From contig NZ_JACSPS010000001.1 in the NCBI RefSeq assembly GCF_014837035.1, positions 490,374-554,373 of the forward strand: a stretch of DNA of 64,000 bases. Direction: 5' to 3'. Source of the stretch: Kaistella pullorum (GTDB taxonomy: Bacteria; Bacteroidota; Bacteroidia; Flavobacteriales; Weeksellaceae). Numbering within the stretch: the stretch's first letter is position 1; the number at the start of each line of letters is the position of its first letter. The notes beneath the pieces were generated by a model, which worked only from the letters and a program-made list of their open reading frames with translations, had not been told where the DNA came from and did no database searches. Shown here piece by piece: positions 1 to 64,000 of this stretch. The position numbers were made by a program, and so were the translations under genes.

Positions 1-435
1 GTCAATGATACGAAACTGATATTCTTCACTAAACAGGTTTGAAGTTTCAAACTGAGAGTGGATATCAATAAGATTTCCGGACAGACTACGAAGGATATCC
101 AGCGTGACCGGAACATCATTTACAAACGCCCGCGATTTGCCGTTGGGCAGCACTTCTCTCCTGATGATCGTGTGTACGTCGAAATCGAGGTCATTTTCTT
201 CAAAAAAAGCCCTGAAATTTTCACCCACTTTAAATTCGGCTTCTACTACACTTTTAGATTCGGAATTCTGAAGTGATTTCAAATCTGCGCGTTCACCCAA
301 AATCAAACGCAAAGCACCCAAAATAATAGATTTCCCTGCCCCGGTTTCACCCGTAATTACCTGTAAACCTTTGTTTAAAGTAATCTCAAGAGAATCGATG
401 AGCGCGAAATTTTGAATAAAAATTCTGGAAAGCAT
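1..435 (-). CDS. recN: DNA repair ATPase RecN (N-terminal part)
   Basis: This is the first 145 residues of RecN, the SMC-like ATPase that acts on double-strand breaks during recombinational repair. The start MLSRIFIQNF is followed by a Walker A loop, GETGAGKS, at residues 29-36 and then the segment IILGALRLILGERAD, typical of RecN. The rest of the gene, including the coiled coil and Walker B, lies beyond the left edge. It is the last visible gene of the leftward bamD-rpoZ-coaBC-porD-recN cluster, 94 bases after the preceding stop. The ATG at 433-435 is the natural start because the conserved N-terminal strand begins there. Confidence 0.93.
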   Translation of the reverse strand, partial: MLSRIFIQNFALIDSLEITLNKGLQVITGETGAGKSIILGALRLILGERADLKSLQNSESKSVVEAEFKVGENFRAFFEENDLDFDVHTIIRREVLPNGKSRAFVNDVPVTLDILRSLSGNLIDIHSQFETSNLFSEEYQFRIID

Positions 436-529
436 GTATTGAAAATCGTTTTAGCGAAATGGTTACGTTAAAAGTGAACGCAAATTTAGGGAAATTTAAA
501 AGGAATCGGCCTTTCGGAAGCTCCCGCGG

Positions 530-1435
530 CTATTTCCACTTATTCCATTTACTGTCGATTTCGCGCGGAGCCAGGATGACAAAAAGCGCTTTCAGGTCCG
601 CCATGTTCACGTTCGCGTTGTTCCCGTTACTGAAAATGTCGAAAATCTCCTGCTTTTTAGTATCGATAAAGATGTTTACCGGATAGTTCATCTGGAAACT
701 GTTCTCATAATTCTTGAGCTGTAACAGCGCATCAGCAACGATTTTTTTACCCGAACTCTGATCCGTTTTGCCCATATTATCGAGGCCGGCGCGGTGATAA
801 GTGTAGAAAATATTGCGCAGCGTGTTTTGTTCAGGTTTCAGGATGTTATCGATCAATGCTCCGCGGGTACGCGTTCCGTCCATCACAGACCAGCCTCCAA
901 AATTCTGGTTTTGCGAATTATTGCTGATTTTCTGGGCTTTTTCAAACCAAGACTGTCCGCCACGAACCTGGAAACTGTCTGCATCATAACCCAGGATCGT
1001 GTAGACGTAAAAACTCACCACATCGATAAGATTTTTGCCTGAAAACTGTCTTTCATTGAAAACAAGGTTTTCATTTTCAGTATAATCAAAACCAAAATTG
1101 GTGTCGTTGATGTTCAGCAAAGGCGTCTCATACGTGGTATTGAACACTGGCCGAACAGCCTGTACCACGATACTTCCTTTGAAACTGCTGCTTCCGCTGC
1201 GCTCTGTAATCACCACCGCAAAATTGCATTTGATTTTCTCGAAATTCTGAAGTTTCTTGCCCGTCCAACTTGTATTGTTGATGAAATCGCGAAGGTTTTT
1301 TTCTAATGTCTTATAAACCTGTGTGTTGCTGCCTCCAAGTTGCTGCGCGTTCACCTGCACATTGGCCAGTAGTTCCTGCGCTGTTGAAAGCTGAAATACG
1401 AAAAGGGCGATGAATATGGTAAATAATTTCTTCAT
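530..1435 (-). CDS. porD: DUF4835 family protein, PorD-type T9SS component
   Basis: This is an exported protein of 301 residues with a clear signal peptide (MKKLFTIFIALFVFQLSTAQ, cleavage likely after AQ). The mature part matches my recollection of the DUF4835 family, which is confined to Bacteroidota and named PorD in connection with type IX secretion. Its place between coaBC and recN is where I expect that family in flavobacteria. It starts 9 bases after the coaBC stop, so the two are probably co-transcribed. Known for the family: a link to type IX secretion, molecular role unclear. The symbol is from memory, not from a search. Confidence 0.75.
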   Translation of the reverse strand: MKKLFTIFIALFVFQLSTAQELLANVQVNAQQLGGSNTQVYKTLEKNLRDFINNTSWTGKKLQNFEKIKCNFAVVITERSGSSSFKGSIVVQAVRPVFNTTYETPLLNINDTNFGFDYTENENLVFNERQFSGKNLIDVVSFYVYTILGYDADSFQVRGGQSWFEKAQKISNNSQNQNFGGWSVMDGTRTRGALIDNILKPEQNTLRNIFYTYHRAGLDNMGKTDQSSGKKIVADALLQLKNYENSFQMNYPVNIFIDTKKQEIFDIFSNGNNANVNMADLKALFVILAPREIDSKWNKWK

Positions 1436-1444
1436 AAGTAAAGT

Positions 1445-2662
1445 CTAAAACGTGATATTAGTCTGATTATTTGAAAGACGCGTTTCGATGGCATCCAGAA
1501 TATCTTTAGCCACTTCGTTTTTAGTTCTTATCGGAAAATCTGTTTCCTCTGTCTTGGTAATGATTTTTATCCGGTTGGTATCGCCTCCGAAGCCTGCGCC
1601 TTCCTCACGCAGGGAATTCAGCACGATCATGTCGAGATTTTTCTTCGTGAGTTTCTGTCTTGCATTGGCCTCCTCATTCTGAGTTTCAAGCGCAAAGCCG
1701 ACGATGAACTGATGGCTTTTCTGTTCACCCAAAGTCTTCAAAATATCCGGATTTTTTACGAGCTCAATGGTCAACGAATCATCATTTTTCTTGATTTTCT
1801 CACTAGCAACATCCTTTGGAGCGTAATCAGCCACAGCTGCGCTGGCGATAAAGATATTTGCTTCGTCAAAATACTTGGAGGTAACCTCCAACATTTCGCG
1901 TGCGGAAGTAATTCTTTCGATCTTAATATTTTCGTGCACAGGATGCAAGTTTGTAGGACCTGAAACCAGGATCACGTTTGCGCCCCGTTCTGCCGCTGCC
2001 TCAGCAAGAGCAAAGCCCATTTTTCCGGAAGAATGGTTGCCGATGAAGCGCACTGGATCGATCGCTTCATAGGTTGGTCCAGCCGTAATCAATACTGTTT
2101 TACCTGCTAAACTGCTTGATTCTGTGAAAAAACTTTCGATATGACGGAAGATGGTCTGCGGTTCCGCCATGCGGCCCTGCCCGTGAAGACCACTCGCAAG
2201 TTCGCCGGTTTCTGCGGGGATGATGATATGCCCAAAATCTTCAGCGAGTTCCAGATTCTGCCGCGTTGAGGGATGCTGATACATATCCAGATCCATCGCC
2301 GGAGCTATGAAAACAGGACATTTTGCCGACATATACGTTGCCAGCACCAAGTTGTCACAAAGTCCGTGTACCATCTTGCCTAAAGTGTTTGCCGTGCACG
2401 GCGCCATTAAAACCACATCTGCCCACAACGCAAATTCAACATGATTGTTCCACGTACCGTTCTCGGAATAAAAGTCCGAATAAACCGGATTTTTCGAAAG
2501 CGTGGAAAGCGTAAGTTTCGAAACAAAATTTTCGGCCGAAGGCGTCATCAATACCTGTACTTCTGCACCTTGCTTTACAAAATCCCGGATCAGGATGTTG
2601 ATTTTATAAGCGGCAATTCCGCCGGAAACACAGATGAGAATTTTTTTTCCCTTGATGGCCAT
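1445..2662 (-). CDS. coaBC: Bifunctional phosphopantothenoylcysteine decarboxylase / phosphopantothenate-cysteine ligase CoaBC
   Basis: CoaBC makes 4'-phosphopantetheine from phosphopantothenate and cysteine in coenzyme A synthesis. The N-terminal FMN decarboxylase domain (about 1-185) has SGGIAAYK (13-20), the catalytic His in NNHVEF (72-77) and PAMDLDMY (121-128). The C-terminal ligase domain (about 187-405) begins TVLITAGPTYEAIDPVR and carries NHSSGKMG (209-216). Length (405) is normal. The flap over the decarboxylase active site reads LASGLHGQGRM (155-165), where the classical family has ACGD-x-G-x-GRM. Ser157 therefore sits where the conserved Cys is expected. A terminator upstream separates it from rpoZ; porD follows 9 bases downstream. 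Confidence 0.96.
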   Translation of the reverse strand: MAIKGKKILICVSGGIAAYKINILIRDFVKQGAEVQVLMTPSAENFVSKLTLSTLSKNPVYSDFYSENGTWNNHVEFALWADVVLMAPCTANTLGKMVHGLCDNLVLATYMSAKCPVFIAPAMDLDMYQHPSTRQNLELAEDFGHIIIPAETGELASGLHGQGRMAEPQTIFRHIESFFTESSSLAGKTVLITAGPTYEAIDPVRFIGNHSSGKMGFALAEAAAERGANVILVSGPTNLHPVHENIKIERITSAREMLEVTSKYFDEANIFIASAAVADYAPKDVASEKIKKNDDSLTIELVKNPDILKTLGEQKSHQFIVGFALETQNEEANARQKLTKKNLDMIVLNSLREEGAGFGGDTNRIKIITKTEETDFPIRTKNEVAKDILDAIETRLSNNQTNITF

Positions 2663-2724
2663 ATTTTGATTTATTCGCTGAACGAATTTAGTTAAAATTT
2701 AAGAAACCTTACGCCAGAGTTGGC

Positions 2725-2762
2725 CTAAAAAAAACCACAGATAGCGCATTGATCTGTGGTTT
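2725..2762 (-). terminator. Terminator downstream of rpoZ
   Basis: Read on the minus strand, an 11-bp perfect stem (AAACCACAGAT / ATCTGTGGTTT, 2732-2762) with a 9-base loop is followed by a run of T. It lies between the rpoZ stop and the coaBC start, so it ends the bamD-rpoZ transcript. Confidence 0.85.
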
Positions 2763-2785
2763 GTCTTTTACCGGAAAAAATACTT

Positions 2786-3112
2786 TTAGCTATTTTTCTC
2801 GTCTGTGTGGCGGAAGTAGATTTCCTCATCCAGCCACTCACGAATCGCGATTGAAGTAGGTTTCGGAAGTTTTTCGTAGTGTTTTGAAATCTCAATCTGC
2901 TCGCGGTTTTCGAAAACCTCCTCCAGCGTTGAATTGTGCACTGCAAATTCATCCAGTTTATTGTGAAGTTCAGAGCGGATCTCAGCATTTACCTGCTCGG
3001 CTCTTTTGCCCATGATCACTATGGCTTCATAGATTGAACCCACATTTTCTTCGATTTTATCTCTATCGTACGTGATGGTACTCAGTTCGGCTTTAGAATC
3101 TTTAGCGCTCAT
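2786..3112 (-). CDS. rpoZ: DNA-directed RNA polymerase omega subunit (Rpb6-like)
   Basis: This 108-residue protein, starting MSAKDSKAELSTITYDRDKI, resembles the Bacteroidota omega/Rpb6 subunit of RNA polymerase. The core stretch SIYEAIVIMGKRAEQVNAEIR matches the omega helix pair that clamps the beta' subunit. A longer reading frame upstream adds 11 residues (MQTLININQLK), but that would overlap the gene's own TAnnTTTG promoter element. I therefore take the ATG at 3110-3112. It follows bamD by 42 bases and ends at a strong terminator. Confidence 0.88.
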   Translation of the reverse strand: MSAKDSKAELSTITYDRDKIEENVGSIYEAIVIMGKRAEQVNAEIRSELHNKLDEFAVHNSTLEEVFENREQIEISKHYEKLPKPTSIAIREWLDEEIYFRHTDEKNS

Positions 3113-3142
3113 TTTCAGTTGATTGATGTTAATTAAAGTTTG

Positions 3143-3150
3143 CAAATATA
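3143..3150 (-). promoter_or_regulatory. Candidate -7 element for rpoZ
   Basis: On the minus strand this reads TATATTTG, a perfect TAnnTTTG element of the Bacteroidota sigma factor, about 31 bases upstream of the rpoZ ATG and beside the end of bamD. No clear -33 TTG is found at the usual 17-23 base spacing. Confidence 0.45.
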
Positions 3151-3154
3151 CGGC

Positions 3155-4129
3155 TTATTTCCCAATATTGAAAGTGGCCGCGGGCGGCGGCGTTGCCTGA
3201 GCAGCACTGTCACGTGCAATTTGCCCTGCTTTTTTCTCAGCCTGCTGCTGGTCGCGCTCTGCGTTCAGCCTTGCTTCCTCTGCTTTTTGGCGATCCTGCA
3301 ATTCTTTTTTGCGCTCTTCTACTTTCTTTTCAAGTTCGAGGAATGCTTCTTTTTCTTTTGCAAGTTTTTCACGAAGTTCCACGGCGGTCTTTGCATTTTC
3401 GCTACCGGCGTATTCTCTTTCCACCTGTTTTGTATAAGCAAGCGCGTTCTCTATCCTGTCCTTTTTCAGATCATAAACAGAATTTACGGCCAACTCATAT
3501 TTAGACCTTAAGATAAAATCATGGATCTTCGGTGCGAGTTTGGTACTTGGAAAATCAAAAAGCACATTTTCAAATGCTACATTTGCAGCTTTATAGTCTG
3601 CCATTTTGTAGTATTGACGGGCGTTTTCGTACGCTTTGAACTCCAGTTTATAGGTAAGTTCGTCGATAAGCGTATTGATGTTTTTTGATTTTTCCGAATT
3701 TGGATAGTTATTCAAAAAGTTCTGAAGTTCATTGATCGCGAGTTCAGTACTTGTCTGATCAAGGTTGTAATCCATCGAACCTTCGTAAAAACAAAGGGCA
3801 GACATGTAAGCTGCGTCTTCAGCACGTGGATCCTGTGGAAACGTTACCGAAAAGTTTTTGAACTGATGCCCTGCAAGCTTGTAATTTTTGTCGTAGTAGT
3901 TGGCGTAAGCCGAGTTGTAAACCACATTTGGCGCGTCATCTGTACCCGCCACAAGGTTTGAAAGCCTTTCGTACAGCGCCAGAGCGTTGGTCCACTTTTT
4001 ATTCTCGAAATTTTCGTTTGCTACTTTTAAGATATAGTCTTTGTCGGCACTTTTCATGGCCAGATCCTGCTGGCGGTTGCAGGCCGTGATCGCAATAAAA
4101 GCAACCAGAACTATCAGATATTTTCTCAT
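3155..4129 (-). CDS. bamD: Outer membrane assembly lipoprotein BamD
   Basis: BamD is the essential lipoprotein partner of BamA in inserting beta-barrel proteins into the outer membrane. The protein (324 residues) has a lipoprotein signal with lipobox ITAC (Cys17) and then tetratricopeptide-like helices, including ENKKWTNALALYERL, FPQDPRAEDAAYM and ELQNFLNNYPNSEKS, as in BamD/ComL. The last 60 residues are a charged coiled coil rich in Lys, Glu, Gln and Ala, longer than in proteobacterial BamD but usual for Bacteroidota as I recall. Its order upstream of rpoZ and coaBC supports the call. Confidence 0.92.
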   Translation of the reverse strand: MRKYLIVLVAFIAITACNRQQDLAMKSADKDYILKVANENFENKKWTNALALYERLSNLVAGTDDAPNVVYNSAYANYYDKNYKLAGHQFKNFSVTFPQDPRAEDAAYMSALCFYEGSMDYNLDQTSTELAINELQNFLNNYPNSEKSKNINTLIDELTYKLEFKAYENARQYYKMADYKAANVAFENVLFDFPSTKLAPKIHDFILRSKYELAVNSVYDLKKDRIENALAYTKQVEREYAGSENAKTAVELREKLAKEKEAFLELEKKVEERKKELQDRQKAEEARLNAERDQQQAEKKAGQIARDSAAQATPPPAATFNIGK

Positions 4130-4177
4130 AAATGAATCATGGCAGAAAGATAATTAAGGTTTCTGCACTTCAGTCTG

Positions 4178-4185
4178 CAAAAATA
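4178..4185 (-). promoter_or_regulatory. Candidate -7 element for bamD
   Basis: The minus strand reads TATTTTTG, matching TAnnTTTG, about 49 bases upstream of the bamD ATG. No well-spaced -33 TTG is visible. Confidence 0.4.
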
Positions 4186-4264
4186 GATTTTTTTTGCTAA
4201 TAGATTTTTATTTAAGACTATTTAACTTAAAAGACTTCGGACGTAAGGATTTATCATCGAAATT

Positions 4265-4891
4265 TCAGGCTGTTTTATAACCTAAAAGCGCAAAAACGGC
4301 CACAAGCATATTTGCAAGCATCTTGCGTTCGGCATTTTTCAGATAATCTTCCTCTTTCTCGGGCAGGTAGATTTCATAAAAGTTTTTGTTGCGGATGACG
4401 AACAGCGACGATCCCAAAATGATAGTCAGCAAATCTTCGGCTTTTGGTGCGTAAGTGAAAACACCGCTCGCAACACCTTTTTTCACCACATCATCAATGT
4501 TTGCAGTGAAAGTGGTATAAAAATCGAGAAGATCGTCTTTAAGATGCTCTGTATGGCGAAGCTCCTGCGTGACGAAACCATGAAAATAATTATATTTAAA
4601 AAGTTGGCTTACCACATGTTTCACCAGTTCCTTCATCTGAACTTCGGGTTTTGAATCTTTTATGCCTTCGGCAAATTCCGCAAAACTTTCACGTGTTTTC
4701 TGCACGCGGTAGCGATACAGATAAGACATCATTTTCTCTTTAGAACCGAAATAATAGGAAATCATGGCCACATTGATGTTGGCCTGCGACGAAATATCAC
4801 GGATCGACGTACCTTCAAAGCCTTTCCGGGCGATGAGTTTCTCGGCTACATCCAGGATATGAATCTGCTTATCCGAAAATTTCTTTTTCAT
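4265..4891 (-). CDS. TetR/AcrR family transcriptional regulator
   Basis: This 208-residue protein has the TetR N-terminal DNA-binding domain: ILDVAEKLIARKGFEGTSIRDI, then the HTH segment ANINVAMISYYFGSKEKM (about residues 37-54). The C-terminal helical region, which binds ligand in this family, is not recognisable. It is transcribed away from the TatD gene with 80 bases between them. It is not next to an efflux or lipid operon, so its targets cannot be inferred from context. Confidence 0.92.
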   Translation of the reverse strand: MKKKFSDKQIHILDVAEKLIARKGFEGTSIRDISSQANINVAMISYYFGSKEKMMSYLYRYRVQKTRESFAEFAEGIKDSKPEVQMKELVKHVVSQLFKYNYFHGFVTQELRHTEHLKDDLLDFYTTFTANIDDVVKKGVASGVFTYAPKAEDLLTIILGSSLFVIRNKNFYEIYLPEKEEDYLKNAERKMLANMLVAVFALLGYKTA

Positions 4892-4971
4892 TTTTTTGTA
4901 TTTTTAGTAAAGTTAAAAATTTTAACTTGAAAATTCAAACGAATGTTTAACAATCATGTCCGCGAATTCTG

Positions 4972-5607
4972 ATGCTGTACTTTGATTTTCATCACCACAA
5001 CTCAAACACAGATTTTGGAATCTATAATCTGAAGTTCAATGATGAACTGCCGAAAACGTATTTTTCTGCAGGAATTCATCCAGATTCCATTTCCGAAGAC
5101 CTTGAGCAGAAGTTTGATTGGCTGGAAAGAATGGCGCTATTGGAAAACTGCGTGGCAATTGGCGAATGCGGCCTCGACGCACGGTATGAAAATGCAGATC
5201 TGCAGAAACACGTTTTTGAAAAACAGATCATGCTGGCCAACGAAGTTCAGAAACCTTTAATCATCCATTGTGTTAAAAGCTTTCCGGCAATAATTGAAAT
5301 TTGCCGGAACGCGGCTGTACGCGTGGTGATTCACGGTTTCAATAAGCGGAAAACTATCGGTGATGAGTTGCTTGAAAAGCAGTTCATGCTCAGTTTTGGT
5401 AAATCACTGATGTATAACGTAAATTTGCAGGCCTTTTTTAAAGCAATGCCGCCAAACCGATTCTTTATCGAAACCGATTCCGCGGACATTGAAATTGAAA
5501 AACTTTATCGAAAGGCCGCCGAACTAAGAAATATAACGATTGAAGAATTAAACCTTCAAATCCCCGAAAACCTCAAATCAATAAATTTACCATTTCAAAA
5601 TGGATAA
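4972..5607 (+). CDS. TatD family metal-dependent hydrolase (short form)
   Basis: This is a TIM-barrel metal hydrolase of the TatD family, associated with 3'-5' DNase activity. Family landmarks are present: D-x-H-x-H near the start (DFHHH, 5-9), ECGLDAR (replacing the usual E-x-GLD), IHCVKSF (second His), IHGFNK (third His) and ETDSAD (metal Asp). It has 211 residues, about 50 fewer than classical TatD. It is the first gene of a rightward group and overlaps the following tcdA by 8 bases, so the two are translated from one message. Confidence 0.88.
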   Translation: MLYFDFHHHNSNTDFGIYNLKFNDELPKTYFSAGIHPDSISEDLEQKFDWLERMALLENCVAIGECGLDARYENADLQKHVFEKQIMLANEVQKPLIIHCVKSFPAIIEICRNAAVRVVIHGFNKRKTIGDELLEKQFMLSFGKSLMYNVNLQAFFKAMPPNRFFIETDSADIEIEKLYRKAAELRNITIEELNLQIPENLKSINLPFQNG

Positions 5608-6352
5608 AAACTGGCTGGAACGCACAGAACTTTTGGTAAAAGCGCACGGAATTGAAAAACTTAAACGTGCCAACCTGCTAGTAGTGGGACTTGGTGGCGT
5701 GGGTTCTTTTGCTGCTGAATTTTTGGCGCGCGCAGGCGTCGGAAAACTTACCATCGTTGATGGTGACACGGTAGATTTAACCAACATCAACAGACAGTTG
5801 CCCGCGCTTCACTCCACGGTCGGGCAACCGAAAGTAGAATTGGTGGCTCAGCGTCTGCGCGACATCAATCCGGAAATTGAACTCACCGAGATCAACGAAT
5901 TCCTGATACCAGAAAAAATGCAGGCCGTGATCGACGGAGACCAGTTCGATTATGTGCTCGACTGTATTGACAGCGTTACGCCAAAAATTGAACTCATAAA
6001 AGCGGCTAAACGCAAACGCATTAAAATTGTGAGTTGCATGGGTGCCGGCGGCAAAATAAATCCTGCCAAAGTGATGGTGCGCGACATCAGCAAAACCTAC
6101 AACTGTTTCCTCGCCCGCCAGGTGCGGAAACGCCTGAAAGCCGAAAAGATCGACAAAGGCGTGCGCTGCGTGTTTTCAAATGAAATTCAGGATGAAGATA
6201 GCCTGAAAATGACAGACGGAAGCAACTATAAACGTTCGTTCTACGGAACAATCAGCTATATTCCGGCAATTTTCGGTTTGTACGCAGCGGCAGAAGTCAT
6301 TAATTATCTCATTGATAAAGAGAACGACACCGCAACCAGCTCAGACATTTAG
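5600..6352 (+). CDS. tcdA: tRNA threonylcarbamoyladenosine dehydratase TcdA
   Basis: TcdA is an E1-like ATP-dependent enzyme that cyclises t6A37 in tRNA to ct6A. The 250-residue protein has the Rossmann nucleotide loop GLGGVGS (30-36), the E1-family segment IVDGDTVDLTNINRQ, and DCIDSVTPK, which together distinguish TcdA/CsdL from ThiF and MoeB. There is no zinc-binding Cys pair as in MoeB. Its start overlaps the TatD stop by 8 bases. Confidence 0.92.
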   Translation: MDKNWLERTELLVKAHGIEKLKRANLLVVGLGGVGSFAAEFLARAGVGKLTIVDGDTVDLTNINRQLPALHSTVGQPKVELVAQRLRDINPEIELTEINEFLIPEKMQAVIDGDQFDYVLDCIDSVTPKIELIKAAKRKRIKIVSCMGAGGKINPAKVMVRDISKTYNCFLARQVRKRLKAEKIDKGVRCVFSNEIQDEDSLKMTDGSNYKRSFYGTISYIPAIFGLYAAAEVINYLIDKENDTATSSDI

Positions 6353-6374
6353 AATCGGCTTTTAAACACTAAAC

Positions 6375-6752
6375 TTGGATTACAAATATTCCGCACATCA
6401 AAAACTGAAGCAAAAACGCCAGATCGATTTGCTCTTCACCAAAGGAAAATGGACGTCCTGCGGAAATCTGCGCGTCATTTCGCTGGATCTGGACAGGAAG
6501 CCGCAGGAAGGTTCCGAGTTGTTGGGACCGAAAACCGGCGTGTCAGTTTCGAAAAAATTATTTAAAAAAGCGGTACACAGAAATCGTGTCAAACGCCTGC
6601 TCCGCGAAGCGTACCGGCATCACAAACCGGCGTTTGCAGCACGTTTTGGCGAGAATACACTTGCGATGATCTTCTGGATTTCCAAAGAAATGCCCGCAGA
6701 TTTCTATGCAGTACAGGAAGATTTTCTAATGCTTTGTAAACCAAAAAATTAG
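6375..6752 (+). CDS. rnpA: Ribonuclease P protein component
   Basis: RnpA is the protein cofactor of the ribozyme that matures tRNA 5' ends. The 125-residue protein carries the family signature RNRVKRLLREA (69-79) and the N-terminal LKQKRQIDLLFTKGKW typical of RnpA. The start is TTG at 6375: an in-frame stop lies 12 bases upstream and no ATG is available before the conserved region. Neighbours are tcdA and DUF4126, not the classical rpmH/yidD. Confidence 0.93.
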   Translation: MDYKYSAHQKLKQKRQIDLLFTKGKWTSCGNLRVISLDLDRKPQEGSELLGPKTGVSVSKKLFKKAVHRNRVKRLLREAYRHHKPAFAARFGENTLAMIFWISKEMPADFYAVQEDFLMLCKPKN

Positions 6753-6815
6753 AGTCCGGCAAATGTGATTAATTTGTACATTTGTTTTGCCTTCAACCTT
6801 TTAAACGATTAAAAT

Positions 6816-7466
6816 ATGCTCAGCGAAGCCTCATTTTTGCCTTATATCCTCAGTGCATTTATCGGTATCGGACTGGCTGCGGCTACAGGTTTCCGCATTT
6901 TCATGCCGATGTTTGCGGTAAGTTTGGCCTCGTACCTTGGCTGGATTCCGATGACGGAAAGCTTTGCGTGGCTTACGGGCCTACCGACACTTATAGCGAC
7001 AGGAATCGCGATGATCGCTGAGATTTTGGCATATTATATCCCATTTATTGACCATTTGCTGGATACTTTGTCGGTTCCGCTCGCGACAGCTGCCGGTACG
7101 GTGATGTTTGCAAGTCAGTTCGCTGATATTGGATTGTTTCCGCAATGGGCATTGGCGTTGATTGCTGGTGGCGGAACAGCCGCGGCGATCAGTTCGGGTT
7201 TTGCCGGCACGCGTGCGGCATCTACGGCTACCACAGGCGGTTTAGGTAATTCCGTGGTGGCCACAACTGAGACAGCAGGTGCAGGCTTGATGTCATTTTT
7301 GGCTTTGGCAGCACCAGTAATCGCATTTGTAGTTGCAATCGGGTTGCTGATTACGGTGTTTATCTTTGGACGGAAATTGTGGCGGAAAATCAAAGGTTTA
7401 AGAACTCCGAGCCACGCAAAAATCATCGATGTAGAAGCTGTGGAGCGGCGTAATATCGAACATTAG
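6816..7466 (+). CDS. DUF4126 family membrane protein
   Basis: This is a 216-residue multi-pass membrane protein with about five hydrophobic helices. The N-terminal stretch IGLAAATGFRIFMPMFAVSL and the small-residue-rich centre (SSGFAGTRAASTATTGGLGN) match the DUF4126 family. Function is unknown. Two tandem hydrophobic halves rich in Gly and Ala suggest a membrane channel or scaffold, but that is only an impression. The C-terminus after the last helix is basic and probably cytoplasmic. Confidence 0.8.
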   Translation: MLSEASFLPYILSAFIGIGLAAATGFRIFMPMFAVSLASYLGWIPMTESFAWLTGLPTLIATGIAMIAEILAYYIPFIDHLLDTLSVPLATAAGTVMFASQFADIGLFPQWALALIAGGGTAAAISSGFAGTRAASTATTGGLGNSVVATTETAGAGLMSFLALAAPVIAFVVAIGLLITVFIFGRKLWRKIKGLRTPSHAKIIDVEAVERRNIEH

Positions 7467-7490
7467 CCGGCATTTAGCAGTATAGCAGTA

Positions 7491-7865
7491 TTATTTCTGA
7501 AAAAACATTTTAGCAGCCACGGCCACGAGCAGCACCGCGAAAATCTTCCGAAGCATGTCCTGTGACAGCGTAATTGCCGTTTTGCTGCCAAGATAACTGC
7601 CGAGCACAAACCCCACGCACAGCAGCAATGTCGTTTTTATATCGACATTTCCGGTTTTATAATAATTTAATACGCCTAAAATTCCAACAGGAAAAATAAG
7701 GAGAGCTAATGTTGTTCCCTGCGCGCGATGTTGCGTAAAGCCGAACAACAGCACCAAAACCGGCACCATTACTATTCCGCCGCCAATGCCCACCAGACCG
7801 CTCAGATAGCCAGCTAACAGACCTAATAACATCAGGCCAACAATTATCGTAACATCCATTTTCAT
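7491..7865 (-). CDS. Half-size TauE/SafE family membrane protein
   Basis: This 124-residue, four-helix protein matches one half of the TauE/SafE transporter fold. Its loop GLVGIGGGIVMVPVLVLLFG is the family's glycine-rich signature, which full-length members such as the one at 19397 carry twice. The family exports sulfite, sulfoacetate or related organosulfur anions. A single-repeat protein would have to pair with itself or another half. It is the last gene of the miaB-lptE group, 18 bases after the TPR protein. Confidence 0.85.
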   Translation of the reverse strand: MKMDVTIIVGLMLLGLLAGYLSGLVGIGGGIVMVPVLVLLFGFTQHRAQGTTLALLIFPVGILGVLNYYKTGNVDIKTTLLLCVGFVLGSYLGSKTAITLSQDMLRKIFAVLLVAVAAKMFFQK

Positions 7866-7883
7866 TAATTATTTTGGATTGTT

Positions 7884-9566
7884 TTAAGGCTGCCTGTTCT
7901 GGCGCAGTTCCTTGATCAGTTTAATCTGTTCCGCAAAATAAGATTTCTTTTCGGGAAACTTCTCCGTCAGTGTTTCGTAGGCTTTTATCGCTTTGGCGTA
8001 AAGTTTCTGATCCATGTAAAGTTTTGCGAGCGTTTCAGTCATCAGGTGTGAGATGTTGTCGCCGCGGTCTTTAACCACAAAATCCGATTCTTCCTTAAGC
8101 TTGGAAATCTTTGGCTCTTTTACGATAAAATTCTCGATCACCTTTTCTTTCTCCACTTCTTTTGAAACCTGCGGCACCTCCGGTGTGCGGTCAATTTTCA
8201 ACCACTTCTGCCAGGTATTGATGAAAACCGGAACATTACTGGCCTCCTCTGTTTCCTGTGGTTCGACGTGGTCTTTCAGATCGCGGATCAAATCTTCAGC
8301 AGCCGTAGTTTCGAGCGAGGTAACTTCCTGGGTGAAAAATGAAATATTAAATGCAGAATCTTCAGAATTCTCCGCTGCGAAAACCGAGTTTTCAGCTTCA
8401 ATATCAGCACTTTTTGCAGGTATTTCTTTCTTATCTTCAGATTGCAATAAAAGCGCGTCCGGTGTGTTTCCTGAAAAAGACATTGGCTTCCAACCATCAG
8501 TAGGTTTGCTGTCTGTTGCGGCCGAATCCTCATTATTTTCAGTACCCTGGTCTTCAATTTCCAAAGATTTTTCAGCATTGTGAGAATTTTCAAAGACTGT
8601 TGATTCAGTTGTTTCTTTTTCCTCATCCTTCACTTCAAAATCCTGCACATCGGCGAAATCTAAACCTTTATCAAGTATTGTTTCGCTTTCCGGCTCAGCG
8701 ATTCGGCGACGCTTTTTCATTTTCGCTTCCACTTCCGCAATAAGTTGCTGCATCTCGAGCTCATGTTTGGAAGGTGATACTTCTGACACATGCTTCATTG
8801 CAGGAGAAACCGGCGTTGCAGAAAGCTTCACTTCGGGCAGGAAATCCTCCGTGCCGTGGAAATTTACTGATGTGCCCGCCCCTTTAACTTCCTCTTCTTG
8901 CACTTCAACCGTATCGGTTGCAGCATCCTTTATTGGATCTGTATCGATCACTTGCGCGCCTTCATTCCCCGATTCTTCGGGAATTTCGGGAAGATCCGGG
9001 GTTTGCGGAACAAGAGGAACTGTCTCAGAAACCGTCTCCGGATCACTTTGAGAAACATTAGGTTTTTCGATTTCCTTTTGGTTTTCAACAGGCTGTGTGG
9101 TGATCACGCCACTTTCTCTGCTTTGTTCGATGTCAATCGCAACCTGTTCACGCTCCAGAAAATCTTCTTCGCCTTCAAACAAAATTCGGTTCAGTTCGCC
9201 GTTTACGTGCACTTGCTTTGGTGCTTCGCGTTCTTCAGCTATGATTTCAGTATAAACTTTAGAATCCTGAACAACCGCTACTTCTGCTTCTCCAACCTGT
9301 GGCTCAGAAGCCACTTTCATTTCTGGTGTTGGAGCAGTTTTCTTATTGATAAATTGATAGATGTTCTTTTTATCGGTAGTATACGCGGCAGTTTCAGATA
9401 AAACCTCAGTGTAACTTTCCGGATTCAGCCTGTGTGTAGCATAAAGATATAACGCCCTGATACTTTGCGAATAAGGTGTTTTTTCGATTTCAGACTGAAG
9501 CAGTTTTAAATCACTGCTTACTACCAAATCCGGCGCTTTTACCAATTCTAAGATTCTTCCCTTCAT
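7884..9566 (-). CDS. Conserved acidic protein with C-terminal TPR
   Basis: This is a 560-residue protein without a signal peptide. The N-terminal 75 residues (MKGRILELVKAPDLVV...) are a compact, probably helical domain. Residues about 80-480 are low-complexity and rich in Glu, Val, Thr, Ser and Pro, and look disordered. The C-terminal 60 residues form TPR-like helices (ETLAKLYMDQKLYAKAIKAY, followed by TLTEKFPEKKSYFAEQI). Function is unknown. It starts directly after lptE (1 base between) in a cluster I recall as conserved in flavobacteria, which suggests an envelope-related role. Confidence 0.78.
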   Translation of the reverse strand: MKGRILELVKAPDLVVSSDLKLLQSEIEKTPYSQSIRALYLYATHRLNPESYTEVLSETAAYTTDKKNIYQFINKKTAPTPEMKVASEPQVGEAEVAVVQDSKVYTEIIAEEREAPKQVHVNGELNRILFEGEEDFLEREQVAIDIEQSRESGVITTQPVENQKEIEKPNVSQSDPETVSETVPLVPQTPDLPEIPEESGNEGAQVIDTDPIKDAATDTVEVQEEEVKGAGTSVNFHGTEDFLPEVKLSATPVSPAMKHVSEVSPSKHELEMQQLIAEVEAKMKKRRRIAEPESETILDKGLDFADVQDFEVKDEEKETTESTVFENSHNAEKSLEIEDQGTENNEDSAATDSKPTDGWKPMSFSGNTPDALLLQSEDKKEIPAKSADIEAENSVFAAENSEDSAFNISFFTQEVTSLETTAAEDLIRDLKDHVEPQETEEASNVPVFINTWQKWLKIDRTPEVPQVSKEVEKEKVIENFIVKEPKISKLKEESDFVVKDRGDNISHLMTETLAKLYMDQKLYAKAIKAYETLTEKFPEKKSYFAEQIKLIKELRQNRQP

Positions 9567-9567
9567 A

Positions 9568-10104
9568 TTACCAGTTAGCGACGATGTCGTTAAAAATTTT
9601 ATTAATAATCCTTTCGTTTACCACCTTCACCTGTGATGCTTCTATCGCATTGATATCAAGGTCGCTGCTGAAAACCGCCTCATCCGAATAGGTACGGTCA
9701 AAGCTTTTTTCAGGTTCGATCTTATTCTCATAATGAACTTTTACGGTTATGGTGAGCTTATTCTGTGCAGCCTGAATATTGCCGCCGGGAGCGTTCACAG
9801 CAGACGATATCGTGGTGGGCGTGATTGCATAATCGGTGATTTCACCTTCTATCAGGATATCGGGATTTTCCGCGGCTCCTTTGAGTGTGGTGCGCTGCAG
9901 GAACCGGTTTTGAATATCCGTGGAAAACTGCTGTGCCAGATTCGGGTTCATCAGCGCAGCATTATTAGGAAAATCCCGTATAAGAATTGTCTGTGTTTCA
10001 GGACTCAGAGATGAGCCCGTGAAAGAGTAACAACCCTGCAAAATAACGACAGCCATTAAATATAACGGCGCCAGAATTTTTGTTTTATTTAAATCGTACC
10101 TCAT
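9568..10104 (-). CDS. lptE: LPS-assembly lipoprotein LptE
   Basis: LptE plugs the LptD barrel and helps deliver lipopolysaccharide to the outer leaflet. The 178-residue protein has a lipoprotein signal ending ILQGC (Cys at about 24), then CYSFTGSSLSPETQTILI, the hallmark of Bacteroidota LptE. I take the ATG at 10102-10104. A longer frame starts inside the sigma-54 regulator but would put 30 charged residues before the signal. The gene starts 1 base after the regulator stop, indicating translational coupling. Confidence 0.88.
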   Translation of the reverse strand: MRYDLNKTKILAPLYLMAVVILQGCYSFTGSSLSPETQTILIRDFPNNAALMNPNLAQQFSTDIQNRFLQRTTLKGAAENPDILIEGEITDYAITPTTISSAVNAPGGNIQAAQNKLTITVKVHYENKIEPEKSFDRTYSDEAVFSSDLDINAIEASQVKVVNERIINKIFNDIVANW

Positions 10105-10105
10105 C

Positions 10106-11383
10106 TTAATCTTCAAGATTATACTGCTTAATTTTTCGGTAGAGCGTGCGTTGCGAAATCCCAAGTTCATCCGCAGCCTTGTTTCTCCGGCCATTATACT
10201 TTTCGAGAGCTTTTACTATTAATTCACGCTCATTATTTTGAAGCGAAAGTGAAGTTTGTTTGGTTTCCTCAATCTCGATATCTTCTACCTCACCATAGTC
10301 ATCACCACTCTCCGTCATCATGTTTTGATTTGGGAACTGGTTATTTGAGTTCTCGAAATACAACAGAGAATTCGTATTTGCGTTTGCAGTGTCCGGCGTG
10401 AAGACGCGGTTTATCAGGTTTTTCTCGTGATGGCTCAGATCATTATTGCCTCTGTTCTTAATGAGCTCGGAAGTAAGTGATTTCAAGTCATTAAGGTCAT
10501 TTCGCATATCAAAAAGAATCTTGTACATAATCTCGCGCTCCGAACCGAAATCCTGGCTGCCACTGCCCGAATTTTTTTGAACGATAGCCGGCAAATTATT
10601 ATGTTGCGGGATGTATTCTGAAAGTTTAATCGCGTTTACCGAACGGTTTTGTTCTACCACGGTCATCTGCTCTACGAGGTTTCGAAGCTGGCGCACATTT
10701 CCGGGAAACGGGTATTTTTCCAGGTAATTTACGGCATCGTCTGTCAGCATCAGTTCCGGCATGCGGTACTTTTCGGCAAAATCTATTGCGAACTTCCTGA
10801 AAAGCAGATGGATATCACCTTTTCGTTCGCGCAGTGGCGGCATATCGATCTGAACCGTATTCAATCGGTAATAAAGATCCTCCCGGAACCGGCCGTCTTC
10901 GATGGCCTTGAGCATATTCACGTTGGTTGCAGCTACAATTCTTACATCGGTCTTCTGCACCTGTGACGAACCTACTTTCATAAATTCACCGCTTTCCAAA
11001 ACCCTCAAAAGCCGTACCTGCGTCTGCAAGGGCAGTTCACCCACTTCATCTAAAAAGATGGTTCCGCCGTCAGCTACTTCAAAATATCCTTTACGCGTGG
11101 AAGTTGCGCCAGTAAAAGCACCTTTTTCATGACCAAAAAGTTCAGAATCAATCGTTCCTTCCGGAATGGCACCGCAGTTGACCACGATGTATGGCTGATG
11201 CTTACGGCGGGATTCTCCGTGAATTATTTTTGGGATAAATTCTTTTCCAACACCAGATTCACCCATTACCAAAACCGAAATATCTGTCGGAGCAACCTGT
11301 ATCGACTTTTCAAGCGCGCGGTTGAGTGCGGGATAGTTCCCGATGATGCCGAATCTTGCTTTTATAGATTGTAAATCTGCCAT
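10106..11383 (-). CDS. Sigma-54-dependent activator lacking a receiver domain
   Basis: This is an AAA+ enhancer-binding protein of 425 residues. The AAA+ domain has Walker A GESGVGKE (41-48), the sigma-54 contact loop GAFTGA (88-93) and Walker B GGTIFLDEVGEL. The C-terminus is a Fis-type HTH (NGRRNKAADELGISQRTLYR). The protein begins almost at the AAA+ domain, so there is no receiver, GAF or PAS sensor, and control must come from elsewhere. It lies between miaB (28 bases upstream) and lptE (1 base downstream). Confidence 0.92.
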   Translation of the reverse strand: MADLQSIKARFGIIGNYPALNRALEKSIQVAPTDISVLVMGESGVGKEFIPKIIHGESRRKHQPYIVVNCGAIPEGTIDSELFGHEKGAFTGATSTRKGYFEVADGGTIFLDEVGELPLQTQVRLLRVLESGEFMKVGSSQVQKTDVRIVAATNVNMLKAIEDGRFREDLYYRLNTVQIDMPPLRERKGDIHLLFRKFAIDFAEKYRMPELMLTDDAVNYLEKYPFPGNVRQLRNLVEQMTVVEQNRSVNAIKLSEYIPQHNNLPAIVQKNSGSGSQDFGSEREIMYKILFDMRNDLNDLKSLTSELIKNRGNNDLSHHEKNLINRVFTPDTANANTNSLLYFENSNNQFPNQNMMTESGDDYGEVEDIEIEETKQTSLSLQNNERELIVKALEKYNGRRNKAADELGISQRTLYRKIKQYNLED

Positions 11384-11411
11384 TTTTTGAAAATTTTTAA
11401 TTTAAGGAAAA

Positions 11412-12884
11412 TCAGTTTACCTCAACGGAAACGGACTGAACCGTCGTCCCCAAAAGTGTTCCCTGCGTGTTTCCGTGCACCATAACGGACACGATGTCTC
11501 CTAATTTCTGGCCTTCAAGCTTATCAAACACACAAACTGCATTTTGTGAATTGCGGCCTTTCCACTGGTTTTCGTTTTTCTTTGAAGTTCCTTCAATCAA
11601 AACTTCATGAATCCGGCCCACATATCCCTGCATCCTTTTTCGCGAAAGCTCACCCTGCAGAGCGATTACTTCAGCCAAACGGCGCTGCTTCACATCTGCA
11701 GGCACATCATCTTCCATCTTTTTGTGCGCGGGCGTTCCGGGTCTTTCAGAATAGGCGAACATATATCCGTAATCATACCCCACCTCACGCATCAGCGAAA
11801 GTGTCATCTGATGATCTTCTTCTGTCTCACCACAAAAACCGATGATCATATCCTGCGAAAACGCGATTTCTGGAACGATTTTTTTTGCCTGCGCAATCAG
11901 GTCTAAATATTCGTCGCGCGTGTGCTGACGGTTCATTTTCTCCAGCATCCTGTCGCTGCCGCTCTGTACGGGCAGGTGAACGTATTTACAGATGTTCTTA
12001 TGTTTGGCCATGACCTCGAAAACATCCGTCGTCATGTCATGCGGATTCGAGGTCGAGAAGCGGATACGCATTTCAGGAACCGCAGTAGCGACCATATCAA
12101 GCAGTTGCGAAAACTTCACTGCCGTCAGTTTCTGAATTTCAGAGGCGTTTTTAAAATCTTTTTTTGCACCGCCGCCGTACCACAGGTATGAATCTACGTT
12201 TTGACCCAGCAGCGTAATTTCTTTGTAGCCATTTTCCCACAAATCCACACATTCTTTGATGATCGAATGCGGATCGCGGCTTCTTTCGCGGCCGCGCGTA
12301 AACGGAACCACGCAGAACGTACACATATTGTCGCAGCCACGTGTTATGGTAACGAACGCGGTAACACCGCTGCCGCCCAAGCGCACCGGATTGATATCCG
12401 CATACGTTTCTTCTTTTGAAAGAATTACATTTATCGCATCGCGGCCACCATCGGTTTCCTTCAAAAGATTAGGCAGATCCCTATAGGCGTCGGGACCCAC
12501 AACGAGGTCAACCAGCTGTTCCTCCTCTAAAAATTTAGTTTTGAGGCGTTCTGCCATACAACCGAGGACACCCACGGTAAGATTTGGTTTTTCCTTTTTT
12601 AAATTTTTAAACTGAGACAGACGCATGCGTACAGTCTGCTCCGCCTTTTCGCGGATAGAGCATGTGTTCAGCAGGATAAGGTCTGCTTCTTCCTGTTTTA
12701 AAGTGGTATTGTAACCCTGCTCATTCAGGATGGAGGCTACAATTTCAGAGTCTGAAAAATTCATCTGGCAGCCGTAGCTTTCGAGAAAGAGTTTTTTGGA
12801 GTTCTGAGGTTTTTCCGCAATTGCAAAGGCTTCGCCCTGCTTGGTTTCGTCAATATATTTTTCCTGCACGATATTAAAATTCAA
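11412..12884 (-). CDS. miaB: tRNA-2-methylthio-N6-dimethylallyladenosine synthase MiaB
   Basis: MiaB is a radical-SAM methylthiotransferase converting i6A37 to ms2i6A37 in tRNA. The N-terminal MTTase domain starts at [15 protein letters not shown], whose Cys is the first ligand of the auxiliary cluster, with further Cys in [11 protein letters not shown] and VLGCMAERL. The radical-SAM motif [16 protein letters not shown] gives the CxxxCxxC triad. A TRAM-like C-terminal domain ends the protein. At 490 residues it is slightly long because of a 28-residue N-terminal extension. It leads the leftward sigma-54/lptE group. Confidence 0.96.
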
Positions 12885-13024
12885 AAAAATATTAAAAGTA
12901 AAAATACGCTGCCTTTAATTTAAAAATACAAAGGCACGTTAAGATTGCAAAGATAAGTAATTTCGTGACAGAATGTCAGTGTATCGGCATGGGAAACGAA
13001 ACCATTAAATAAAAATACACGACC

Positions 13025-13750
13025 TTAATACTCTATTTCCGTACGTGCAGACAAAACATAACTATAACGGTAATCTACGGGCATACCGTTTACTGTAGCG
13101 GGTTTCCAGCGTTTATTGGTTCTTTTGAAAGCATAATAAATCATCCGGTCGAATTCTTCAAGACCTGTTTTCTTGGTTAATACGATGTCTTCGAGTTTTC
13201 CTTCTTTGGTAATAATGAAGTTCGCTTCTACAGTGAAACGGTCATTCCACGAGAAACGTTGCAAATCCAGATTTGCTTTCAGCTGTTTCGAAAAATGAGA
13301 AAGATGTTTTTCGCCACGGTTGTCGTAAACAGGGTAAGTAATGGAAGGCTGATAAGCATCAGCCGCATTCTGAAAAAGAAGTTTCGGGAAAATGGTAAAC
13401 GTTGCGATCGCAGGTTGTTTCACGCCATTGATAACCGCGGGATTCCACGCATCCTGGTATTTTGCCACTTCCCGCGCAAGATATGCTGCACATTTGTTGG
13501 CGGAAAGATACTTTTCGTGCCGGTCTTTCACAAAACTAATGGTCGCGTCGGGATTCACCAATACGGTAAACTGATAAAACTCCGCTTCGTTTGCGCACGG
13601 CTTTATATTCTGTTCCTTAATTATTTCACGAAAATCTTTATAATACGCTTCATAACCTCCAACATAAGGTGTCTGACCATCCGGGAAATCGCTTACGGCC
13701 TGCGAAAAGCTGAAAAGTGGAAGCAGAAAAAAGAGAAATTTTACATTCAT
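13025..13750 (-). CDS. Exported protein with tandem TonB-C-like domains (A)
   Basis: This 241-residue protein begins with a signal peptide (MNVKFLFFLLPLFSFSQ). The C-terminal part resembles a TonB C-terminal domain: EANFIITKEGKLEDIVLTKK followed by RWKPATVNGMPVDYRYSY. The N-terminal part shows the same plan: VLVNPDATISF, then WNPAVINGVKQPAIATFTIFP. There is no TonB transmembrane anchor or proline-rich linker. It is a paralogue of the next gene upstream and its ATG overlaps that gene's TGA by 4 bases. Longer upstream frames only extend it into the neighbour. Confidence 0.75.
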   Translation of the reverse strand: MNVKFLFFLLPLFSFSQAVSDFPDGQTPYVGGYEAYYKDFREIIKEQNIKPCANEAEFYQFTVLVNPDATISFVKDRHEKYLSANKCAAYLAREVAKYQDAWNPAVINGVKQPAIATFTIFPKLLFQNAADAYQPSITYPVYDNRGEKHLSHFSKQLKANLDLQRFSWNDRFTVEANFIITKEGKLEDIVLTKKTGLEEFDRMIYYAFKRTNKRWKPATVNGMPVDYRYSYVLSARTEIEY

Positions 13751-14475
13751 CGGATGATATCTTTTGAGGATAAAGAAAGAGGCATGCTGAAGTTGTAATC
13801 TATAATGATTCCATGAAGCGTCGCAGGCGTCCATTTTTTCTTAATTGATTTCACTGCAGAAATGATGATATCATCATATTCCTTAAGTCCTGACGAATTT
13901 TTAAGCGTTACATTCTCAATAGACCCTTCTTTATTAATTTTAAATTGAACGACTACGGTGACTTTGCCTTTTCCTTTAAGATAAAAATTACTTACGTCAG
14001 TACGATGATTAACAAGCTCCCGAAAAGCATCAATACCGCCCGGGAACTCAGGCTGCACTATCTGATTGTAAGGAGAATAACCATCCTTGTAATTCTCAAA
14101 AAAAGCATCCGGATAAATAAGGTACTGAGCTACGGCTACCGTTGGCTTCCCATCTATCTTTGCCGCTACAAAGCCTGGCATTGACTTTATTACTTCTCTT
14201 GTGAGGGCCACTGCACACTGACTTTCGGGCGCACGCGCGTTATTCCCATCATAAACTATCGCGGTATCATCCTTATCTATGATGATGGGCGCATGGAAAT
14301 ATTCTTTTTTATTTTCACACGGAGACAGTTTTTTCTCAAGAATAATCTTCTGAAAGTCGCTGTAGAAGGCTTCTCTGCCTCCCATATAACTGTGCTGATC
14401 AGGCGGAAAGCTTTTTAGTGTTTGGGCAGATACCAAGCTGTTAATGAACAGAAGAATGCATAAATTTTTCACCAT
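13747..14475 (-). CDS. Exported protein with tandem TonB-C-like domains (B)
   Basis: This 242-residue exported protein (signal MVKNLCILLFINSLVSAQ) is a paralogue of gene A. Both have an N-terminal block with GGREAFYSDF (here) or GGYEAYYKDF (A), and then a Cys in LSPCENKKEY or IKPCANEAEF. The C-terminal TonB-C-like part includes FPGGIDAFRELV, VVVQFKINKEGSIENVTLK and WTPATLHGIIIDYNFSMPL. A second weaker copy of that strand pattern lies at VAAKIDGKPTVAVAQYLIYP. It is translationally coupled to gene A. Role unknown; a periplasmic interaction function is an inference. Confidence 0.75.
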   Translation of the reverse strand: MVKNLCILLFINSLVSAQTLKSFPPDQHSYMGGREAFYSDFQKIILEKKLSPCENKKEYFHAPIIIDKDDTAIVYDGNNARAPESQCAVALTREVIKSMPGFVAAKIDGKPTVAVAQYLIYPDAFFENYKDGYSPYNQIVQPEFPGGIDAFRELVNHRTDVSNFYLKGKGKVTVVVQFKINKEGSIENVTLKNSSGLKEYDDIIISAVKSIKKKWTPATLHGIIIDYNFSMPLSLSSKDIIR

Positions 14476-14497
14476 TTAATTTTTTTTTAAATATATA

Positions 14498-14526
14498 TAA
14501 AAGAACCCTGCAATTGCTTGCAGGGC
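14498..14526 (-). terminator. Terminator after the 160-residue TonB-C-like gene
   Basis: On the minus strand an 8-bp stem (CCCTGCAA / TTGCAGGG) with a 4-base loop is followed by TTCTTTT. It separates the 14534-15016 gene from the two coupled paralogues downstream. Confidence 0.75.
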
Positions 14527-14533
14527 TAACTTA

Positions 14534-15016
14534 CTAAATATCTGAGGCTTCAGTTCTGAAATTCAGCTTTTGCCTTAATTTGGAGTCGGTTGCCACGCCT
14601 CCGCATTTAGCGGGTGTCCACTTCGGGTTCATTCGCCGCAAGGCAAGTTCGAGGTCGCGGTAAAGCAAATTGCTGTTCGGAACTTCCGGCTTCAGCTGAA
14701 AACTCTGCAGATTACCGGCTTTGTTTACGAAAAGGATCAGTTCAAAAGTTCCGTTCACCGAATACAGGCTCGTGTCCAGATAGCTTTGGAGGTTACTAAA
14801 CAGTGTCTGTTTAAAAGCATTTTCGCCACCCGGAAACTGCGCATAAACCGCATTCTCGCATTTCAGACGGTAAAACTCCATCGGGTTATTCAGATCGTAA
14901 TAGATGGAAAGTTTTGCAAGTTCACTCGTATTATCGGAGATATCTGTCTCTTCCACCAGATATTGGGCATTCAAAAAACTGCAGCAGAACACAAACAGTA
15001 CTAATAGCTTTTTCAT
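14534..15016 (-). CDS. Exported single TonB-C-like domain protein
   Basis: This 160-residue exported protein (signal MKKLLVLFVFCCSFLNAQ) shares the FPGGENAFKQTL motif, the strand FELILFVNKAGNLQSFQL, and the WTPAKCGGVATDSKLRQKL ending with the two downstream proteins. That indicates one TonB-C-like domain preceded by a short variable region. It has its own terminator, so it is transcribed separately from the downstream pair. Function unknown. Confidence 0.7.
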   Translation of the reverse strand: MKKLLVLFVFCCSFLNAQYLVEETDISDNTSELAKLSIYYDLNNPMEFYRLKCENAVYAQFPGGENAFKQTLFSNLQSYLDTSLYSVNGTFELILFVNKAGNLQSFQLKPEVPNSNLLYRDLELALRRMNPKWTPAKCGGVATDSKLRQKLNFRTEASDI

Positions 15017-15078
15017 AGGGTGAATTTTGAATAAAGTTACAGATTCCTGACTACTTTCGTCGCTACTGAATGAAGTTT

Positions 15079-16278
15079 TTACAAAACCTCAATCTGATTT
15101 TTGAGCAGATCTTCGAACTCGTCTCTTTTCCTGATGAGATGCGCAGTTCCATCGAGGAACAAAACCTCAGCAGGCTTAAGCCGTGAATTAAAATTTGAAC
15201 TCATCTCAAAACCGTACGCACCGGCATTCCGGAAGACCAAGATGTCGCCTTCGCGCGTTTCGTTCAGTTTGCGGTCCCACGCGAAAGTATCGGTTTCACA
15301 AATGTTACCTACTACTGTATAGATGCGCTGTGCACCTTTCGGGTTCGAAAGATTGTCGATTTTATGATAAGAATCATAAAACATCGGACGGATCAGGTGA
15401 TTGAAACCTGAATTAATACCCGCAAAAACCGTGGCTGTGGTTTGCTTGATGACATTTGTCTTTACCAGCAGATTTCCGCTCTGGCTTACGAGATATTTCC
15501 CCGGTTCAAACCAAAGTTCAAATTTTTTCCCTGATGTCTTTGAGAATTCAGCGAGCGCTTTTTCCACTTTTTTACCTAAAGTTTTCACATCAGTCTCCAT
15601 GTCACCCTCCTGGTATGGCACTTTGAAGCCGCTTCCCATGTCCAGGTATTTTAGATTTGGGAAATGTTCGGCCAGTTCGAACATGATTTCAAGTCCCTGT
15701 AGAAAGACATCCGGATCTTTTATTTCGCTTCCGGTGTGCATGTGAAGGCCTTCTACATTGAGATTGGTGGTTTTCATCACACGCTCGATATGGCGGAGCT
15801 GATGAATTGAAATCCCGAATTTGGAATCGATATGTCCTGTGGAAATCTTATAATTTCCGCCCGCGAAAATATGTGGATTAATTCTGACAAAAATGGGATA
15901 TGAGCCACCATATTTATTACCGAACTGCTCCAGAATAGAGATATTATCGATATTGATGTGCACATTAAGCGCCATCGCTTCTTCTATTTCCGTCAGATCA
16001 ACACAATTGGGCGTAAAAAGAATTTTATTAGCTTCAAAACCTGCGCGAAGGCCGAGTTTCACTTCGTTGATAGAAACACAATCCAGATTTGCGCCCAGAT
16101 TTTTAATGTATTTTAAGATATTAATGTTTGAAAGTGCCTTGCAGGCATAGAAAAACCGAGTAGTCTTGTGGAAACTTGAGGTCAGTTTTTCGTACTGAAT
16201 TCTGATGGATTCAGCGTCATAGACATACGTCGGGGTGCCGAACTGTTCGGCTATTTTTAATAAATCTTTATCGGTCAT
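15079..16278 (-). CDS. lysA: Diaminopimelate decarboxylase
   Basis: LysA catalyses the last step of lysine synthesis, meso-diaminopimelate to L-lysine, with PLP. The N-terminal alanine-racemase barrel has YACKALSN with the PLP lysine at K47, and the phosphate-binding loop MGSGFKVP. The C-terminal part has WFEPGKYLV and GNICETDTFAWDR, whose Cys-Glu pair belongs to the substrate site. Length (399) fits the family. It stands alone, with a TAACTTTG promoter-like element 86-93 bases upstream. Confidence 0.95.
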   Translation of the reverse strand: MTDKDLLKIAEQFGTPTYVYDAESIRIQYEKLTSSFHKTTRFFYACKALSNINILKYIKNLGANLDCVSINEVKLGLRAGFEANKILFTPNCVDLTEIEEAMALNVHINIDNISILEQFGNKYGGSYPIFVRINPHIFAGGNYKISTGHIDSKFGISIHQLRHIERVMKTTNLNVEGLHMHTGSEIKDPDVFLQGLEIMFELAEHFPNLKYLDMGSGFKVPYQEGDMETDVKTLGKKVEKALAEFSKTSGKKFELWFEPGKYLVSQSGNLLVKTNVIKQTTATVFAGINSGFNHLIRPMFYDSYHKIDNLSNPKGAQRIYTVVGNICETDTFAWDRKLNETREGDILVFRNAGAYGFEMSSNFNSRLKPAEVLFLDGTAHLIRKRDEFEDLLKNQIEVL

Positions 16279-16388
16279 TTTATGGTTGTTAAAATATTAG
16301 TGAAGCAGCAAAATGTGAAGTCGATTACCATTTTACCGTCAACCTCTTAAAAATAAGAAGATGCAAAGTTATATTATTTTCAAAAAAC

Positions 16389-17612
16389 TTATTTGGGAAG
16401 TGGATAAACTGTAAAGTCGCCGCGCAGAAGCGAAAGTTTCAGTTCGTTTTTCACATCATCAGAAAATCTGGTGAACGGAATTTTGATGGCGTCGATCTTT
16501 TTTCGTGTATTGATCTGCGTATGAAATTCGTAGAAACCAAAAGCGTTCAGTTGGCCATTTTCTATTATCAGAAAAGATTTTTCCCCCAATGTTCTGCCTT
16601 CGGAAGACCAAAGTTCACTGCGGTCGCGCATGGTAAGAAGGTCTTTTAGCTTTTCCACATCCTGAAGTTCGGGCCGTGACTGAAGAAAATTCACCGCTTT
16701 CAGGCCTTCTGTAAATGACCTGAACCTCAACAGTGGTTCTTCCGTTTTGATATTGACGGTCTTTTCCACAAAATACTTTTCGCCGCGGTGAAAGAGACCA
16801 TATTGCAGGTTTTCTTTTTTGCGTAGACCTTTGGTAGAAATCATCAGTTTTGCCAGAAGATTGCTGCCGGTAAGCTCATACTGGATCTGCTCTGTTTCTT
16901 CCTGAATCTGTTTCCAGCGTTTAAGCTTGGAACTGAAAAGATGTTTTGCAAATTTGCTGAGGTCATCTACGAAATCGTAATAGATAATCTTGCCATCCTT
17001 GTTCTGAAGGTAAATGATCCCACGCGCCGCGGGCAAATCCTGTGTAAGATTCCGCACTTTGTTCAGGTACGTCTTGCCGTTACTCTCTTCGTGATGCTGT
17101 TGAATTATTTCTGAATCTTTATCCTTGATCAGCAGAAGCTTGAACAGTTCTAAAGTTGCGCGCGCGTCCCCGGCGGCACGATGCTGATCAACAAGCGGAA
17201 TGCCCAGTGACTTCACGAGTTTCCCGAGTGAATAACTCTCCGCTTCCGGAATGAGTTTTTTGGCTAATGGAATGGTGTCTAACGTATTAATCTTAAATTC
17301 GTAACCTAATCTTTTAAACTCCTGGCGAAGCATGCGGTAATCGAATTCAATATTATGACCCACCAGAATGGTGTTCCGCGTAATCTCAATGATTCGTCGG
17401 GCAATTTCCGGGAATTTAGGTGCGGTTCGCACCATTTTAGGCGAAATATTGGTGAGTTTCTGCACGTACGGCGTGATTTCACTTTCTGGGTTCACCAAAG
17501 AAATGAACTGGTCAACAATCTCGTGACCATCATACCTGAACACAGCAATTTCAATAATACTTTCCTGCCTGAAACCCGCTCCGTTACTTTCTATATCAAT
17601 TACTGCGTACAT
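16389..17612 (-). CDS. DnaQ-type 3'-5' exonuclease with degenerate GIY-YIG-like domain
   Basis: This 407-residue protein starts with a DEDDh exonuclease domain (about 1-165). Exo I is YAVIDIESNG (D6, E8), Exo II is GHNIEFDYRML (H86, D91) and Exo III is QHRAAGDARA (H144, D149). The domain matches the epsilon subunit of DNA polymerase III. Residues 193-240 (LPAARGIIYLQNKDGKIIYY) resemble the UvrC/Cho GIY-YIG nuclease core, but the second motif is IYYDF and the usual Gly is missing. This part is probably inactive. The rest is unrecognised. The protein is not the replicative epsilon by context. Confidence 0.85.
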   Translation of the reverse strand: MYAVIDIESNGAGFRQESIIEIAVFRYDGHEIVDQFISLVNPESEITPYVQKLTNISPKMVRTAPKFPEIARRIIEITRNTILVGHNIEFDYRMLRQEFKRLGYEFKINTLDTIPLAKKLIPEAESYSLGKLVKSLGIPLVDQHRAAGDARATLELFKLLLIKDKDSEIIQQHHEESNGKTYLNKVRNLTQDLPAARGIIYLQNKDGKIIYYDFVDDLSKFAKHLFSSKLKRWKQIQEETEQIQYELTGSNLLAKLMISTKGLRKKENLQYGLFHRGEKYFVEKTVNIKTEEPLLRFRSFTEGLKAVNFLQSRPELQDVEKLKDLLTMRDRSELWSSEGRTLGEKSFLIIENGQLNAFGFYEFHTQINTRKKIDAIKIPFTRFSDDVKNELKLSLLRGDFTVYPLPK

Positions 17613-17660
17613 TTTTTATTCTTCTCAAATCAATCGGGCAAAGCCAAATTTGCCGCAATT

Positions 17661-19187
17661 TTACCTTTTTCTGCCGCCCAAACCAAACATTCCGAGTACA
17701 AATTTTGCACCTTCACGGGCAAGTGTGTTCGCGAAAGTACGCCCGGCGCGGGATTTCATCACAGATTCAAACATTCCCGGCTCTTCCTTTACTTCCTTTT
17801 TACGCAGTGTTGGCTCGGCTTTCTGCACAGCCTGTTCCATACGGTTGGTAAGCATCTCGTAGGCGGAATCTTTGTTCAGTGACTGTTCATATTTAGCTAC
17901 GAGAGCAGACTTATTGGTCAGTTCAGCCACTTCCGCGTCCGAAAGTACGTCCATCCGAGACTCCGGAGAAATCAAAAAAGTGTGAACGAGCGGTGTTGGA
18001 ATTCCCTTTTCATCTAATGCGGTGATAAAAGCTTCGCCAATACCTAAATTTTGGATCAGTTCGCTTGCATTGTAATATTCGGTTACGGGATAATTCTCCA
18101 CCGCTTTCGTAATTTCCTTTCGGTCTTTCGCCGTGAATCCGCGCAGCGCATGCTGAATTTTCAGACCAAGCTGCGAAAGTACATTTTCCGGCACATCGCC
18201 CGGAATTTGGGTAATGAAATAAATTCCGACACCTTTTGACCGGATCAGTTTGACCATCGTTTCAATCTGCGACAAAAGGGTTTTCGAAGCTTCTTTAAAT
18301 ATCAAATGCGCCTCGTCGATAAACAACACAAGTTTCGGCTTGCCAGAATCTCCCTCCTCCGGGAAGGTCATATAAATTTCAGCAAAAAGAGACAGCATGA
18401 ACGTAGAAAACAGTTGTGGCTGACTTTGAATGTTCGCAACGCGCAGAATATTCACCACACCTTTGCCGTCGCGCATGTGCAAAAGATCCATCACATCAAA
18501 ACTCGGCTCCCCGAATAATTGCGCTGCGCCCTGCTGCTCCAAAGCCACGATAGAACGCAGGATAGCGCCAAGCGAAGCCGGTGCGATAGAACCGTAATTA
18601 TTGGCAAGGTCTGCTTTGCCTTGTGAATTATCTGTGACGTACTGCAAAACTTTCTTTAAATCATCAAGATCAATCAGCGGCAAGCCTTTGTCATCGCAAT
18701 ATTTAAAAACAATTGACATGATGCTCGTCTGGGTATCATTCAGATCTAAAATCTTTGACAGCAGAAGCGGCCCGAATTCGGTGACCGTTGCCCGAAGCTT
18801 GACTCCTTTTTCACCTGAGATTGACATTAATTCCACCGGAAAAGATTGCGGCTGATAGGGCAATTTGGTTTTTGCGTAACGGTCGGAAATCATGCTGCTT
18901 TCCGCACCGGCTTCCGCAATGCCCGAAAAATCACCTTTTATATCCAAAACCAGCGACGGAATGCCCTGATGCGAAAGCTGTTCGGCAAAAACCTGCAGGG
19001 TCTTGGTTTTTCCGGTTCCGGTAGCACCCGCGATAAGACCATGTCTGTTCAGCGTTTTCAAGGGAATCCTGATGTCGGTTTCTGCGATCACCTCACCATC
19101 CAGCATGCCTTTTCCGAGGGTAATAAAGCTTCCTTTGGTGCTGTAGCGCGCTGAAAGTTCCTCAATAAATTTGATCTTATTGTGCAT
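17661..19187 (-). CDS. HerA-like ATPase (DUF853 family)
   Basis: This is a P-loop ATPase of the HerA/FtsK superfamily, 508 residues. It has Walker A GATGTGKT (54-61), Walker B LVLFIDEAHLIF, and the family segment LVLDIKGDFSGIAE. The extended C-terminal tail (about 450-508) is basic. Some HerA proteins act with NurA nuclease in DNA end resection, but no nurA lies nearby and bacterial DUF853 proteins are poorly characterised. It is next to, but separate from, the DnaQ-like gene. Confidence 0.88.
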   Translation of the reverse strand: MHNKIKFIEELSARYSTKGSFITLGKGMLDGEVIAETDIRIPLKTLNRHGLIAGATGTGKTKTLQVFAEQLSHQGIPSLVLDIKGDFSGIAEAGAESSMISDRYAKTKLPYQPQSFPVELMSISGEKGVKLRATVTEFGPLLLSKILDLNDTQTSIMSIVFKYCDDKGLPLIDLDDLKKVLQYVTDNSQGKADLANNYGSIAPASLGAILRSIVALEQQGAAQLFGEPSFDVMDLLHMRDGKGVVNILRVANIQSQPQLFSTFMLSLFAEIYMTFPEEGDSGKPKLVLFIDEAHLIFKEASKTLLSQIETMVKLIRSKGVGIYFITQIPGDVPENVLSQLGLKIQHALRGFTAKDRKEITKAVENYPVTEYYNASELIQNLGIGEAFITALDEKGIPTPLVHTFLISPESRMDVLSDAEVAELTNKSALVAKYEQSLNKDSAYEMLTNRMEQAVQKAEPTLRKKEVKEEPGMFESVMKSRAGRTFANTLAREGAKFVLGMFGLGGRKR

Positions 19188-19325
19188 TTTAGTATCTTTT
19201 TAATGTTTAAAGTTAAGGAATGGCGGTCAAACAACCGGTAAACAGCGGGTGTGAATTTAAAGCCAAACTGTATAAAAGTCATCTCTAACGAACAGTTCTA
19301 ATCCGGAATTCTACCTTAAATTTAG

Positions 19326-19333
19326 TAGTTTTG
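19326..19333 (+). promoter_or_regulatory. Candidate -7 element for the TauE/SafE sulfur module
   Basis: TAGTTTTG matches TAnnTTTG and lies 63 bases upstream of the transporter ATG. No well-spaced -33 TTG is visible. Confidence 0.4.
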
Positions 19334-19396
19334 TGAAGCTCAATTTTTCAAAAAGGCAATTTTTTTTCTGCACTTTCAAAAATCCAAAATTTAATA

Positions 19397-20197
19397 ATGG
19401 AAATTTTAGGTTACCTATCGGCAATCATCATCGGACTCGTAATGGGTCTTATCGGTGGCGGCGGAAGTATCCTGAGTGTACCGATCTTTGTCTATGTCTT
19501 CGGGTTTGATGCCGTCACCGCCACAGCCTTGTCGCTATTTGTAGTGGGCGTCACCAGCTCCGTAGGCTCCGTAGGGTTTATTCGGCAGGGACAGATTAAT
19601 TACCGCACCGCTTTCACCTTCGGCATTCCTTCAATTTTAGGTGTACTCTTTTCGCGGCGGCTTGTTTTGCCGCATTTACCGCACTATATCATCAACCGAT
19701 GGGGAATTACGCTTACCAAAGACATGTTTTTGCTGCTGCTGTTCTCTATCCTAATGTTGATCGCGTCTGTAAAAATGATCCAGAAAAATGAAAGACCGCG
19801 GCTGCGAAAATATGATGAGGTCAACTACACACTCCTTGTTTCTCAGGGTTTGCTGGTCGGAATTATTACCGGACTGATTGGCGCTGGTGGCGGGTTTCTG
19901 ATCGTTCCCGCACTGGTCATGCTGCTGGGTCTCACGATGAAAAGAGCCGTAGCGACGTCGCTCTTCATTATCTCGATGAACTCGCTGCTTGGTTTTTTGA
20001 GTACGATGAAAATGGTGAAGCATGACTGGGGATTTCTGCTCGTTTTCAGTGCCTTATCCGTACTCGGAATCTTTATCGGTTTGGGGCTGTCAAAAAAGAT
20101 GGACGGCCGCAAACTGAAGCCGCTGTTTGGCTGGATCGTACTGGCAATGGGGCTTTTCATCATTATTAAAGAAATATTTTTAAAGCAACAATTTTAA
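19397..20197 (+). CDS. TauE/SafE family anion exporter (full length)
   Basis: This 266-residue protein has about eight membrane helices and carries both family repeats: GLIGGGGSILSVPIFVYVFG near residue 15 and GLIGAGGGFLIVPALVMLLG near residue 160. TauE/SafE proteins export sulfite, sulfoacetate or related sulfur anions. The next genes encode a lipoprotein (3 bases on), an MBL-rhodanese, a rhodanese lipoprotein and thioredoxin, so a role in exporting sulfite or thiosulfate made during sulfide or persulfide oxidation is likely. Substrate is inferred. Confidence 0.9.
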   Translation: MEILGYLSAIIIGLVMGLIGGGGSILSVPIFVYVFGFDAVTATALSLFVVGVTSSVGSVGFIRQGQINYRTAFTFGIPSILGVLFSRRLVLPHLPHYIINRWGITLTKDMFLLLLFSILMLIASVKMIQKNERPRLRKYDEVNYTLLVSQGLLVGIITGLIGAGGGFLIVPALVMLLGLTMKRAVATSLFIISMNSLLGFLSTMKMVKHDWGFLLVFSALSVLGIFIGLGLSKKMDGRKLKPLFGWIVLAMGLFIIIKEIFLKQQF

Positions 20198-20200
20198 ACT

Positions 20201-20572
20201 ATGAAAAATATAATTTTTGGTCTTTTTGTGATTTTAAGTGTGGCCGCATGCAAACAATCCACGACAGAAAATGCTTCGGAAAGCGCTTCGGCAGAGGCCG
20301 AACTGGTTCAAAAACCGCTCGAATTTAAAAACGATGCGGGCGAAAACCTTACAGTCACTTATTACTCCGAAGGCGATTTGGTCGCTGTAAAACTTACACC
20401 AATCGACGGAGGTGAACAAAGACTGGTCGCGAAAACGGTAAATCACAGCGGAAACCCAATTTTCACCAATGAAAATTATATGTGGGAAATCGTGCAGGAT
20501 GGGCAGGCCGGAAAACTGTCTGACAAAGCCGGAAAAACTACAGAATACAGGTTATCCCAACAGGCAGATTGA
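20201..20572 (+). CDS. Small lipoprotein, possibly MliC-like
   Basis: This 123-residue lipoprotein has lipobox VAAC (Cys17). The mature part has strands NLTVTYYSEGDLVAVKL, LVAKTVNHSGNPIFTN and YMWEIVQDGQAGKL. This order resembles the lysozyme-inhibitor MliC barrel (Y..., SG..., W...G). The family's usual cysteine pair is absent, so the assignment is tentative. The gene starts 3 bases after the transporter, so the two are co-transcribed. Confidence 0.6.
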   Translation: MKNIIFGLFVILSVAACKQSTTENASESASAEAELVQKPLEFKNDAGENLTVTYYSEGDLVAVKLTPIDGGEQRLVAKTVNHSGNPIFTNENYMWEIVQDGQAGKLSDKAGKTTEYRLSQQAD

Positions 20573-20614
20573 CACGTTCTATCAGATCAACCCTTTAGGC
20601 GCGCAACATTGACG

Positions 20615-20622
20615 TATGTTTG
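20615..20622 (+). promoter_or_regulatory. Candidate -7 element for the MBL-rhodanese gene
   Basis: TATGTTTG matches TAnnTTTG, 29 bases before the ATG. A weak TTTA lies 17 bases upstream in the -33 position. It would allow transcription of the downstream sulfur genes independently of the transporter. Confidence 0.45.
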
Positions 20623-20651
20623 TGCCATAAATTTTTTAATATCTCTTTAAG

Positions 20652-22055
20652 ATGAAAATCGAACAGATCTATACCGGATGCCTCGCGCAGGGCGCTTATT
20701 ACATCGTTTCTGAAAATGAAGCCGCGATCATCGATCCTTTACGTGAAACCAAACCTTATATCGAAAGGCTTGAGAAAGACGGTGTGAAACTTAAATATAT
20801 TTTTGAGACGCACTTCCATGCAGATTTTGTGTCCGGACATTTAGACCTGTCCAAAAAAACCGGTGCGCCTATTGTTTACGGACCCACCGCAGAGCCGGAT
20901 TTTGAAGCAATCATCGCCGAGGACAACCAGATTTTTGAGATAGGAAATATTAAAATCAAAGTACTCCACACACCGGGACACACACTCGAAAGTTCTACAT
21001 TTCTGCTAAGTGATGAAGATGGCAGGGAAACCGCGATATTCTCGGGAGACACGCTGTTCTTAGGCGATGTTGGCCGTCCAGATTTAGCACAGAAAGCCGC
21101 ACATATGACGCAGCAACAGCTCGCCGGAATGCTTTACGAAAGTTTGCAGAGCAAGATCATGCCGCTGGCCGATGACATCACGGTGTATCCAGCTCACGGT
21201 GCAGGTTCCGCTTGCGGCAAAAACATGCAGAAAGAAACCGTAGATACGCTTGGAAACCAGAAAAAGACCAATTATGCACTGAATCAGCCGGATAAAGAAT
21301 CTTTTGTCCGGGAGGTTCTCGACGGACTTTCAGCGCCGCCAAAATATTTCGGAATGAATGTCGCGCTCAACAAAGGCGGCTACAGCAGTTTCGAAGAGGT
21401 GCTGGAAAAAGGCAACAATCCATTGGACACAGAAGCATTTCAAAATCTGGCGGAAGAATCGGGCGCATTGATCCTGGATACGCGGTCCGCTGCAGATTTT
21501 CATAAAGGTTTTATTCCGAATTCGGTGAACATCGGTTTAAAAGGAGATTTCGCACCCTGGGTTGGCGCAATGATCGTGGATGTGCAGCAGCCGATTTTGC
21601 TGGTTTGTGACAGCGGTACCGAGGAAGAAGTGATCACGAGACTATCCCGCGTTGGCTTCGACAATGTGTTGGGCTATCTTTATGGCGGTTTTGAGTCCTG
21701 GAAAAATTCAAATAAAGAAACAGACAGCATCCACAGGATTTCGCCACAAGAATTTGCCGAACAATTCAATGAAAATTCAAAAGTAATCGATGTAAGAAAA
21801 GAAAGCGAATATGAAGCCGAACATGTGGAGTATGCGTTCCGCAGGCCGCTGGCAGACATTGGCGAATGGGCTTCAACGATTGATGACCGCGAACATTTCT
21901 TCATTCACTGCGCGGGCGGCTACCGAAGTATGATTGCTGCGAGCATCCTGAATTCGCGCGGAATCCGCAATTTCTCTGAAGTTGATGGTGGCTTCAATAA
22001 GATTAAAGAAACCGGTATCCCTAAAAGCAACTTCGTTTGTCAAAGCAAAATCTGA
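20652..22055 (+). CDS. MBL-fold hydrolase with two rhodanese domains (persulfide dioxygenase-like)
   Basis: The protein has 467 residues. The N-terminal metallo-beta-lactamase domain has THFHADFVSGH (53-63), HTPGHTLESS and GDTLFLGDVGRPDL, with the spacing of ETHE1/persulfide dioxygenases. Two rhodanese domains follow: the first has LILDTRSAADFHKGFI and active-site loop VCDSGTE, the second has VIDVRKESEYEAEHVE and loop HCAGGYRS. Both keep the catalytic Cys. Such fusions oxidise glutathione or protein persulfide to sulfite and transfer sulfane sulfur. It overlaps the next gene by 1 base. Confidence 0.9.
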   Translation: MKIEQIYTGCLAQGAYYIVSENEAAIIDPLRETKPYIERLEKDGVKLKYIFETHFHADFVSGHLDLSKKTGAPIVYGPTAEPDFEAIIAEDNQIFEIGNIKIKVLHTPGHTLESSTFLLSDEDGRETAIFSGDTLFLGDVGRPDLAQKAAHMTQQQLAGMLYESLQSKIMPLADDITVYPAHGAGSACGKNMQKETVDTLGNQKKTNYALNQPDKESFVREVLDGLSAPPKYFGMNVALNKGGYSSFEEVLEKGNNPLDTEAFQNLAEESGALILDTRSAADFHKGFIPNSVNIGLKGDFAPWVGAMIVDVQQPILLVCDSGTEEEVITRLSRVGFDNVLGYLYGGFESWKNSNKETDSIHRISPQEFAEQFNENSKVIDVRKESEYEAEHVEYAFRRPLADIGEWASTIDDREHFFIHCAGGYRSMIAASILNSRGIRNFSEVDGGFNKIKETGIPKSNFVCQSKI

Positions 22056-22423
22056 TGGTTTTAAGAAATTTACTTCAGCTCTTTTTTCTGATCACCGTGT
22101 TTTCGTGCACCGCAGTTAAACCTGTGGTTGAAGATACACTGATTAGCGTGAAAGAACTTGTAAAAGATCCTGAAACCGCGCTCGTTGACGTGCGAGTTCC
22201 GGAGCAGTTTACGGAAGGAAGCGCTGCCAATTCCGTTAATATTCCGCTTGCGACGATAGAAAACAATCTTGATTTCTTCCGTAAACAGAAAAATACAGTC
22301 ATTTTCTGCAACACTGGTCGGCAGGCTAATGTAGCGATGACTGTTTTAAAGAAGAACGGAATTAAAAATGTCCATTACGGCAAAACGCTCAAAAATGTAA
22401 AGGCAATTCAAGCCGAAAAATGA
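22055..22423 (+). CDS. Rhodanese-domain lipoprotein
   Basis: This 122-residue protein has a lipoprotein signal ending TVFSC (Cys18) and a single rhodanese domain with ALVDVRVPEQFTEG and active-site loop FCNTGRQA, whose Cys is kept. The ATG at 22055 overlaps the previous TGA (TGATG), giving translational coupling. A TTG start 18 bases earlier is less likely because it would put charged residues before the signal. It would be a membrane-anchored sulfurtransferase facing the periplasm. Confidence 0.88.
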   Translation: MVLRNLLQLFFLITVFSCTAVKPVVEDTLISVKELVKDPETALVDVRVPEQFTEGSAANSVNIPLATIENNLDFFRKQKNTVIFCNTGRQANVAMTVLKKNGIKNVHYGKTLKNVKAIQAEK

Positions 22424-22446
22424 ATTTAATCTGATTTTAATTAATT

Positions 22447-22752
22447 ATGTCACAGCAATTCAACGAGTTAATTAATTCAGAAAGACCTGTACTGATCGAT
22501 TTCTTTGCCACCTGGTGCGGCCCGTGCAAAGTGCAGTCTTCGGTTCTGAATACGGTGAAAGACAACGTGGGCGACGCGGCAAGAATTGTAAAAATCGATG
22601 TCGATGAATACCCGACAATCGCGGCTGAATATGGTGTGAGAGGAGTCCCGACCTTAGCAGTATTCAAAAATGGCCAGCTTCTCTGGAAGGAAAGCGGCTT
22701 ACACGATGTAAATACATTAACCAATCTGCTGCACGAATTCGCGGGAGCCTAA
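22447..22752 (+). CDS. Thioredoxin
   Basis: This 101-residue cytoplasmic thioredoxin has active site WCGPC (C24, C27), the cis-proline segment RGVPTLAVF and no signal. It follows the rhodanese genes by 23 bases. In that context it may reduce persulfides formed by the MBL-rhodanese protein, though it could equally be a general thioredoxin. Its end overlaps the convergent nitrilase gene by 4 bases. Confidence 0.92.
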   Translation: MSQQFNELINSERPVLIDFFATWCGPCKVQSSVLNTVKDNVGDAARIVKIDVDEYPTIAAEYGVRGVPTLAVFKNGQLLWKESGLHDVNTLTNLLHEFAGA

Positions 22753-23507
22753 AGTATTCTGAAAAAATCGCGGTCACCCAGAAACTGAAATTTTTCGCGA
22801 AAATTATTGAGGCTTTCCATATCGAGTTCCGCAATCACCTGTTGGTCCGTGACTTCTGAAATTATTTCTCCGTTCGCATTGAAGCAATAGGAGCTCTGCG
22901 GGTAATGAAGATTGTTCCCATCTGTTCCGATTCTGTTCAAACCAAATACATAGCACTGATTTTCAATGGCTCGCGCCTTCAACAGTGTTTGCCAGGCATC
23001 AATTCGGGCTTCAGGCCAGTTTGCAACATAGAAAATGGCATCATAATCATCATTATTACGCGCAAAAACCGGAAAACGCAGGTCATAACAGACTTGCAGT
23101 AAGATTCTCCAACCGTTAAAATTAACAATTACCCTTTCCGTGCCCGGCGAATAAGTTTTGTGTTCGCCCGAAAACGAGAACAGATGCCGCTTGTCATAGA
23201 ACTGGTAGCTTCCATGGGGGTTTACGAAGTAAAAACGGTTGTAGAACTTGCCGCTTTCATTTACAGAGGCACTTCCGCATAAGGCAGAGCCAGTCTTTGC
23301 GGCGAGACTTTTCATCCAGCGGAGTGTCTCATTGTCACGGTCTGCAATTTCTTCCGCTTTCATATAAAATCCCGTCGGGAACATTTCGGGAAGCATGATG
23401 ATGTCGGCCTTCGAATGTTCGGTTTGGCGTTCAATCTGCTGAAAATTAGCTGTTTTATCTTTCCAGATTATGTCTAGGTTAAGCCCTGTTACTTTTAAAG
23501 TTTCCAT
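22749..23507 (-). CDS. Carbon-nitrogen hydrolase (omega-amidase YafV-like)
   Basis: This is a nitrilase-superfamily hydrolase of 252 residues with the catalytic triad Glu41 (MLPEMFPTGF), Lys106 (YDKRHLF) and Cys140 (LLQVCYDLRFPVF). The CYDLRFPVFARN context points to the omega-amidase group (YafV/Nit2), which hydrolyses alpha-ketoglutaramate or alpha-ketosuccinamate. It is convergent with the thioredoxin gene. Substrate is inferred from family only. Confidence 0.87.
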   Translation of the reverse strand: METLKVTGLNLDIIWKDKTANFQQIERQTEHSKADIIMLPEMFPTGFYMKAEEIADRDNETLRWMKSLAAKTGSALCGSASVNESGKFYNRFYFVNPHGSYQFYDKRHLFSFSGEHKTYSPGTERVIVNFNGWRILLQVCYDLRFPVFARNNDDYDAIFYVANWPEARIDAWQTLLKARAIENQCYVFGLNRIGTDGNNLHYPQSSYCFNANGEIISEVTDQQVIAELDMESLNNFREKFQFLGDRDFFRIL

Positions 23508-23582
23508 TTCTATATCATTAAAAAAGTGCCATTAAATATACAAATTAAATAAATAGAATTTCGGCGCGTCAGGCTTTGGTCT

Positions 23583-23590
23583 TATATTTG
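23583..23590 (+). promoter_or_regulatory. Candidate -7 element for the first small exported protein
   Basis: TATATTTG matches TAnnTTTG. It lies 29 bases upstream of the ATG at 23620 but only 5 bases from the ATG at 23596, which supports 23620 as the true start. No -33 element at usual spacing. Confidence 0.5.
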
Positions 23591-23619
23591 ATGCCATGCA
23601 ACGCAATACTGTACCTTTT

Positions 23620-24060
23620 ATGAAAAGACTAATGATTTTGATCGCCTCCGCCCTACTTTCGGCACCTGTGGCGGCACAGGCATGGAGCGGGAATGGTGAT
23701 CAGAAAGTACAGATTGGCATTAGCGGTTGGGGAAACGGCACCGGAATAACAGGAACTTACGATTATGGAATCAGCAATATGCTGTCCCTAGGTGCCGGCG
23801 CAAACATCTATTTTGATGACGACAAGGATGGTGAAAATAACAACAATTTCTTCCTGTTCGGAAGATTTAATGTTCACCTTCAGGATGTATTAGGTTTGCC
23901 GGAACAGTGGGATGTATATCCCGGGCTTGATGTAGGCGTTCTCGGAAATACGCTTGGTCTCGGGGCACACATCGGCGCAAGGTACTTCTTTAATGAAAAG
24001 TTCGGCGCCTTCATAGAAGCCGGAAACAACGGAAGCATTGGTGTTTCAATCAACTTATAA
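23620..24060 (+). CDS. Small exported beta-rich protein (paralogue 1)
   Basis: This 146-residue protein has signal peptide MKRLMILIASALLSAPVAAQ. The mature part alternates short strands with Gly-rich turns, as in an eight-strand outer-membrane barrel: ISGWGNGTGITGTYDYGISN, LSLGAGANIYFDDD and LGAHIGARYFFNEKFGAFIE. It shares most motifs with the next gene (VLGLPEQWDVYPGLDVGVLG here, PLGLPEQWDIYPGVNLGVLG there). I think it is the DUF6646 family of flavobacteria, but that is from memory. The ATG at 23596 would add QRNTVPF before the signal. Confidence 0.7.
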   Translation: MKRLMILIASALLSAPVAAQAWSGNGDQKVQIGISGWGNGTGITGTYDYGISNMLSLGAGANIYFDDDKDGENNNNFFLFGRFNVHLQDVLGLPEQWDVYPGLDVGVLGNTLGLGAHIGARYFFNEKFGAFIEAGNNGSIGVSINL

Positions 24061-24090
24061 AATAGTAAACAAACATTAAAAATAAACATT

Positions 24091-24543
24091 ATGAAAAAGT
24101 TAATCTCTGGCGCTGCACTGGCAGTTGCAATGATTTTAGGAACTGCGGATGCTTCCGCGCAAGCCTGGAACGGCAAAGGTGACCAAAAACTTCAGGTTGG
24201 TTTCAACGGATGGGGCTATGGTAACGGAATCACAGCTACGTACGATTATGGTTTAGGAAGCATCGTTTCCCTCGGTGCAGGTGCAAACTTCTATTTCGAT
24301 GGTTATAAAGATGACAACGAAGACAACAACGTATTCCTTTTCGGTAGATTAGGTTTCCACCTTCAGGAGCCACTTGGTTTGCCTGAGCAGTGGGATATCT
24401 ATCCAGGTGTTAACTTAGGTGTTCTGGGCAAAGACTTCGGTTTCGGTGCACACCTTGGCGTAAGATATTTCTTCAACAACAATGTAGGTATCTACGGTGA
24501 ATTCGGAAACAATGGTAGCTTAGGTGTATCATTCAATTTCTAA
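24091..24543 (+). CDS. Small exported beta-rich protein (paralogue 2)
   Basis: This 150-residue protein with signal MKKLISGAALAVAMILGTADASAQ is the tandem paralogue of the preceding gene. Its mature part keeps NGITATYDYGLGSIVSLGAG and AHLGVRYFFNNNVGIYGEFG. It is 30 bases downstream and followed by a strong terminator, so the two form a two-gene unit. Predicted outer-membrane or surface protein; function unknown. Confidence 0.7.
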   Translation: MKKLISGAALAVAMILGTADASAQAWNGKGDQKLQVGFNGWGYGNGITATYDYGLGSIVSLGAGANFYFDGYKDDNEDNNVFLFGRLGFHLQEPLGLPEQWDIYPGVNLGVLGKDFGFGAHLGVRYFFNNNVGIYGEFGNNGSLGVSFNF

Positions 24544-24565
24544 GAGACTCCTCACATTATATAGG

Positions 24566-24600
24566 AAAAGGTTCTCAATTTTTTGGGAACCTTTTTCTTT
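24566..24600 (+). terminator. Terminator after the small exported pair
   Basis: A 9-bp stem (AAAAGGTTC / GAACCTTTT) with an AT-rich loop is followed by TTTCTTT, ending the two-gene unit upstream of rseP. Confidence 0.8.
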
Positions 24601-24645
24601 GAAGATTCCGTATCTTCGCCAATCTGAAATTTTTAATACAAATCA

Positions 24646-25983
24646 ATGACGCTTATACAGTTGCTGCAGTTTATTCTCAGCATTTCCATTTTAGTTGTTC
24701 TGCATGAATTAGGGCACTTTCTACCCGCAAAATACTTCAAGACAAAAGTTGAAAAATTCTACCTGTTTTTTGATCCATGGTTTTCGCTCGCCAAGGTAAA
24801 ATTCCGTGGTACCGAATATGGTATCGGCTGGCTTCCGTTTGGCGGATATGTGAAAATTGCCGGGATGGTGGACGAAAGTATGGATACCGAGCAGCTGAAT
24901 AAACCGGCAGAACCGTGGGAATTCCGAAGCAAACCGGCGTGGCAGAGGCTTATCATCATGCTGGGCGGCGTTACCGTAAATTTCTTTTTGGCATGGCTTA
25001 TTTATTCATCTTTAAGCTATTTTAAAGGTGAAACATACCACGACAATACCAAATTCGAAAACGGAATAGCAGTGTCTGAAGCGGGACGGAAAATGGGCCT
25101 CAAAACTGGCGACAAAATCCTTAAAATCGACGGCAAGACCGCTGACCGCATGGAAACCTCAACGGTAAACATGCTTTTTGCGAATGAAGTTACCGTGGAA
25201 AGAGACGGGAAAGAAATCACCTTCCCGGTAGATGAGCACGGCGTGGCTGCGGTGTTGGCTCAAAATGAAGCAAAAGCGTACTTTTCCCCAAGATTCCCTG
25301 TGGTTATCGACAGTTTAGTACCTAACGGACCTGCAAAAAATGCCGGTTTACAGAAAGGTGACCGAATCGTCGGCATCAACGGCAAATCTATCAATTACTT
25401 CGATGAACTTGGGACTGAACTTGAAAAATTCAAAAATCAGGATATCAACCTTAGCATCCTCCGGGATAATACGACCAAAACTGTAGTTACAAAAGTAGAT
25501 GGCAAGGGAAAACTCGGTTTCACTACGGACGTGAACGTGGCTCAGGCCTCACTGGAAACCGCACGCGTTACCAAAAACTATACTTTGTTGGAAGCCATTC
25601 CGCGCGGATTGACCCGCACTATTGATGTGCTAACGATGCAGATCAAACAGTTTAAAATTGTTTTCAATACGACCACGGAAGGTTACAAGAAAGTTTCAGG
25701 TCCTATCGGTATCATCAAAATGATGCCTGAAACGGTGAACTGGGAGTTTTTCTGGAGTTTTACGGCGATGTTTTCCGTTTGGCTGGCTTTCCTGAATCTG
25801 ATTCCGATTCCGGGTCTGGACGGCGGCCACGTGATGTTCACGCTTTGGGAAATGATCACGGGGAAACCCGTACCGCAGAAGGTATTGGAGAACGCGCAGA
25901 TGATTGGCGTCATTTTCCTGCTCGGACTGATGGTGCTGATCTTCGGGAATGATATCGTAAAATGGATTACAGGAAAATTTTAG
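24646..25983 (+). CDS. rseP: Site-2 metalloprotease RseP
   Basis: RseP is an intramembrane zinc protease that cleaves anti-sigma factors and signal-peptide remnants. The 445-residue protein has HELGH (20-24) in the first membrane helix, then FGGYVKIAGM, two PDZ domains (about 125-200 and 220-290), and the second metal motif NLIPIPGLDGGH near the C-terminus. Family length and order are normal. It stands as a single gene just before tRNA-Asn. Confidence 0.94.
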   Translation: MTLIQLLQFILSISILVVLHELGHFLPAKYFKTKVEKFYLFFDPWFSLAKVKFRGTEYGIGWLPFGGYVKIAGMVDESMDTEQLNKPAEPWEFRSKPAWQRLIIMLGGVTVNFFLAWLIYSSLSYFKGETYHDNTKFENGIAVSEAGRKMGLKTGDKILKIDGKTADRMETSTVNMLFANEVTVERDGKEITFPVDEHGVAAVLAQNEAKAYFSPRFPVVIDSLVPNGPAKNAGLQKGDRIVGINGKSINYFDELGTELEKFKNQDINLSILRDNTTKTVVTKVDGKGKLGFTTDVNVAQASLETARVTKNYTLLEAIPRGLTRTIDVLTMQIKQFKIVFNTTTEGYKKVSGPIGIIKMMPETVNWEFFWSFTAMFSVWLAFLNLIPIPGLDGGHVMFTLWEMITGKPVPQKVLENAQMIGVIFLLGLMVLIFGNDIVKWITGKF

Positions 25984-26000
25984 AAATTCGGCTAAAATAT

Positions 26001-26031
26001 TTTGGCAGTATTCAAAAAGTTTTTATATTTG
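26001..26031 (+). promoter_or_regulatory. Promoter of tRNA-Asn
   Basis: TTTG (26001-26004) and TATATTTG (26024-26031) are separated by exactly 19 bases, the consensus Bacteroidota arrangement of -33 and -7 elements. The tRNA begins 26 bases after the -7 element. This is one of the best-matched promoters in the window. Confidence 0.85.
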
Positions 26032-26057
26032 CAAACGCTTAAACAAAGGAGCAACAC

Positions 26058-26131
26058 TCCTCCTTAGCTCAGTTGGTTAGAGCATCTGACTGTTAATCAG
26101 AGGGTCGCTGGTTCGAGCCCAGCAGGAGGAG
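26058..26131 (+). tRNA. tRNA-Asn (anticodon GTT)
   Basis: A 74-base cloverleaf with acceptor stem TCCTCCT / AGGAGGA, D arm GCTCAGTTGGTTAGAGC, anticodon stem TCTGA / TCAGA with loop CTGTTAA giving anticodon GTT, variable loop and T arm GCTGGTTCGAGCCCAGC, and discriminator G. CCA is not encoded. Promoter upstream and terminator directly downstream indicate a single-gene transcript. Confidence 0.97.
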
Positions 26132-26132
26132 C

Positions 26133-26163
26133 AAAACCATCACAGAAATGTGATGGTTTTTTG
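26133..26163 (+). terminator. Terminator of tRNA-Asn
   Basis: A stem of about 12 bp (ACCATCACA / TGTGATGGT core) with GAAA loop and a T run begins 2 bases after the tRNA. Confidence 0.9.
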
Positions 26164-26181
26164 TTTTTAAAATTTTGAATT

Positions 26182-26212
26182 AAAAAAAACCTGCAGCTTT
26201 AGCCACAGGTTA
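26182..26212 (-). terminator. Terminator of pepT
   Basis: On the minus strand AACCTG...CAGGTT forms an imperfect stem closed by GC pairs around a TAAA loop, followed by eight T. It is convergent with the tRNA terminator. Confidence 0.8.
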
Positions 26213-26235
26213 TTTTTTATAATGATGGATGACAG

Positions 26236-27495
26236 TTACTGCTTCTTCACCGCTTTCGCAATGTTAATAATCACCTTCACCGCTTTTTCCATAGATTCTA
26301 ATGCTACGTATTCGTAAGGTCCGTGAAAGTTAATTCCTCCCGCGAAAATGTTTGGACAAGGTAAACCCATATAAGAGAGCTGCGCGCCGTCTGTTCCGCC
26401 GCGGATGGCTTTTATTTTAGGCTCAATATTCGCGTCCTTCATCGCCTGCTCGGCAATATCTACGATGTGCATCTTACCTTCGAACTGCTGCTTCATATTG
26501 CGGTATTGCTCCTTGATCTCTATTTCCGCAGTTCCTTCGCCGAATTTAGCATTAAATTCTGCTACTTTTTCGGTAATCAACTTCTTTCTGGCTTCGAATT
26601 TAGCTTCATCATGATCACGAATGATATATTGAAGTTTAGCTTCTGAAACATCAGATTTCAGGTCCGTTAAATGATAAAACCCATCAAAACCTTTGGTCGT
26701 GGAAGGCGTTTCGTTTTCGGGAAGCATCTTGATAAACTCAGCCGCCAGAAGCGAAGCGTTCACCATTTTTCCGAACGCGTAGCCCGGATGCACGCTCAAA
26801 CCGTGAATTTTCACCACGGCGCCGGCGGCATTGAAATTTTCGTATTCAAGTTCCCCTACTTCACCCCCGTCCATCGTGTATGCCCATTCGGCACCGAATT
26901 TTGCAACGTCAAATTTGTGCGCGCCTCGTCCGATCTCTTCATCAGGCGTAAAACCGATCGCGATTTTTCCGTGTTTGATGTCGGGATGTGCCAGTAAATA
27001 CTCCGCAGCGGTGACGATTTCAGCGACACCCGCTTTGTCATCAGCTCCCAAAAGTGTGGTTCCGTCAGTTGTTATTAAAGTTTTACCTATATAGTCTTTT
27101 AAACTCTCAAATTTAGAAGGTGAGAGCGTGAAACCCGTTTCCTCATTCAGAAGCAGATCGCCGCCATCATAATTATCCCAAATCTGTGGATTCACATTCT
27201 CTCCGTTGAAATCGGGCGAACTGTCATAATGCGCGATGAAACCGACAACCGGCTCATCATCATTTTCGAGGTTTGACGGCACATAGGCGTAGATGTAGCC
27301 GTTTTCGTCAATGGAAACATCACTCAGACCGAGGGACTTCAGTTCTTCAAAAATATAGTTGGCGATATCCCACTGTCGTTCTGTGCTCGGCGTAGATTCG
27401 CTTTCAGGATCACTGGTAGAATAAATTTTAGCATAAGTGATGAAACGGTTCTGAAGTTTCAGTTTCCATTCCAGATCAAATTCTATCGTCTTCAT
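26236..27495 (-). CDS. pepT: Peptidase T (tripeptide aminopeptidase)
   Basis: This is an M20B zinc aminopeptidase removing N-terminal residues from tripeptides. The 419-residue protein has IAHYDSSPDFNGENV (first metal His and catalytic Asp), LLGADDKAGVAEI (bridging Asp), TPDEEIGRGAH (general base Glu), YTMDGGEVGELEYENF (metal Asp) and INFHGPYEYV near the end (metal His). These match PepT throughout. It is a single gene with its own terminator. Confidence 0.96.
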   Translation of the reverse strand: MKTIEFDLEWKLKLQNRFITYAKIYSTSDPESESTPSTERQWDIANYIFEELKSLGLSDVSIDENGYIYAYVPSNLENDDEPVVGFIAHYDSSPDFNGENVNPQIWDNYDGGDLLLNEETGFTLSPSKFESLKDYIGKTLITTDGTTLLGADDKAGVAEIVTAAEYLLAHPDIKHGKIAIGFTPDEEIGRGAHKFDVAKFGAEWAYTMDGGEVGELEYENFNAAGAVVKIHGLSVHPGYAFGKMVNASLLAAEFIKMLPENETPSTTKGFDGFYHLTDLKSDVSEAKLQYIIRDHDEAKFEARKKLITEKVAEFNAKFGEGTAEIEIKEQYRNMKQQFEGKMHIVDIAEQAMKDANIEPKIKAIRGGTDGAQLSYMGLPCPNIFAGGINFHGPYEYVALESMEKAVKVIINIAKAVKKQ

Positions 27496-27618
27496 TTTTA
27501 AGTAAATTTGAGTTTAAGCAAAGGTAGCAAATCACAGTTGGAAAAAACTTCCGGAACTGCCCTTTTTTAAATTGCTATGGCCCCATTTTCCGCCTGAAAG
27601 CGCATTGCAAAAAATTAT

Positions 27619-27626
27619 TATCTTTG
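27619..27626 (+). promoter_or_regulatory. Candidate -7 element for the HMG-CoA lyase gene
   Basis: TATCTTTG matches TAnnTTTG, 20 bases before the ATG. No well-spaced -33 TTG. Confidence 0.45.
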
Positions 27627-27646
27627 GAAAAACCGAATAACAAACA

Positions 27647-28495
27647 ATGTTTTTAACCGAATGTCCACGCGACGCCATGCAGGGTTGGGGAGAATTCATC
27701 CCGACTCAGAAAAAAATCGACTACATTAATTCACTGATGGATGTAGGTTTTGATGTGCTCGATTGTGGAAGTTTCGTTTCCCCGAGATCTATTCCGCAGA
27801 TGGCGGATTCCGGAAAGGTGATCGATGAGATTGACAAAGGAATTTCGAACACCAAACTATCAGTAATTGTCGCCAATGTACGTGGTGCCGAGAAGGCGCT
27901 GGCCCATCAGCAGGTTGATATTCTGGGATTTCCGTTTTCAATATCAGAAACTTTCCAGCACAGAAACACGAACAAAGGCCGGGAAACCGCCTTCAATGAT
28001 ATTGTGAGAATCCTGGAACTGCTGAAAACAGATGGCCGTACGCTGAACATCTATTTTTCGATGGCTTTCGGCAATCCTTACGGTGAAATGTGGAAATGGG
28101 AGGATGTAGATTTTTGGGCACAGCGTTTCAGCGATATCGGCATTAAAAACATCTTGCTTTCCGATACCACCGGCACAGGATCCGTGGAACAGATTGAGCT
28201 TCTTTTCAGTAAAATTCCCCAAAAATACCCTCATATTGATTTTGGCGCACACTTTCACAACCGCTACGAGGATTCTTATAAAAAACTGAAAGCCGCCTAC
28301 GATAACGGTTGCAGGAGATTTGATTCTGCCATCAAAGGAATTGGAGGCTGCCCGATGGCAAAGGATGATTTGGTGGGGAATATGCCGACGGAACAGGTGA
28401 TCAATTTTATGGCATCTGAAAGAATCGAACATTCACTGAATTTGCTGCACTTCGAAAGTTCATATAACAGAGCCAAGGACATCTTTCATTTTTAA
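27647..28495 (+). CDS. Hydroxymethylglutaryl-CoA lyase
   Basis: This 282-residue TIM-barrel lyase of the HMGL family converts HMG-CoA to acetoacetate and acetyl-CoA in leucine degradation. It has the N-terminal catalytic motif ECPRDAMQGW (Arg8, Asp9), DTTGTGSVEQ, the metal motif HFHNRYED and the C-terminal GGCPMAKDDLVGN with the catalytic Cys. The shorter N-terminus, starting MFLTECPRD, is common in Bacteroidota. No other leucine-degradation genes adjoin it. Confidence 0.92.
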   Translation: MFLTECPRDAMQGWGEFIPTQKKIDYINSLMDVGFDVLDCGSFVSPRSIPQMADSGKVIDEIDKGISNTKLSVIVANVRGAEKALAHQQVDILGFPFSISETFQHRNTNKGRETAFNDIVRILELLKTDGRTLNIYFSMAFGNPYGEMWKWEDVDFWAQRFSDIGIKNILLSDTTGTGSVEQIELLFSKIPQKYPHIDFGAHFHNRYEDSYKKLKAAYDNGCRRFDSAIKGIGGCPMAKDDLVGNMPTEQVINFMASERIEHSLNLLHFESSYNRAKDIFHF

Positions 28496-28508
28496 ATTAA
28501 TCCTGAAT

Positions 28509-29276
28509 CTAGCCCGAAATTTTATCGCCAAGTCCGCGGATGTCTTTGCGGATTTCCTGGAACATGTTTTTAATCTCAGTGTCAGAGGAAGCGCCGGGTT
28601 TATAATCCTGCGGCAAAATACCGCGCACGTAACGCCAGATTTCCACGATTTCCTCTAACGCGATCTCGTAAGGCGGGTAAAACGGGTTGTCTGCCGCCAC
28701 CGTAATAGATTTTTCGTTAACCGCTACCAGCGTCTTGTAGGTAATGCCTTCCTGGGTGACGAAAATATAGCCTTTGTCGGTTTTTAAGTCCGAAATATTC
28801 TCCACATATTCTCCGATAACGTAGGAACCGTCAGCAAATGGCGGCATAGAATCTCCGTCAGCCAGAAACCCGCGGTACTTGCCATGTTGCAGAAAAGGCA
28901 GCTTCATCCTTTGCAGACTTTCCATATAACCGGGATCCATATATCCTTTCAGGTAGCCCATTGAAGCCTTTTGCGGCACGATTTCAATATAACCATCGCC
29001 TTCATCATCGATCAATACCGGCAGTACGATCCTGTTATCGGGCAGTTTCAGCATTCCTTCAAGCGGATATTTGCGGACATCCACCGTCAGCAGCAAATCT
29101 ATGCTTACATGGAAATATTTTGAAATCTGTATGAGAATATCATACGGCGGTTCTGAGCGGCCACTTTCGTACTTCGAATAACGGTCGCGGCTGATGCCAA
29201 GCTGTTCGGCAAAACCGTTTTGAGATAAATCTTTTTTACCTCTTAGAAACCTGATGTTATCTGAGAAAACTGACAT
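28509..29276 (-). CDS. LexA-like regulator (XRE-type HTH plus S24 peptidase domain)
   Basis: This 255-residue protein has an N-terminal Cro/CI-type HTH (GFAEQLGISRDRYSKYESGR, 21-40) and a C-terminal S24 domain with Ser143 (GDSM) and Lys181 (ITYKTLV), the dyad used for self-cleavage by LexA and CI. The linker region reads PQKASMGYLKGY (101-112), with no Ala-Gly pair. The ATG at 29274-29276 is chosen: the longer frame would run through the operator. It is divergent from dinB-dnaE, which it probably represses. Confidence 0.9.
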   Translation of the reverse strand: MSVFSDNIRFLRGKKDLSQNGFAEQLGISRDRYSKYESGRSEPPYDILIQISKYFHVSIDLLLTVDVRKYPLEGMLKLPDNRIVLPVLIDDEGDGYIEIVPQKASMGYLKGYMDPGYMESLQRMKLPFLQHGKYRGFLADGDSMPPFADGSYVIGEYVENISDLKTDKGYIFVTQEGITYKTLVAVNEKSITVAADNPFYPPYEIALEEIVEIWRYVRGILPQDYKPGASSDTEIKNMFQEIRKDIRGLGDKISG

Positions 29277-29277
29277 T

Positions 29278-29337
29278 GGGACAGATTGTATCTGCAAATA
29301 TAATGTTTTTGGGACAAATAGTATATACTTTTGTCCC
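29278..29337. promoter_or_regulatory. Divergent operator-promoter region of regulator and dinB-dnaE
   Basis: Two 18-base boxes start with GGGACA (29278-29295 and 29311-29328) and match at 14 of 18 positions. The second extends into a 27-bp near-palindrome (29311-29337) with arms GGGACAAA and TTTGTCCC around AGTATATACT. TAnnTTTG -7 elements lie in both directions: TACTTTTG at 29326-29333 (plus) and TATATTTG on the minus strand at 29296-29303. The dinB ATG directly follows GTCCC, and the regulator ATG directly follows GTCCCA on its own strand. These boxes are the obvious sites for the HTH/S24 protein. Confidence 0.75.
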
Positions 29338-30513
29338 ATGAATCATGCGATTGCACATATGGATCTGGACACCTTCTTTGTGTCCTGCGTGCGGCGGGAC
29401 AACAGCCAACTCCACGGAATCCCTCTGATCATCGGAGGTGGAGACCGCGGTGTGGTAGCATCGTGTTCGTATGAAGCACGGTATTTCGGGGTTCGGTCTG
29501 CCATGCCAATCCGAATGGCACTAAAACTTTGCCCGGATGCCAAAGTAGTGAAAGGCGACTATGATATGTTTTCAAAACTATCACATGAAGTCACCGAAAT
29601 CATTCAACAGCGTGTGCCTGTGATGGAAAAAGCCAGCATCGACGAGTTTTACTTGGATCTTTCTGGTATGGATAAATTTTTCGGCTGTTACCAGTGGACA
29701 CGGGAAATCGCGGAAGAAGTGACCAAAGAAACCGGCTTGCCCATCAGTTTTGCTCTTTCTGTGAATAAAACCGTGTCTAAAATCGGCACTGGAGAATCTA
29801 AACCGCATGGAAGGCTTGAAATAAAAGAAACACAGATCAAACCTTTTCTGAATCCGCTTTCCATAAGAAAAATCCCGATGGTGGGAGAAACTACGTTTCA
29901 GTTGCTCTCCAGGATCGGTATCCGCACCATAAAAACCCTTTCAGAGATGCCCGTTCTTACGCTTCAACAGATGATCGGTAAGAACGGCACCGAACTCTGG
30001 AAAAAAGCCAACGGCATTGATGAAACTCCGGTAATTCCCTATTCCGAAAGAAAATCTATTTCAAAAGAACACACATTTTCGGATGATACGATGGATATTT
30101 TCGCGATGCGGAGCCTGATTTCGGGCATGGCAGAACAGCTCGCGTATCAGTTGCGGAAAGAAAAATGGCTTACCTCCACGGTTGTCATAAAAATACGGTA
30201 CGCCAACTTTGATACGGAAACCAAACAGCAAAAAGTGGCTTACACGGCGGCAGACCATACGTTAACAAAAACCGCCCTGGGCCTTTTCGATAAAATCTAT
30301 ACCCGAAGAATGCGGCTGCGGCTTGTGGGGCTCCGTTTCACGGGCTTGGTACACGGCAGCCACCAGATGAATCTTTTTGAAGATACTGAGGAACTGATGA
30401 ATCTCTATCAGACGATGGACCGCATCAAAAACCGGTTTGGCTCAGAAGCCGTGGGCCGAGCTGCAGGCTTCCATTATCCTGCGAAAATTTCTGAATCTCC
30501 TCAAAAAGCCTGA
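29338..30513 (+). CDS. dinB: Y-family DNA polymerase IV (DinB)
   Basis: This 391-residue translesion polymerase has catalytic carboxylates in IAHMDLDTFF (Asp9) and SIDEFYLDLS (Asp102, Glu103), the finger segment CSYEARYFGVRSAMP, helix-hairpin-helix MVGETTFQLLSRIGI and a little-finger domain. A sliding-clamp motif QMNLF lies at 343-347. The ATG at 29338 is used because the longer frame crosses the operator and encodes no conserved sequence. Active-site residues are kept, unlike ImuB. dnaE follows 5 bases downstream. Confidence 0.93.
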   Translation: MNHAIAHMDLDTFFVSCVRRDNSQLHGIPLIIGGGDRGVVASCSYEARYFGVRSAMPIRMALKLCPDAKVVKGDYDMFSKLSHEVTEIIQQRVPVMEKASIDEFYLDLSGMDKFFGCYQWTREIAEEVTKETGLPISFALSVNKTVSKIGTGESKPHGRLEIKETQIKPFLNPLSIRKIPMVGETTFQLLSRIGIRTIKTLSEMPVLTLQQMIGKNGTELWKKANGIDETPVIPYSERKSISKEHTFSDDTMDIFAMRSLISGMAEQLAYQLRKEKWLTSTVVIKIRYANFDTETKQQKVAYTAADHTLTKTALGLFDKIYTRRMRLRLVGLRFTGLVHGSHQMNLFEDTEELMNLYQTMDRIKNRFGSEAVGRAAGFHYPAKISESPQKA

Positions 30514-30518
30514 AAATA

Positions 30519-33500
30519 ATGTTTCTGAACTGTCATTCTTTTCACAGCCTGAGGTACGGAACTTTATCCGTGGAAGAACTCGTAAAACAAGCGCACTTAT
30601 TCGGAACTAAAGAACTAGTTCTAACAGACATCAATACTGTTTCGGCTATTTATGATTTTAAAAAAGCGTGCGAAAGCTATGGCATCAAACCCATTATTGG
30701 CGTAGAAATAAGGAAAGAAAACCGCCTGCTCTACATTGCCGTGGCCAAAGAATTTTTGGGAATCGGAGAGATCAACCGGATGCTCACCGCCTGCAACTGC
30801 GATGGAGCCGAACTTACCGAAACCGCCCCGGAATTCCGCAAAGTTTTCATCATCTATCCGCTCAGCAACTGCCCCGAAAGCCTACGGGAAAACGAATACC
30901 TCGGCATCCGCGAAGAGGAAATCAACCTGCTGATGAAACCGGAGCTAAAAGCGAAAATCCCCAAAATGGTGATTTGGCATCCCGTGACATTCAGCACTAA
31001 AAAAGAATACAACCTTCACCGGATCCTGCGTGCAATCGACGGAAATACGTTGCTGTCTAAGCTTAATGCTAATGATTTCTGCGCCAAAACCGAGTTCTTC
31101 AAGCCTGTTGAAAGCATTAAAAATGCATTCGCCAACTTTCCGAAAATCATTGCCAACACACAGAAAATTCTGGATGAGAGCGGTTTTGATTTTATATTTA
31201 AAGAAAAAGTAAAAAATAAGAAGTTCTTCACCACTTCCAAAAAAGATGACATGAAACTTCTCCGCCAGCTCGCCTATGCCGGGCTGAAAAGAAGATATGG
31301 CGAACATGATGAAGCAGCGCGTAAACGGACTGAAAAAGAACTCAAAGTAATTGACCAACTCAATTTCTCCGCCTATTTCCTCATCACGTGGGATATCATT
31401 CAATACAGCAACACCCTGGGTTTTATGCATGTTGGCCGGGGCAGCGGTGCCAATTCCATCGTAAGCTATTGTCTGGGAATTACCGATATCTGCCCTATCG
31501 AACTCGATCTTTACTTCGAACGCTTCCTGAACCTCAACCGGAAATCACCACCTGATTTTGATATTGACTGGAGCTGGCAACACCGTGACCAGATTCTTGA
31601 CTACATCTTCACCAAATACGGGAAAGAACACGTGGCCTTTTGTGGAACGAACGTAGAATTCAAATACCGCTCAATTTTTCGGGAGGTGGGTAAGGCCTTT
31701 GGTCTGCCTAAAGAAGAACTAGATACCCTGGCCACAAAACCCCTCAGCGACCATCACGAAGACAAAATAGTGCGGCTGGTGCATGAATACGGCCAACTGC
31801 TCGAAAAGTTTCCGAACCAGCGCAGCATGCATTCTTGCGGGATCCTGATTTCCGAAGATCCCATCACCGATTATTCCGCGCTGGAAATGCCGCCGAAGGG
31901 TTTCCCGATCGTGCAGTTTGACATGCATGTAGCCGAAGACATCGGATTGGAAAAATTTGACATCCTTTCGCAACGGGGTCTTGGAACGATTAGCGACACA
32001 GTGCATCTCATTAAAAAAAACCGCGGAATTGAAGTCGATATCCGGGATACTTCTATTTCTAAAGATGAAGCATTGTGTAATGAATATTTGGCAGTAGGCA
32101 AGACAATAGGATGTTTTTATATAGAGAGCCCAGCAATGCGCGGGCTTTTAAGACGTTTAAAATGTGGTGATTACATAACTTTGGTGGCCGCCTCTTCAAT
32201 CATCCGACCTGGTGTGGCGCAAAGCGGAATGATGAAGGAATACATCTTCCGGCACAACCATCCCGATAAGTTCGAGTACTTCCACGAAGTCTTTAAAGAA
32301 AACCTCAGCGAAACGTACGGAATCATGGTCTATCAGGAAGATGTGATCAAGATTGCGCAGTACTATGGCGGGCTTTCACTGGCAGACGGCGATATCCTGC
32401 GCCGAGCAATGAGCGGAAAAGGCCGGTCCCTGGCCGCGCTGCAGAAAGTGAAAGACCATTTTTTCGAATCGTGCAGGAAGCAAGGACATCCGGAGAATCT
32501 TTCGAAAGAAGTTTACCGCCAGATTGAGTCTTTTGCGGGATATTCTTTCTGCAAGGCACATTCAGCATCCTACGCGGTGGAAAGTTACCAGAGTTTATAC
32601 CTAAAGGTGTATTATCCGCTGGAGTTTATGGTTTGCGTCATCAACAATCAGGGCGGTTTTTACCGGACAGAAGTTTACGTTCACGAAGCGAAAATGTCGG
32701 GCGGGTTGATTGAAAACCCATGTGTGAATAATTCCCGCTTTGAAACTACACTTAATGATCAAACGGTTTATCTCGGATTCATGCATCTGCAGAGCCTTGA
32801 AACCCGCATTGCCCATGAGATCGCAGAAGAACGCACGAGAAACGGACTTTACCATTCCCTCAAAGATTTCATCCGGCGCATCCCAATCGGTATTGAAACC
32901 GTGCAGACGCTTATATTTATTGGCGCTTTCCGGTTTACGGGCAAGCCCAAAAATGAACTGCTGATCGAGGCGCGGCTGCTGCTGATCAATTTCAAGCCGG
33001 AAAACCGCACGATGATGCTTATTGAGGAACCTGTAGCCGAATACAGGCTGCCGGAACTGAAGCGGGATCCTTTTGAGGACGCTTTTGATGAAATAGAGAT
33101 CATTGGTTTCCCGGTTTCGTGTACGCCGTTTGATTTGCTGGAAACCAAATACCGCGGTTCTGTTTTCGTAAAAGATCTATTGAAATTCCACAAAAGACAG
33201 GTAAAGATGCTGGCGTATCTTATTTCGAGAAAACACGTCCCCACCAAGAAAGGCACGATGTATTTCGGAACCTGGATCGATGTAAACGGCGATTATTTCG
33301 ATACTGCGCACTTCCCGGACAGCCTCGAAAAATATCCGTTTCAGGGGGGAGGCTGCTACCTGCTGCTGGGGACAGTGGAAGTAGATTATCATTTCCCGAC
33401 CATCACCATTCACAAAATGGCAAAGATGCCGATGATACCGGACCCTCGCTATTCTTATCATAAAGAAAAGCAGTATGATGTGCACCGCCAGCTGAAGGAG

Positions 33501-33578
33501 GATGTGAGCATGACCTTCCGCCAACCGTATCCGCAGGAACACGAAATCGGGTTGCCGAGACATAAACTGCGCAGCTAA
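30519..33578 (+). CDS. DNA polymerase III alpha subunit, DnaE2/ImuC-like
   Basis: This is a C-family polymerase of 1019 residues, shorter than a replicative DnaE (about 1160 or more). The palm has GRGSGANSIVSYCLGITDI and the catalytic Asp cluster PDFDID (345-350). The N-terminal PHP domain reads LNCHSFHS, where the usual HxH metal pair of E. coli and DnaE2 is partly replaced (first His to Asn). The C-terminal region after residue 800 is reduced. Being in an operon with dinB under a LexA-like repressor, it is probably the error-prone paralogue. The replicative dnaE should be elsewhere. Confidence 0.88.
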   Translation: MFLNCHSFHSLRYGTLSVEELVKQAHLFGTKELVLTDINTVSAIYDFKKACESYGIKPIIGVEIRKENRLLYIAVAKEFLGIGEINRMLTACNCDGAELTETAPEFRKVFIIYPLSNCPESLRENEYLGIREEEINLLMKPELKAKIPKMVIWHPVTFSTKKEYNLHRILRAIDGNTLLSKLNANDFCAKTEFFKPVESIKNAFANFPKIIANTQKILDESGFDFIFKEKVKNKKFFTTSKKDDMKLLRQLAYAGLKRRYGEHDEAARKRTEKELKVIDQLNFSAYFLITWDIIQYSNTLGFMHVGRGSGANSIVSYCLGITDICPIELDLYFERFLNLNRKSPPDFDIDWSWQHRDQILDYIFTKYGKEHVAFCGTNVEFKYRSIFREVGKAFGLPKEELDTLATKPLSDHHEDKIVRLVHEYGQLLEKFPNQRSMHSCGILISEDPITDYSALEMPPKGFPIVQFDMHVAEDIGLEKFDILSQRGLGTISDTVHLIKKNRGIEVDIRDTSISKDEALCNEYLAVGKTIGCFYIESPAMRGLLRRLKCGDYITLVAASSIIRPGVAQSGMMKEYIFRHNHPDKFEYFHEVFKENLSETYGIMVYQEDVIKIAQYYGGLSLADGDILRRAMSGKGRSLAALQKVKDHFFESCRKQGHPENLSKEVYRQIESFAGYSFCKAHSASYAVESYQSLYLKVYYPLEFMVCVINNQGGFYRTEVYVHEAKMSGGLIENPCVNNSRFETTLNDQTVYLGFMHLQSLETRIAHEIAEERTRNGLYHSLKDFIRRIPIGIETVQTLIFIGAFRFTGKPKNELLIEARLLLINFKPENRTMMLIEEPVAEYRLPELKRDPFEDAFDEIEIIGFPVSCTPFDLLETKYRGSVFVKDLLKFHKRQVKMLAYLISRKHVPTKKGTMYFGTWIDVNGDYFDTAHFPDSLEKYPFQGGGCYLLLGTVEVDYHFPTITIHKMAKMPMIPDPRYSYHKEKQYDVHRQLKEDVSMTFRQPYPQEHEIGLPRHKLRS

Positions 33579-33611
33579 AGTGCAGTGAAAAAATAACGAA
33601 AGAGAAAATAT

Positions 33612-33626
33612 CGGCTATTCTAGCCG
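33612..33626. repeat. Small inverted repeat
   Basis: CGGCTA-TTC-TAGCCG forms a 6-bp perfect hairpin 34 bases after the dnaE stop, at the left end of a 130-base G+C-richer patch. It lacks a T run, so it is not a classical terminator. Confidence 0.5.
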
Positions 33627-33651
33627 TGACCGAACGGCCTGTCTGAGCTCT

Positions 33652-33684
33652 CCCGCGCTGAAAAAAGATTTTTTTCAGCGCGGG
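33652..33684. repeat. Long perfect hairpin
   Basis: A 15-bp perfect inverted repeat, CCCGCGCTGAAAAAA and its complement, separated by GAT. It sits between dnaE and rplY. The A/T tract is inside the stem, and no T run follows the hairpin on the plus strand. It may be part of a mobile or structured intergenic element (33607 to about 33715) that loosely resembles the repeats at 49489 and 59495. Confidence 0.7.
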
Positions 33685-33743
33685 AAGCGAGTAGTGAGGG
33701 CGCGTACGCCAGTGGAAAACTGCGTAAATGGTGTAGCTCCAAA

Positions 33744-33776
33744 TAAAAAACCCGACAGCTATGAACTGTCGGGTTT
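33744..33776 (-). terminator. Terminator of rplY
   Basis: An 11-bp perfect stem (AAACCCGACAG / CTGTCGGGTTT) with 7-base loop, followed on the minus strand by TTTATT. Confidence 0.9.
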
Positions 33777-33796
33777 CTGTATTTATTCTGCAAATA

Positions 33797-34435
33797 TTAT
33801 TCTGCTGAAGTCTCTTCTGCTGCCGGAGCTTCGCTCTCTGCACCAGTTGTCTCTTCATCATCATCTTCTGCTGCAGCACCGCCTTTGCTCGCTGTTCTAG
33901 ACATTTTAACAGCTACTACCACTGCGTTGTCCGGATGCATGAACGTAAAGTTATCGGTTTTGATGTCACCTACATAAAGTTTGTTACCAATCTTAAGCGG
34001 CGTAACATCTACCACGATCTCATCCGGAAGGTTTGCCGGAAGAGCCTTAAGTTTAAGTTTTCTGAAAGACTGACGCATCGCACCACCGGCTACAACACCT
34101 TTTGAACGACCCGTGATTCTTACAGGAACTTCCATTACTACAGCTTTGTTTTCATCTAACTGATAGAAGTCTGCGTGAAGGATCTTGTCTGTCAATGGGT
34201 GAAACTGGATGTCCTGAAGCACGGCAGGAATAGTTTGTCCGTCAACCTCAATAGATACCGTGTGTGCTTCAGGAGTATACACCAAACCTTTGAATGCTCT
34301 TTCTTCTGCAGAAAAGTTCAGGGTTTCAGCGCCTCCGTAAACAACACAAGGAACTAATTCAGCATCGCGTAAAGCTTTCGTAGATTTCTTGCCCACGCTT
34401 TCTCTTTTTGTGCCTTGAATTGTAATTGATTTCAT
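33797..34435 (-). CDS. rplY: 50S ribosomal protein L25 (CTC form)
   Basis: This 212-residue protein has the L25 5S-rRNA-binding domain (about 1-95; [30 protein letters not shown]) and the C-terminal beta domain of the TL5/CTC form. It ends in a 35-residue acidic Glu/Ala tail. The gene is leftward, downstream of prs, with its own TATATTTG element (34465-34472, minus). The pairing with prs is common in bacteria. Confidence 0.95.
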
Positions 34436-34464
34436 TATAATCTGTTATAAAAATTTTAAGGGTG

Positions 34465-34472
34465 CAAATATA
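34465..34472 (-). promoter_or_regulatory. Candidate -7 element for rplY
   Basis: The minus strand reads TATATTTG, a perfect TAnnTTTG, 29 bases upstream of the rplY ATG in the 49-base gap after prs. No CAA (-33 TTG) at 17-23 bases. Confidence 0.45.
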
Positions 34473-34484
34473 GGTAAATTTACT

Positions 34485-35423
34485 TTAAATGATAAATTTA
34501 TCGCTGATGGATTTATGCTCATGTACCATCCGCATCACATCTGCGAAAAGTTTGGCGCAGGAGAGCACTTTTATTTTTGAGGAAAGCTCGGTTTTGATAG
34601 GGATTGTGTCTGTGACAATCACCTCTGAAAGCTGTGAATTTTCGATGTTTTCATACGCTTTTCCCGAAAGTACGCCGTGTGTAGCCATCGCGCGGACACT
34701 TTTGGCACCTCCTGCGATGAGGATGTCTGCGGCTTTGCAAAGTGTTCCGGCAGTATCTATCATGTCATCGATGAGGATCACATTACGGTCTGTCACGTCA
34801 CCGATAAGGAACATTTCTTCTACCACATTGGCTTTCTTACGCTCTTTATACGCAATCACTACCTCTGCTCCAAGGTGACCGGCGTAGTTTTTGGCGCGTT
34901 TTGCACCTCCCATGTCAGGCGAAGCGATGGTAAGATTCTCAAGGTTAAGCGAAAGAATATGATCAATGAAAAGTGTAGACGCATAAAGATGATCCACCGG
35001 AATCTCAAAAAAGCCCTGAATCTGGTCTGCATGCAAATCCATTGTCATGACGCGAGTGGCTCCTGCAGCTGTAAGCAGATTGGCGACCAGCTTGGCTCCG
35101 ATAGGTGCGCGGGGCTGATCTTTGCGGTCCTGGCGTGCAAGCCCATAATACGGAAGGACGACGGTGATGCTTTTGGCCGAGGCTCTTTTGGAAGCGTCAA
35201 TCATCAGCAAAAGTTCCAGTAAATTATCCGCCGGGGGAAATGTGGAACCGATAAGGAAAACGCGGCCGCCACGTACAGACTGGTCTAATACCGGCTCGAA
35301 CTCGCCATCACTGAACTCCTGAAAATTGATTTTACCCAGCTCCTGGCCGTAGTGTTGTGCGATCTTTTCTGCTAATGCCTTGCTCGTTCTGGTTGAAAAC
35401 AGATAACTTGCCTGGTGAGCCAT
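34485..35423 (-). CDS. prs: Ribose-phosphate pyrophosphokinase
   Basis: Prs makes PRPP from ribose 5-phosphate and ATP for nucleotide, histidine and tryptophan synthesis. The 312-residue protein has FSDGEFEPVLDQSVRG, the ATP site PYYGLARQDRK, the DLHADQIQGFF metal loop and the PRPP-binding VILIDDMIDTAGT. I start at MAHQASYLFSTRT (35421-35423), which gives the standard length. The longer frame adds 24 hydrophobic residues with no family match. Confidence 0.96.
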   Translation of the reverse strand: MAHQASYLFSTRTSKALAEKIAQHYGQELGKINFQEFSDGEFEPVLDQSVRGGRVFLIGSTFPPADNLLELLLMIDASKRASAKSITVVLPYYGLARQDRKDQPRAPIGAKLVANLLTAAGATRVMTMDLHADQIQGFFEIPVDHLYASTLFIDHILSLNLENLTIASPDMGGAKRAKNYAGHLGAEVVIAYKERKKANVVEEMFLIGDVTDRNVILIDDMIDTAGTLCKAADILIAGGAKSVRAMATHGVLSGKAYENIENSQLSEVIVTDTIPIKTELSSKIKVLSCAKLFADVMRMVHEHKSISDKFII

Positions 35424-35450
35424 TTTTTTTATTGTTTTAGGATGTGCAAA

Positions 35451-35487
35451 TTTAAAAAAATAAAACCACCAGACGAATCTGATGGTT
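35451..35487 (-). terminator. Terminator of the fadL-SGNH operon
   Basis: On the minus strand a 10-bp stem (AACCATCAGA / TCTGGTGGTT, with one G-T pair) closed by a TTCG tetraloop is followed by TTATTTTTTT. Confidence 0.9.
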
Positions 35488-35519
35488 ATATTCAAAAAAC
35501 AATCTTAGAATAAGTTTGC

Positions 35520-36995
35520 TTATGGGAATTTAACGCCCGAATATGAATTCACATTCACCATTGGTAAAGTGGATCTGTATTTTGAATTGATGGCTTTGAT
35601 GAACTCATTCGCGATAAGAGCATAGCCTCTTCCGGTAAGGTGAACACCATCCAGCGAGAAAGTACCGCCGGTTACAAAGGTAGCATTGTATTTAACTCCA
35701 TCATACTGAATACCTGAAGCCTTAGAAAGCTCAAGCATCTTGGCGTTTGCATCCACAAATGCCAAGCCTTTAGAACTTGCGATTGATTTTAAAGAAGCGT
35801 TGTATGCTGTGGTAGCCGCTAAAACTCTTTCCGTTTCTTTTTCTGTAAGTACGTACCTGTCTTCTAACGGAACGGCGGTACCTGCACTAATGCCTCGGGG
35901 GTTACACGTAGCATCATACGGTTTCAGCAAAGCTGCTGCCGGTAAAGTGATTAGGTCTTTCATAGTCGTTTGACGGTACGATTTTAGAGCGGGATTATAA
36001 GAAGTAAGATCCTTCAGTTCTTTATCTAAAATTACAGCACCATTGGCAACTGCACCCGCAGTAAAGCGGATAATACGATTCTGATACTCTGCCTCCGAAA
36101 GAATACCTGCATTTTTCAACTGAAGAATTCCAGCGTTGTAAGGAGCATAAGCGCCGTTAAGCTGTGTTGCCTGCGCATCGGAAAGTCCGCTTATCGGCAT
36201 ACTGGGTACAGTTTTAAAATAAGGGATTGCCGTGACATTTGGGATATTTGCAATTACCCCTTTGGCTCCGTTTGCCGTCAGTGCAGCAATATACTGAGAA
36301 ATAGTACCAGCAAAGACAGTCGGATCCGTAATGTCATTGGAACCATACGTTACAGGATTAAAATTACCTGTCTGATCTACGCCGATACCACCACTGGTGG
36401 CATACGAAAGTACATCATTATTTCCGATCCACAGCGAGAAGAAGGTCGGAGCTTGTGCAACCGCAGCTGCTACCGGGCTTACCCCAGTAGAGAAACGTGC
36501 ATAATATGGATTGGCGCTTCCATAAGTGGCAACTCCTAAGTGGAACGATTTTGCTCCGGGAATACCTAAGTTTTGGTAAGGTCCCTGAGCGGCAATATTA
36601 TCCAGCGCTGCTTCCGGCGCAGTAGGCGAGGGCGAAAGAGCGCCACACACCACGCCAAGGGTATATTTCCCTGCAAAATCTCCTGTGGCTTGATTAAATA
36701 AATTCGTGAATCCACCAGTGTTGTTTGGCATCATAGGCTGCTTGAACTCGCCACCGCCGGCCATTTTCATTTGCATTGCAAGCATATTGGGATAAGATTC
36801 ATTCTGTCCGTCAATATACAGAGCATTGTCACGATATCCGGAAGTAAGTGAGTTCCCGAGAGCTACATATTTGGAAAAGTTTGCTTCGCCGCTTGTAACC
36901 ACGATATCATTGACATCCTGATCAAAATCTGTGTCACAGCTTACATTAAAGAGTAGGGCTGAAACCGCTATTGTTGATATTAATATTCTTTTCAT
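35520..36995 (-). CDS. SGNH/GDSL-family hydrolase lipoprotein
   Basis: This is a 491-residue lipoprotein (lipobox NVSC, Cys20) of the SGNH hydrolase fold. Block I is ALGNSLTSGY (Ser nucleophile; GNS instead of GDS), block III is WIGNNDVL, and block V is DGVHLTGRGYALIANE with the Asp-x-x-His pair. Such enzymes cleave esters of lipids or polysaccharides. It lies 15 bases after a FadL-type porin in one transcript, so a joint role in cleaving and importing a lipid-like substrate is plausible. Confidence 0.87.
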   Translation of the reverse strand: MKRILISTIAVSALLFNVSCDTDFDQDVNDIVVTSGEANFSKYVALGNSLTSGYRDNALYIDGQNESYPNMLAMQMKMAGGGEFKQPMMPNNTGGFTNLFNQATGDFAGKYTLGVVCGALSPSPTAPEAALDNIAAQGPYQNLGIPGAKSFHLGVATYGSANPYYARFSTGVSPVAAAVAQAPTFFSLWIGNNDVLSYATSGGIGVDQTGNFNPVTYGSNDITDPTVFAGTISQYIAALTANGAKGVIANIPNVTAIPYFKTVPSMPISGLSDAQATQLNGAYAPYNAGILQLKNAGILSEAEYQNRIIRFTAGAVANGAVILDKELKDLTSYNPALKSYRQTTMKDLITLPAAALLKPYDATCNPRGISAGTAVPLEDRYVLTEKETERVLAATTAYNASLKSIASSKGLAFVDANAKMLELSKASGIQYDGVKYNATFVTGGTFSLDGVHLTGRGYALIANEFIKAINSKYRSTLPMVNVNSYSGVKFP

Positions 36996-37010
36996 AATTA
37001 AAAATAATTC

Positions 37011-38246
37011 TTAAAATGCGTTGTAAGATAAGCCTAAGCCGAAGTAGTAGGCTTTTGCTTTCGCCTGGCCATTAAAGTTGTAAAATGTGTTTCTCACATC
37101 CCGCGGAGTCTGGAAGTTGTAAGCGGCAGCCAGATCGATTCCAAGGCCGTTCCACTTATAACCGATACCTCCTGTGATTACGTTCGCTTCGAAAGAAGGG
37201 CTTTCGGCACTGAAACCTTCGTCTCCGTAAGGCGATTCGTCATGGTAATATCCTAATCTCGCTGCAAAGCTATCGGTCACCATATATTGTGTTCCTACAC
37301 GCCAGGTCTGTGTGCTCTTCCAGTTCTTAGGTGTAACCAGTTTTGTAGGATCGCTTGCCTGGTTTCCGATCGGTGCGTTTTCGAAATCAAGTGTCAGACT
37401 ATTATACTGAGCCCAGCCACTGTAATTAAAATCACCGGAAACCTGCCATTTTGGTGTAATCTTATATGTTGCACCAATGGTATATTCGTCAACCAACGGA
37501 AGCATTGCGGTGAAATTATCCTGTCCGTTACCGTCAATTCCGATAAGTGGGAACAAGCTTGGCGAAACGTCAAATGTTGCAACGCCCGCATCAGCATTCA
37601 TATCCACCGGCGAACGGTAGGCGATACTCACGTCCAGTTTATCAGACGGACGGAAATAGAATCCGAGTCCGAAACCGGTACCTGAAGCCTCGTCATCCTT
37701 AATATTAAGGGTGCCGTCAAACTGTGTCAGGCTCTTCGTCCAGTCTACCGTACCTTTAGCATAGATGAAACTTCCACCCACAGACATCCACGGAGCAAGT
37801 TTAAAAGATACCATCGGTTGGAAATAAAGTGCTTTTAGCTCAATTTTCTGCACAATCTCTCTTCCTGCCCAGTCATTAGGCCATACAATGGTACTGCCAT
37901 AAGGTGTGGAAAAACTGAAACCTACAGAAACATTGTCTACAACTTTGTAGGCAACGGCTGCATAAAGAGGCGTCCCAAGCGGATTATCCGTGTTGAAAGA
38001 CTGCATATTCTCAGGATTCTGATACGTAATTTCAGTACTGATACCGAAACCACCTGCTGCCACACTCAGTTTATTCGGGATGAAAGACATTCCCGCCGGA
38101 TTAAAGAATGCAACGCTCGCGTCCTCCGCGTGAGCACTGGTATGCGCCATTGCAAGCTGCTTCACTCCCTGCAGGGAAACCCTGAAGCCTCCCGCATGCA
38201 TTACTACACCTGCCAAAAGTGCTGCTGATACAACTAATTTTTTCAT
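37011..38246 (-). CDS. OmpP1/FadL family outer-membrane transporter
   Basis: This 411-residue outer-membrane barrel protein has a signal peptide (MKKLVVSAALLAGVVMHAGG). It has the family features near the N-terminus (SVAAGGFGIS, DASVAFFNPAGMSFIPNKL), the plug-like region and a C-terminal aromatic residue (YNAF). FadL proteins carry long-chain fatty acids or aromatic hydrocarbons across the outer membrane. A second ATG 6 bases upstream is possible. It is followed by an SGNH hydrolase. Confidence 0.9.
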   Translation of the reverse strand: MKKLVVSAALLAGVVMHAGGFRVSLQGVKQLAMAHTSAHAEDASVAFFNPAGMSFIPNKLSVAAGGFGISTEITYQNPENMQSFNTDNPLGTPLYAAVAYKVVDNVSVGFSFSTPYGSTIVWPNDWAGREIVQKIELKALYFQPMVSFKLAPWMSVGGSFIYAKGTVDWTKSLTQFDGTLNIKDDEASGTGFGLGFYFRPSDKLDVSIAYRSPVDMNADAGVATFDVSPSLFPLIGIDGNGQDNFTAMLPLVDEYTIGATYKITPKWQVSGDFNYSGWAQYNSLTLDFENAPIGNQASDPTKLVTPKNWKSTQTWRVGTQYMVTDSFAARLGYYHDESPYGDEGFSAESPSFEANVITGGIGYKWNGLGIDLAAAYNFQTPRDVRNTFYNFNGQAKAKAYYFGLGLSYNAF

Positions 38247-38268
38247 AGACATTTCATTATTAATGTTC

Positions 38269-38276
38269 CAAATATA
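38269..38276 (-). promoter_or_regulatory. Candidate -7 element for the FadL-SGNH operon
   Basis: The minus strand reads TATATTTG, matching TAnnTTTG, 22 bases upstream of the MKKLV start. Confidence 0.5.
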
Positions 38277-38616
38277 AAATTATTTTTTAACTAATTGTTA
38301 ACAAGTCATAATTTATTTTAAACAGGTTCCCCAAATGCCGTACTGTTTAAAATCTATAACCGATAATTTTGGTCAGAAATCTACTAAATAAGGCAGGTTT
38401 CGTTAATTGAATATAATACTTAATTAAAAGAATTTAATTTAAATAAAATTGCAAAAAAGCATACAAATCACCAAATTTTAAATTATATGATTTGCATAAT
38501 ATTATTCATTTTGATGCACAATACGCAATGCATGTTATTTTTTATTAAATATATCTAATTACGCATGTGCGCTGACAGACCTCATTTTGCACAAAAAAAT
38601 TTATACTAAATTTGCA

Positions 38617-38624
38617 CGAAATAA
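38617..38624 (+). promoter_or_regulatory. Candidate -7 element for the RicT-gldH-PBP1A operon
   Basis: TAAATTTG matches TAnnTTTG, 10 bases before the ATG, implying a very short leader. Confidence 0.45.
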
Positions 38625-38634
38625 TATATAAAAT

Positions 38635-39921
38635 ATGAGTTGTGGATGCAAAACATCCGGCGATTCTTCCCACTCCTGCGGTACAAAATCTGCAAGTGGC
38701 TGTGAAAATGTAAATACCTGCGGTAATAGCTATAAATTAAGTGTTTTTGATTGGCTTTCGAACATTAATAATCCTTCGGAATCAAAGTGTGACTTTGTAG
38801 AAGTGAGGTTCAAGAACGATCGGAAATGTTTTTTTAAAAACGTAAATAATTTGCCGCTGCATATTGGCAGCGTAGTCACAGTAGAATCAAGTCCGGGTCA
38901 TGATATAGGCGTGGTAAGTCTCACCGGTGAACTGGTGGGTATACAGATGAAGAAGAAGTTCGCTTCCGAAGATAATCCTTTGAAAATTTATCGCTTAGCC
39001 AACCAAAAAGACATCGAAGTTTGGCAGGAGTCTCGTGCAAAGGAAGAAAGCGTAAAGATATTAGCTAGAAAAATAGCTTATTCGCTGAATCTCAGCATGA
39101 AAATAACCGATGTAGAGTATCAGGGTGACGGCGGTAAGATTACATTTTACTATACGTCTGAGACACGTGTAGATTTTCGGCAGCTTATCAAAGAATATGC
39201 GTCGGCTTTCCGCACAAAGATCGATATGAAACAGATCGGTTTCCGTCAGGAAGCGGCGAAAGTTGGAGGTATCGGTTCTTGCGGACGTGAATTGTGCTGC
39301 TCAACCTGGCTTACAGATTTCCGTTCGGTAAATACCAATGCTGCGCGCTATCAGCAGCTGAGCATCAATCCCCAGAAGCTTGCCGGTCAATGTGGCAAGC
39401 TGAAGTGCTGCCTAAATTATGAACTCGACAGTTACCTCGATGCTCTGAGCGATTTCCCGCCTTCAAATGCAACATTAGATACAGAAAAAGGGCGTGCCTT
39501 CTGCATAAAAATCGATGTTTTCAAGAAGAAAATGTGGTTTGCTTATGTGGAACGTTCAATGGCCTGGTATGATCTGGATGTCGCGGACGTGAAAAAACTG
39601 ATCGCACAAAATAAAAAAGGCGAGAAAACACCACCGTTGGAAGATTTACAGAAACACGATGTTGCCGTAAAATCTGTAGACCTAATCCAGGAAAGCAGTG
39701 TGGACCGTTTTGAGCGCAAAAACAGAAATCCAAATCAAAACCGGAAAAAAGGCAAGCCAAACCCAAATCAAAAACCGGAAAACCGCTCTCAGCCTAAATC
39801 TGCCGCGCCGCGAAAGCAGAATTCTGAAAGAAACGCGCCCAAAGGAGAACAGCCACAGGCAGGAGGACAGCCCAAGAAATTCAAGAAAAAGTTTCAGCCA
39901 AAACGTGATGACCGTGCGTAG
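38635..39921 (+). CDS. PSP1-domain protein of the RicT/YaaT type
   Basis: This 428-residue protein has a PSP1 core (about 60-290) with the two Cys motifs of RicT, CGRELCCSTWL and QCGKLKCCLNYE, which in Bacillus help bind an iron-sulfur cluster in the Y-complex. It also has an N-terminal Cys-rich extension (SCGCKTSGDSSHSCGTKSAS). The last 90 residues are basic, rich in Asn, Lys, Gln and Pro, and look disordered or RNA-binding. It precedes gldH, overlapping it by 14 bases. Confidence 0.85.
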   Translation: MSCGCKTSGDSSHSCGTKSASGCENVNTCGNSYKLSVFDWLSNINNPSESKCDFVEVRFKNDRKCFFKNVNNLPLHIGSVVTVESSPGHDIGVVSLTGELVGIQMKKKFASEDNPLKIYRLANQKDIEVWQESRAKEESVKILARKIAYSLNLSMKITDVEYQGDGGKITFYYTSETRVDFRQLIKEYASAFRTKIDMKQIGFRQEAAKVGGIGSCGRELCCSTWLTDFRSVNTNAARYQQLSINPQKLAGQCGKLKCCLNYELDSYLDALSDFPPSNATLDTEKGRAFCIKIDVFKKKMWFAYVERSMAWYDLDVADVKKLIAQNKKGEKTPPLEDLQKHDVAVKSVDLIQESSVDRFERKNRNPNQNRKKGKPNPNQKPENRSQPKSAAPRKQNSERNAPKGEQPQAGGQPKKFKKKFQPKRDDRA

Positions 39922-40375
39922 ATTGTTGCCCGCTTTGTTTTTTTCAGCCGTATTATTATCGTGCACTGACTCTGCTGAAACAGTTGATATGAAGCGTCTT
40001 GACGGAAGCTGGCCGAAAAATGACGAACAGAAGTTCAGTTTCAGCATTTCAGATGCCCGAAATCCTAAAAACATTATATTTGTTGTAAGGAACAATAATG
40101 ATTATCCGTACAGTAACATTAGGCTGATCGTAAAATTAAATGAGGGGAAACGCGTTTTAAATGCTGATACTCTTAATTACATCCTTGCACAGCCCGATGG
40201 TACCTGGCTTGGAAAAGGTTTTGGTGATACGAAGGAAATCATGTTTCAATACAAATTAAATTATAAGTTCCCACGCAATGCGCAGTATGAAATTGGGGTC
40301 ACCCAGGCGATGCGTGCAGACAGTCTGAAAGGAATTGAAGATATTGGCGTAAAAATAGAAACGCTGAAACCGTAA
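39908..40375 (+). CDS. gldH: Gliding motility lipoprotein GldH
   Basis: This 155-residue lipoprotein has a signal ending VLLSC (Cys19). Mature motifs SFSISDARNPKNIIFVVRNN, YPYSNIRLIV and DTLNYILAQPDGTWLGKGFG match GldH, needed for gliding and associated with type IX secretion in Flavobacterium. GldH is also kept in non-gliding relatives, so motility is not implied. The ATG at 39908 places the signal correctly; longer frames run through the previous gene. Start overlaps the previous stop by 14 bases. Confidence 0.9.
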   Translation: MTVRRLLPALFFSAVLLSCTDSAETVDMKRLDGSWPKNDEQKFSFSISDARNPKNIIFVVRNNNDYPYSNIRLIVKLNEGKRVLNADTLNYILAQPDGTWLGKGFGDTKEIMFQYKLNYKFPRNAQYEIGVTQAMRADSLKGIEDIGVKIETLKP

Positions 40376-40383
40376 CGTAATTT

Positions 40384-42762
40384 ATGGAAAACAAAAAAAC
40401 TGCCGGAAGCAAACCTCAACAGAAATTTCCGCTTCCGCCAAAAAAATTAAAAAGCAAAGGTTGGCGAAAATGGGTGAAAATCGTCTGGATGTCGCTCTTC
40501 GCTGTGGTTTTGGGTATTGCGCTCCTGTTTTTCGCGGTGTCGCAAGGTTTCCTTGGCAGCATGCCCGATGTGAAGGAACTCGAAAATCCTGACATCTATG
40601 TTGCATCTGAAATCTATTCCTCAGACGGTAAACTTTTAGGCAAATTCGAAAAGGAAAAAACACAGCCAGTTACCTATCAGGAACTTCCGCCCCATCTTAT
40701 CTATGCGCTTCAGGCAAAAGAAGACGAGCGTTTCAAAGAGCACTCCGGTATTGATTTACAGTCTGTTGCAAGGGCCGTTGTATACGGTGGCCAGCGTGGC
40801 GGTGGATCTACAATTACCCAACAGCTCGCGAAACTGCTTTTTACTGACCGTGTTTCGCAAAACAAGATCCAGCGTGCATTTCAAAAACTCAAAGAATGGG
40901 TTGTAGCGGTAAGCCTCGAGAAGCGCTATACTAAAGAAGAAATTATTACGCTGTATTTCAATAAGTTCGATTTCGTAAATAATGCGAACGGCATTGAGAT
41001 GGCATCGCGAATTTATTTTAATAAGAAAACCAACCAACTTACTTTGCCTGAGGCCGCTACTTTCGTATCGATGCTTGAGGCTCCTGTCGCAAACAATCCG
41101 CTCAGAAATCCGGAACGTGCCAAACGTCGCCGCGATGTGGTGCTCGATCAAATGCTGAAAACCGGCTATCTCGACCAGCAAACCTACGATAAGGCGGTAG
41201 CAGAACCTATTAAAACCGATTTCCACCCGATAAAAACGATCGATGACGGATATTCGGCCTATTACAAATTCTATCTTCGAAAAGAGATAGATGCTTACCT
41301 GAAGGATTATGAAAAGAAAACAGGCAAGACTTTAAATCTATTTAAAGACGGCCTTAAGATTTATGTCACGCTCGATTCGAAAATGCAGGTCTACGCCGAA
41401 GATGCGATCAGGGAACACCTTACTGACCTTCAAAAAAGATTTGATGCAGAACAGCGCGGACGAAAGCAAAGACCGTTCTATTTCATCGATGACAAACAGA
41501 TCCAGGGAATCATGGTTCAGGCCATGAAACGTACCGGAAGATATAAACAGCTTAAAAACGCCGGCGTACCCGAAGATTCGATCTTGATGGAGTTTAAAAA
41601 GCCTATCAAAACCTCGCGTTTCACGTGGAACGGTGAAGAAGAAGTGGAAATGTCGCCTTGGGATTCCATCCGTTACCACAAGCAGATTGCGCAGGCCGGC
41701 CTGATGTCTATGGTGCCGGGAACCGGTGAAATTAAAGCTTGGGTAGGTGGAATCAACTGGCAGCATTTTCAGTATGATCATATCAAACAGGGGAAAAGAC
41801 AGGTTGGATCTACCTTCAAACCCTTTGTGTATGCCACCGCAATTATGAAATTGGGAATGACACCTTGCTCGACCGTCTCGAACGCTACCTACCGAAAAGG
41901 AACCTGGACGGTAGAAGGATCGGGCGGCACGCTAACCTTGAGAGATGCACTAGCCCACTCTAAAAACCCTGTAGCTGTACGACTTATTGAAATGACAACG
42001 CCAAAAAGCGTTATACAAACTGCGCGTGATCTCGGCGTTACTGAAGAAATTCCGAACGAATACGCCGTAGCCTTAGGATCATCAGATATCACCATCTACG
42101 AAATGTTGGGTGCGTACTCTACATTTGCGAACTACGGAAACTATATCAAGCCGGAGATGATCTGGAGGATTGAAGATGCCAACGGACGTGTGATAAAGGA
42201 GGTGAAACCGGTACTCAAGGAGGTGATGAACGAACTTTATGCTTACACGATGATCGATCTGATGAAAGGTGTGGCAGAATTCGGTACAGCGTCCGGCGAA
42301 CTTGGAAGAAGAGGCGTGGAAAAAGGAATAGAAATAGCTGCAAAAACCGGAACCACACAGAATAACTCCGACGGATGGTTCATGGGAATCACGCCTAACC
42401 TCGCCACCGGTGTTTGGGTTGGTTGGGAAGACCGCGCTACCCACTTCCGCGGAACCGGCGAAGGTCAGGGCGCGAGGATGGCATTACCGATTTGGGCTAT
42501 ATTCATGAAAAAAGTCTGGGCAGACCCTACACTTGGCGTCCTGAAAGAAGATAAATTCGTGAAACCTTCAAATTGGACGGGCAGTTGTTCTGACCTTCAG
42601 GGGCTTGGTGGATATGGCGACGATGGTGGCCTGCAAACCATTGAAGAACTGAAAAATCCTACCGTGACTGAGCCGCGAAGCACCACGCCGCGAAATACGC
42701 CGAAAGAAGAAAACCTCAACGAAAACCTGAATACAGGTGACGAGATAGATTTTAATAAATAA
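40384..42762 (+). CDS. Class A penicillin-binding protein 1A
   Basis: This bifunctional peptidoglycan glycosyltransferase/transpeptidase has 792 residues. One membrane helix lies at about 32-52. The GT51 domain has EDERFKEHSGID (Glu113) and GGGSTITQQLAKLLFTDR. The transpeptidase domain has STFK (Ser476-Lys479), SKN (Ser526) and KTG (654-656). The C-terminal tail is a Pro/Thr/Asn-rich extension. The gene is last of the ricT-gldH-PBP unit, 8 bases after gldH, and ends at a terminator. The order is common in flavobacteria. Confidence 0.95.
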   Translation: MENKKTAGSKPQQKFPLPPKKLKSKGWRKWVKIVWMSLFAVVLGIALLFFAVSQGFLGSMPDVKELENPDIYVASEIYSSDGKLLGKFEKEKTQPVTYQELPPHLIYALQAKEDERFKEHSGIDLQSVARAVVYGGQRGGGSTITQQLAKLLFTDRVSQNKIQRAFQKLKEWVVAVSLEKRYTKEEIITLYFNKFDFVNNANGIEMASRIYFNKKTNQLTLPEAATFVSMLEAPVANNPLRNPERAKRRRDVVLDQMLKTGYLDQQTYDKAVAEPIKTDFHPIKTIDDGYSAYYKFYLRKEIDAYLKDYEKKTGKTLNLFKDGLKIYVTLDSKMQVYAEDAIREHLTDLQKRFDAEQRGRKQRPFYFIDDKQIQGIMVQAMKRTGRYKQLKNAGVPEDSILMEFKKPIKTSRFTWNGEEEVEMSPWDSIRYHKQIAQAGLMSMVPGTGEIKAWVGGINWQHFQYDHIKQGKRQVGSTFKPFVYATAIMKLGMTPCSTVSNATYRKGTWTVEGSGGTLTLRDALAHSKNPVAVRLIEMTTPKSVIQTARDLGVTEEIPNEYAVALGSSDITIYEMLGAYSTFANYGNYIKPEMIWRIEDANGRVIKEVKPVLKEVMNELYAYTMIDLMKGVAEFGTASGELGRRGVEKGIEIAAKTGTTQNNSDGWFMGITPNLATGVWVGWEDRATHFRGTGEGQGARMALPIWAIFMKKVWADPTLGVLKEDKFVKPSNWTGSCSDLQGLGGYGDDGGLQTIEELKNPTVTEPRSTTPRNTPKEENLNENLNTGDEIDFNK

Positions 42763-42784
42763 TTTCTGCTAACCACACTTAATA

Positions 42785-42820
42785 AAAACATCCGGTCTGA
42801 TATTGGCTGGATGTTTTATT
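42785..42820 (+). terminator. Terminator of the PBP1A operon
   Basis: A 9-bp stem (AAAACATCC / GGATGTTTT) with a 15-base loop and TATTTT tail. It overlaps the first ATG (42811) of the following open frame, favouring 42835 as the selO start. Confidence 0.75.
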
Positions 42821-42834
42821 TTAATGAAACCACC

Positions 42835-44379
42835 ATGAATTTAGATAAGATTTCTTCACCCTTTACAGAACTTTTCCCTGGCGACCAAAGCGGAAATCCC
42901 CGGCAACGGCAGACACCGAAAGTTTTGTTTGCTTCCACCAATATCGCTGGCTTTCCGGAAGCTGAACTGCTTATTTTAAACGACAGATTAGCTTCAGAAA
43001 TTGGTCTTGGGAAATTAGAAGCTCCTGCCGACAGTGATTTTGTTAATGCTACTAAGTTGCCAAATCACATTAAAACTTACGCCACCGCATATGCAGGACA
43101 TCAGTTCGGCAACTGGGCGGGGCAGCTCGGCGACGGTCGCGCAATTTTTGCCGGTGAAATAAAGAATGAAAGCGGCCGAAAAACCGAACTTCAGTGGAAA
43201 GGCGCCGGTGCTACACCCTACTCCAGACATGCGGATGGCCGTGCTGTGCTGCGTTCCTCAGTTCGTGAATACCTTATGAGTGAGGCCATGTTTCACCTTG
43301 GTGTGCCTACCACCAGAGCGCTATCGTTATCGCTAAGTGGCGAACAGGTGCTCCGCGATATCATGTACAGCGGAAATCCGGAATATGAGAAAGGAGCCGT
43401 AATGATGCGCACCGCTGATAGTTTTCTGCGCTTCGGCCATTTTCAGCTGTTGGCAGCGCAGGACGAAATAGATACGCTAAGAAACTTAGCCGATTATGTC
43501 ATTGAAAATCACTACCCGGAAATCAATAAGGAAAGTTCAGATAAATACACCGAACTGATGCGTCAAATCTCAGTGCGAACCGCTGACCTTATGGTAGAAT
43601 GGTATCGCGTAGGTTTCGTGCACGGCGTGATGAATACTGATAATATGTCGGTTTTGGGCCTGACGATTGATTATGGACCCTTCTCGTTTCTAGATGAATA
43701 CAGCCTGAATTTTACACCAAACACAACCGACTTGCCAGGCAGGCGCTACGCATTTGGAAACCAGGCGAAAGTTGCGCAATGGAATCTTTGGCAGCTTGCG
43801 TCCGCGCTTTTTCCGCTGATCAATGATGCCGAGGTTTTAGAGCAGATTCTGGATGATTTTTCCACCTATTTCTGGACAAAACATGATGAGATGATGGCTT
43901 CTAAATTTGGTTTTGACCAGATAACCGAAGGCGATAACGACTTTTTTACCACTGCGCAAACATTGCTTGACGACCTTAAGATGGATTATACATTATTTTT
44001 CACTCAACTCGAAAAGTTGACCGATGATGTAGATATAATGACTTTGTTTAATGATGTTTTCTATACACGACCAACTGATAATCAAACTTTTCAGTTCATT
44101 GAATTTATACAGAATTACCGAAACCGGCTTTCCAAAAATTTAATTTCAAAAGCACAATCCCAGTCAATAATGCAGGCTGTAAACCCGAAATTCATCCTGC
44201 GAAACTATATCCTTTTCGACTGTATCGCCGAGCTCCATGAAGGCAAGCATGACTTGCTTAACAAAGTCCTCACCGCGCTCGAAAATCCTTACGAAGAACT
44301 TTTTCCTGAATTCTCGAAGCGCAGACCGCCAGGTTACGACGGCACACCGGGCTGTTCCACACTCTCCTGCAGTTCGTGA
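42835..44379 (+). CDS. selO: Protein adenylyltransferase SelO
   Basis: SelO is a pseudokinase-fold enzyme that transfers AMP to Ser/Thr/Tyr of proteins in redox control. The 514-residue protein has YAGHQFGNWAGQLGDGRA, the kinase-like core GRAVLRSSVREYLMSEAMFH, GVMNTDNMSVLGLTIDYGPF (the catalytic and metal Asp/Asn) and LPGRRYAFGNQ. The C-terminus CSTLSCSS has a Cys third from the end, where human SELO has selenocysteine. The ATG at 42835 is chosen because the earlier one lies in the upstream terminator. Confidence 0.94.
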   Translation: MNLDKISSPFTELFPGDQSGNPRQRQTPKVLFASTNIAGFPEAELLILNDRLASEIGLGKLEAPADSDFVNATKLPNHIKTYATAYAGHQFGNWAGQLGDGRAIFAGEIKNESGRKTELQWKGAGATPYSRHADGRAVLRSSVREYLMSEAMFHLGVPTTRALSLSLSGEQVLRDIMYSGNPEYEKGAVMMRTADSFLRFGHFQLLAAQDEIDTLRNLADYVIENHYPEINKESSDKYTELMRQISVRTADLMVEWYRVGFVHGVMNTDNMSVLGLTIDYGPFSFLDEYSLNFTPNTTDLPGRRYAFGNQAKVAQWNLWQLASALFPLINDAEVLEQILDDFSTYFWTKHDEMMASKFGFDQITEGDNDFFTTAQTLLDDLKMDYTLFFTQLEKLTDDVDIMTLFNDVFYTRPTDNQTFQFIEFIQNYRNRLSKNLISKAQSQSIMQAVNPKFILRNYILFDCIAELHEGKHDLLNKVLTALENPYEELFPEFSKRRPPGYDGTPGCSTLSCSS

Positions 44380-44386
44380 TTTTTAG

Positions 44387-44394
44387 TACTTTTG
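44387..44394 (+). promoter_or_regulatory. Candidate -7 element for the membrane protein gene
   Basis: TACTTTTG matches TAnnTTTG just after the selO stop, 18 bases before the TTG at 44412. A start there would have its own promoter. Confidence 0.4.
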
Positions 44395-44411
44395 CGCAAA
44401 TTTTTGCAGTC

Positions 44412-45686
44412 TTGGATCTTAAAAATAAATTCATCCAATTTCTTTCGACCGTCTTTCCGGCCAACAGTACAGAGTGGGCGCTGTTTGCGGTTTTTCTCAG
44501 TGTTTACGGAACTCTCGGGACAGTCATTGCAGTCGATTACCGAATTATTTTCGATGACCGCATTCCGTGGGATGCTTATTTCAGCTTTGACAACCGCGCC
44601 ATAGTTCTCACCGGCGGCGGCTATGAGCGGCATCCGCTTGCGAATTATTTTTTTGAGTGGCTTCGGGAATTTGCTTTAATGTTTTCGGGCGGTCAAAAAA
44701 ACGAAATTTTCCGGCTTGTACTGGCTTGGTGCAGCAACTTCGCGGTAAGTCTCAGTCTTATCCAAATATTTAAATATCTAAAAAACATCATCGGGTTACC
44801 AAATCGGTTTTCGCTGTTGACCGTATTCTTTTTTTCGGCATTTTCTACCAACATCCTGCTTTCATTCACGCCTGAGACTTATACTTACACGCTTTTTCTG
44901 CTGGTTTTGTTTAATTATTATGCTGCGTTGAAAATCCGCCAAGATGAAGTGATTCCAGCATCTGCTTTAACCCTCGCGGCGGTCGGGATCGGCGGCCTTA
45001 CCGTTACCAATGTGGTGAAGGTTTATATTCCGCTACTGTTTCAGCGCAAGATTTTCAGCAACTGGAAAAATTTGGGAAAGGCTGCGCTGAGGGTTGTGAT
45101 TTCGATTGCTGTCTTTTTACTGCTGTTCATGTACCGTATGGATTTCAAGTTTATGCAGTTTCTCGACAAATCCGGTGCGCAGTTCGAGAAGTTTTCGCAG
45201 CAAAAGGTGACGCCATATTGGGATATGATGGCGTCGTGGTTTCTCGGCGGCAACATTCTGTTTGCGGGATTTGAACTGCGCGACTATCACAACAAAAAGG
45301 GTTTTGAGTATAAAGCTCTTTTTATGGATGTTTTTGACAACTGGGTTTCCCACGCGGTCATCGGAGCCATCATTATTCTGCTGATTTGGAGTTGGCTTAA
45401 AAATTTAAAGAATAAATTAGCTAACATCCTGATGCTGTCACTTCTGGTGGATGTAGTAATTCACGGAATCCTGCGGTTTGGCCTCCACACATCTTATATC
45501 TACGGCGGGCATTTTGTGTTTGTTTTCCCATTGATGGTCGGCTGGCTATTTCACGCGTACCGCTCGTCATTTAAAATGATTACCTCGCTTTTCATTGTAT
45601 TGATGCTCATTTTCAGCTATGTATTACTGAACAATATCTTCAGGATGACGGAGTTCTTCCGCTTTTTAGAACTGTATTACCGCTAA
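44412..45686 (+). CDS. Multi-pass membrane protein (DUF6080-like, possible glycosyltransferase-C relative)
   Basis: This membrane protein of about 424 residues has 9-11 hydrophobic helices. It has AVDYRIIFDDRIPWDAYFSF in the first periplasmic loop, where acidic residues are typical of GT-C glycosyltransferases, and FTPETYTYTLFLLVLF later. I recall similar Bacteroidota proteins as DUF6080, not from a search. Start choice is open: a GTG at 44376 overlaps the selO stop, while a TTG at 44412 gives MDLKNKFIQF and lies after its own promoter element. I prefer the TTG. No ATG is available nearby. Confidence 0.75.
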   Translation: MDLKNKFIQFLSTVFPANSTEWALFAVFLSVYGTLGTVIAVDYRIIFDDRIPWDAYFSFDNRAIVLTGGGYERHPLANYFFEWLREFALMFSGGQKNEIFRLVLAWCSNFAVSLSLIQIFKYLKNIIGLPNRFSLLTVFFFSAFSTNILLSFTPETYTYTLFLLVLFNYYAALKIRQDEVIPASALTLAAVGIGGLTVTNVVKVYIPLLFQRKIFSNWKNLGKAALRVVISIAVFLLLFMYRMDFKFMQFLDKSGAQFEKFSQQKVTPYWDMMASWFLGGNILFAGFELRDYHNKKGFEYKALFMDVFDNWVSHAVIGAIIILLIWSWLKNLKNKLANILMLSLLVDVVIHGILRFGLHTSYIYGGHFVFVFPLMVGWLFHAYRSSFKMITSLFIVLMLIFSYVLLNNIFRMTEFFRFLELYYR

Positions 45687-45694
45687 AATTTGTC

Positions 45695-45724
45695 CAAAAA
45701 AAACACGCCTCAATATGAGACGTG
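45695..45724 (-). terminator. Terminator of sodC
   Basis: A 9-bp stem (CACGTCTCA / TGAGGCGTG on the minus strand, one mismatch) followed by eight T. Confidence 0.85.
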
Positions 45725-45746
45725 CTAAAGTTTATTAGATCTAAAT

Positions 45747-46250
45747 CTACTTAATTTCAATACAGCCCACGCGCCCACCGGCATTTCCGGTAGGTTGGGT
45801 CTTGAAATCATCCTCGGAAGCGTGGATAATAAGTGATTTTCCAACGATATTTTTAGTTTCATCCGCGCATCCCAGACACCATTTATCGGTCTTGAATACA
45901 ATGCGCGCCGTTCCTTCCTTGTTCGCATTCAGGTTCCCGATGTCCCCCATGTGATGCTGGTCATGTCCCCATTTTCCGTGATCGTCTGATGTAGGATTCC
46001 AGTGTCCGCCGGCTGAGCTACCATCGGCTGCAGAACAATCACCTTTCTCGTGGATATGCACAGCGTGCAAGCCTGGTGTAAGTTTATACACATTCAGGTC
46101 CAGTTCAACATTTTTACCGGTTTGCGTAAATTTCGCCGTGCCCTGTGTATCGGTTCCGCTTTTAGGTGTTACAACTAAATTTTTCGTGGTTGTGCAGGAT
46201 GTCATCAACAACGCAGCGCCCGCCAAAGAAGAAAGTGCTAAGATTTTCAT
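45747..46250 (-). CDS. sodC: Copper/zinc superoxide dismutase, lipoprotein
   Basis: This 167-residue lipoprotein has lipobox LMTSC (Cys19). It carries the Cu/Zn SOD ligands: HAVHIHEKGDCS (two Cu His and the disulfide Cys), GGHWNPTSDDHGKWGHDQHH (Cu/Zn His), then GDIGNL and C-terminal GNAGGRVGCIEI. It detoxifies superoxide in the periplasm. Its His-rich loop DDHGKWGHDQHHMGD is typical. It is a single gene with own terminator. Confidence 0.95.
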   Translation of the reverse strand: MKILALSSLAGAALLMTSCTTTKNLVVTPKSGTDTQGTAKFTQTGKNVELDLNVYKLTPGLHAVHIHEKGDCSAADGSSAGGHWNPTSDDHGKWGHDQHHMGDIGNLNANKEGTARIVFKTDKWCLGCADETKNIVGKSLIIHASEDDFKTQPTGNAGGRVGCIEIK

Positions 46251-46378
46251 AGTATTTATTTAATGGTTTATAAAGTTATTGAAAATAAAACTGACCGCTT
46301 AGCCAGTTTTTTTTACCGTTCGGTAACATTATTTTTCAGCAAAAGGCATTCCGCAATACATTTGTTAAAAAATAAACC

Positions 46379-48598
46379 ATGCAAACTTTCATTATTTCTA
46401 AGGTATTAGCGCTCATTGCCTTGGTTATGGCCGTCACAATGCATTCTCAGACTACGGTCAGCGGAAAAGTTGTCTATAAAAACAAAGGTATTCAGGACGT
46501 TTCTGTCACCTTAAAAGACACCTATGACGGCGCGACTACGGATAAGGACGGCAATTATTCATTTGAAACTTCGGAAACCGGAAATCAGACAATCATCTTT
46601 ACCAACCCAAAATATGTAGAAACCGAAAAACCGGTTCTGCTCACAGGTGCTGTTGTAAAAGTAGATGCTGAACTGAAGGAAGAAATTTCTGAAATTGCGG
46701 CGGTGGTGATTTCGGCGGGTTCCATCGAAGCCAGCGACCGCAAACGCGCCACCGTACTTCTAACGCCTATCGACATTTACACCACGGCAGGCGCGAACGG
46801 ACAGGTAACTTCGGCACTGGAGACGCTTCCCGGCGTGCAGAAAGTCGGGGAGACCGAAGGTCTTTTTGTGCGTGGCGGCACCGGAGCCGAGACAAAATTT
46901 TTCATGGATGGAAATTTGGTCAATAATTTCTTTGGAAATTCTGTACCCGGAATCAAGTCAATGGACCGGCTGAACACCTCGCTGTTTAAAGGAAACGTAT
47001 TTTCGAGTGGTGGCTATTCAGCGATGTACGGTCAGGCACTTTCTTCTGTATTGATTCTTGAAAGCATTGATTTTCCGGAAAGAAATTCAGTAGACATTGG
47101 CATTTCGCCAATATTTGTGTCTGCGGGTTTCCAAAATGTGGATGAAGCAAAAACCAAGTCATTCGGTGTGTCAGCCGCTTATACTAATTTAGGTTTGATG
47201 ACTGAAATAATTCGTTTCAACAACGATTTCACGGAGGCGCCAAAAGGGTTTGGGACGAATTTTAATTTCCGCGTAAAGAACCGCGCGGGTGGAATACTAA
47301 AATATTACGGAAGTTTTGATACAAACAAACTTGGTTTGGAGGCTAAAAGTCTGGAACCACAAACCGACTTTGAAAACACCTCGCTAAAAGGCGCAAACAC
47401 CTTCCACAACCTGTCGTTCAGACAAAAATTCGGGAAATATGTCTTTACTGCAGGCAGTTCTTATACGTTTAACAGAAATCAACTTTTCTTAAGCGAAACT
47501 TATCAAAATGAAGATCAAAACCCAAATTCTATTGCTGTAAAAGGCAATTACTTTAACGCCAAAGCAACCATCGAAAGACGGATCAACAAAATTTCTGCGG
47601 TTCGTGGCGGTTTTGAGTTCAATAACAGTGCAGAAACTACTGCTGTGGCCTTATCGCCCCCACCGTACAAGTTTAATGAAGATATCACTTCTGTATTCGC
47701 GGAAACTGACCTTGGATTCAGCAATAATCTTTCAGCGAAAATAGGCTTGCGAACCGAGCATTCGGCAGCGCTGGACAAATGGAATCTGGCTCCACGCGCC
47801 GCTTTGGCGTATCGGCTTGCTAAAAACTGGACGAGTTCATTCGCGTACGGCATATTTTACCAAAACCCAGAAAACCAGTTTTTTGGAGAGAACCCGCTAA
47901 ATTTCCAGCGTGCGGAGCATTTTATACTTCAACTTCAAAAATCCTCTGAAAACCGAAGCCTGAGACTTGAAGCATTTTACAAAAATTATGACGATCTGAT
48001 CAAAACGCGCGTCGAAGAATACCGGCCGGCTGCATTTTCGAACACAGGTTCGGGCTTTGCCAAAGGAATTGAATTTTTCTGGCGTGACCGCAAATCACTG
48101 AAAAATATAGATTATTGGATTTCATATTCCTACCTCGATTCTGAGCGAGAATTTCAGAACTATGACAGGCCGCTTTTTCCAGGCTTCGCGGCGAAGCACA
48201 CGCTCTCTGTGGTGGCTAAAAAGTTTGTTACCGACTGGAAAACCGGCTTCAATCTGTCTTATAACTACGCTTCCGGCAGACCTTATTATAATTTTCTCAC
48301 TGATGCAGGCGGAAATTACTACCTGAATGCGCAAGGAACAGTGAAAGACAACAGCACGCTAAACTTCAGCCTGAACTATCTGCCAAACCTCGGGAAAAAA
48401 GATGCAAAATCCTTCAGCGTCTTGGTTCTGTCGGTGAATAACATCCTGGGCCGAAAGAATATTTTCGGGTATAATTTTTCAAATGACGGCCTTCGCAGCA
48501 GCCCTATCTTGCCAAGTGCTAATACTTTCGTCTTCATCGGCGCATTCATCAGCTTTGGGGTAGACCGAACCCAGGATGCCATCAACAATAATCTTTAA
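46379..48598 (+). CDS. TonB-dependent outer-membrane receptor
   Basis: This 739-residue receptor has a signal peptide, an N-terminal carboxypeptidase-regulatory-like domain (about 28-100; VSVTLKDTYDGATTDKDGNY), a plug (SALETLPGVQKVGETEGLFV, then RGGTGAETKFFMDGNLVNNF), and a barrel ending in an aromatic-containing strand (FVFIGAFISFGVDRTQ). It is smaller than SusC and lacks a SusD partner. The substrate is not evident. A TPR-like exported protein follows 102 bases downstream. Confidence 0.92.
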   Translation: MQTFIISKVLALIALVMAVTMHSQTTVSGKVVYKNKGIQDVSVTLKDTYDGATTDKDGNYSFETSETGNQTIIFTNPKYVETEKPVLLTGAVVKVDAELKEEISEIAAVVISAGSIEASDRKRATVLLTPIDIYTTAGANGQVTSALETLPGVQKVGETEGLFVRGGTGAETKFFMDGNLVNNFFGNSVPGIKSMDRLNTSLFKGNVFSSGGYSAMYGQALSSVLILESIDFPERNSVDIGISPIFVSAGFQNVDEAKTKSFGVSAAYTNLGLMTEIIRFNNDFTEAPKGFGTNFNFRVKNRAGGILKYYGSFDTNKLGLEAKSLEPQTDFENTSLKGANTFHNLSFRQKFGKYVFTAGSSYTFNRNQLFLSETYQNEDQNPNSIAVKGNYFNAKATIERRINKISAVRGGFEFNNSAETTAVALSPPPYKFNEDITSVFAETDLGFSNNLSAKIGLRTEHSAALDKWNLAPRAALAYRLAKNWTSSFAYGIFYQNPENQFFGENPLNFQRAEHFILQLQKSSENRSLRLEAFYKNYDDLIKTRVEEYRPAAFSNTGSGFAKGIEFFWRDRKSLKNIDYWISYSYLDSEREFQNYDRPLFPGFAAKHTLSVVAKKFVTDWKTGFNLSYNYASGRPYYNFLTDAGGNYYLNAQGTVKDNSTLNFSLNYLPNLGKKDAKSFSVLVLSVNNILGRKNIFGYNFSNDGLRSSPILPSANTFVFIGAFISFGVDRTQDAINNNL

Positions 48599-48666
48599 AA
48601 AGACCTTTCGCCAAGTAAAATGACCCTTTCAGTAAAAATTATAAACAGATTACAGGGTTTTACAAA

Positions 48667-48674
48667 TACCTTTG
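48667..48674 (+). promoter_or_regulatory. Candidate -7 element for the TPR-like gene
   Basis: TACCTTTG matches TAnnTTTG, 26 bases before the ATG. It would separate this gene from the receptor. Confidence 0.45.
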
Positions 48675-48700
48675 ATTATCAACTTTAAATAATTAAAACC

Positions 48701-49342
48701 ATGAAAAATTTATTCTTAATGATTTGTGTTGCGTTCAGCACAGCTACATTTGCGCAAACACCTTATGAGAAAGCGATGAGTAGCAAAGTGTCTCAGGTTG
48801 AACAACAAAAAACCGCAGAAGAATTTACTGCGCTCGCAAACGACTTCCGCCGCATTGCCGACAAGGAGAAAACATTTTGGCAGCCATACTATTACGCTGC
48901 GTTCTCTTCAATCCAAAAAGGACGCCTGGCGATGCGTGAAGGGAAAACTGCCGACCTGGACGCGATTGCCGCTGAAGCTCAAAAGTCGCTCGACCTCGCG
49001 GCGGACCTCAGCAAAGACAACGCAGAGATCTTCGTTCTGCAGAAGATGATCCACGGCTTGAAAATGATGGTGAATCCGCAGGAGCGCTTCATGAGCGAAG
49101 GTATGCTGGCGGCTGAGGCGCTGAGCAAAGCTGAAAAACTGGATCCAAACAATCCGCGGATCACACTTATGAAGGCGGAAGATGTCTACTTCACACCCGA
49201 GCAGTTTGGCGGAAGCAAGCAGCGCGGTCTTGAACTTTTTCAAAAATCGCTCGATCAATACAAAACCTACAGTACAAAGTCGGCGCTCGGGCCAAACTGG
49301 GGCAAGGGTGAAGCGGAATATTTTCTGGCGAATAAGCCGTAG
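48701..49342 (+). CDS. Exported TPR-like helical protein
   Basis: This 213-residue protein has signal peptide MKNLFLMICVAFSTATFAQ. The mature protein is all-helical: EEFTALANDFRRIADKEK, YYYAAFSSIQKGRLAM, DLDAIAAEAQKSLDLAADL and SKAEKLDPNNPRITLMKAED, the last two being TPR-like. Similar proteins occur next to outer-membrane receptors in Bacteroidota. It is followed by a strong terminator. Function unknown. Confidence 0.75.
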   Translation: MKNLFLMICVAFSTATFAQTPYEKAMSSKVSQVEQQKTAEEFTALANDFRRIADKEKTFWQPYYYAAFSSIQKGRLAMREGKTADLDAIAAEAQKSLDLAADLSKDNAEIFVLQKMIHGLKMMVNPQERFMSEGMLAAEALSKAEKLDPNNPRITLMKAEDVYFTPEQFGGSKQRGLELFQKSLDQYKTYSTKSALGPNWGKGEAEYFLANKP

Positions 49343-49409
49343 AGGGGGCTTAATGAGTTCTAATTGTTTAAGCACGATTCAGCTCATTAAATGTTTAAAT
49401 ATAAAAATC

Positions 49410-49438
49410 AAATCCTTCGAAACGGAGGATTTTTTTTT
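49410..49438 (+). terminator. Terminator of the TPR-like gene
   Basis: A 9-bp stem (AATCCTTCG / CGGAGGATT, one G-T pair) with AAA loop and a run of eight T. Confidence 0.88.
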
Positions 49439-49488
49439 AATCTAACAGTACGTAACATCTACATTTCAGGAGGAAAAATACCTGATAT

Positions 49489-49571
49489 GATAGCCCGGAT
49501 CGCAACGGAAATCCTTTTTTGATGGCCGAGGCTACCCGAAGCCAGCAAAAAAGATTGCAGTGAAGAGCCGG
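49489..49571. repeat. Dispersed structured repeat, copy 1
   Basis: An 83-base element between the TPR-like gene and mnmA. The left flank has AGCCCGGATCGCAACGGAAA then ATCCTTTTTTG; a variable hairpin follows; the right flank is CAAAAAAGATTGCAGTG then AAGAGCCGG. The inner parts CTTTTTTG and CAAAAAAG pair perfectly, and the outer parts pair partly. Copy 2 at 59495 has the same flanks and a different middle. I think it belongs to an intergenic repeat family of flavobacteria. Confidence 0.7.
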
Positions 49572-49628
49572 TAAAGTGGTGGTAAATGCCCAGGTTTAGT
49601 GGCTCCTAAATTAGTCGGAATTAAGTCG

Positions 49629-49636
49629 TAAATTTG
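49629..49636 (+). promoter_or_regulatory. Candidate -7 element for mnmA
   Basis: TAAATTTG matches TAnnTTTG, 22 bases before the mnmA ATG, downstream of the repeat. Confidence 0.45.
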
Positions 49637-49658
49637 CAAAAAATTTGAAGATTCTGAT

Positions 49659-50846
49659 ATGAAGGTAGTTGTGGGTTTATCGGGCGGTGTAGATTCCAGT
49701 GTTGCGGCTTATCTGTTGCAGCAGCAGGGACATGATGTGGTGGCGCTTTTTATGCGGAACTGGAACGATGCTTCGGTTACGCTGGAGGATGAATGCCCAT
49801 GGATAGAGGACAGCAACGATGCGCTGATGGTGGCTCAAAAGCTTGGGATACCATTCCAGGTGATTGATATGAGCGAACTTTACAAAGAAAAGATTGTGGA
49901 CTATATGTTCGATGAATACAAGAACGGACGCACGCCGAATCCGGACGTTCTATGTAACCGCGAGGTGAAGTTTGACGTCTTCATGAAAACAGCCTTATCA
50001 CTTGGCGCAGAGAAGGTTGCGACGGGACATTATGCACGTGTTGATTCTACTATCGACGAAAACGGCAAAGAAATATTTCATCTTCTTTCGGGCGTGGATA
50101 CCAACAAAGATCAGTCTTATTTCCTCTGCCAACTCAGCCAGGAACAGCTTTCTAAATCGCTGTTTCCGATTGGGGCACTTACGAAACCTGAGGTTCGTGA
50201 GATTGCGAAAAAGATGGAACTTGTGACTGCGGACAAGAAAGATTCGCAGGGTCTGTGCTTCATTGGTAAAGTGAGTTTGCCAACATTTCTACAACAGCAG
50301 CTCGAGCCAAAAGAAGGCGAAATAGTGGAGATTTTTACTGATTTTGATGGATTTCACACTGAAAAACCTGGTTTTGAATCAAAAATCGAGGAACTTAAGT
50401 TTTTGTCGCGCAAAATTGAATACAACAAGACCGACGGAAAAGTGATCGGCAAACACCAGGGCGCTCATTACTTTACAATTGGCCAGAGCAAAGGTCTTGG
50501 AATCGGTGGACACGCAGAATCCTGCTTTATCATTCAGCGCGACATGCCGACGAATACGATTTTTGTGGGTGAAGGAAAGAATTTCCCGGGACTTTTCCGT
50601 AAAGCTTTAAAAATAGAAAACAGCGATGTGCATTGGGTACGCGAGGACCTGCGGCTAAGCAACGGCCAATCCATGAAGGTTAAGGCACGGATCCGATACC
50701 GACAAACGCTGGAAGAAGCAACACTTTATCAGTTTGAGGAAGGTCTTTTCATTGAATTCGAAAATCCTCAGTCTGCAATTGCCGAAGGCCAATTTGCAGC
50801 GTGGTATTCCGGCGATGAGCTTCTGGGGAGTGGAGTGATCTCTTAA
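49659..50846 (+). CDS. mnmA: tRNA-specific 2-thiouridylase MnmA
   Basis: MnmA thiolates U34 of tRNA-Lys, Glu and Gln using sulfur from a persulfide relay. The 395-residue protein has the PP-loop [15 protein letters not shown] (5-19), [12 protein letters not shown] (first catalytic Cys), VATGHYARV and [12 protein letters not shown] (second Cys). Length and motif order are normal. It is a single gene, convergent with the LytTR operon across a bidirectional terminator. Confidence 0.96.
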
Positions 50847-50858
50847 AATTATAAAAAT

Positions 50859-50885
50859 AAAAAAGCGCCTTGTGGCGCTTTTCTT
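50859..50885. terminator. Bidirectional terminator between mnmA and the LytTR operon
   Basis: A 9-bp perfect stem (AAAAGCGCC / GGCGCTTTT) with TTGT loop, giving a T run on both strands. Confidence 0.88.
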
Positions 50886-51633
50886 ATTTCGACAACCAAT
50901 CTTTAAAAATCTTCACACGATCGCGGCTGACCGTGATTTCTTCTTTTGGCTGAAACGCCATTTCTACTTTGTAGTAAGGAGATGTGTGGATGTTTTTTAT
51001 GTAATTGGAATTGATGATAAACTGCCTGTTTACGCGGAAAAAACACTTTTCATCTAAGATTTCCTGCAGTTCATCCAAAGTAAAATCAGTCGGAAACGTC
51101 CGTTCTTTAGTTTGAAGATAAACGATCTTGTTCTCGCTGTAAAAACACGAAACCTCATCGGTCTGAACAATTTTCAGATTATAACCGATCTTTACCAGAA
51201 TACGGGTGAGCTTTTGCTTCTCTTCTTTAATTAATGACTTGATTTCTTTCAGGTTATTATTACTTTCCGTGGGCAGAAAACTTTTGTACTTATCAATGGC
51301 TTTCTGTAAATCTTCTTCCATAACCGGTTTTAAAAGATAGTCGATCGAATTGAGTTTAAAAGCTTTTAAAGTATACTGGTCAAAAGCCGTGGTATAAATG
51401 ATGAAGCTTTTACTTGGAACCTGTTCAAAGATATCAAAAGACAATCCGTCGCCTAAAACGATGTCAGAAAATATAAGATCGGGATGAGTGTTTTCGGTAA
51501 ACCATTGAACACCTTCTTCCACGGAATTTAGCGTTCCAACTAACTGCAAATCAGGAAACCGGCTTAAAAGACGCCCGAGTTTTCGCGCAGCAGGTTTTTC
51601 GTCTTCAATGATAACTGTTCGGATCATATTCAA
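50884..51633 (-). CDS. LytTR-family response regulator
   Basis: This 249-residue regulator has a receiver domain (IEDEKPAAR; phosphoacceptor Asp57 in LIFSDIVLGDG; YTTAFDQYTLKAF) and a C-terminal LytTR DNA-binding domain (about 145-249; RTFPTDFTLDELQEIL, CFFRVNRQFIINSNYIKNIH). It is the last gene of a three-gene operon with a 2TM protein and a sensor kinase, and is presumably phosphorylated by that kinase. A second ATG two codons in (MIRTVIIEDE) could be the true start. Confidence 0.93.
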   Translation of the reverse strand: MNMIRTVIIEDEKPAARKLGRLLSRFPDLQLVGTLNSVEEGVQWFTENTHPDLIFSDIVLGDGLSFDIFEQVPSKSFIIYTTAFDQYTLKAFKLNSIDYLLKPVMEEDLQKAIDKYKSFLPTESNNNLKEIKSLIKEEKQKLTRILVKIGYNLKIVQTDEVSCFYSENKIVYLQTKERTFPTDFTLDELQEILDEKCFFRVNRQFIINSNYIKNIHTSPYYKVEMAFQPKEEITVSRDRVKIFKDWLSK

Positions 51634-51643
51634 TCTTAAATTT

Positions 51644-51934
51644 TTATTTGTATTTGTCCATTAACTCACGGGTTTTTCTTTCTTCCCACTCTTTTCCCAG
51701 AAAGATATCCGGAACATATACACCGATCGCGTGTGCAAGGAGCCCTACACCCCAGAAAATGGCCGTCCAATAGTTATCCATATCCGACAGCTGCAGTCCC
51801 TGCTGGGTATTTCTGGCAATGATAAAAAGATTTACCAGCACATAAACTACTGCGTGAACATACAGTTCCTTTAGTTTTTTTACCTTTTTGCGAGCTTCTG
51901 AATATTTGAGGTCCTCTTCGTTATAGGTTTCCAT
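51644..51934 (-). CDS. Stand-alone 2TM-domain protein
   Basis: This 96-residue membrane protein matches the 2TM domain: an amphipathic helix (SEARKKVKKLKELYVHAVVY), two membrane helices (VVYVLVNLFIIA, WGVGLLAHAIGVYVP) and a C-terminal W-E-E-R/K helix (GKEWEERKTRELMDKYK). The same domain is fused to the kinase encoded upstream, whose end it overlaps by 14 bases. It probably acts as an interacting membrane partner of the kinase. Confidence 0.88.
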   Translation of the reverse strand: METYNEEDLKYSEARKKVKKLKELYVHAVVYVLVNLFIIARNTQQGLQLSDMDNYWTAIFWGVGLLAHAIGVYVPDIFLGKEWEERKTRELMDKYK

Positions 51935-53255
51935 TTTTTTGATTTTTTTGATTCGTTTTGTCTAAAATCTTCTGAATCTGTTTTTCTTCCCAGTCACGTC
52001 CCAGTCCGAAAACCTGAAACGCATGGGAGCCAAGGCCTATCCCCCAACCTATCATCGGGAACCAGAACCACTGGAATTTTGGCGCGGTGTACAGATTGAT
52101 GAAGATCAGAAATGGGATGACCAGGCAATAAGACAGAAGATTCGAGTAGAAACCTTTGATTTCTTTTACCCTTTTGGAGGCTCTGTTGTAAGCCATTGAT
52201 TCATCTGAAGGCTGTGTGTTCATAGCGGTGATTTTTTGGGTTAATATCGGAATTTTCACGCGGAAAAAATCGGTAGATTTTTCTATAAAAACATTTTGTT
52301 GGGTTAATAAGGAATAACGCTGAACAATATTTGACAATCCTATTCCGGCGCTTTCTTTCACCTGTTCCCTCGCCATGAGGTTATTTTCTATAAGTAGAAA
52401 TCCGTTTTCGGTATAGATCTTTATTGTTAAAGGTTTCTGAGGCGTCGCAAAGTTGTGTTTGATGCAGTTTTCCAGTAAAAGTTGAAGCGAAAGTGGCACG
52501 ACGTAAGATTTCATGTCGTTTTCAGCAACATCAAATTCAAAGTTTACGCTGTCTTCAAACCTTGTCTTCAGAAGGTTACAGTAGGTTTTTGCGAAGCCTA
52601 TTTCCTCTTCTACAGTGACCAGCTCTTTATCTTTCTGTTCGAGCACGTAACGGTAAATATTCGACATTGAGGCGGTGAAATACTGCGCCTGATCGGGGTT
52701 TTCATCAATCAGTGCGCTTAGGACATTCAACGAATTAAAAAGAAAATGGGGATCTAGCTGATTTTTTAAACTTTCAAACTGTGCACTCGCCGAACGGGCT
52801 ATCAGCTTTTGCTCCACTACTTCTTTCCGGGTAGATTTTTTCCATTCTTCCATGAATCCTTTTGCATGCAAAATTGCCGATATCAGTAAAGCTATATTAA
52901 CGGTGAACCAGTTATTGATCGCAATTGTTCCACGGAAAAAATTGGCAAAATCCTGCTTTTGGATAACGATGAAATTGATATAATTAATTAGAAAAACCAG
53001 TGCAACATTCAGAAGCAAAGTACAAATGACGCCCAGAACAGTTCTTTTACGTGTTTCAGCTACCCATGAATATTTTTTCGAGAGCATGTCATTTAAAAGC
53101 CCATTCCCGATCGCCAGCGGAAAAGAATACATCGCCGAAATCATGAGATAAAGAAAGAACATCTCCACAGACTTTTGTTTGCTGAAGAAGACAAAGATAA
53201 ACGTCCCGATAAAAAAGGTAATCCAGGTTGTGGTAATAAGACTTTTTCTATTCAT
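51921..53255 (-). CDS. LytS-type sensor histidine kinase with C-terminal 2TM domain
   Basis: This 444-residue protein has four N-terminal membrane helices (about 5-130), then a LytS/His_kinase domain with LKNQLDPHFLFNSLNVL (His170) and ATP-binding segment LLLENCIKHNFATPQK with GIGLSNIVQRYSLL. Residues about 357-444 are a 2TM domain (ASKRVKEIKGFYSNLLSYCL, GLGSHAFQVFGLGRDWEEKQ). It begins the operon with the 2TM protein and LytTR regulator. Stimulus unknown. Confidence 0.92.
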   Translation of the reverse strand: MNRKSLITTTWITFFIGTFIFVFFSKQKSVEMFFLYLMISAMYSFPLAIGNGLLNDMLSKKYSWVAETRKRTVLGVICTLLLNVALVFLINYINFIVIQKQDFANFFRGTIAINNWFTVNIALLISAILHAKGFMEEWKKSTRKEVVEQKLIARSASAQFESLKNQLDPHFLFNSLNVLSALIDENPDQAQYFTASMSNIYRYVLEQKDKELVTVEEEIGFAKTYCNLLKTRFEDSVNFEFDVAENDMKSYVVPLSLQLLLENCIKHNFATPQKPLTIKIYTENGFLLIENNLMAREQVKESAGIGLSNIVQRYSLLTQQNVFIEKSTDFFRVKIPILTQKITAMNTQPSDESMAYNRASKRVKEIKGFYSNLLSYCLVIPFLIFINLYTAPKFQWFWFPMIGWGIGLGSHAFQVFGLGRDWEEKQIQKILDKTNQKNQKNGNL

Positions 53256-53316
53256 GATCTGAAAATTGTGTGGCAGCTGCGGGTGTTTAAATGTAGAAAA
53301 GTTTCTCCTACCTCAG

Positions 53317-54117
53317 CTACAGTTTTTTCTGTTTTTTCATTAGTGCTTCAATATTCTTAATAATTTCACTTCCGTTCTTCACCATTCCTTCCAGGTGGTC
53401 GCCTTCATACGTAAGAAATTTTTTAGGCTCCGGTGCATTATCGAAAATTATTTGCGCCTGCGCTATCGGAATCATTTTGTCCGCTGCACTGTGGATGAAA
53501 AGTTTGGGCATCGTAAGGGTTTTCACATCTTCCTTTGCGGAGTAAGGAAACGGAATAGACTGTATCATCGCGGCGTTTTCAGGTGAAAAGTGACTCGCAA
53601 TATCGGCATGCGAGGACATCGCGCCATCAAGGATCAGCGCCTCGATAACCGTGGGGTTATTTTTAGCCAAATGTGTTGCAATCTGGCTTCCCATTGAGGC
53701 TCCATAAATGATTACGGGCTTTCCTGTAGTTTGCGGAAGCGATAAAGCATACTCCAAAAACTTTTGACCATCGCTTTGAATATTTTGGTGTGTCGGTGTT
53801 CCGCTAGATTTTCCATAACCGCGGAAGTCTATCATCATCACCTGATAGCCGGCATCTGCCAACGGTTTCACCATGAAGGTGTAACTCGAAACATTACCGC
53901 CCGACCCGTGAAAAAACAACACAGTTGCTTTAGGTACAACATTACTTTCGATGAATATTCCGGTTATCGTATCTTTTTCAGCCGGAATGGAGAATTCTTG
54001 GAATTTTAAATTTTCAATAGGTTTCATAGTTTTTCCAGGCTGATAAAATTTCTCGTCGAGTTGTGAGAAGCAAAGGCTTGAAAGGAAGAGGGCGAAAAAT
54101 AGAAGTTTAGTTTTCAT
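53317..54117 (-). CDS. Exported alpha/beta hydrolase
   Basis: This 266-residue protein has a signal peptide (MKTKLLFFALFLSSLCFSQ) and an alpha/beta hydrolase fold: oxyanion segment FFHGSGGNVSSYT, FRGYGKSSG, nucleophile GASMGS (Ser141), Asp213 (SAADKMIP) and His241 (YEGDHLEG). The closest look-alikes are the BAAT/ABHD-type esterases. Substrate unknown. It is a single gene upstream of nothing obvious. Confidence 0.88.
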   Translation of the reverse strand: MKTKLLFFALFLSSLCFSQLDEKFYQPGKTMKPIENLKFQEFSIPAEKDTITGIFIESNVVPKATVLFFHGSGGNVSSYTFMVKPLADAGYQVMMIDFRGYGKSSGTPTHQNIQSDGQKFLEYALSLPQTTGKPVIIYGASMGSQIATHLAKNNPTVIEALILDGAMSSHADIASHFSPENAAMIQSIPFPYSAKEDVKTLTMPKLFIHSAADKMIPIAQAQIIFDNAPEPKKFLTYEGDHLEGMVKNGSEIIKNIEALMKKQKKL

Positions 54118-54215
54118 AACAGTTTTTTTGTTTTTAATTATGAATCAAAGATAAACTCGCCTCCCTCCTCACTAAAATTTATAAAACCGAGGGGTAAAAA
54201 ATCGAACCTGAACGG

Positions 54216-54250
54216 TAAAAAAATAACCACCGGAAAATTTCCGATGGTTA
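54216..54250 (-). terminator. Terminator of the Tsp/Prc gene
   Basis: On the minus strand a 12-bp imperfect stem (AACCATCGGAAA / TTTCCGGTGGTT, one G-T pair) is followed by seven T. Confidence 0.88.
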
Positions 54251-54273
54251 ATTATGATAGATTAAGTCTAATT

Positions 54274-56394
54274 TTATTTAATCTGACCTGCTATCGCTAC
54301 TGCCTCCTGCAGATACATATCGCGTTGCAAGCTCTTAGTCCAGTTCTGGGTTTTCTTCGCGAATGCTTCATCTTTCTTTTCGCGTTCTACCTCATCCGGA
54401 TTCAGTGTGAATTTCAGTCCGTTATTATACTTTTCCAACGCACGGAACTTCTCGATCTGTGCTTTACGCTCCTTCATCAGGGCGCTAAACTTATTTTGGT
54501 TTAGGGAAATGGTTTCTTCCTTATCCAATCTTTCTTTCCACTGCGCAGATTCCTGCATAAGCTGGTAGTTTTTATTGGTAGCCAACCTGCTTTCGGCCGA
54601 TTTGAGTAATGAATTAACCTGTAAAAAGTTCAGCGGCTGGTAAACTGCAGCAGGGATTTTATCCCAAGGCAGCGCATAGTCGTCATAGCGTTCACCAATT
54701 TCAGCATAAGTGAAGAAATCTTTCATTTTAATGTCAGATTCAATGCCTTTTCGCTGCGTAGATTCTCCGGTCACACGGTAAAATTTCTGTATGGTCAGTT
54801 TTAATGAGCCAAAATCATCATTGCTGTTCAGAAAACGGTTCAGGTCCACAAAAGTCTGTACGGTACCTTTTCCAAAGGATTGTGGAGAGCCGATGACGAT
54901 TCCGCGGCCATAATCCTGCACGGCGCCAGCTAAAATTTCAGATGCGGAAGCTGACAGTTCATTTTGCATGATGATCAGCGGTCCCGTCCAAACCGGAGCG
55001 TTGGTTCTGTTTTTCAGTGTTTGAATCTTGCCATTGCCGTCTTTCACCTGCACATACGGTCCAGCGTTCATAAACAGCCCCATAATATCACCTACTTCCG
55101 TCAAACTGCCACCACCATTATTTCGAAGGTCCAGAATAATGCCTTCCACATTCTGGGCTTTAAGCTTTATAAGCTCATTCTTGATGTCATCGGAAGCATT
55201 TCTACCCTTTGAATCTTCAAAATCAGCGTTGAAGCTTGGGAGATTTACAAATCCATATTTTCTTCCGTCAGCTGAATTGATGATAATGCTTCGCGCGAAT
55301 GTGTCTTCAATTGCCACTTCTTCACGAACCATCGTCACCTCTTTGATTGATTTGTCTTTTTTCTCAACTGTAAGCGTCACTTTCGTCCCTTTTTCGCCGC
55401 GGATCAACCGCACTGCTTCATCAGATAGCATTCCGACCACATTTACGGCTTCTTCATTAGGTTTAGACCTTACTTTCAGGATCTTATCACCTTCGCTGAG
55501 CTGCTTAGACTTCCAGGCAGGCGCGCCAATCGTGAGCGCTCCCAGATAAAGATAGCCTCTTTTTTCCTGAATGATGGCACCGATTCCTATTACCTTACCG
55601 GTAAAATTGGTATCAAAATCTTCCTTGTTCTTTGGTGAGAAATAGTTCGTATGCGGATCGAAAACCTCGGTATATGCATTCATATACACGGTGAACCAAT
55701 CCATCTTATTTCTTTTTTTAAACCTTCGGAAGGTATCAGTCAACATATCTTTCACCTCCTCAGTAGCCTTGATACGTTTTTGTTCTGGAGTTAGGATTTC
55801 AAGTTTGATGGTATCTTTAAGGTTAAATTTCTGTACCGAATCCTTCTTCTCCTTTTGCAGTTGTTCCTTTGCTGAAAGCGATTCCATTTCCTGCAGGATA
55901 TTGTATTTGATATACTTTTTCCATTCCGCAGAAAGCTCCGCTGCATTTACCGGATTTTTTTTGAGCTTAGGCTCCAGAACCAAAGTTTCTTCTTCATCGA
56001 AGTTCAGTGGTGCACTCAGGATGGTTTGCGAAATCTTATCAATCTCGTCAACGCGCTGGTAGAGCCTGTCTACCGTGAGTTTATAAAACGATAGGTCACC
56101 ACGGTTCAGATAATCATCAAGTTTTGTGCGGTGCTTTTCAAATTCGTTCATATCAGACTGCAGAAAGTAGCGTTTGGAAGCATCGATCATGTCGAAATAC
56201 TGTTTATAAACGTCCGCAGAATATGCATCATTAATAGGTCGCGGCGAATAGTGGAGGTAGCTTAGAGTATTTTTAACACTGATCATGATTGTCGACATCT
56301 TCTCGTCATCATTCTTCGGAGAGTTGAAACAGAAGGCCAAAGTAGTCAACGGAATGAACAGCAGTAAAGTATTGATTTTTAATTTCTTGAACAT
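54274..56394 (-). CDS. Tail-specific protease (Tsp/Prc, S41A)
   Basis: This is a periplasmic S41 protease of 706 residues, with a hydrophobic signal or anchor at the N-terminus (MFKKLKINTLLLFIPLTTLA). An N-terminal helical region precedes a PDZ domain (about 235-310; VIGIGAIIQEKRGYLYLGAL) and the catalytic core with LSASASEILAGAVQDYG (Ser) and SFGKGTVQTFVDL (Lys), followed by the C-terminal DUF3340-like domain. It degrades or trims envelope proteins. I start at 56394 because the longer frame adds a non-hydrophobic segment before the signal. Confidence 0.92.
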   Translation of the reverse strand: MFKKLKINTLLLFIPLTTLAFCFNSPKNDDEKMSTIMISVKNTLSYLHYSPRPINDAYSADVYKQYFDMIDASKRYFLQSDMNEFEKHRTKLDDYLNRGDLSFYKLTVDRLYQRVDEIDKISQTILSAPLNFDEEETLVLEPKLKKNPVNAAELSAEWKKYIKYNILQEMESLSAKEQLQKEKKDSVQKFNLKDTIKLEILTPEQKRIKATEEVKDMLTDTFRRFKKRNKMDWFTVYMNAYTEVFDPHTNYFSPKNKEDFDTNFTGKVIGIGAIIQEKRGYLYLGALTIGAPAWKSKQLSEGDKILKVRSKPNEEAVNVVGMLSDEAVRLIRGEKGTKVTLTVEKKDKSIKEVTMVREEVAIEDTFARSIIINSADGRKYGFVNLPSFNADFEDSKGRNASDDIKNELIKLKAQNVEGIILDLRNNGGGSLTEVGDIMGLFMNAGPYVQVKDGNGKIQTLKNRTNAPVWTGPLIIMQNELSASASEILAGAVQDYGRGIVIGSPQSFGKGTVQTFVDLNRFLNSNDDFGSLKLTIQKFYRVTGESTQRKGIESDIKMKDFFTYAEIGERYDDYALPWDKIPAAVYQPLNFLQVNSLLKSAESRLATNKNYQLMQESAQWKERLDKEETISLNQNKFSALMKERKAQIEKFRALEKYNNGLKFTLNPDEVEREKKDEAFAKKTQNWTKSLQRDMYLQEAVAIAGQIK

Positions 56395-56482
56395 AAAATT
56401 ATTTAATAACTGAATTTGTTTAAAATTTTGCCATTTTGTTACAAGGCGGTACAAAGTATCAAAATTAATACCTTATTTCGTA

Positions 56483-56511
56483 TTTGAACCTTTTATTTTT
56501 AAGTAATTTTG
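56483..56511 (+). promoter_or_regulatory. Promoter of surE
   Basis: TTTG (56483-56486) and TAATTTTG (56504-56511), spaced 17 bases, match the flavobacterial -33/-7 pattern. The surE ATG lies 17 bases further on, so the leader is short. This supports the start at 56529 rather than 56484. Confidence 0.75.
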
Positions 56512-56528
56512 TTCAAAACACTCTTTGT

Positions 56529-57296
56529 ATGCACAGACCATTGATATTGGTAACCAATGATGACGGAATCACCGCACCGGGGATCCGGAACCTTGTAGAA
56601 TTTATGAATGAGATTGGTGATGTAACGGTTGTTGCGCCAAATTCGCCGCAAAGCGGAAAGGGCCACGCCATCACAATCAACTCTACACTTACTTTTGAAG
56701 AAATCAATCTTGACGGTCCACAACGCGACTTTTCCCTGAGCGGAACACCCGTTGACTGTGTGAAATTTGCACTTGATAAAATATTGCCGCGCCGTCCGGA
56801 TCTTGTAGTTTCGGGTATTAATCATGGCGCGAATTCTTCCATTAATGTCATTTATTCAGGTACGATGTCTGCAGCGGTAGAGGCTGGTGTAGAAGGTTTG
56901 CCCGCGATCGGTTTTTCACTGCTCGACTTCTCGTGGGACGCAGACTTTACGCAGGCCAAAGACCATATTCAGTCAATAGTAAAAAAAGTACTCGAAAATC
57001 CGATGCCTAAAGGTATTGTGCTGAATGTCAACATTCCAAAGCTCGAAAAGGAGCAAATAAAAGGCATCCGCGTTTGCAAACAGGCCGACGCAAAATGGGA
57101 AGAAAGTTTCGATCAGCGTGTAAACCCTCATGGGAAGACTTACTTCTGGCTTTCGGGATATTTCAATAATATGGATACAAGTCCGGATGCGGATGAAGTT
57201 GCCTTGGCCGATGGCTATATTTCAGTGGTCCCGGTAAAATTTGACCTTACTGCGCACGAATACATGAATGAACTTTCTGAAGTCTTGAAATTTTAA
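56529..57296 (+). CDS. surE: 5'/3'-nucleotidase SurE
   Basis: SurE dephosphorylates nucleoside monophosphates and short polyphosphates. The 255-residue protein has VTNDDGITAPG (Asp11, Asp12), VVAPNSPQSGKGHAIT, SGTPVDCVKFAL and VSGINHGANS, the full set of family motifs. The start at 56529 follows a good promoter. The HD hydrolase and guaC follow with short gaps (16 and 15 bases), forming a nucleotide-processing operon. Confidence 0.95.
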   Translation: MHRPLILVTNDDGITAPGIRNLVEFMNEIGDVTVVAPNSPQSGKGHAITINSTLTFEEINLDGPQRDFSLSGTPVDCVKFALDKILPRRPDLVVSGINHGANSSINVIYSGTMSAAVEAGVEGLPAIGFSLLDFSWDADFTQAKDHIQSIVKKVLENPMPKGIVLNVNIPKLEKEQIKGIRVCKQADAKWEESFDQRVNPHGKTYFWLSGYFNNMDTSPDADEVALADGYISVVPVKFDLTAHEYMNELSEVLKF

Positions 57297-57312
57297 ATAT
57301 TTATATTTAAAA

Positions 57313-57873
57313 ATGGAAGATACTCTCGCAAAAATCATTGAATTTGGCGATAACGCCCATGGTGAGCAGCGCAGGAAATATTGTGATGACCGCTACATGG
57401 TACATCCTGTTCGGGTGATGCGGACCTGCCAGAAATATACAGACGACATATCAGTACTCGCTGCCGCTCTGCTTCATGATGTTCTGGAAGACACACCTGT
57501 GACGGAAGACGAAATCGGTGATTTCTTAAAGACTTTACTGGATGAAAAAGCGGCAGAAAAAGCGCTGCAGCACATAATCGATCTGACAGACGTTTACACC
57601 AAGCAGGTATTTCCGAAAATGAACCGCCGCGCGCGGAAAGCCAAGGAAACTGAACGGCTTTCAAAAATTCAGCCCGAATCCCAAACAGTAAAATACGCTG
57701 ACATTCTCGATAACACTGATGAAATAGTAGATCATGACCCCGATTTCGCGCGCGTTTTCCTGTCGGAGTGCCGGGTCATACTTCAACACATGAAATCGGG
57801 CGACGCTGAACTTAAAGCAATTGCAGAAAAAACCGTCGAAAATGCACTCAAAAAAGTGAAGCGGAACCGATAA
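57313..57873 (+). CDS. HD-domain phosphohydrolase, MESH1-like
   Basis: This 186-residue protein consists of one HD domain of the RelA/SpoT hydrolase type: HPVRVMRT (His31), AALLHDVLEDTPVTEDEI (His55, Asp56, Glu59, Asp60), and VKYADILDNT (conserved Lys, Asp, Asn). No synthetase, TGS or ACT domain is present. Such stand-alone proteins (MESH1) hydrolyse (p)ppGpp or NADPH-like substrates. The context between surE and guaC favours nucleotide or alarmone turnover, but other HD substrates are possible. Confidence 0.85.
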   Translation: MEDTLAKIIEFGDNAHGEQRRKYCDDRYMVHPVRVMRTCQKYTDDISVLAAALLHDVLEDTPVTEDEIGDFLKTLLDEKAAEKALQHIIDLTDVYTKQVFPKMNRRARKAKETERLSKIQPESQTVKYADILDNTDEIVDHDPDFARVFLSECRVILQHMKSGDAELKAIAEKTVENALKKVKRNR

Positions 57874-57888
57874 AATTAAATCATACCG

Positions 57889-58929
57889 ATGCGCATAGAA
57901 TATGAAATAAAACTGGGTTTTAAGGATGTGATGATCCGCCCAAAAAGATCTACCTTAAAATCGAGATCCCAAGTAAGTTTAGAACGAAATTTCACGTTGG
58001 TCAATTCTGGAAAGAAATGGAGCGGCGTGCCGATTATCGCGGCCAATATGGATACTGTCGGAACTTTCGAAATGGCGGAAGCGCTGGCGAAAGAAAAGAT
58101 CATCACTGCCATCCACAAACATTATACGCCGGACGAATGGAGCACTTTTCTTAGCAGCCAGTCCGACTCGATTTACGAATACATCGCCTTAAGCACGGGA
58201 ACGGGGAAAGCTGATGAGGAAAAGATCAAACAGATTATGGAGGAGCATCCTCACATAGAATTTCTGTGCATTGATGTTGCCAACGGCTATTCTGAACATT
58301 TTGTTGAATTTGTAAAGCAGGCCCGGGCCAATTTCCCCGATAAAACAATTATCGCAGGCAACGTGGTTACCGGCGAAATGGTGGAAGAACTTATTCTTGC
58401 CGGTGCCGATATAATCAAAGTGGGAATTGGGCCGGGATCGGTATGCACAACACGGATTAAGACCGGTGTGGGATATCCACAACTTTCAGCGATTATTGAA
58501 TGTGCAGATGCCGCACACGGCCTTGGCGGACATATTATTTCCGATGGCGGCTGTAAAATCCCCGGTGATGTGGCAAAAGCATTTGGCGGCGGTGCCGATT
58601 TTGTGATGCTGGGCGGAATGTTCGCCGGACATGATGAAAGTGGCGGCGATATCGTGGAAGAAAACGGCAAAAAATTCAGGCTTTTTTATGGAATGAGTTC
58701 GCAAACCGCGATGGATAAACACTCGGGTGGCGTTGCAGAATACCGGGCGTCGGAAGGAAAAACCGTGAAAGTTCCGTATAAAGGACCGGTTTCTGAGACT
58801 GTAAAAGATATTCTGGGCGGTGTGCGGTCTACATGTACTTATGTAGGGGCGTCCGAACTGCGCGAACTGTCGAAAAGAACCACGTTTATCCGTGTGGCGG
58901 AGCAGCATAATGAGGTTTTCGGAAATTGA
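57889..58929 (+). CDS. guaC: GMP reductase
   Basis: GuaC reduces GMP to IMP with NADPH, recovering adenine nucleotides. The 346-residue TIM barrel has the catalytic [19 protein letters not shown] (Cys186) and the C-terminal [17 protein letters not shown]. The lack of a CBS pair, the overall length and the N-terminal [13 protein letters not shown] point to GMP reductase rather than IMP dehydrogenase. It is third in the surE-HD-guaC unit. Confidence 0.93.
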
Positions 58930-58951
58930 TATTTAATCTTACACGAGAATT

Positions 58952-59404
58952 TTGAAAATCCTTAGAACTACCTCCGAAAATCCAAACTTTAAAAAACTGG
59001 TGAAGTTGCTGGATGAATATCTGGCGATCGTGGATGGCGATGATCACACCTTTTACGCCCAATTCAACAAAATAGATGCGCTGCAGCATTGTATCGTGCT
59101 TTTCGAGGATGAAAATCCGGTTGGTTGTGGTGCACTTAAAGGTTATGATGAAGAAACTGCGGAAATCAAACGGATGTTCGTGCGACCGGTAAGCCGGGGA
59201 AAGGGTTATGCTTCCGCGATTCTTACTGAACTGGAAAATTGGGCAACGGAACTTAGTTATGACTCGGTAATTCTTGAGACCGGAACCAAGCAAACGGAAG
59301 CTATTAAGCTATATGAAAAGACCTATGAGCGAATTGAAAATTACGGACAGTACAGAGATGTGCAGACTTCGGTTTGTTTTAATAAAATATTGAAAAACAA
59401 GTAA
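58952..59404 (+). CDS. GNAT family N-acetyltransferase
   Basis: This 150-residue protein has the GNAT acetyl-CoA loop: EIKRMFVRPVSRGKGYASAI (R-G-K-G-Y-A) with the following helix LTELENWATELSYDSVILE. The start is TTG (58952), 22 bases after guaC, and no ATG is available before the conserved N-terminus. Substrate unknown. It is probably the last gene of the surE unit, ending at the terminator at 59436. Confidence 0.88.
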   Translation: MKILRTTSENPNFKKLVKLLDEYLAIVDGDDHTFYAQFNKIDALQHCIVLFEDENPVGCGALKGYDEETAEIKRMFVRPVSRGKGYASAILTELENWATELSYDSVILETGTKQTEAIKLYEKTYERIENYGQYRDVQTSVCFNKILKNK

Positions 59405-59435
59405 TTGCGACAAACACTCGTTCTAAATTTTACAA

Positions 59436-59469
59436 AAACTCTCTTCAAATGATGAAGAGAGTTTTTTTT
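59436..59469 (+). terminator. Terminator of the surE-guaC-GNAT unit
   Basis: A 10-bp stem (AACTCTCTTC / GAAGAGAGTT) with AAATGAT loop and a run of seven T. Confidence 0.92.
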
Positions 59470-59494
59470 GAAAGAAGAAGAAACTTTTCTTTTT

Positions 59495-59558
59495 AGCCCC
59501 CGATGGAAGCGGCATCCTTTTTCTTTTGCAAAAAGAAAAAGATACAGCGGACAGCGGG
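59495..59558. repeat. Dispersed structured repeat, copy 2
   Basis: A 64-base element between the GNAT and fabG genes. The left flank is AGCCCCCGATGGAAGCGG then CATCCTTTTT; the middle stem CTTTTTCTTTT pairs perfectly with AAAAGAAAAAG around a three-base loop; the right flank is GATACAGCGGACAGCGGG. It aligns with the flanks of copy 1 at 49489 with a different central hairpin. Confidence 0.7.
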
Positions 59559-59592
59559 TAGAGTTCTCGGAAAAAACGTGAATCTCCGGGCT

Positions 59593-60336
59593 CTAAGTGA
59601 GCATTCCGCCATCTACGTTCAATACCTGGCCCGAAATGTACGATGACATTTCGCTACCTAAAAATACGCACGCATTAGCCACATCTTCTGGCTGGCCACC
59701 GCGTTTCAATGGAATGCCTTCTCTCCACCCCTGCACGGTTTTTTCGTCAAGAGCTGCGGTCATCTCAGTTTCAATGAAGCCAGGAGCAATCGCGTTGCAA
59801 CGGATGTTTCTGGAGCCTAATTCCAGCGCCACTGATTTAGTGAAGCCGATAACGCCCGCTTTTGAAGCCGCATAATTTGCCTGCCCGGCGTTCCCTTTTA
59901 CGCCCACAACCGAGGTCATATTGATGATCGAACCCGCGCGCGCCTTCATCATTGGTTTGATAACCGCTTTTGTAAGGTTGAAAACCGAATCAAGGTTCAC
60001 TTTGATGATCGTATCCCAATCTTCTTTGGACATGCGCATCAGCAAATTATCTTTGGTAATCCCTGCATTGTTGATCAGGATATCGATTTTTCCAAATTCA
60101 GCAATTACGTCATCTACCAATTTTTGCGCGGCATCAAAATCTGATGCATCGGACTGATATCCTTTTATTTGCGTGACTTTACTTAATTCTGCTTCTAATT
60201 CTTTAGCCTTTTCTACTGAGCCAGCGTAAGTGAATGCAACGTGTGCACCTTCCTTCGCAAAAACCTCCGCAATGCCGCGTCCGATTCCGCGTGTAGCGCC
60301 GGTGATGAGGGCTACTTTTCCTGTTAATAATCCCAT
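59593..60336 (-). CDS. fabG: 3-oxoacyl-[acyl-carrier-protein] reductase FabG
   Basis: FabG is the NADPH-dependent ketoreductase of fatty-acid elongation. The 247-residue SDR has cofactor loop GATRGIGRG (13-21), NNAGIT (89-94) and the catalytic Ser142, Tyr155, Lys159 (YAASK). The ending GQVLNVDGGM is usual. It is last in the operon with rsmI (6 bases) and a Mur ligase, an unusual setting away from other fab genes. Confidence 0.94.
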   Translation of the reverse strand: MGLLTGKVALITGATRGIGRGIAEVFAKEGAHVAFTYAGSVEKAKELEAELSKVTQIKGYQSDASDFDAAQKLVDDVIAEFGKIDILINNAGITKDNLLMRMSKEDWDTIIKVNLDSVFNLTKAVIKPMMKARAGSIINMTSVVGVKGNAGQANYAASKAGVIGFTKSVALELGSRNIRCNAIAPGFIETEMTAALDEKTVQGWREGIPLKRGGQPEDVANACVFLGSEMSSYISGQVLNVDGGMLT

Positions 60337-60342
60337 ATCTCG

Positions 60343-61068
60343 TTATTTATATTTGTTGGTTGATGTTGGCTTTTCATCTGCCGAGCCTTTGGCCATGTCT
60401 GCATTATTGATAACCAAAACTATTTCTCCTTTTAAAGTTTTGCTTTTAGAGAAATCAATTAACTCGTTGATACTACCCCGTTTAGTTTCCTCAAATTTTT
60501 TGGAAATTTCCCGACTGAGACTGATGCGTGCATCTTGGCCAAAGAATTCTTTGATCTGTTCTAAAGTCGTATTTATTTTGTGCGGGCTTTCATAAAGCAC
60601 CACCGTTTTTTTCTCTGCAGCCAGCTGTTTCAGTTTAGTTTGCCGACCTTTTTTCTGCGGAAGAAAGCCGGCGAACAAAAATTCATTGTTCGGCAAGCCT
60701 GAAACTACCAACGCAGGTACAAAAGCTGTGGCACCGGGCAAACATATCATCTCAATTTCGGCGTCCGCACCAGCCTTAGACAGTAAAAATCCGGGATCCG
60801 AAATCCCGGGAGTTCCGGCATCGGTGATGATTGCGATATTCTGGCCGTTTTTCAAATCGTCGACTACCCGCTCTGTCATTTGATGTTCGTTGTGCAGATG
60901 ATAAGATTTAAGTGGTTTTGAAATCTCGAAGTGTTTTAAAAGAACACCGGATGTCCGCGTGTCCTCACACAGGATATAATCTACCTCTCTCAGCACTTTT
61001 ATGGCCCTGAAAGTCATGTCGTCCAGGTTTCCGACCGGAGTTGGAACAAAATAGAGTATTCCAGTCAT
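60343..61068 (-). CDS. rsmI: 16S rRNA 2'-O-ribose C1402 methyltransferase RsmI
   Basis: RsmI methylates C1402 in the ribosomal decoding centre. The 241-residue tetrapyrrole-methylase-fold protein starts LYFVPTPVGNLDDMTFRAI and has VDYILCEDTRTSGVLLKHF, ITDAGTPGISDPG and FLPQKKGRQTKL, all characteristic. It begins right after the Mur ligase stop with no gap. Confidence 0.95.
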   Translation of the reverse strand: MTGILYFVPTPVGNLDDMTFRAIKVLREVDYILCEDTRTSGVLLKHFEISKPLKSYHLHNEHQMTERVVDDLKNGQNIAIITDAGTPGISDPGFLLSKAGADAEIEMICLPGATAFVPALVVSGLPNNEFLFAGFLPQKKGRQTKLKQLAAEKKTVVLYESPHKINTTLEQIKEFFGQDARISLSREISKKFEETKRGSINELIDFSKSKTLKGEIVLVINNADMAKGSADEKPTSTNKYK

Positions 61069-62445
61069 CTACAGCTTTTCGAAAAGGTTTTTGCTAAAGG
61101 TTTCAAGGCCCGGATCACGCGCACCCATGAGCAGTAGCACGCTGTTTTCGGCAAGTTCAGGCCTGATCTGATTAAGCAATTCATCACGGTCCTCCACAAA
61201 AACCGCTTTTTTGCCTTTGGCCTGAATTCCTTCGATCAGGTCATTAGCCGAAATATCCTTCACTGCTGTACCGCCCGCGTAGAAAATTTCGCTCATCCAA
61301 ATTTCGTCCTGTGGACGCAAAACCGCTGAGATTTCCTCTATAAAATCATCTTTAAGGAATCTCGTGGGGCCATAACCGTGTGGCTGAAACCACGCAATTA
61401 CTCTTTCCGCCAACGGCTGGCAGGCGCGGATTGAAGCAGCGCATTTGGCCGGATTGTGAGCGTAATCGTCGATCACCCACACACCATTTTTCCGGCCTAA
61501 AACCTGATGCCGGCGGTAAATTCCCTCATATGTGCGGAGACTTTCGGCGCAAACCGCTAAATCAACACCGATTTGGTGGGCAACTGCAACTGCCGCAGCA
61601 GCATTTTCAGCACTGTGTCTGCCGAGCGAGGTCATACCAAAAGGCTGATCTTTAATGGTAAATGAAAGTTCGAGACCGTCCTGCTTGAAATTTTCTACTG
61701 AATAACCGCAATTTTCTGCTTCAAAACCGAAATCCGAATTTGCGTTCGTGGACATCGTTTTCGCCTGCCTATTGGATTGATTTACAATGAATAAGCTATT
61801 TGTATTATTTTTAAAAACACCAAAGAGATCGAGAAGTTCTGCTATTTCCTGGTGATCTTTATCGATGTTGAGTAACACACCTATCTCCGGTTTGTACTGA
61901 ACAATCGAGCCATCACTTTCATCGGCTTCGATGATTAACCAGTCACCGCTACCAACCGCCGCGTTACCAATTTTATTCTGTTTTATTAAAGATGTAAGAC
62001 CTGCGCCCGAGATGATGCTGGGCTGAAGATTGGCCTTCTCGAGAATATGATAAAGCATTGCGGCCGTAGTAGATTTACCGGATGTTCCAGCTACCGCGAC
62101 TGTTTTTTTGCTTTTAGCAATAATGGACAGTAACTCGCTTCTCCGGATGATAGGGACTGCTAAACTTTTAGCTTTCAAGACTTCAGGAACCGTATCTTCA
62201 ATCGCGGTGGAGACTACAACGAGCTGTGTATTGCTCGCAATACCACTACCATCCTGCACGAAACATTTAATTCCTTCGGCCTCTAGTTGAGACCGTGTCT
62301 TGTTAGCTTCGTCTGACAAAAAATACCGGTCACTGCCAGATACATTCTTGCCAATACCGTGCAGATACTGCGCTAACGCGCTCATGCCCACACCTGCGAT
62401 ACCAATAAAAAAAACTTCATTAAAGTCTTCGACTGTATTTATCAT
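61069..62445 (-). CDS. Mur ligase family protein (MurC/Mpl-like)
   Basis: This 458-residue ATP-dependent amino acid ligase has a MurC/Mpl-type N-terminal domain (VFFIGIAGVGMSALAQYL), P-loop VAGTSGKSTTAAML (118-131), IIEADESDGS, and the C-terminal VIDDYAHNPA. MurC usually has GTHGKTTT, so this variant (GTSGKST) may be a paralogue that recycles muropeptides (Mpl) or has another substrate. The gene sits outside any visible cell-wall cluster. I would not call it murC on this evidence. Confidence 0.82.
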   Translation of the reverse strand: MINTVEDFNEVFFIGIAGVGMSALAQYLHGIGKNVSGSDRYFLSDEANKTRSQLEAEGIKCFVQDGSGIASNTQLVVVSTAIEDTVPEVLKAKSLAVPIIRRSELLSIIAKSKKTVAVAGTSGKSTTAAMLYHILEKANLQPSIISGAGLTSLIKQNKIGNAAVGSGDWLIIEADESDGSIVQYKPEIGVLLNIDKDHQEIAELLDLFGVFKNNTNSLFIVNQSNRQAKTMSTNANSDFGFEAENCGYSVENFKQDGLELSFTIKDQPFGMTSLGRHSAENAAAAVAVAHQIGVDLAVCAESLRTYEGIYRRHQVLGRKNGVWVIDDYAHNPAKCAASIRACQPLAERVIAWFQPHGYGPTRFLKDDFIEEISAVLRPQDEIWMSEIFYAGGTAVKDISANDLIEGIQAKGKKAVFVEDRDELLNQIRPELAENSVLLLMGARDPGLETFSKNLFEKL

Positions 62446-62464
62446 TCAAGCCTAATATAAAAAT

Positions 62465-63418
62465 TTACAAAAATTTGTTTTCTACAAGGCTCCAGAGTCG
62501 CTGTGCGTATTCATCAGCTTTTTTCCAATCCTTATCGTAATAAAGTTCGCTGAGATACTGGCGTGCGTCTTCGATGTTATCGAAAGTGTTCAGTTTTGTG
62601 ATGGTTTTGGAAAGTTCATCCGCGTCACCTTTAAATAAAAGTTTGGTAAATGCCACTTTATCATTTAGATCCAACCGGAATTCGGGTCTTTTCTTTTCCG
62701 CTTCCATAAAATCGGTTGGCACGTTGCTTTTAAGCAAACTTCCCGGCTCAGAAGGCCGATCCTGATCTTCGTTCGCCAATTTTTCGAGGGGATCATCATC
62801 GAACAGATTCTGCATCGCCTTTAGACCTTTGATATGTGCGAGTTTAAACTTCCGTTCGGCAGATTGGGGTTTTTCTGATTCTACCTCTTTGTCCGGCACA
62901 GTGTGCTGTGTATGTTCTTTATTAATTTCTACAATTTGCCTGCGGCGTGCCTCCATTTCCCGGAACTCATGCTCTTTCTGAGCAACGCGCTCTTCATACG
63001 CCACATCCTGAGCGGATTCCGTCAGAATTTCCTCCATTATTTCAGGTTCGGCAGGGCTGGCCTCTGATTCAGTGTTTTCCACTTCGTCAAGTTCATTCAG
63101 TTCTGTAGTAAACAAAACCTCTTCTTCAATGCCATCTACTCCCAAAACATCTTCATCTGCGGAAACTTCCGCCGCAAAATCATCATTAACATTTAGAGCA
63201 CTAATGTCGAGATTATCAGTATTATAGTCCGCAAAATCGTCAGGATAATATTCTTTGTTCTTATCAAGGATCCGAAGAAATGAAACCCTGTCTGAAAGTT
63301 CTGAGAATAGATCCTGCTTATTGAGCAACTCGTCAGCCGAAGAAATTTTAGATAACGAATCCAGAATAGTCTGCACTTCGAAAAACACTTTGTGTTGGAT
63401 ATCGTGAAAATTCGGCAT
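62465..63418 (-). CDS. Conserved acidic protein of Bacteroidota, function unknown
   Basis: This is a 317-residue soluble protein. The N-terminal helical part (MPNFHDIQHKVFFEVQTILD) is followed by an acidic, Glu/Asp-rich middle (about 80-145), a charged coiled coil (EERVAQKEHEFREMEARRRQ) and a conserved-looking C-terminal helical domain (RLDLNDKVAFTKLLFKGDAD, ARQYLSELYYDKDWKKADEY). It resembles in plan the acidic TPR protein at 7884. It leads the operon with the Mur ligase 19 bases downstream and is divergent from tdk. No function can be assigned. Confidence 0.75.
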   Translation of the reverse strand: MPNFHDIQHKVFFEVQTILDSLSKISSADELLNKQDLFSELSDRVSFLRILDKNKEYYPDDFADYNTDNLDISALNVNDDFAAEVSADEDVLGVDGIEEEVLFTTELNELDEVENTESEASPAEPEIMEEILTESAQDVAYEERVAQKEHEFREMEARRRQIVEINKEHTQHTVPDKEVESEKPQSAERKFKLAHIKGLKAMQNLFDDDPLEKLANEDQDRPSEPGSLLKSNVPTDFMEAEKKRPEFRLDLNDKVAFTKLLFKGDADELSKTITKLNTFDNIEDARQYLSELYYDKDWKKADEYAQRLWSLVENKFL

Positions 63419-63439
63419 GATGTAATCTATTAAATTGCG

Positions 63440-63447
63440 TAATTTTG
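63440..63447 (+). promoter_or_regulatory. Candidate -7 element for tdk
   Basis: TAATTTTG matches TAnnTTTG, 29 bases before the tdk ATG in the 58-base divergent gap. No -33 TTG at usual spacing. Confidence 0.5.
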
Positions 63448-63476
63448 AGGTCGCTATATCACGGCTAAATTAACAA

Positions 63477-64000
63477 ATGTTTTTAGAAAACACAATAAAT
63501 CACGCAAAACAAAGCGGCTGGATGGAAGTTATCTGCGGCTCCATGTTTTCAGGGAAAACCGAGGAATTGATCCGCCGGCTGAGGCGCGCTGAAATGGCAG
63601 GCCAAAATGTTGAAATCTTTAAGCCAAAACTAGATACGCGCTACGCCGAGGATGAGGTGGTCTCGCACAACCAGAACAAAATTCGCAGCACACCGGTAGA
63701 AAGCCCCAGCGAGATTTTACTGCTCGGTTCAAACTGTCATGTGGTTGGGATTGACGAAGCACAATTCTTCGATGAAAGCATTGTAGAAGTAGCTAATCAG
63801 TTGGCTAATAGCGGTATAAGGGTTGTGATAGCTGGTTTGGATATGGATTTTATGGGAAGACCCTTCGGGCCGATGCCCAATCTGATGGCCACCGCGGAGT
63901 ATGTCACCAAAGTACACGCAATCTGCCGCCGGACCGGAAATTTGGCTAACCATTCTATGCGCACGACTTCAAATAACGATTTGGTGCAGCTGGGTGAAAC
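63477..64000 (+). CDS. tdk: Thymidine kinase (5' part)
   Basis: Tdk phosphorylates thymidine in pyrimidine salvage. The first 174 residues are present: P-loop [10 protein letters not shown] (21-30), [11 protein letters not shown] with the catalytic base Glu, and [19 protein letters not shown]. The expected zinc motif begins as [14 protein letters not shown], where only one Cys of the usual pair is visible. The gene is cut by the right edge. It is divergent from the acidic-protein operon. Confidence 0.95.

Follow-up and report, generated by a model that had tools for sequence, protein, structure and literature searches.

How can a gap of 61 bp serve two genes that point away from each other, one encoding an S24-type regulator and the other a Y-family polymerase? 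The question arises from a locus of Kaistella pullorum on contig NZ_JACSPS010000001.1, within a stretch of 64,000 nucleotides that was analysed as a whole (the window). The earlier note on this DNA had proposed a shared operator between the S24 regulator and the divergent dinB(-dnaE), and a shared putative operator region with one box beside each promoter is indeed what we find. Our reading, to which we give a probability of about 0.8, is that the gap is a double operator of a damage-response divergon, run by the adjacent S24 repressor with RecA-stimulated release. The note's observation is partly confirmed and its interpretation partly supported: it judged the role of the gap well and misjudged the palindrome. 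The features are listed in window coordinates.

28509..29276 (-): S24-type repressor P0002, 255 aa, with an HTH_3 head and a LexA-like tail
28956..28961 (-): Met106-Gly107 codons, at the S24 scissile-bond position
29163..29192 (-): recognition-helix codons, residues 29-38 (SRDRYSKYES), coordinates computed from the reading frame
29277..29337: shared regulatory gap, 61 bp, between the regulator and dinB starts
29278..29292: box 1, GGGACAGATTGTATC, 15-bp putative operator just downstream of the regulator -7 element
29295..29302 (-): regulator -7 element TATATTTG, at the same position in 89/89 divergons
29311..29325: box 2, GGGACAAATAGTATA, second putative operator directly upstream of the dinB -7 element
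29311..29337: 27-bp near-palindrome, 8-bp arms with 11 bases between, specific to the window and judged coincidental
29326..29333 (+): dinB -7 element TACTTTTG, 4 nt ahead of the start codon
29338..30513 (+): dinB, Y-family polymerase P0001, 391 aa
30519..33578 (+): dnaE-type C-family polymerase P0003, 1019 aa, downstream of dinB

Layout of the divergon and sampling of its relatives

The regulator start was placed at 29276, and the upstream ATG of a 276-aa ORF was not taken as the start. Of 101 distinct dinB-linked regulator/gap pairs, 88 have a gap of 60-62 bp when it is measured from the start so placed. The 2.56-Mb genome of K. pullorum holds one relative of regulator P0002, and a genome search with PF00717 (E <= 0.001) returned the regulator as its single match, itself below the family cut-off, so that this search may miss other divergent S24 proteins. 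No phage genes were recognised by eye among the listed ORFs of at least 80 aa around 26-36 kb.

Across the genus, the regulator was found in 35 of 36 genomes (E <= 0.001) and a close relative of it in 34, the same 34 that hold a dinB ortholog; one genome (G012) is without the regulator and another (G023) has a distant match only. Added to these were 80 named loci (the best 80 of 585 relatives), a family sample of 148 genomes (71 with a match) and a phylum sample of 118 genomes (25 with a match). The collection comprises 208 regulator loci, repeats of the same place included, and 136 of them have a divergent dinB. From the 101 distinct regulator/gap pairs, those of other gap lengths (13) were excluded from the footprint, and trees were built from 89 rows with full-length dinB and regulator. 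A later set of 40 further loci and a plasmid locus (L246) contributed 20 distinct unseen dinB-linked regulators, 79-99% identical to the nearest earlier one; since five of them lie at 96-99%, not all are independent tests.

Downstream of dinB, a dnaE match was found in 76 of the 89 divergons. A Y-family polymerase gene followed by a DnaE-type gene is also the arrangement of the putative DnaE2B-PolY-RecA mutasome and the DnaE2-PolY pairing in Bacteroidetes (PMC12926913, PMC6511836); the portions of these papers drawn on here concern the complex, whereas our subject is the control region. The remaining 13 divergons (L010-L012, L014, L023, L025-L030, L033, L038) have no dnaE match behind dinB in the 241-1055 bp examined, and in L023 and L033 the stretch behind dinB seems, by eye, repetitive and non-coding. 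One genome (G016; L022, L032, L033) carries three full-length regulators of this type, two of them next to dinB remnants broken up by a stop codon or by split frames.

Boxes and promoter elements in the gap

The two GGGACA boxes named in the earlier note are real. GGGACAGATTGTATCTGC (29278-29295) and GGGACAAATAGTATATAC (29311-29328), 33 bp apart, are identical at 14 of 18 positions, and a direct match as good as this pair arose in 1 of 1000 dinucleotide shuffles of the gap. The -7 elements at 29326-29333 (+) and 29295-29302 (-) adjoin the boxes, as the note had said, and keep fixed positions in 89/89 divergons: the regulator element (CAAANNTA in plus-strand reading) begins at gap position 19, and TANNTTTG ends 4 or 5 nt upstream of dinB. 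Since only 4 nt separate the window's dinB -7 element from the start codon, the dinB mRNA probably has little or no leader. The window was also scanned for sigma-70 promoters, with a model that does not fit those of Bacteroidota.

Conservation across the 73 distinct gaps of 61 or 62 bp centres on a 15-bp palindrome, a half-degenerate second box and both -7 elements; comparison among the relatives establishes the positions of the boxes and their conservation. A 15-bp unit can be set in 46 registers; at gap positions 2-16 a mean of 6.44 of 7 pairs form over the 73 gaps, against 3.75 in the best of the remaining 45, and the general form of box 1 is G-x-x-A-[CT]-A-A-W-T-T-[GA]-T-x-x-C. A palindromic candidate operator at the regulator's own promoter is therefore found through this register in the 73 gaps, the window's own copy being degenerate and, with 4/7 pairs, the least palindromic among them. 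This is also the arrangement of the non-canonical LexA of Bacteroidetes, a repressor type established by Sanchez-Osuna et al., 2021 (PMC8565304), whose Elizabethkingia anophelis member is described there as binding TTAC-AAATT-GTAA in its own promoter. The second box follows at 33 bp in 56 of the 89 divergons and at 34 bp in 33. Its left half is kept, and its right half is degenerate next to the dinB -7 element. In 29/89 divergons the left half (7 nt) is identical to the box 1 half of its own locus, with 6.9 under shuffled pairing. In none of the eight GGG divergons is the right half-site the mirror of GGG, so that the dimer symmetry is imperfect.

Two loci (L013 and L020, in genomes G011 and G028) have gaps of 300 and 270 bp, in which the boxes and a -7-like element stay beside the regulator and the dinB start lies about 200 bp further on. 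In G002 (L019, L060, L088), about 6.6 kb separate regulator and dinB, and each has a copy of the box next to it (GTTATAAATTATAAC at 1392910 and 1399454); this layout is an insertion or duplication.

A different operator had been favoured by the earlier note, namely a long GGGACA-N15-TGTCCC palindrome formed by the second box. The outer eight positions of this 27-bp element do pair, but the inner five pairs all fail, and an inverted-repeat arm of equal length arose in 28 of 1000 shuffles of the gap. Were the inverted repeat GGGACAAA-N11-TTTGTCCC the operator, one regulator bound there would shut both promoters, a reading that draws on its perfect 8-bp arms, on its single occurrence in the genome and on the right arm being a third GGGACAAA half-site turned towards box 2. 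However, that arm is explained by the TTTG of the dinB -7 element plus the TCCC preceding the start codon, and it is missing from the three closest relatives of the window, which read TTTTGCAGC (L003 and L005) or TTTTGCGTC (L004) at its site. Among 52 distinct 61-bp gaps, the window's own is the only one to form all eight outer pairs (four others reach seven), and none of the 21 gaps of 62 bp does so, the register shifted by one included. Outer-triplet matches, at 2/52, equal the mean of 2.08 in shuffled pairing, and the spacing exceeds that of the conserved box by 12 bp. A scan for GGGACA-N13..17-TGTCCC, which the note had suggested as a way to look for sites upstream of repair genes, returned a single occurrence in the whole genome. 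The 27-bp palindrome was rejected as an operator, and we regard it as a very improbable one; the conserved unit is the 15-bp box, two per gap.

The target set of the box appears to be equally compact. In the genome, GGGACARATWGTATM with up to 2 mismatches has 14 sites (the two boxes at 0 and 12 others at 2 mismatches), and the reversed pattern has 15 under the same limits. In the window's genome and its three closest relatives (G000, G022, G026 and G034), the related pattern matches exactly at the two boxes only, per genome; sites with one mismatch number one in G026 and two in G034, and the reversed pattern has none. A genus-wide consensus returned 58 sites in the 36 genomes and its reverse 47; 28 of the 58 lie beside the regulator or dinB (coordinates, counted by hand), which leaves 30. 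A wider regulon under the box motif was rejected as far as these patterns reach. Because exact matches are limited to the two boxes in four genomes, as comparison establishes, the visible target set is apparently this divergon alone, seen through box patterns that would miss weaker or differently spelled sites.

With this arrangement, a repressor dimer on box 1 (29278-29292) would be expected to lie over the start of the regulator's own transcript, and another dimer on box 2 (29311-29325) would occupy the DNA immediately upstream of the dinB -7 element, so that both promoters would be held down by one protein. The 33-bp spacing of the boxes, about three helical turns, would allow dimer-dimer contact. 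Binding and repression, like the induction and cleavage discussed below, are what we infer from published relatives of the regulator.

The repressor and its predicted cleavage bond

The regulator matches PF01381 (HTH_3) with 52.0 bits (cut-off 23) and PF00717 with 20.7 bits, under the cut-off of 23.3. In its predicted structure, the head superposes on P22 c2 repressor-operator structures with an rmsd of 1.0 Å over 61 columns, and the tail on isolated LexA C-terminal domains at 2.7-3.5 Å (Foldseek; 35 matches at E <= 0.001, unrelated enzymes among them). Confidence in the model is modest (pLDDT 67.8) and, at residues 93-125, too low for a judgement on the Met-Gly site. The tail fold is shared with canonical LexA, as would be, by inference, autorepression and the control of an error-prone polymerase. 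In contrast, canonical LexA has a winged-helix head, which is absent from regulator P0002, and a CTGT-N8-ACAG box; here the head is of the phage-repressor type (HTH_3) and the box is unlike. The suggestion of a non-LexA SOS-like operator in Bacteroidota, made in the earlier note, stands in that the system lies outside canonical LexA; the regulator type, however, had already been published (PMC8565304).

As far as that paper is drawn on here, non-canonical LexA and the present system have in common an HTH_3 head with an S24 tail, a Ser-Lys pair, a palindromic operator in the own promoter, a divergent error-prone polymerase gene and dyad-N5-dyad boxes. Specific binding has been published for three relatives, with two motif classes and a diverged Elizabethkingia box, and paralogs with diverged boxes are known in Weeksellaceae (PMC8565304). 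Compared with the systems described in those parts of the paper, the present one differs in its GGGAC outer letters, asymmetric right halves, two boxes per gap, Met-Gly bond and apparent target set of one divergon. The GGGAC class and the two boxes per gap were not found in the open-licence papers searched, among which PMC8565304 may list some of the boxes in its Table S10 or Fig. 8A.

The conserved scissile bond of non-canonical LexA is given as Ala-Gly, and that of UmuD as Cys-Gly (PMC8565304). The regulator carries Met106-Gly107 instead of Ala-Gly, and we therefore class it as a Met-Gly variant within the homologous family and not as a plain member. Among the distinct regulators, the Ala forms belong to other families, together with one distant member of the family (L227); Met stands at P1 of the predicted bond in all 40 later loci, and a phage protein (L247) has Ala. 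Where the distance from P1 to the serine was read, it is 37 residues in 3/3 Met forms, and the Ala forms have either 37 or 38.

Of 167 distinct regulators, 141 have Met at P1 and 26 have Ala, and self-cleaving S24 regulators are reported to have Ala-Gly, or Cys-Gly in UmuD; on these grounds it could be argued that the repressor is not self-cleaved because its cleavage bond has become Met-Gly. The boxes would still be operators, but release would require another signal or protease in place of RecA-driven self-cleavage. What speaks against this is how well the catalytic residues are preserved: all 167 distinct regulators have Ser143 and Lys181, and 165 of them have Gly107, which argues that the cleavage reaction is probably retained despite Met-Gly. 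In addition, mitomycin C induces the Weeksellaceae regulator of Elizabethkingia anophelis along with the error-prone polymerase gene opposite it (PMC8565304); this regulator is likened to ours by family membership and through its published description. We therefore consider release without self-cleavage unlikely and keep to a predicted cut at the Met-Gly bond, since the catalytic pair is conserved. DNA damage would then be expected to cause RecA-stimulated self-cleavage at Met106-Gly107 and to inactivate the repressor, whose loss would free its own gene together with dinB-dnaE, the DnaE2-PolY mutasome of Bacteroidetes. The Met-Gly bond also raises the question of the width of the S24 cleavage pocket, which is relevant to inhibitors of LexA cleavage.

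Recognition helix, operator letters and exchange between lineages

Helix 3 of the head comprises residues 30-38 in the model (pLDDT about 92). By profile match, regulator position 31 falls on residue 33 of P22 chain 1adr, if 5-64/7-66 align gap-free, and the matching P22 residue is one that we take to be a valine contacting thymine methyls. Asp31 of the regulator may be an acidic residue facing the cytosines opposite GG, and would in this way read the outer GG of each left half.

Three associations between this helix and the operator stand out among the 89 divergons: Asp31 with outer GG (8/8; others 0/81), Val31 with AT (19/19; others 3/70) and Val/Ile34 with T at the first outer letter (32/32; others 1/57). 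On a tree built from the repressor tail, independent pairs run in the same direction in 4/4 cases for Asp31, a mean of 6.8/7 for Val31 and 5.5/6 for Val/Ile34; for Asp31 alone, four pairs are too few for a sign test to reach 0.05. The changes to GGG number four on the repressor-tail tree (head left out) and five on the dinB tree. A single GGG clade on the tail tree was rejected (p-AU 0.0004), this and the other AU p-values being weakened because the groups were already known when the AU tests and quick trees were made. In the later loci, with the rules fixed beforehand, the counts were 2/2 for Asp31 and GG (others 0/18), 1/1 for Val31 and AT (others 0/19) and 9/9 for Val/Ile34 and T (others 0/11). 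Outside the 60-62-bp set, Val31 occurs with AT in 32/34 cases, mostly of one clade, and Val/Ile34 with T in 11/12 (others 2/40); one locus there (L231) has GG without Asp31, and two (L166, L170) have Val31 after Thr29 without AT. The link between helix and operator is thus a matter of comparison, from which the recognition-helix residues would predict the outer operator letters, beyond anything we found in print.

Other associations are weaker. Ser29 goes with C at position 5 in 27/27 divergons, but C is also present in 10/62 others; the later loci gave 3/3 against 6/17 and those outside the 60-62-bp set 16/33 against 5/19. Gly31 together with Ala34 goes with C in 21/26 (others 1/63), some pairs running in the opposite direction, and Glu31 with GT in 3/3 (others 1/86), all of one clade. 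A rule linking Tyr38 to C at the second outer letter (7/8; others 0/81) failed in the later loci, where it held in 2/8.

Parts of the divergon also appear to have moved. L008 has the dinB of the window's clade and the repressor and gap of the clade of L007: forcing its tail into the window's clade was rejected (p-AU 1.9e-6), as was forcing L007 and L008 together on dinB (p-AU 6.7e-6), and the DNA identity shifts at the gap/dinB junction. In L161, head and gap follow L155 (with an identical gap), whereas the tail is that of L238. By these comparisons, the helix with its operator, or the entire repressor, has been exchanged between lineages. A possible vehicle exists, since a 68.8-kb mobilizable (MOBB) plasmid of Chryseobacterium shandongense carries a complete divergon (L246, NZ_CP033916.1); this divergon has a 61-bp gap, a GTCAT box and dnaE, and its regulator is 99% identical to that of L098 in C. 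takakiae.

Because helix and operator can move together on DNA, linkage may contribute to their agreement. Taken to its end, this means that the agreement is inheritance or exchange as one DNA block and that the residues do not read the letters at all. The exchange seen in L161 and the rejection of a single GGG clade on the tail tree would fit this, as would the other residues that Asp31 heads have in common, such as Phe22, which are expected of a moved block; so would the failure of the Tyr38 rule and the violations in L231, L166 and L170. Yet the three main rules are free of exceptions in the 20 later regulators, some of them 79-84% identical to any earlier one, and the variable residues sit, in the model, on the helix which, in the fold of the P22 repressor, is turned towards DNA. 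Block movement as the whole explanation is, in our judgement, distinctly improbable, and we prefer residues that read letters in a unit that also moves.

In phage CI-type modules (lambda, 434, P22), paired operators lie between divergent promoters, and head and operators are exchanged as a block. The present system resembles them in both respects and differs in being a bacterial polymerase-controlling divergon, chromosomal or plasmid-borne. At odds only slightly better than even, we suggest that the repressor of PolY-DnaE in Weeksellaceae diversifies like phage immunity, by repeated unit-wise switching of head and operator, swaps between chromosome and plasmid and a residue-to-base code, together with a clade-wide Met-Gly bond that is new to the S24 papers searched. 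Residue-to-base rules, block exchange with a plasmid carrier and a Met-Gly clade were not found in the open-licence papers. For changing SOS targets, the published model, in the part of the source used here, is duplication followed by divergence (PMC8565304). Why SOS repressors change targets so frequently is an open question that this divergon addresses: about 90 natural repressor-operator pairs in one orthologous divergon include several separate switches at the same residues, so that the recognition code and the swap route are directly testable by single mutants.

Two further observations concern regulators that share a genome. The idea that co-resident divergons always differ in their operator letters held in 7/7 genomes (the lumped 'Chryseobacterium sp.' line left out) and was dropped because two divergons of one genome (G158; L273, L274) share the box 1 letters GCTATAATTTATAGC. 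In Chryseobacterium, two loci (L124, L131) represent a second regulator paralog class, with the helix SRVRYSKYEN and the box GATACAAAATATATC; the paralog lies directly upstream of an alkB-like gene, with an exonuclease III-like gene facing it (by eye).
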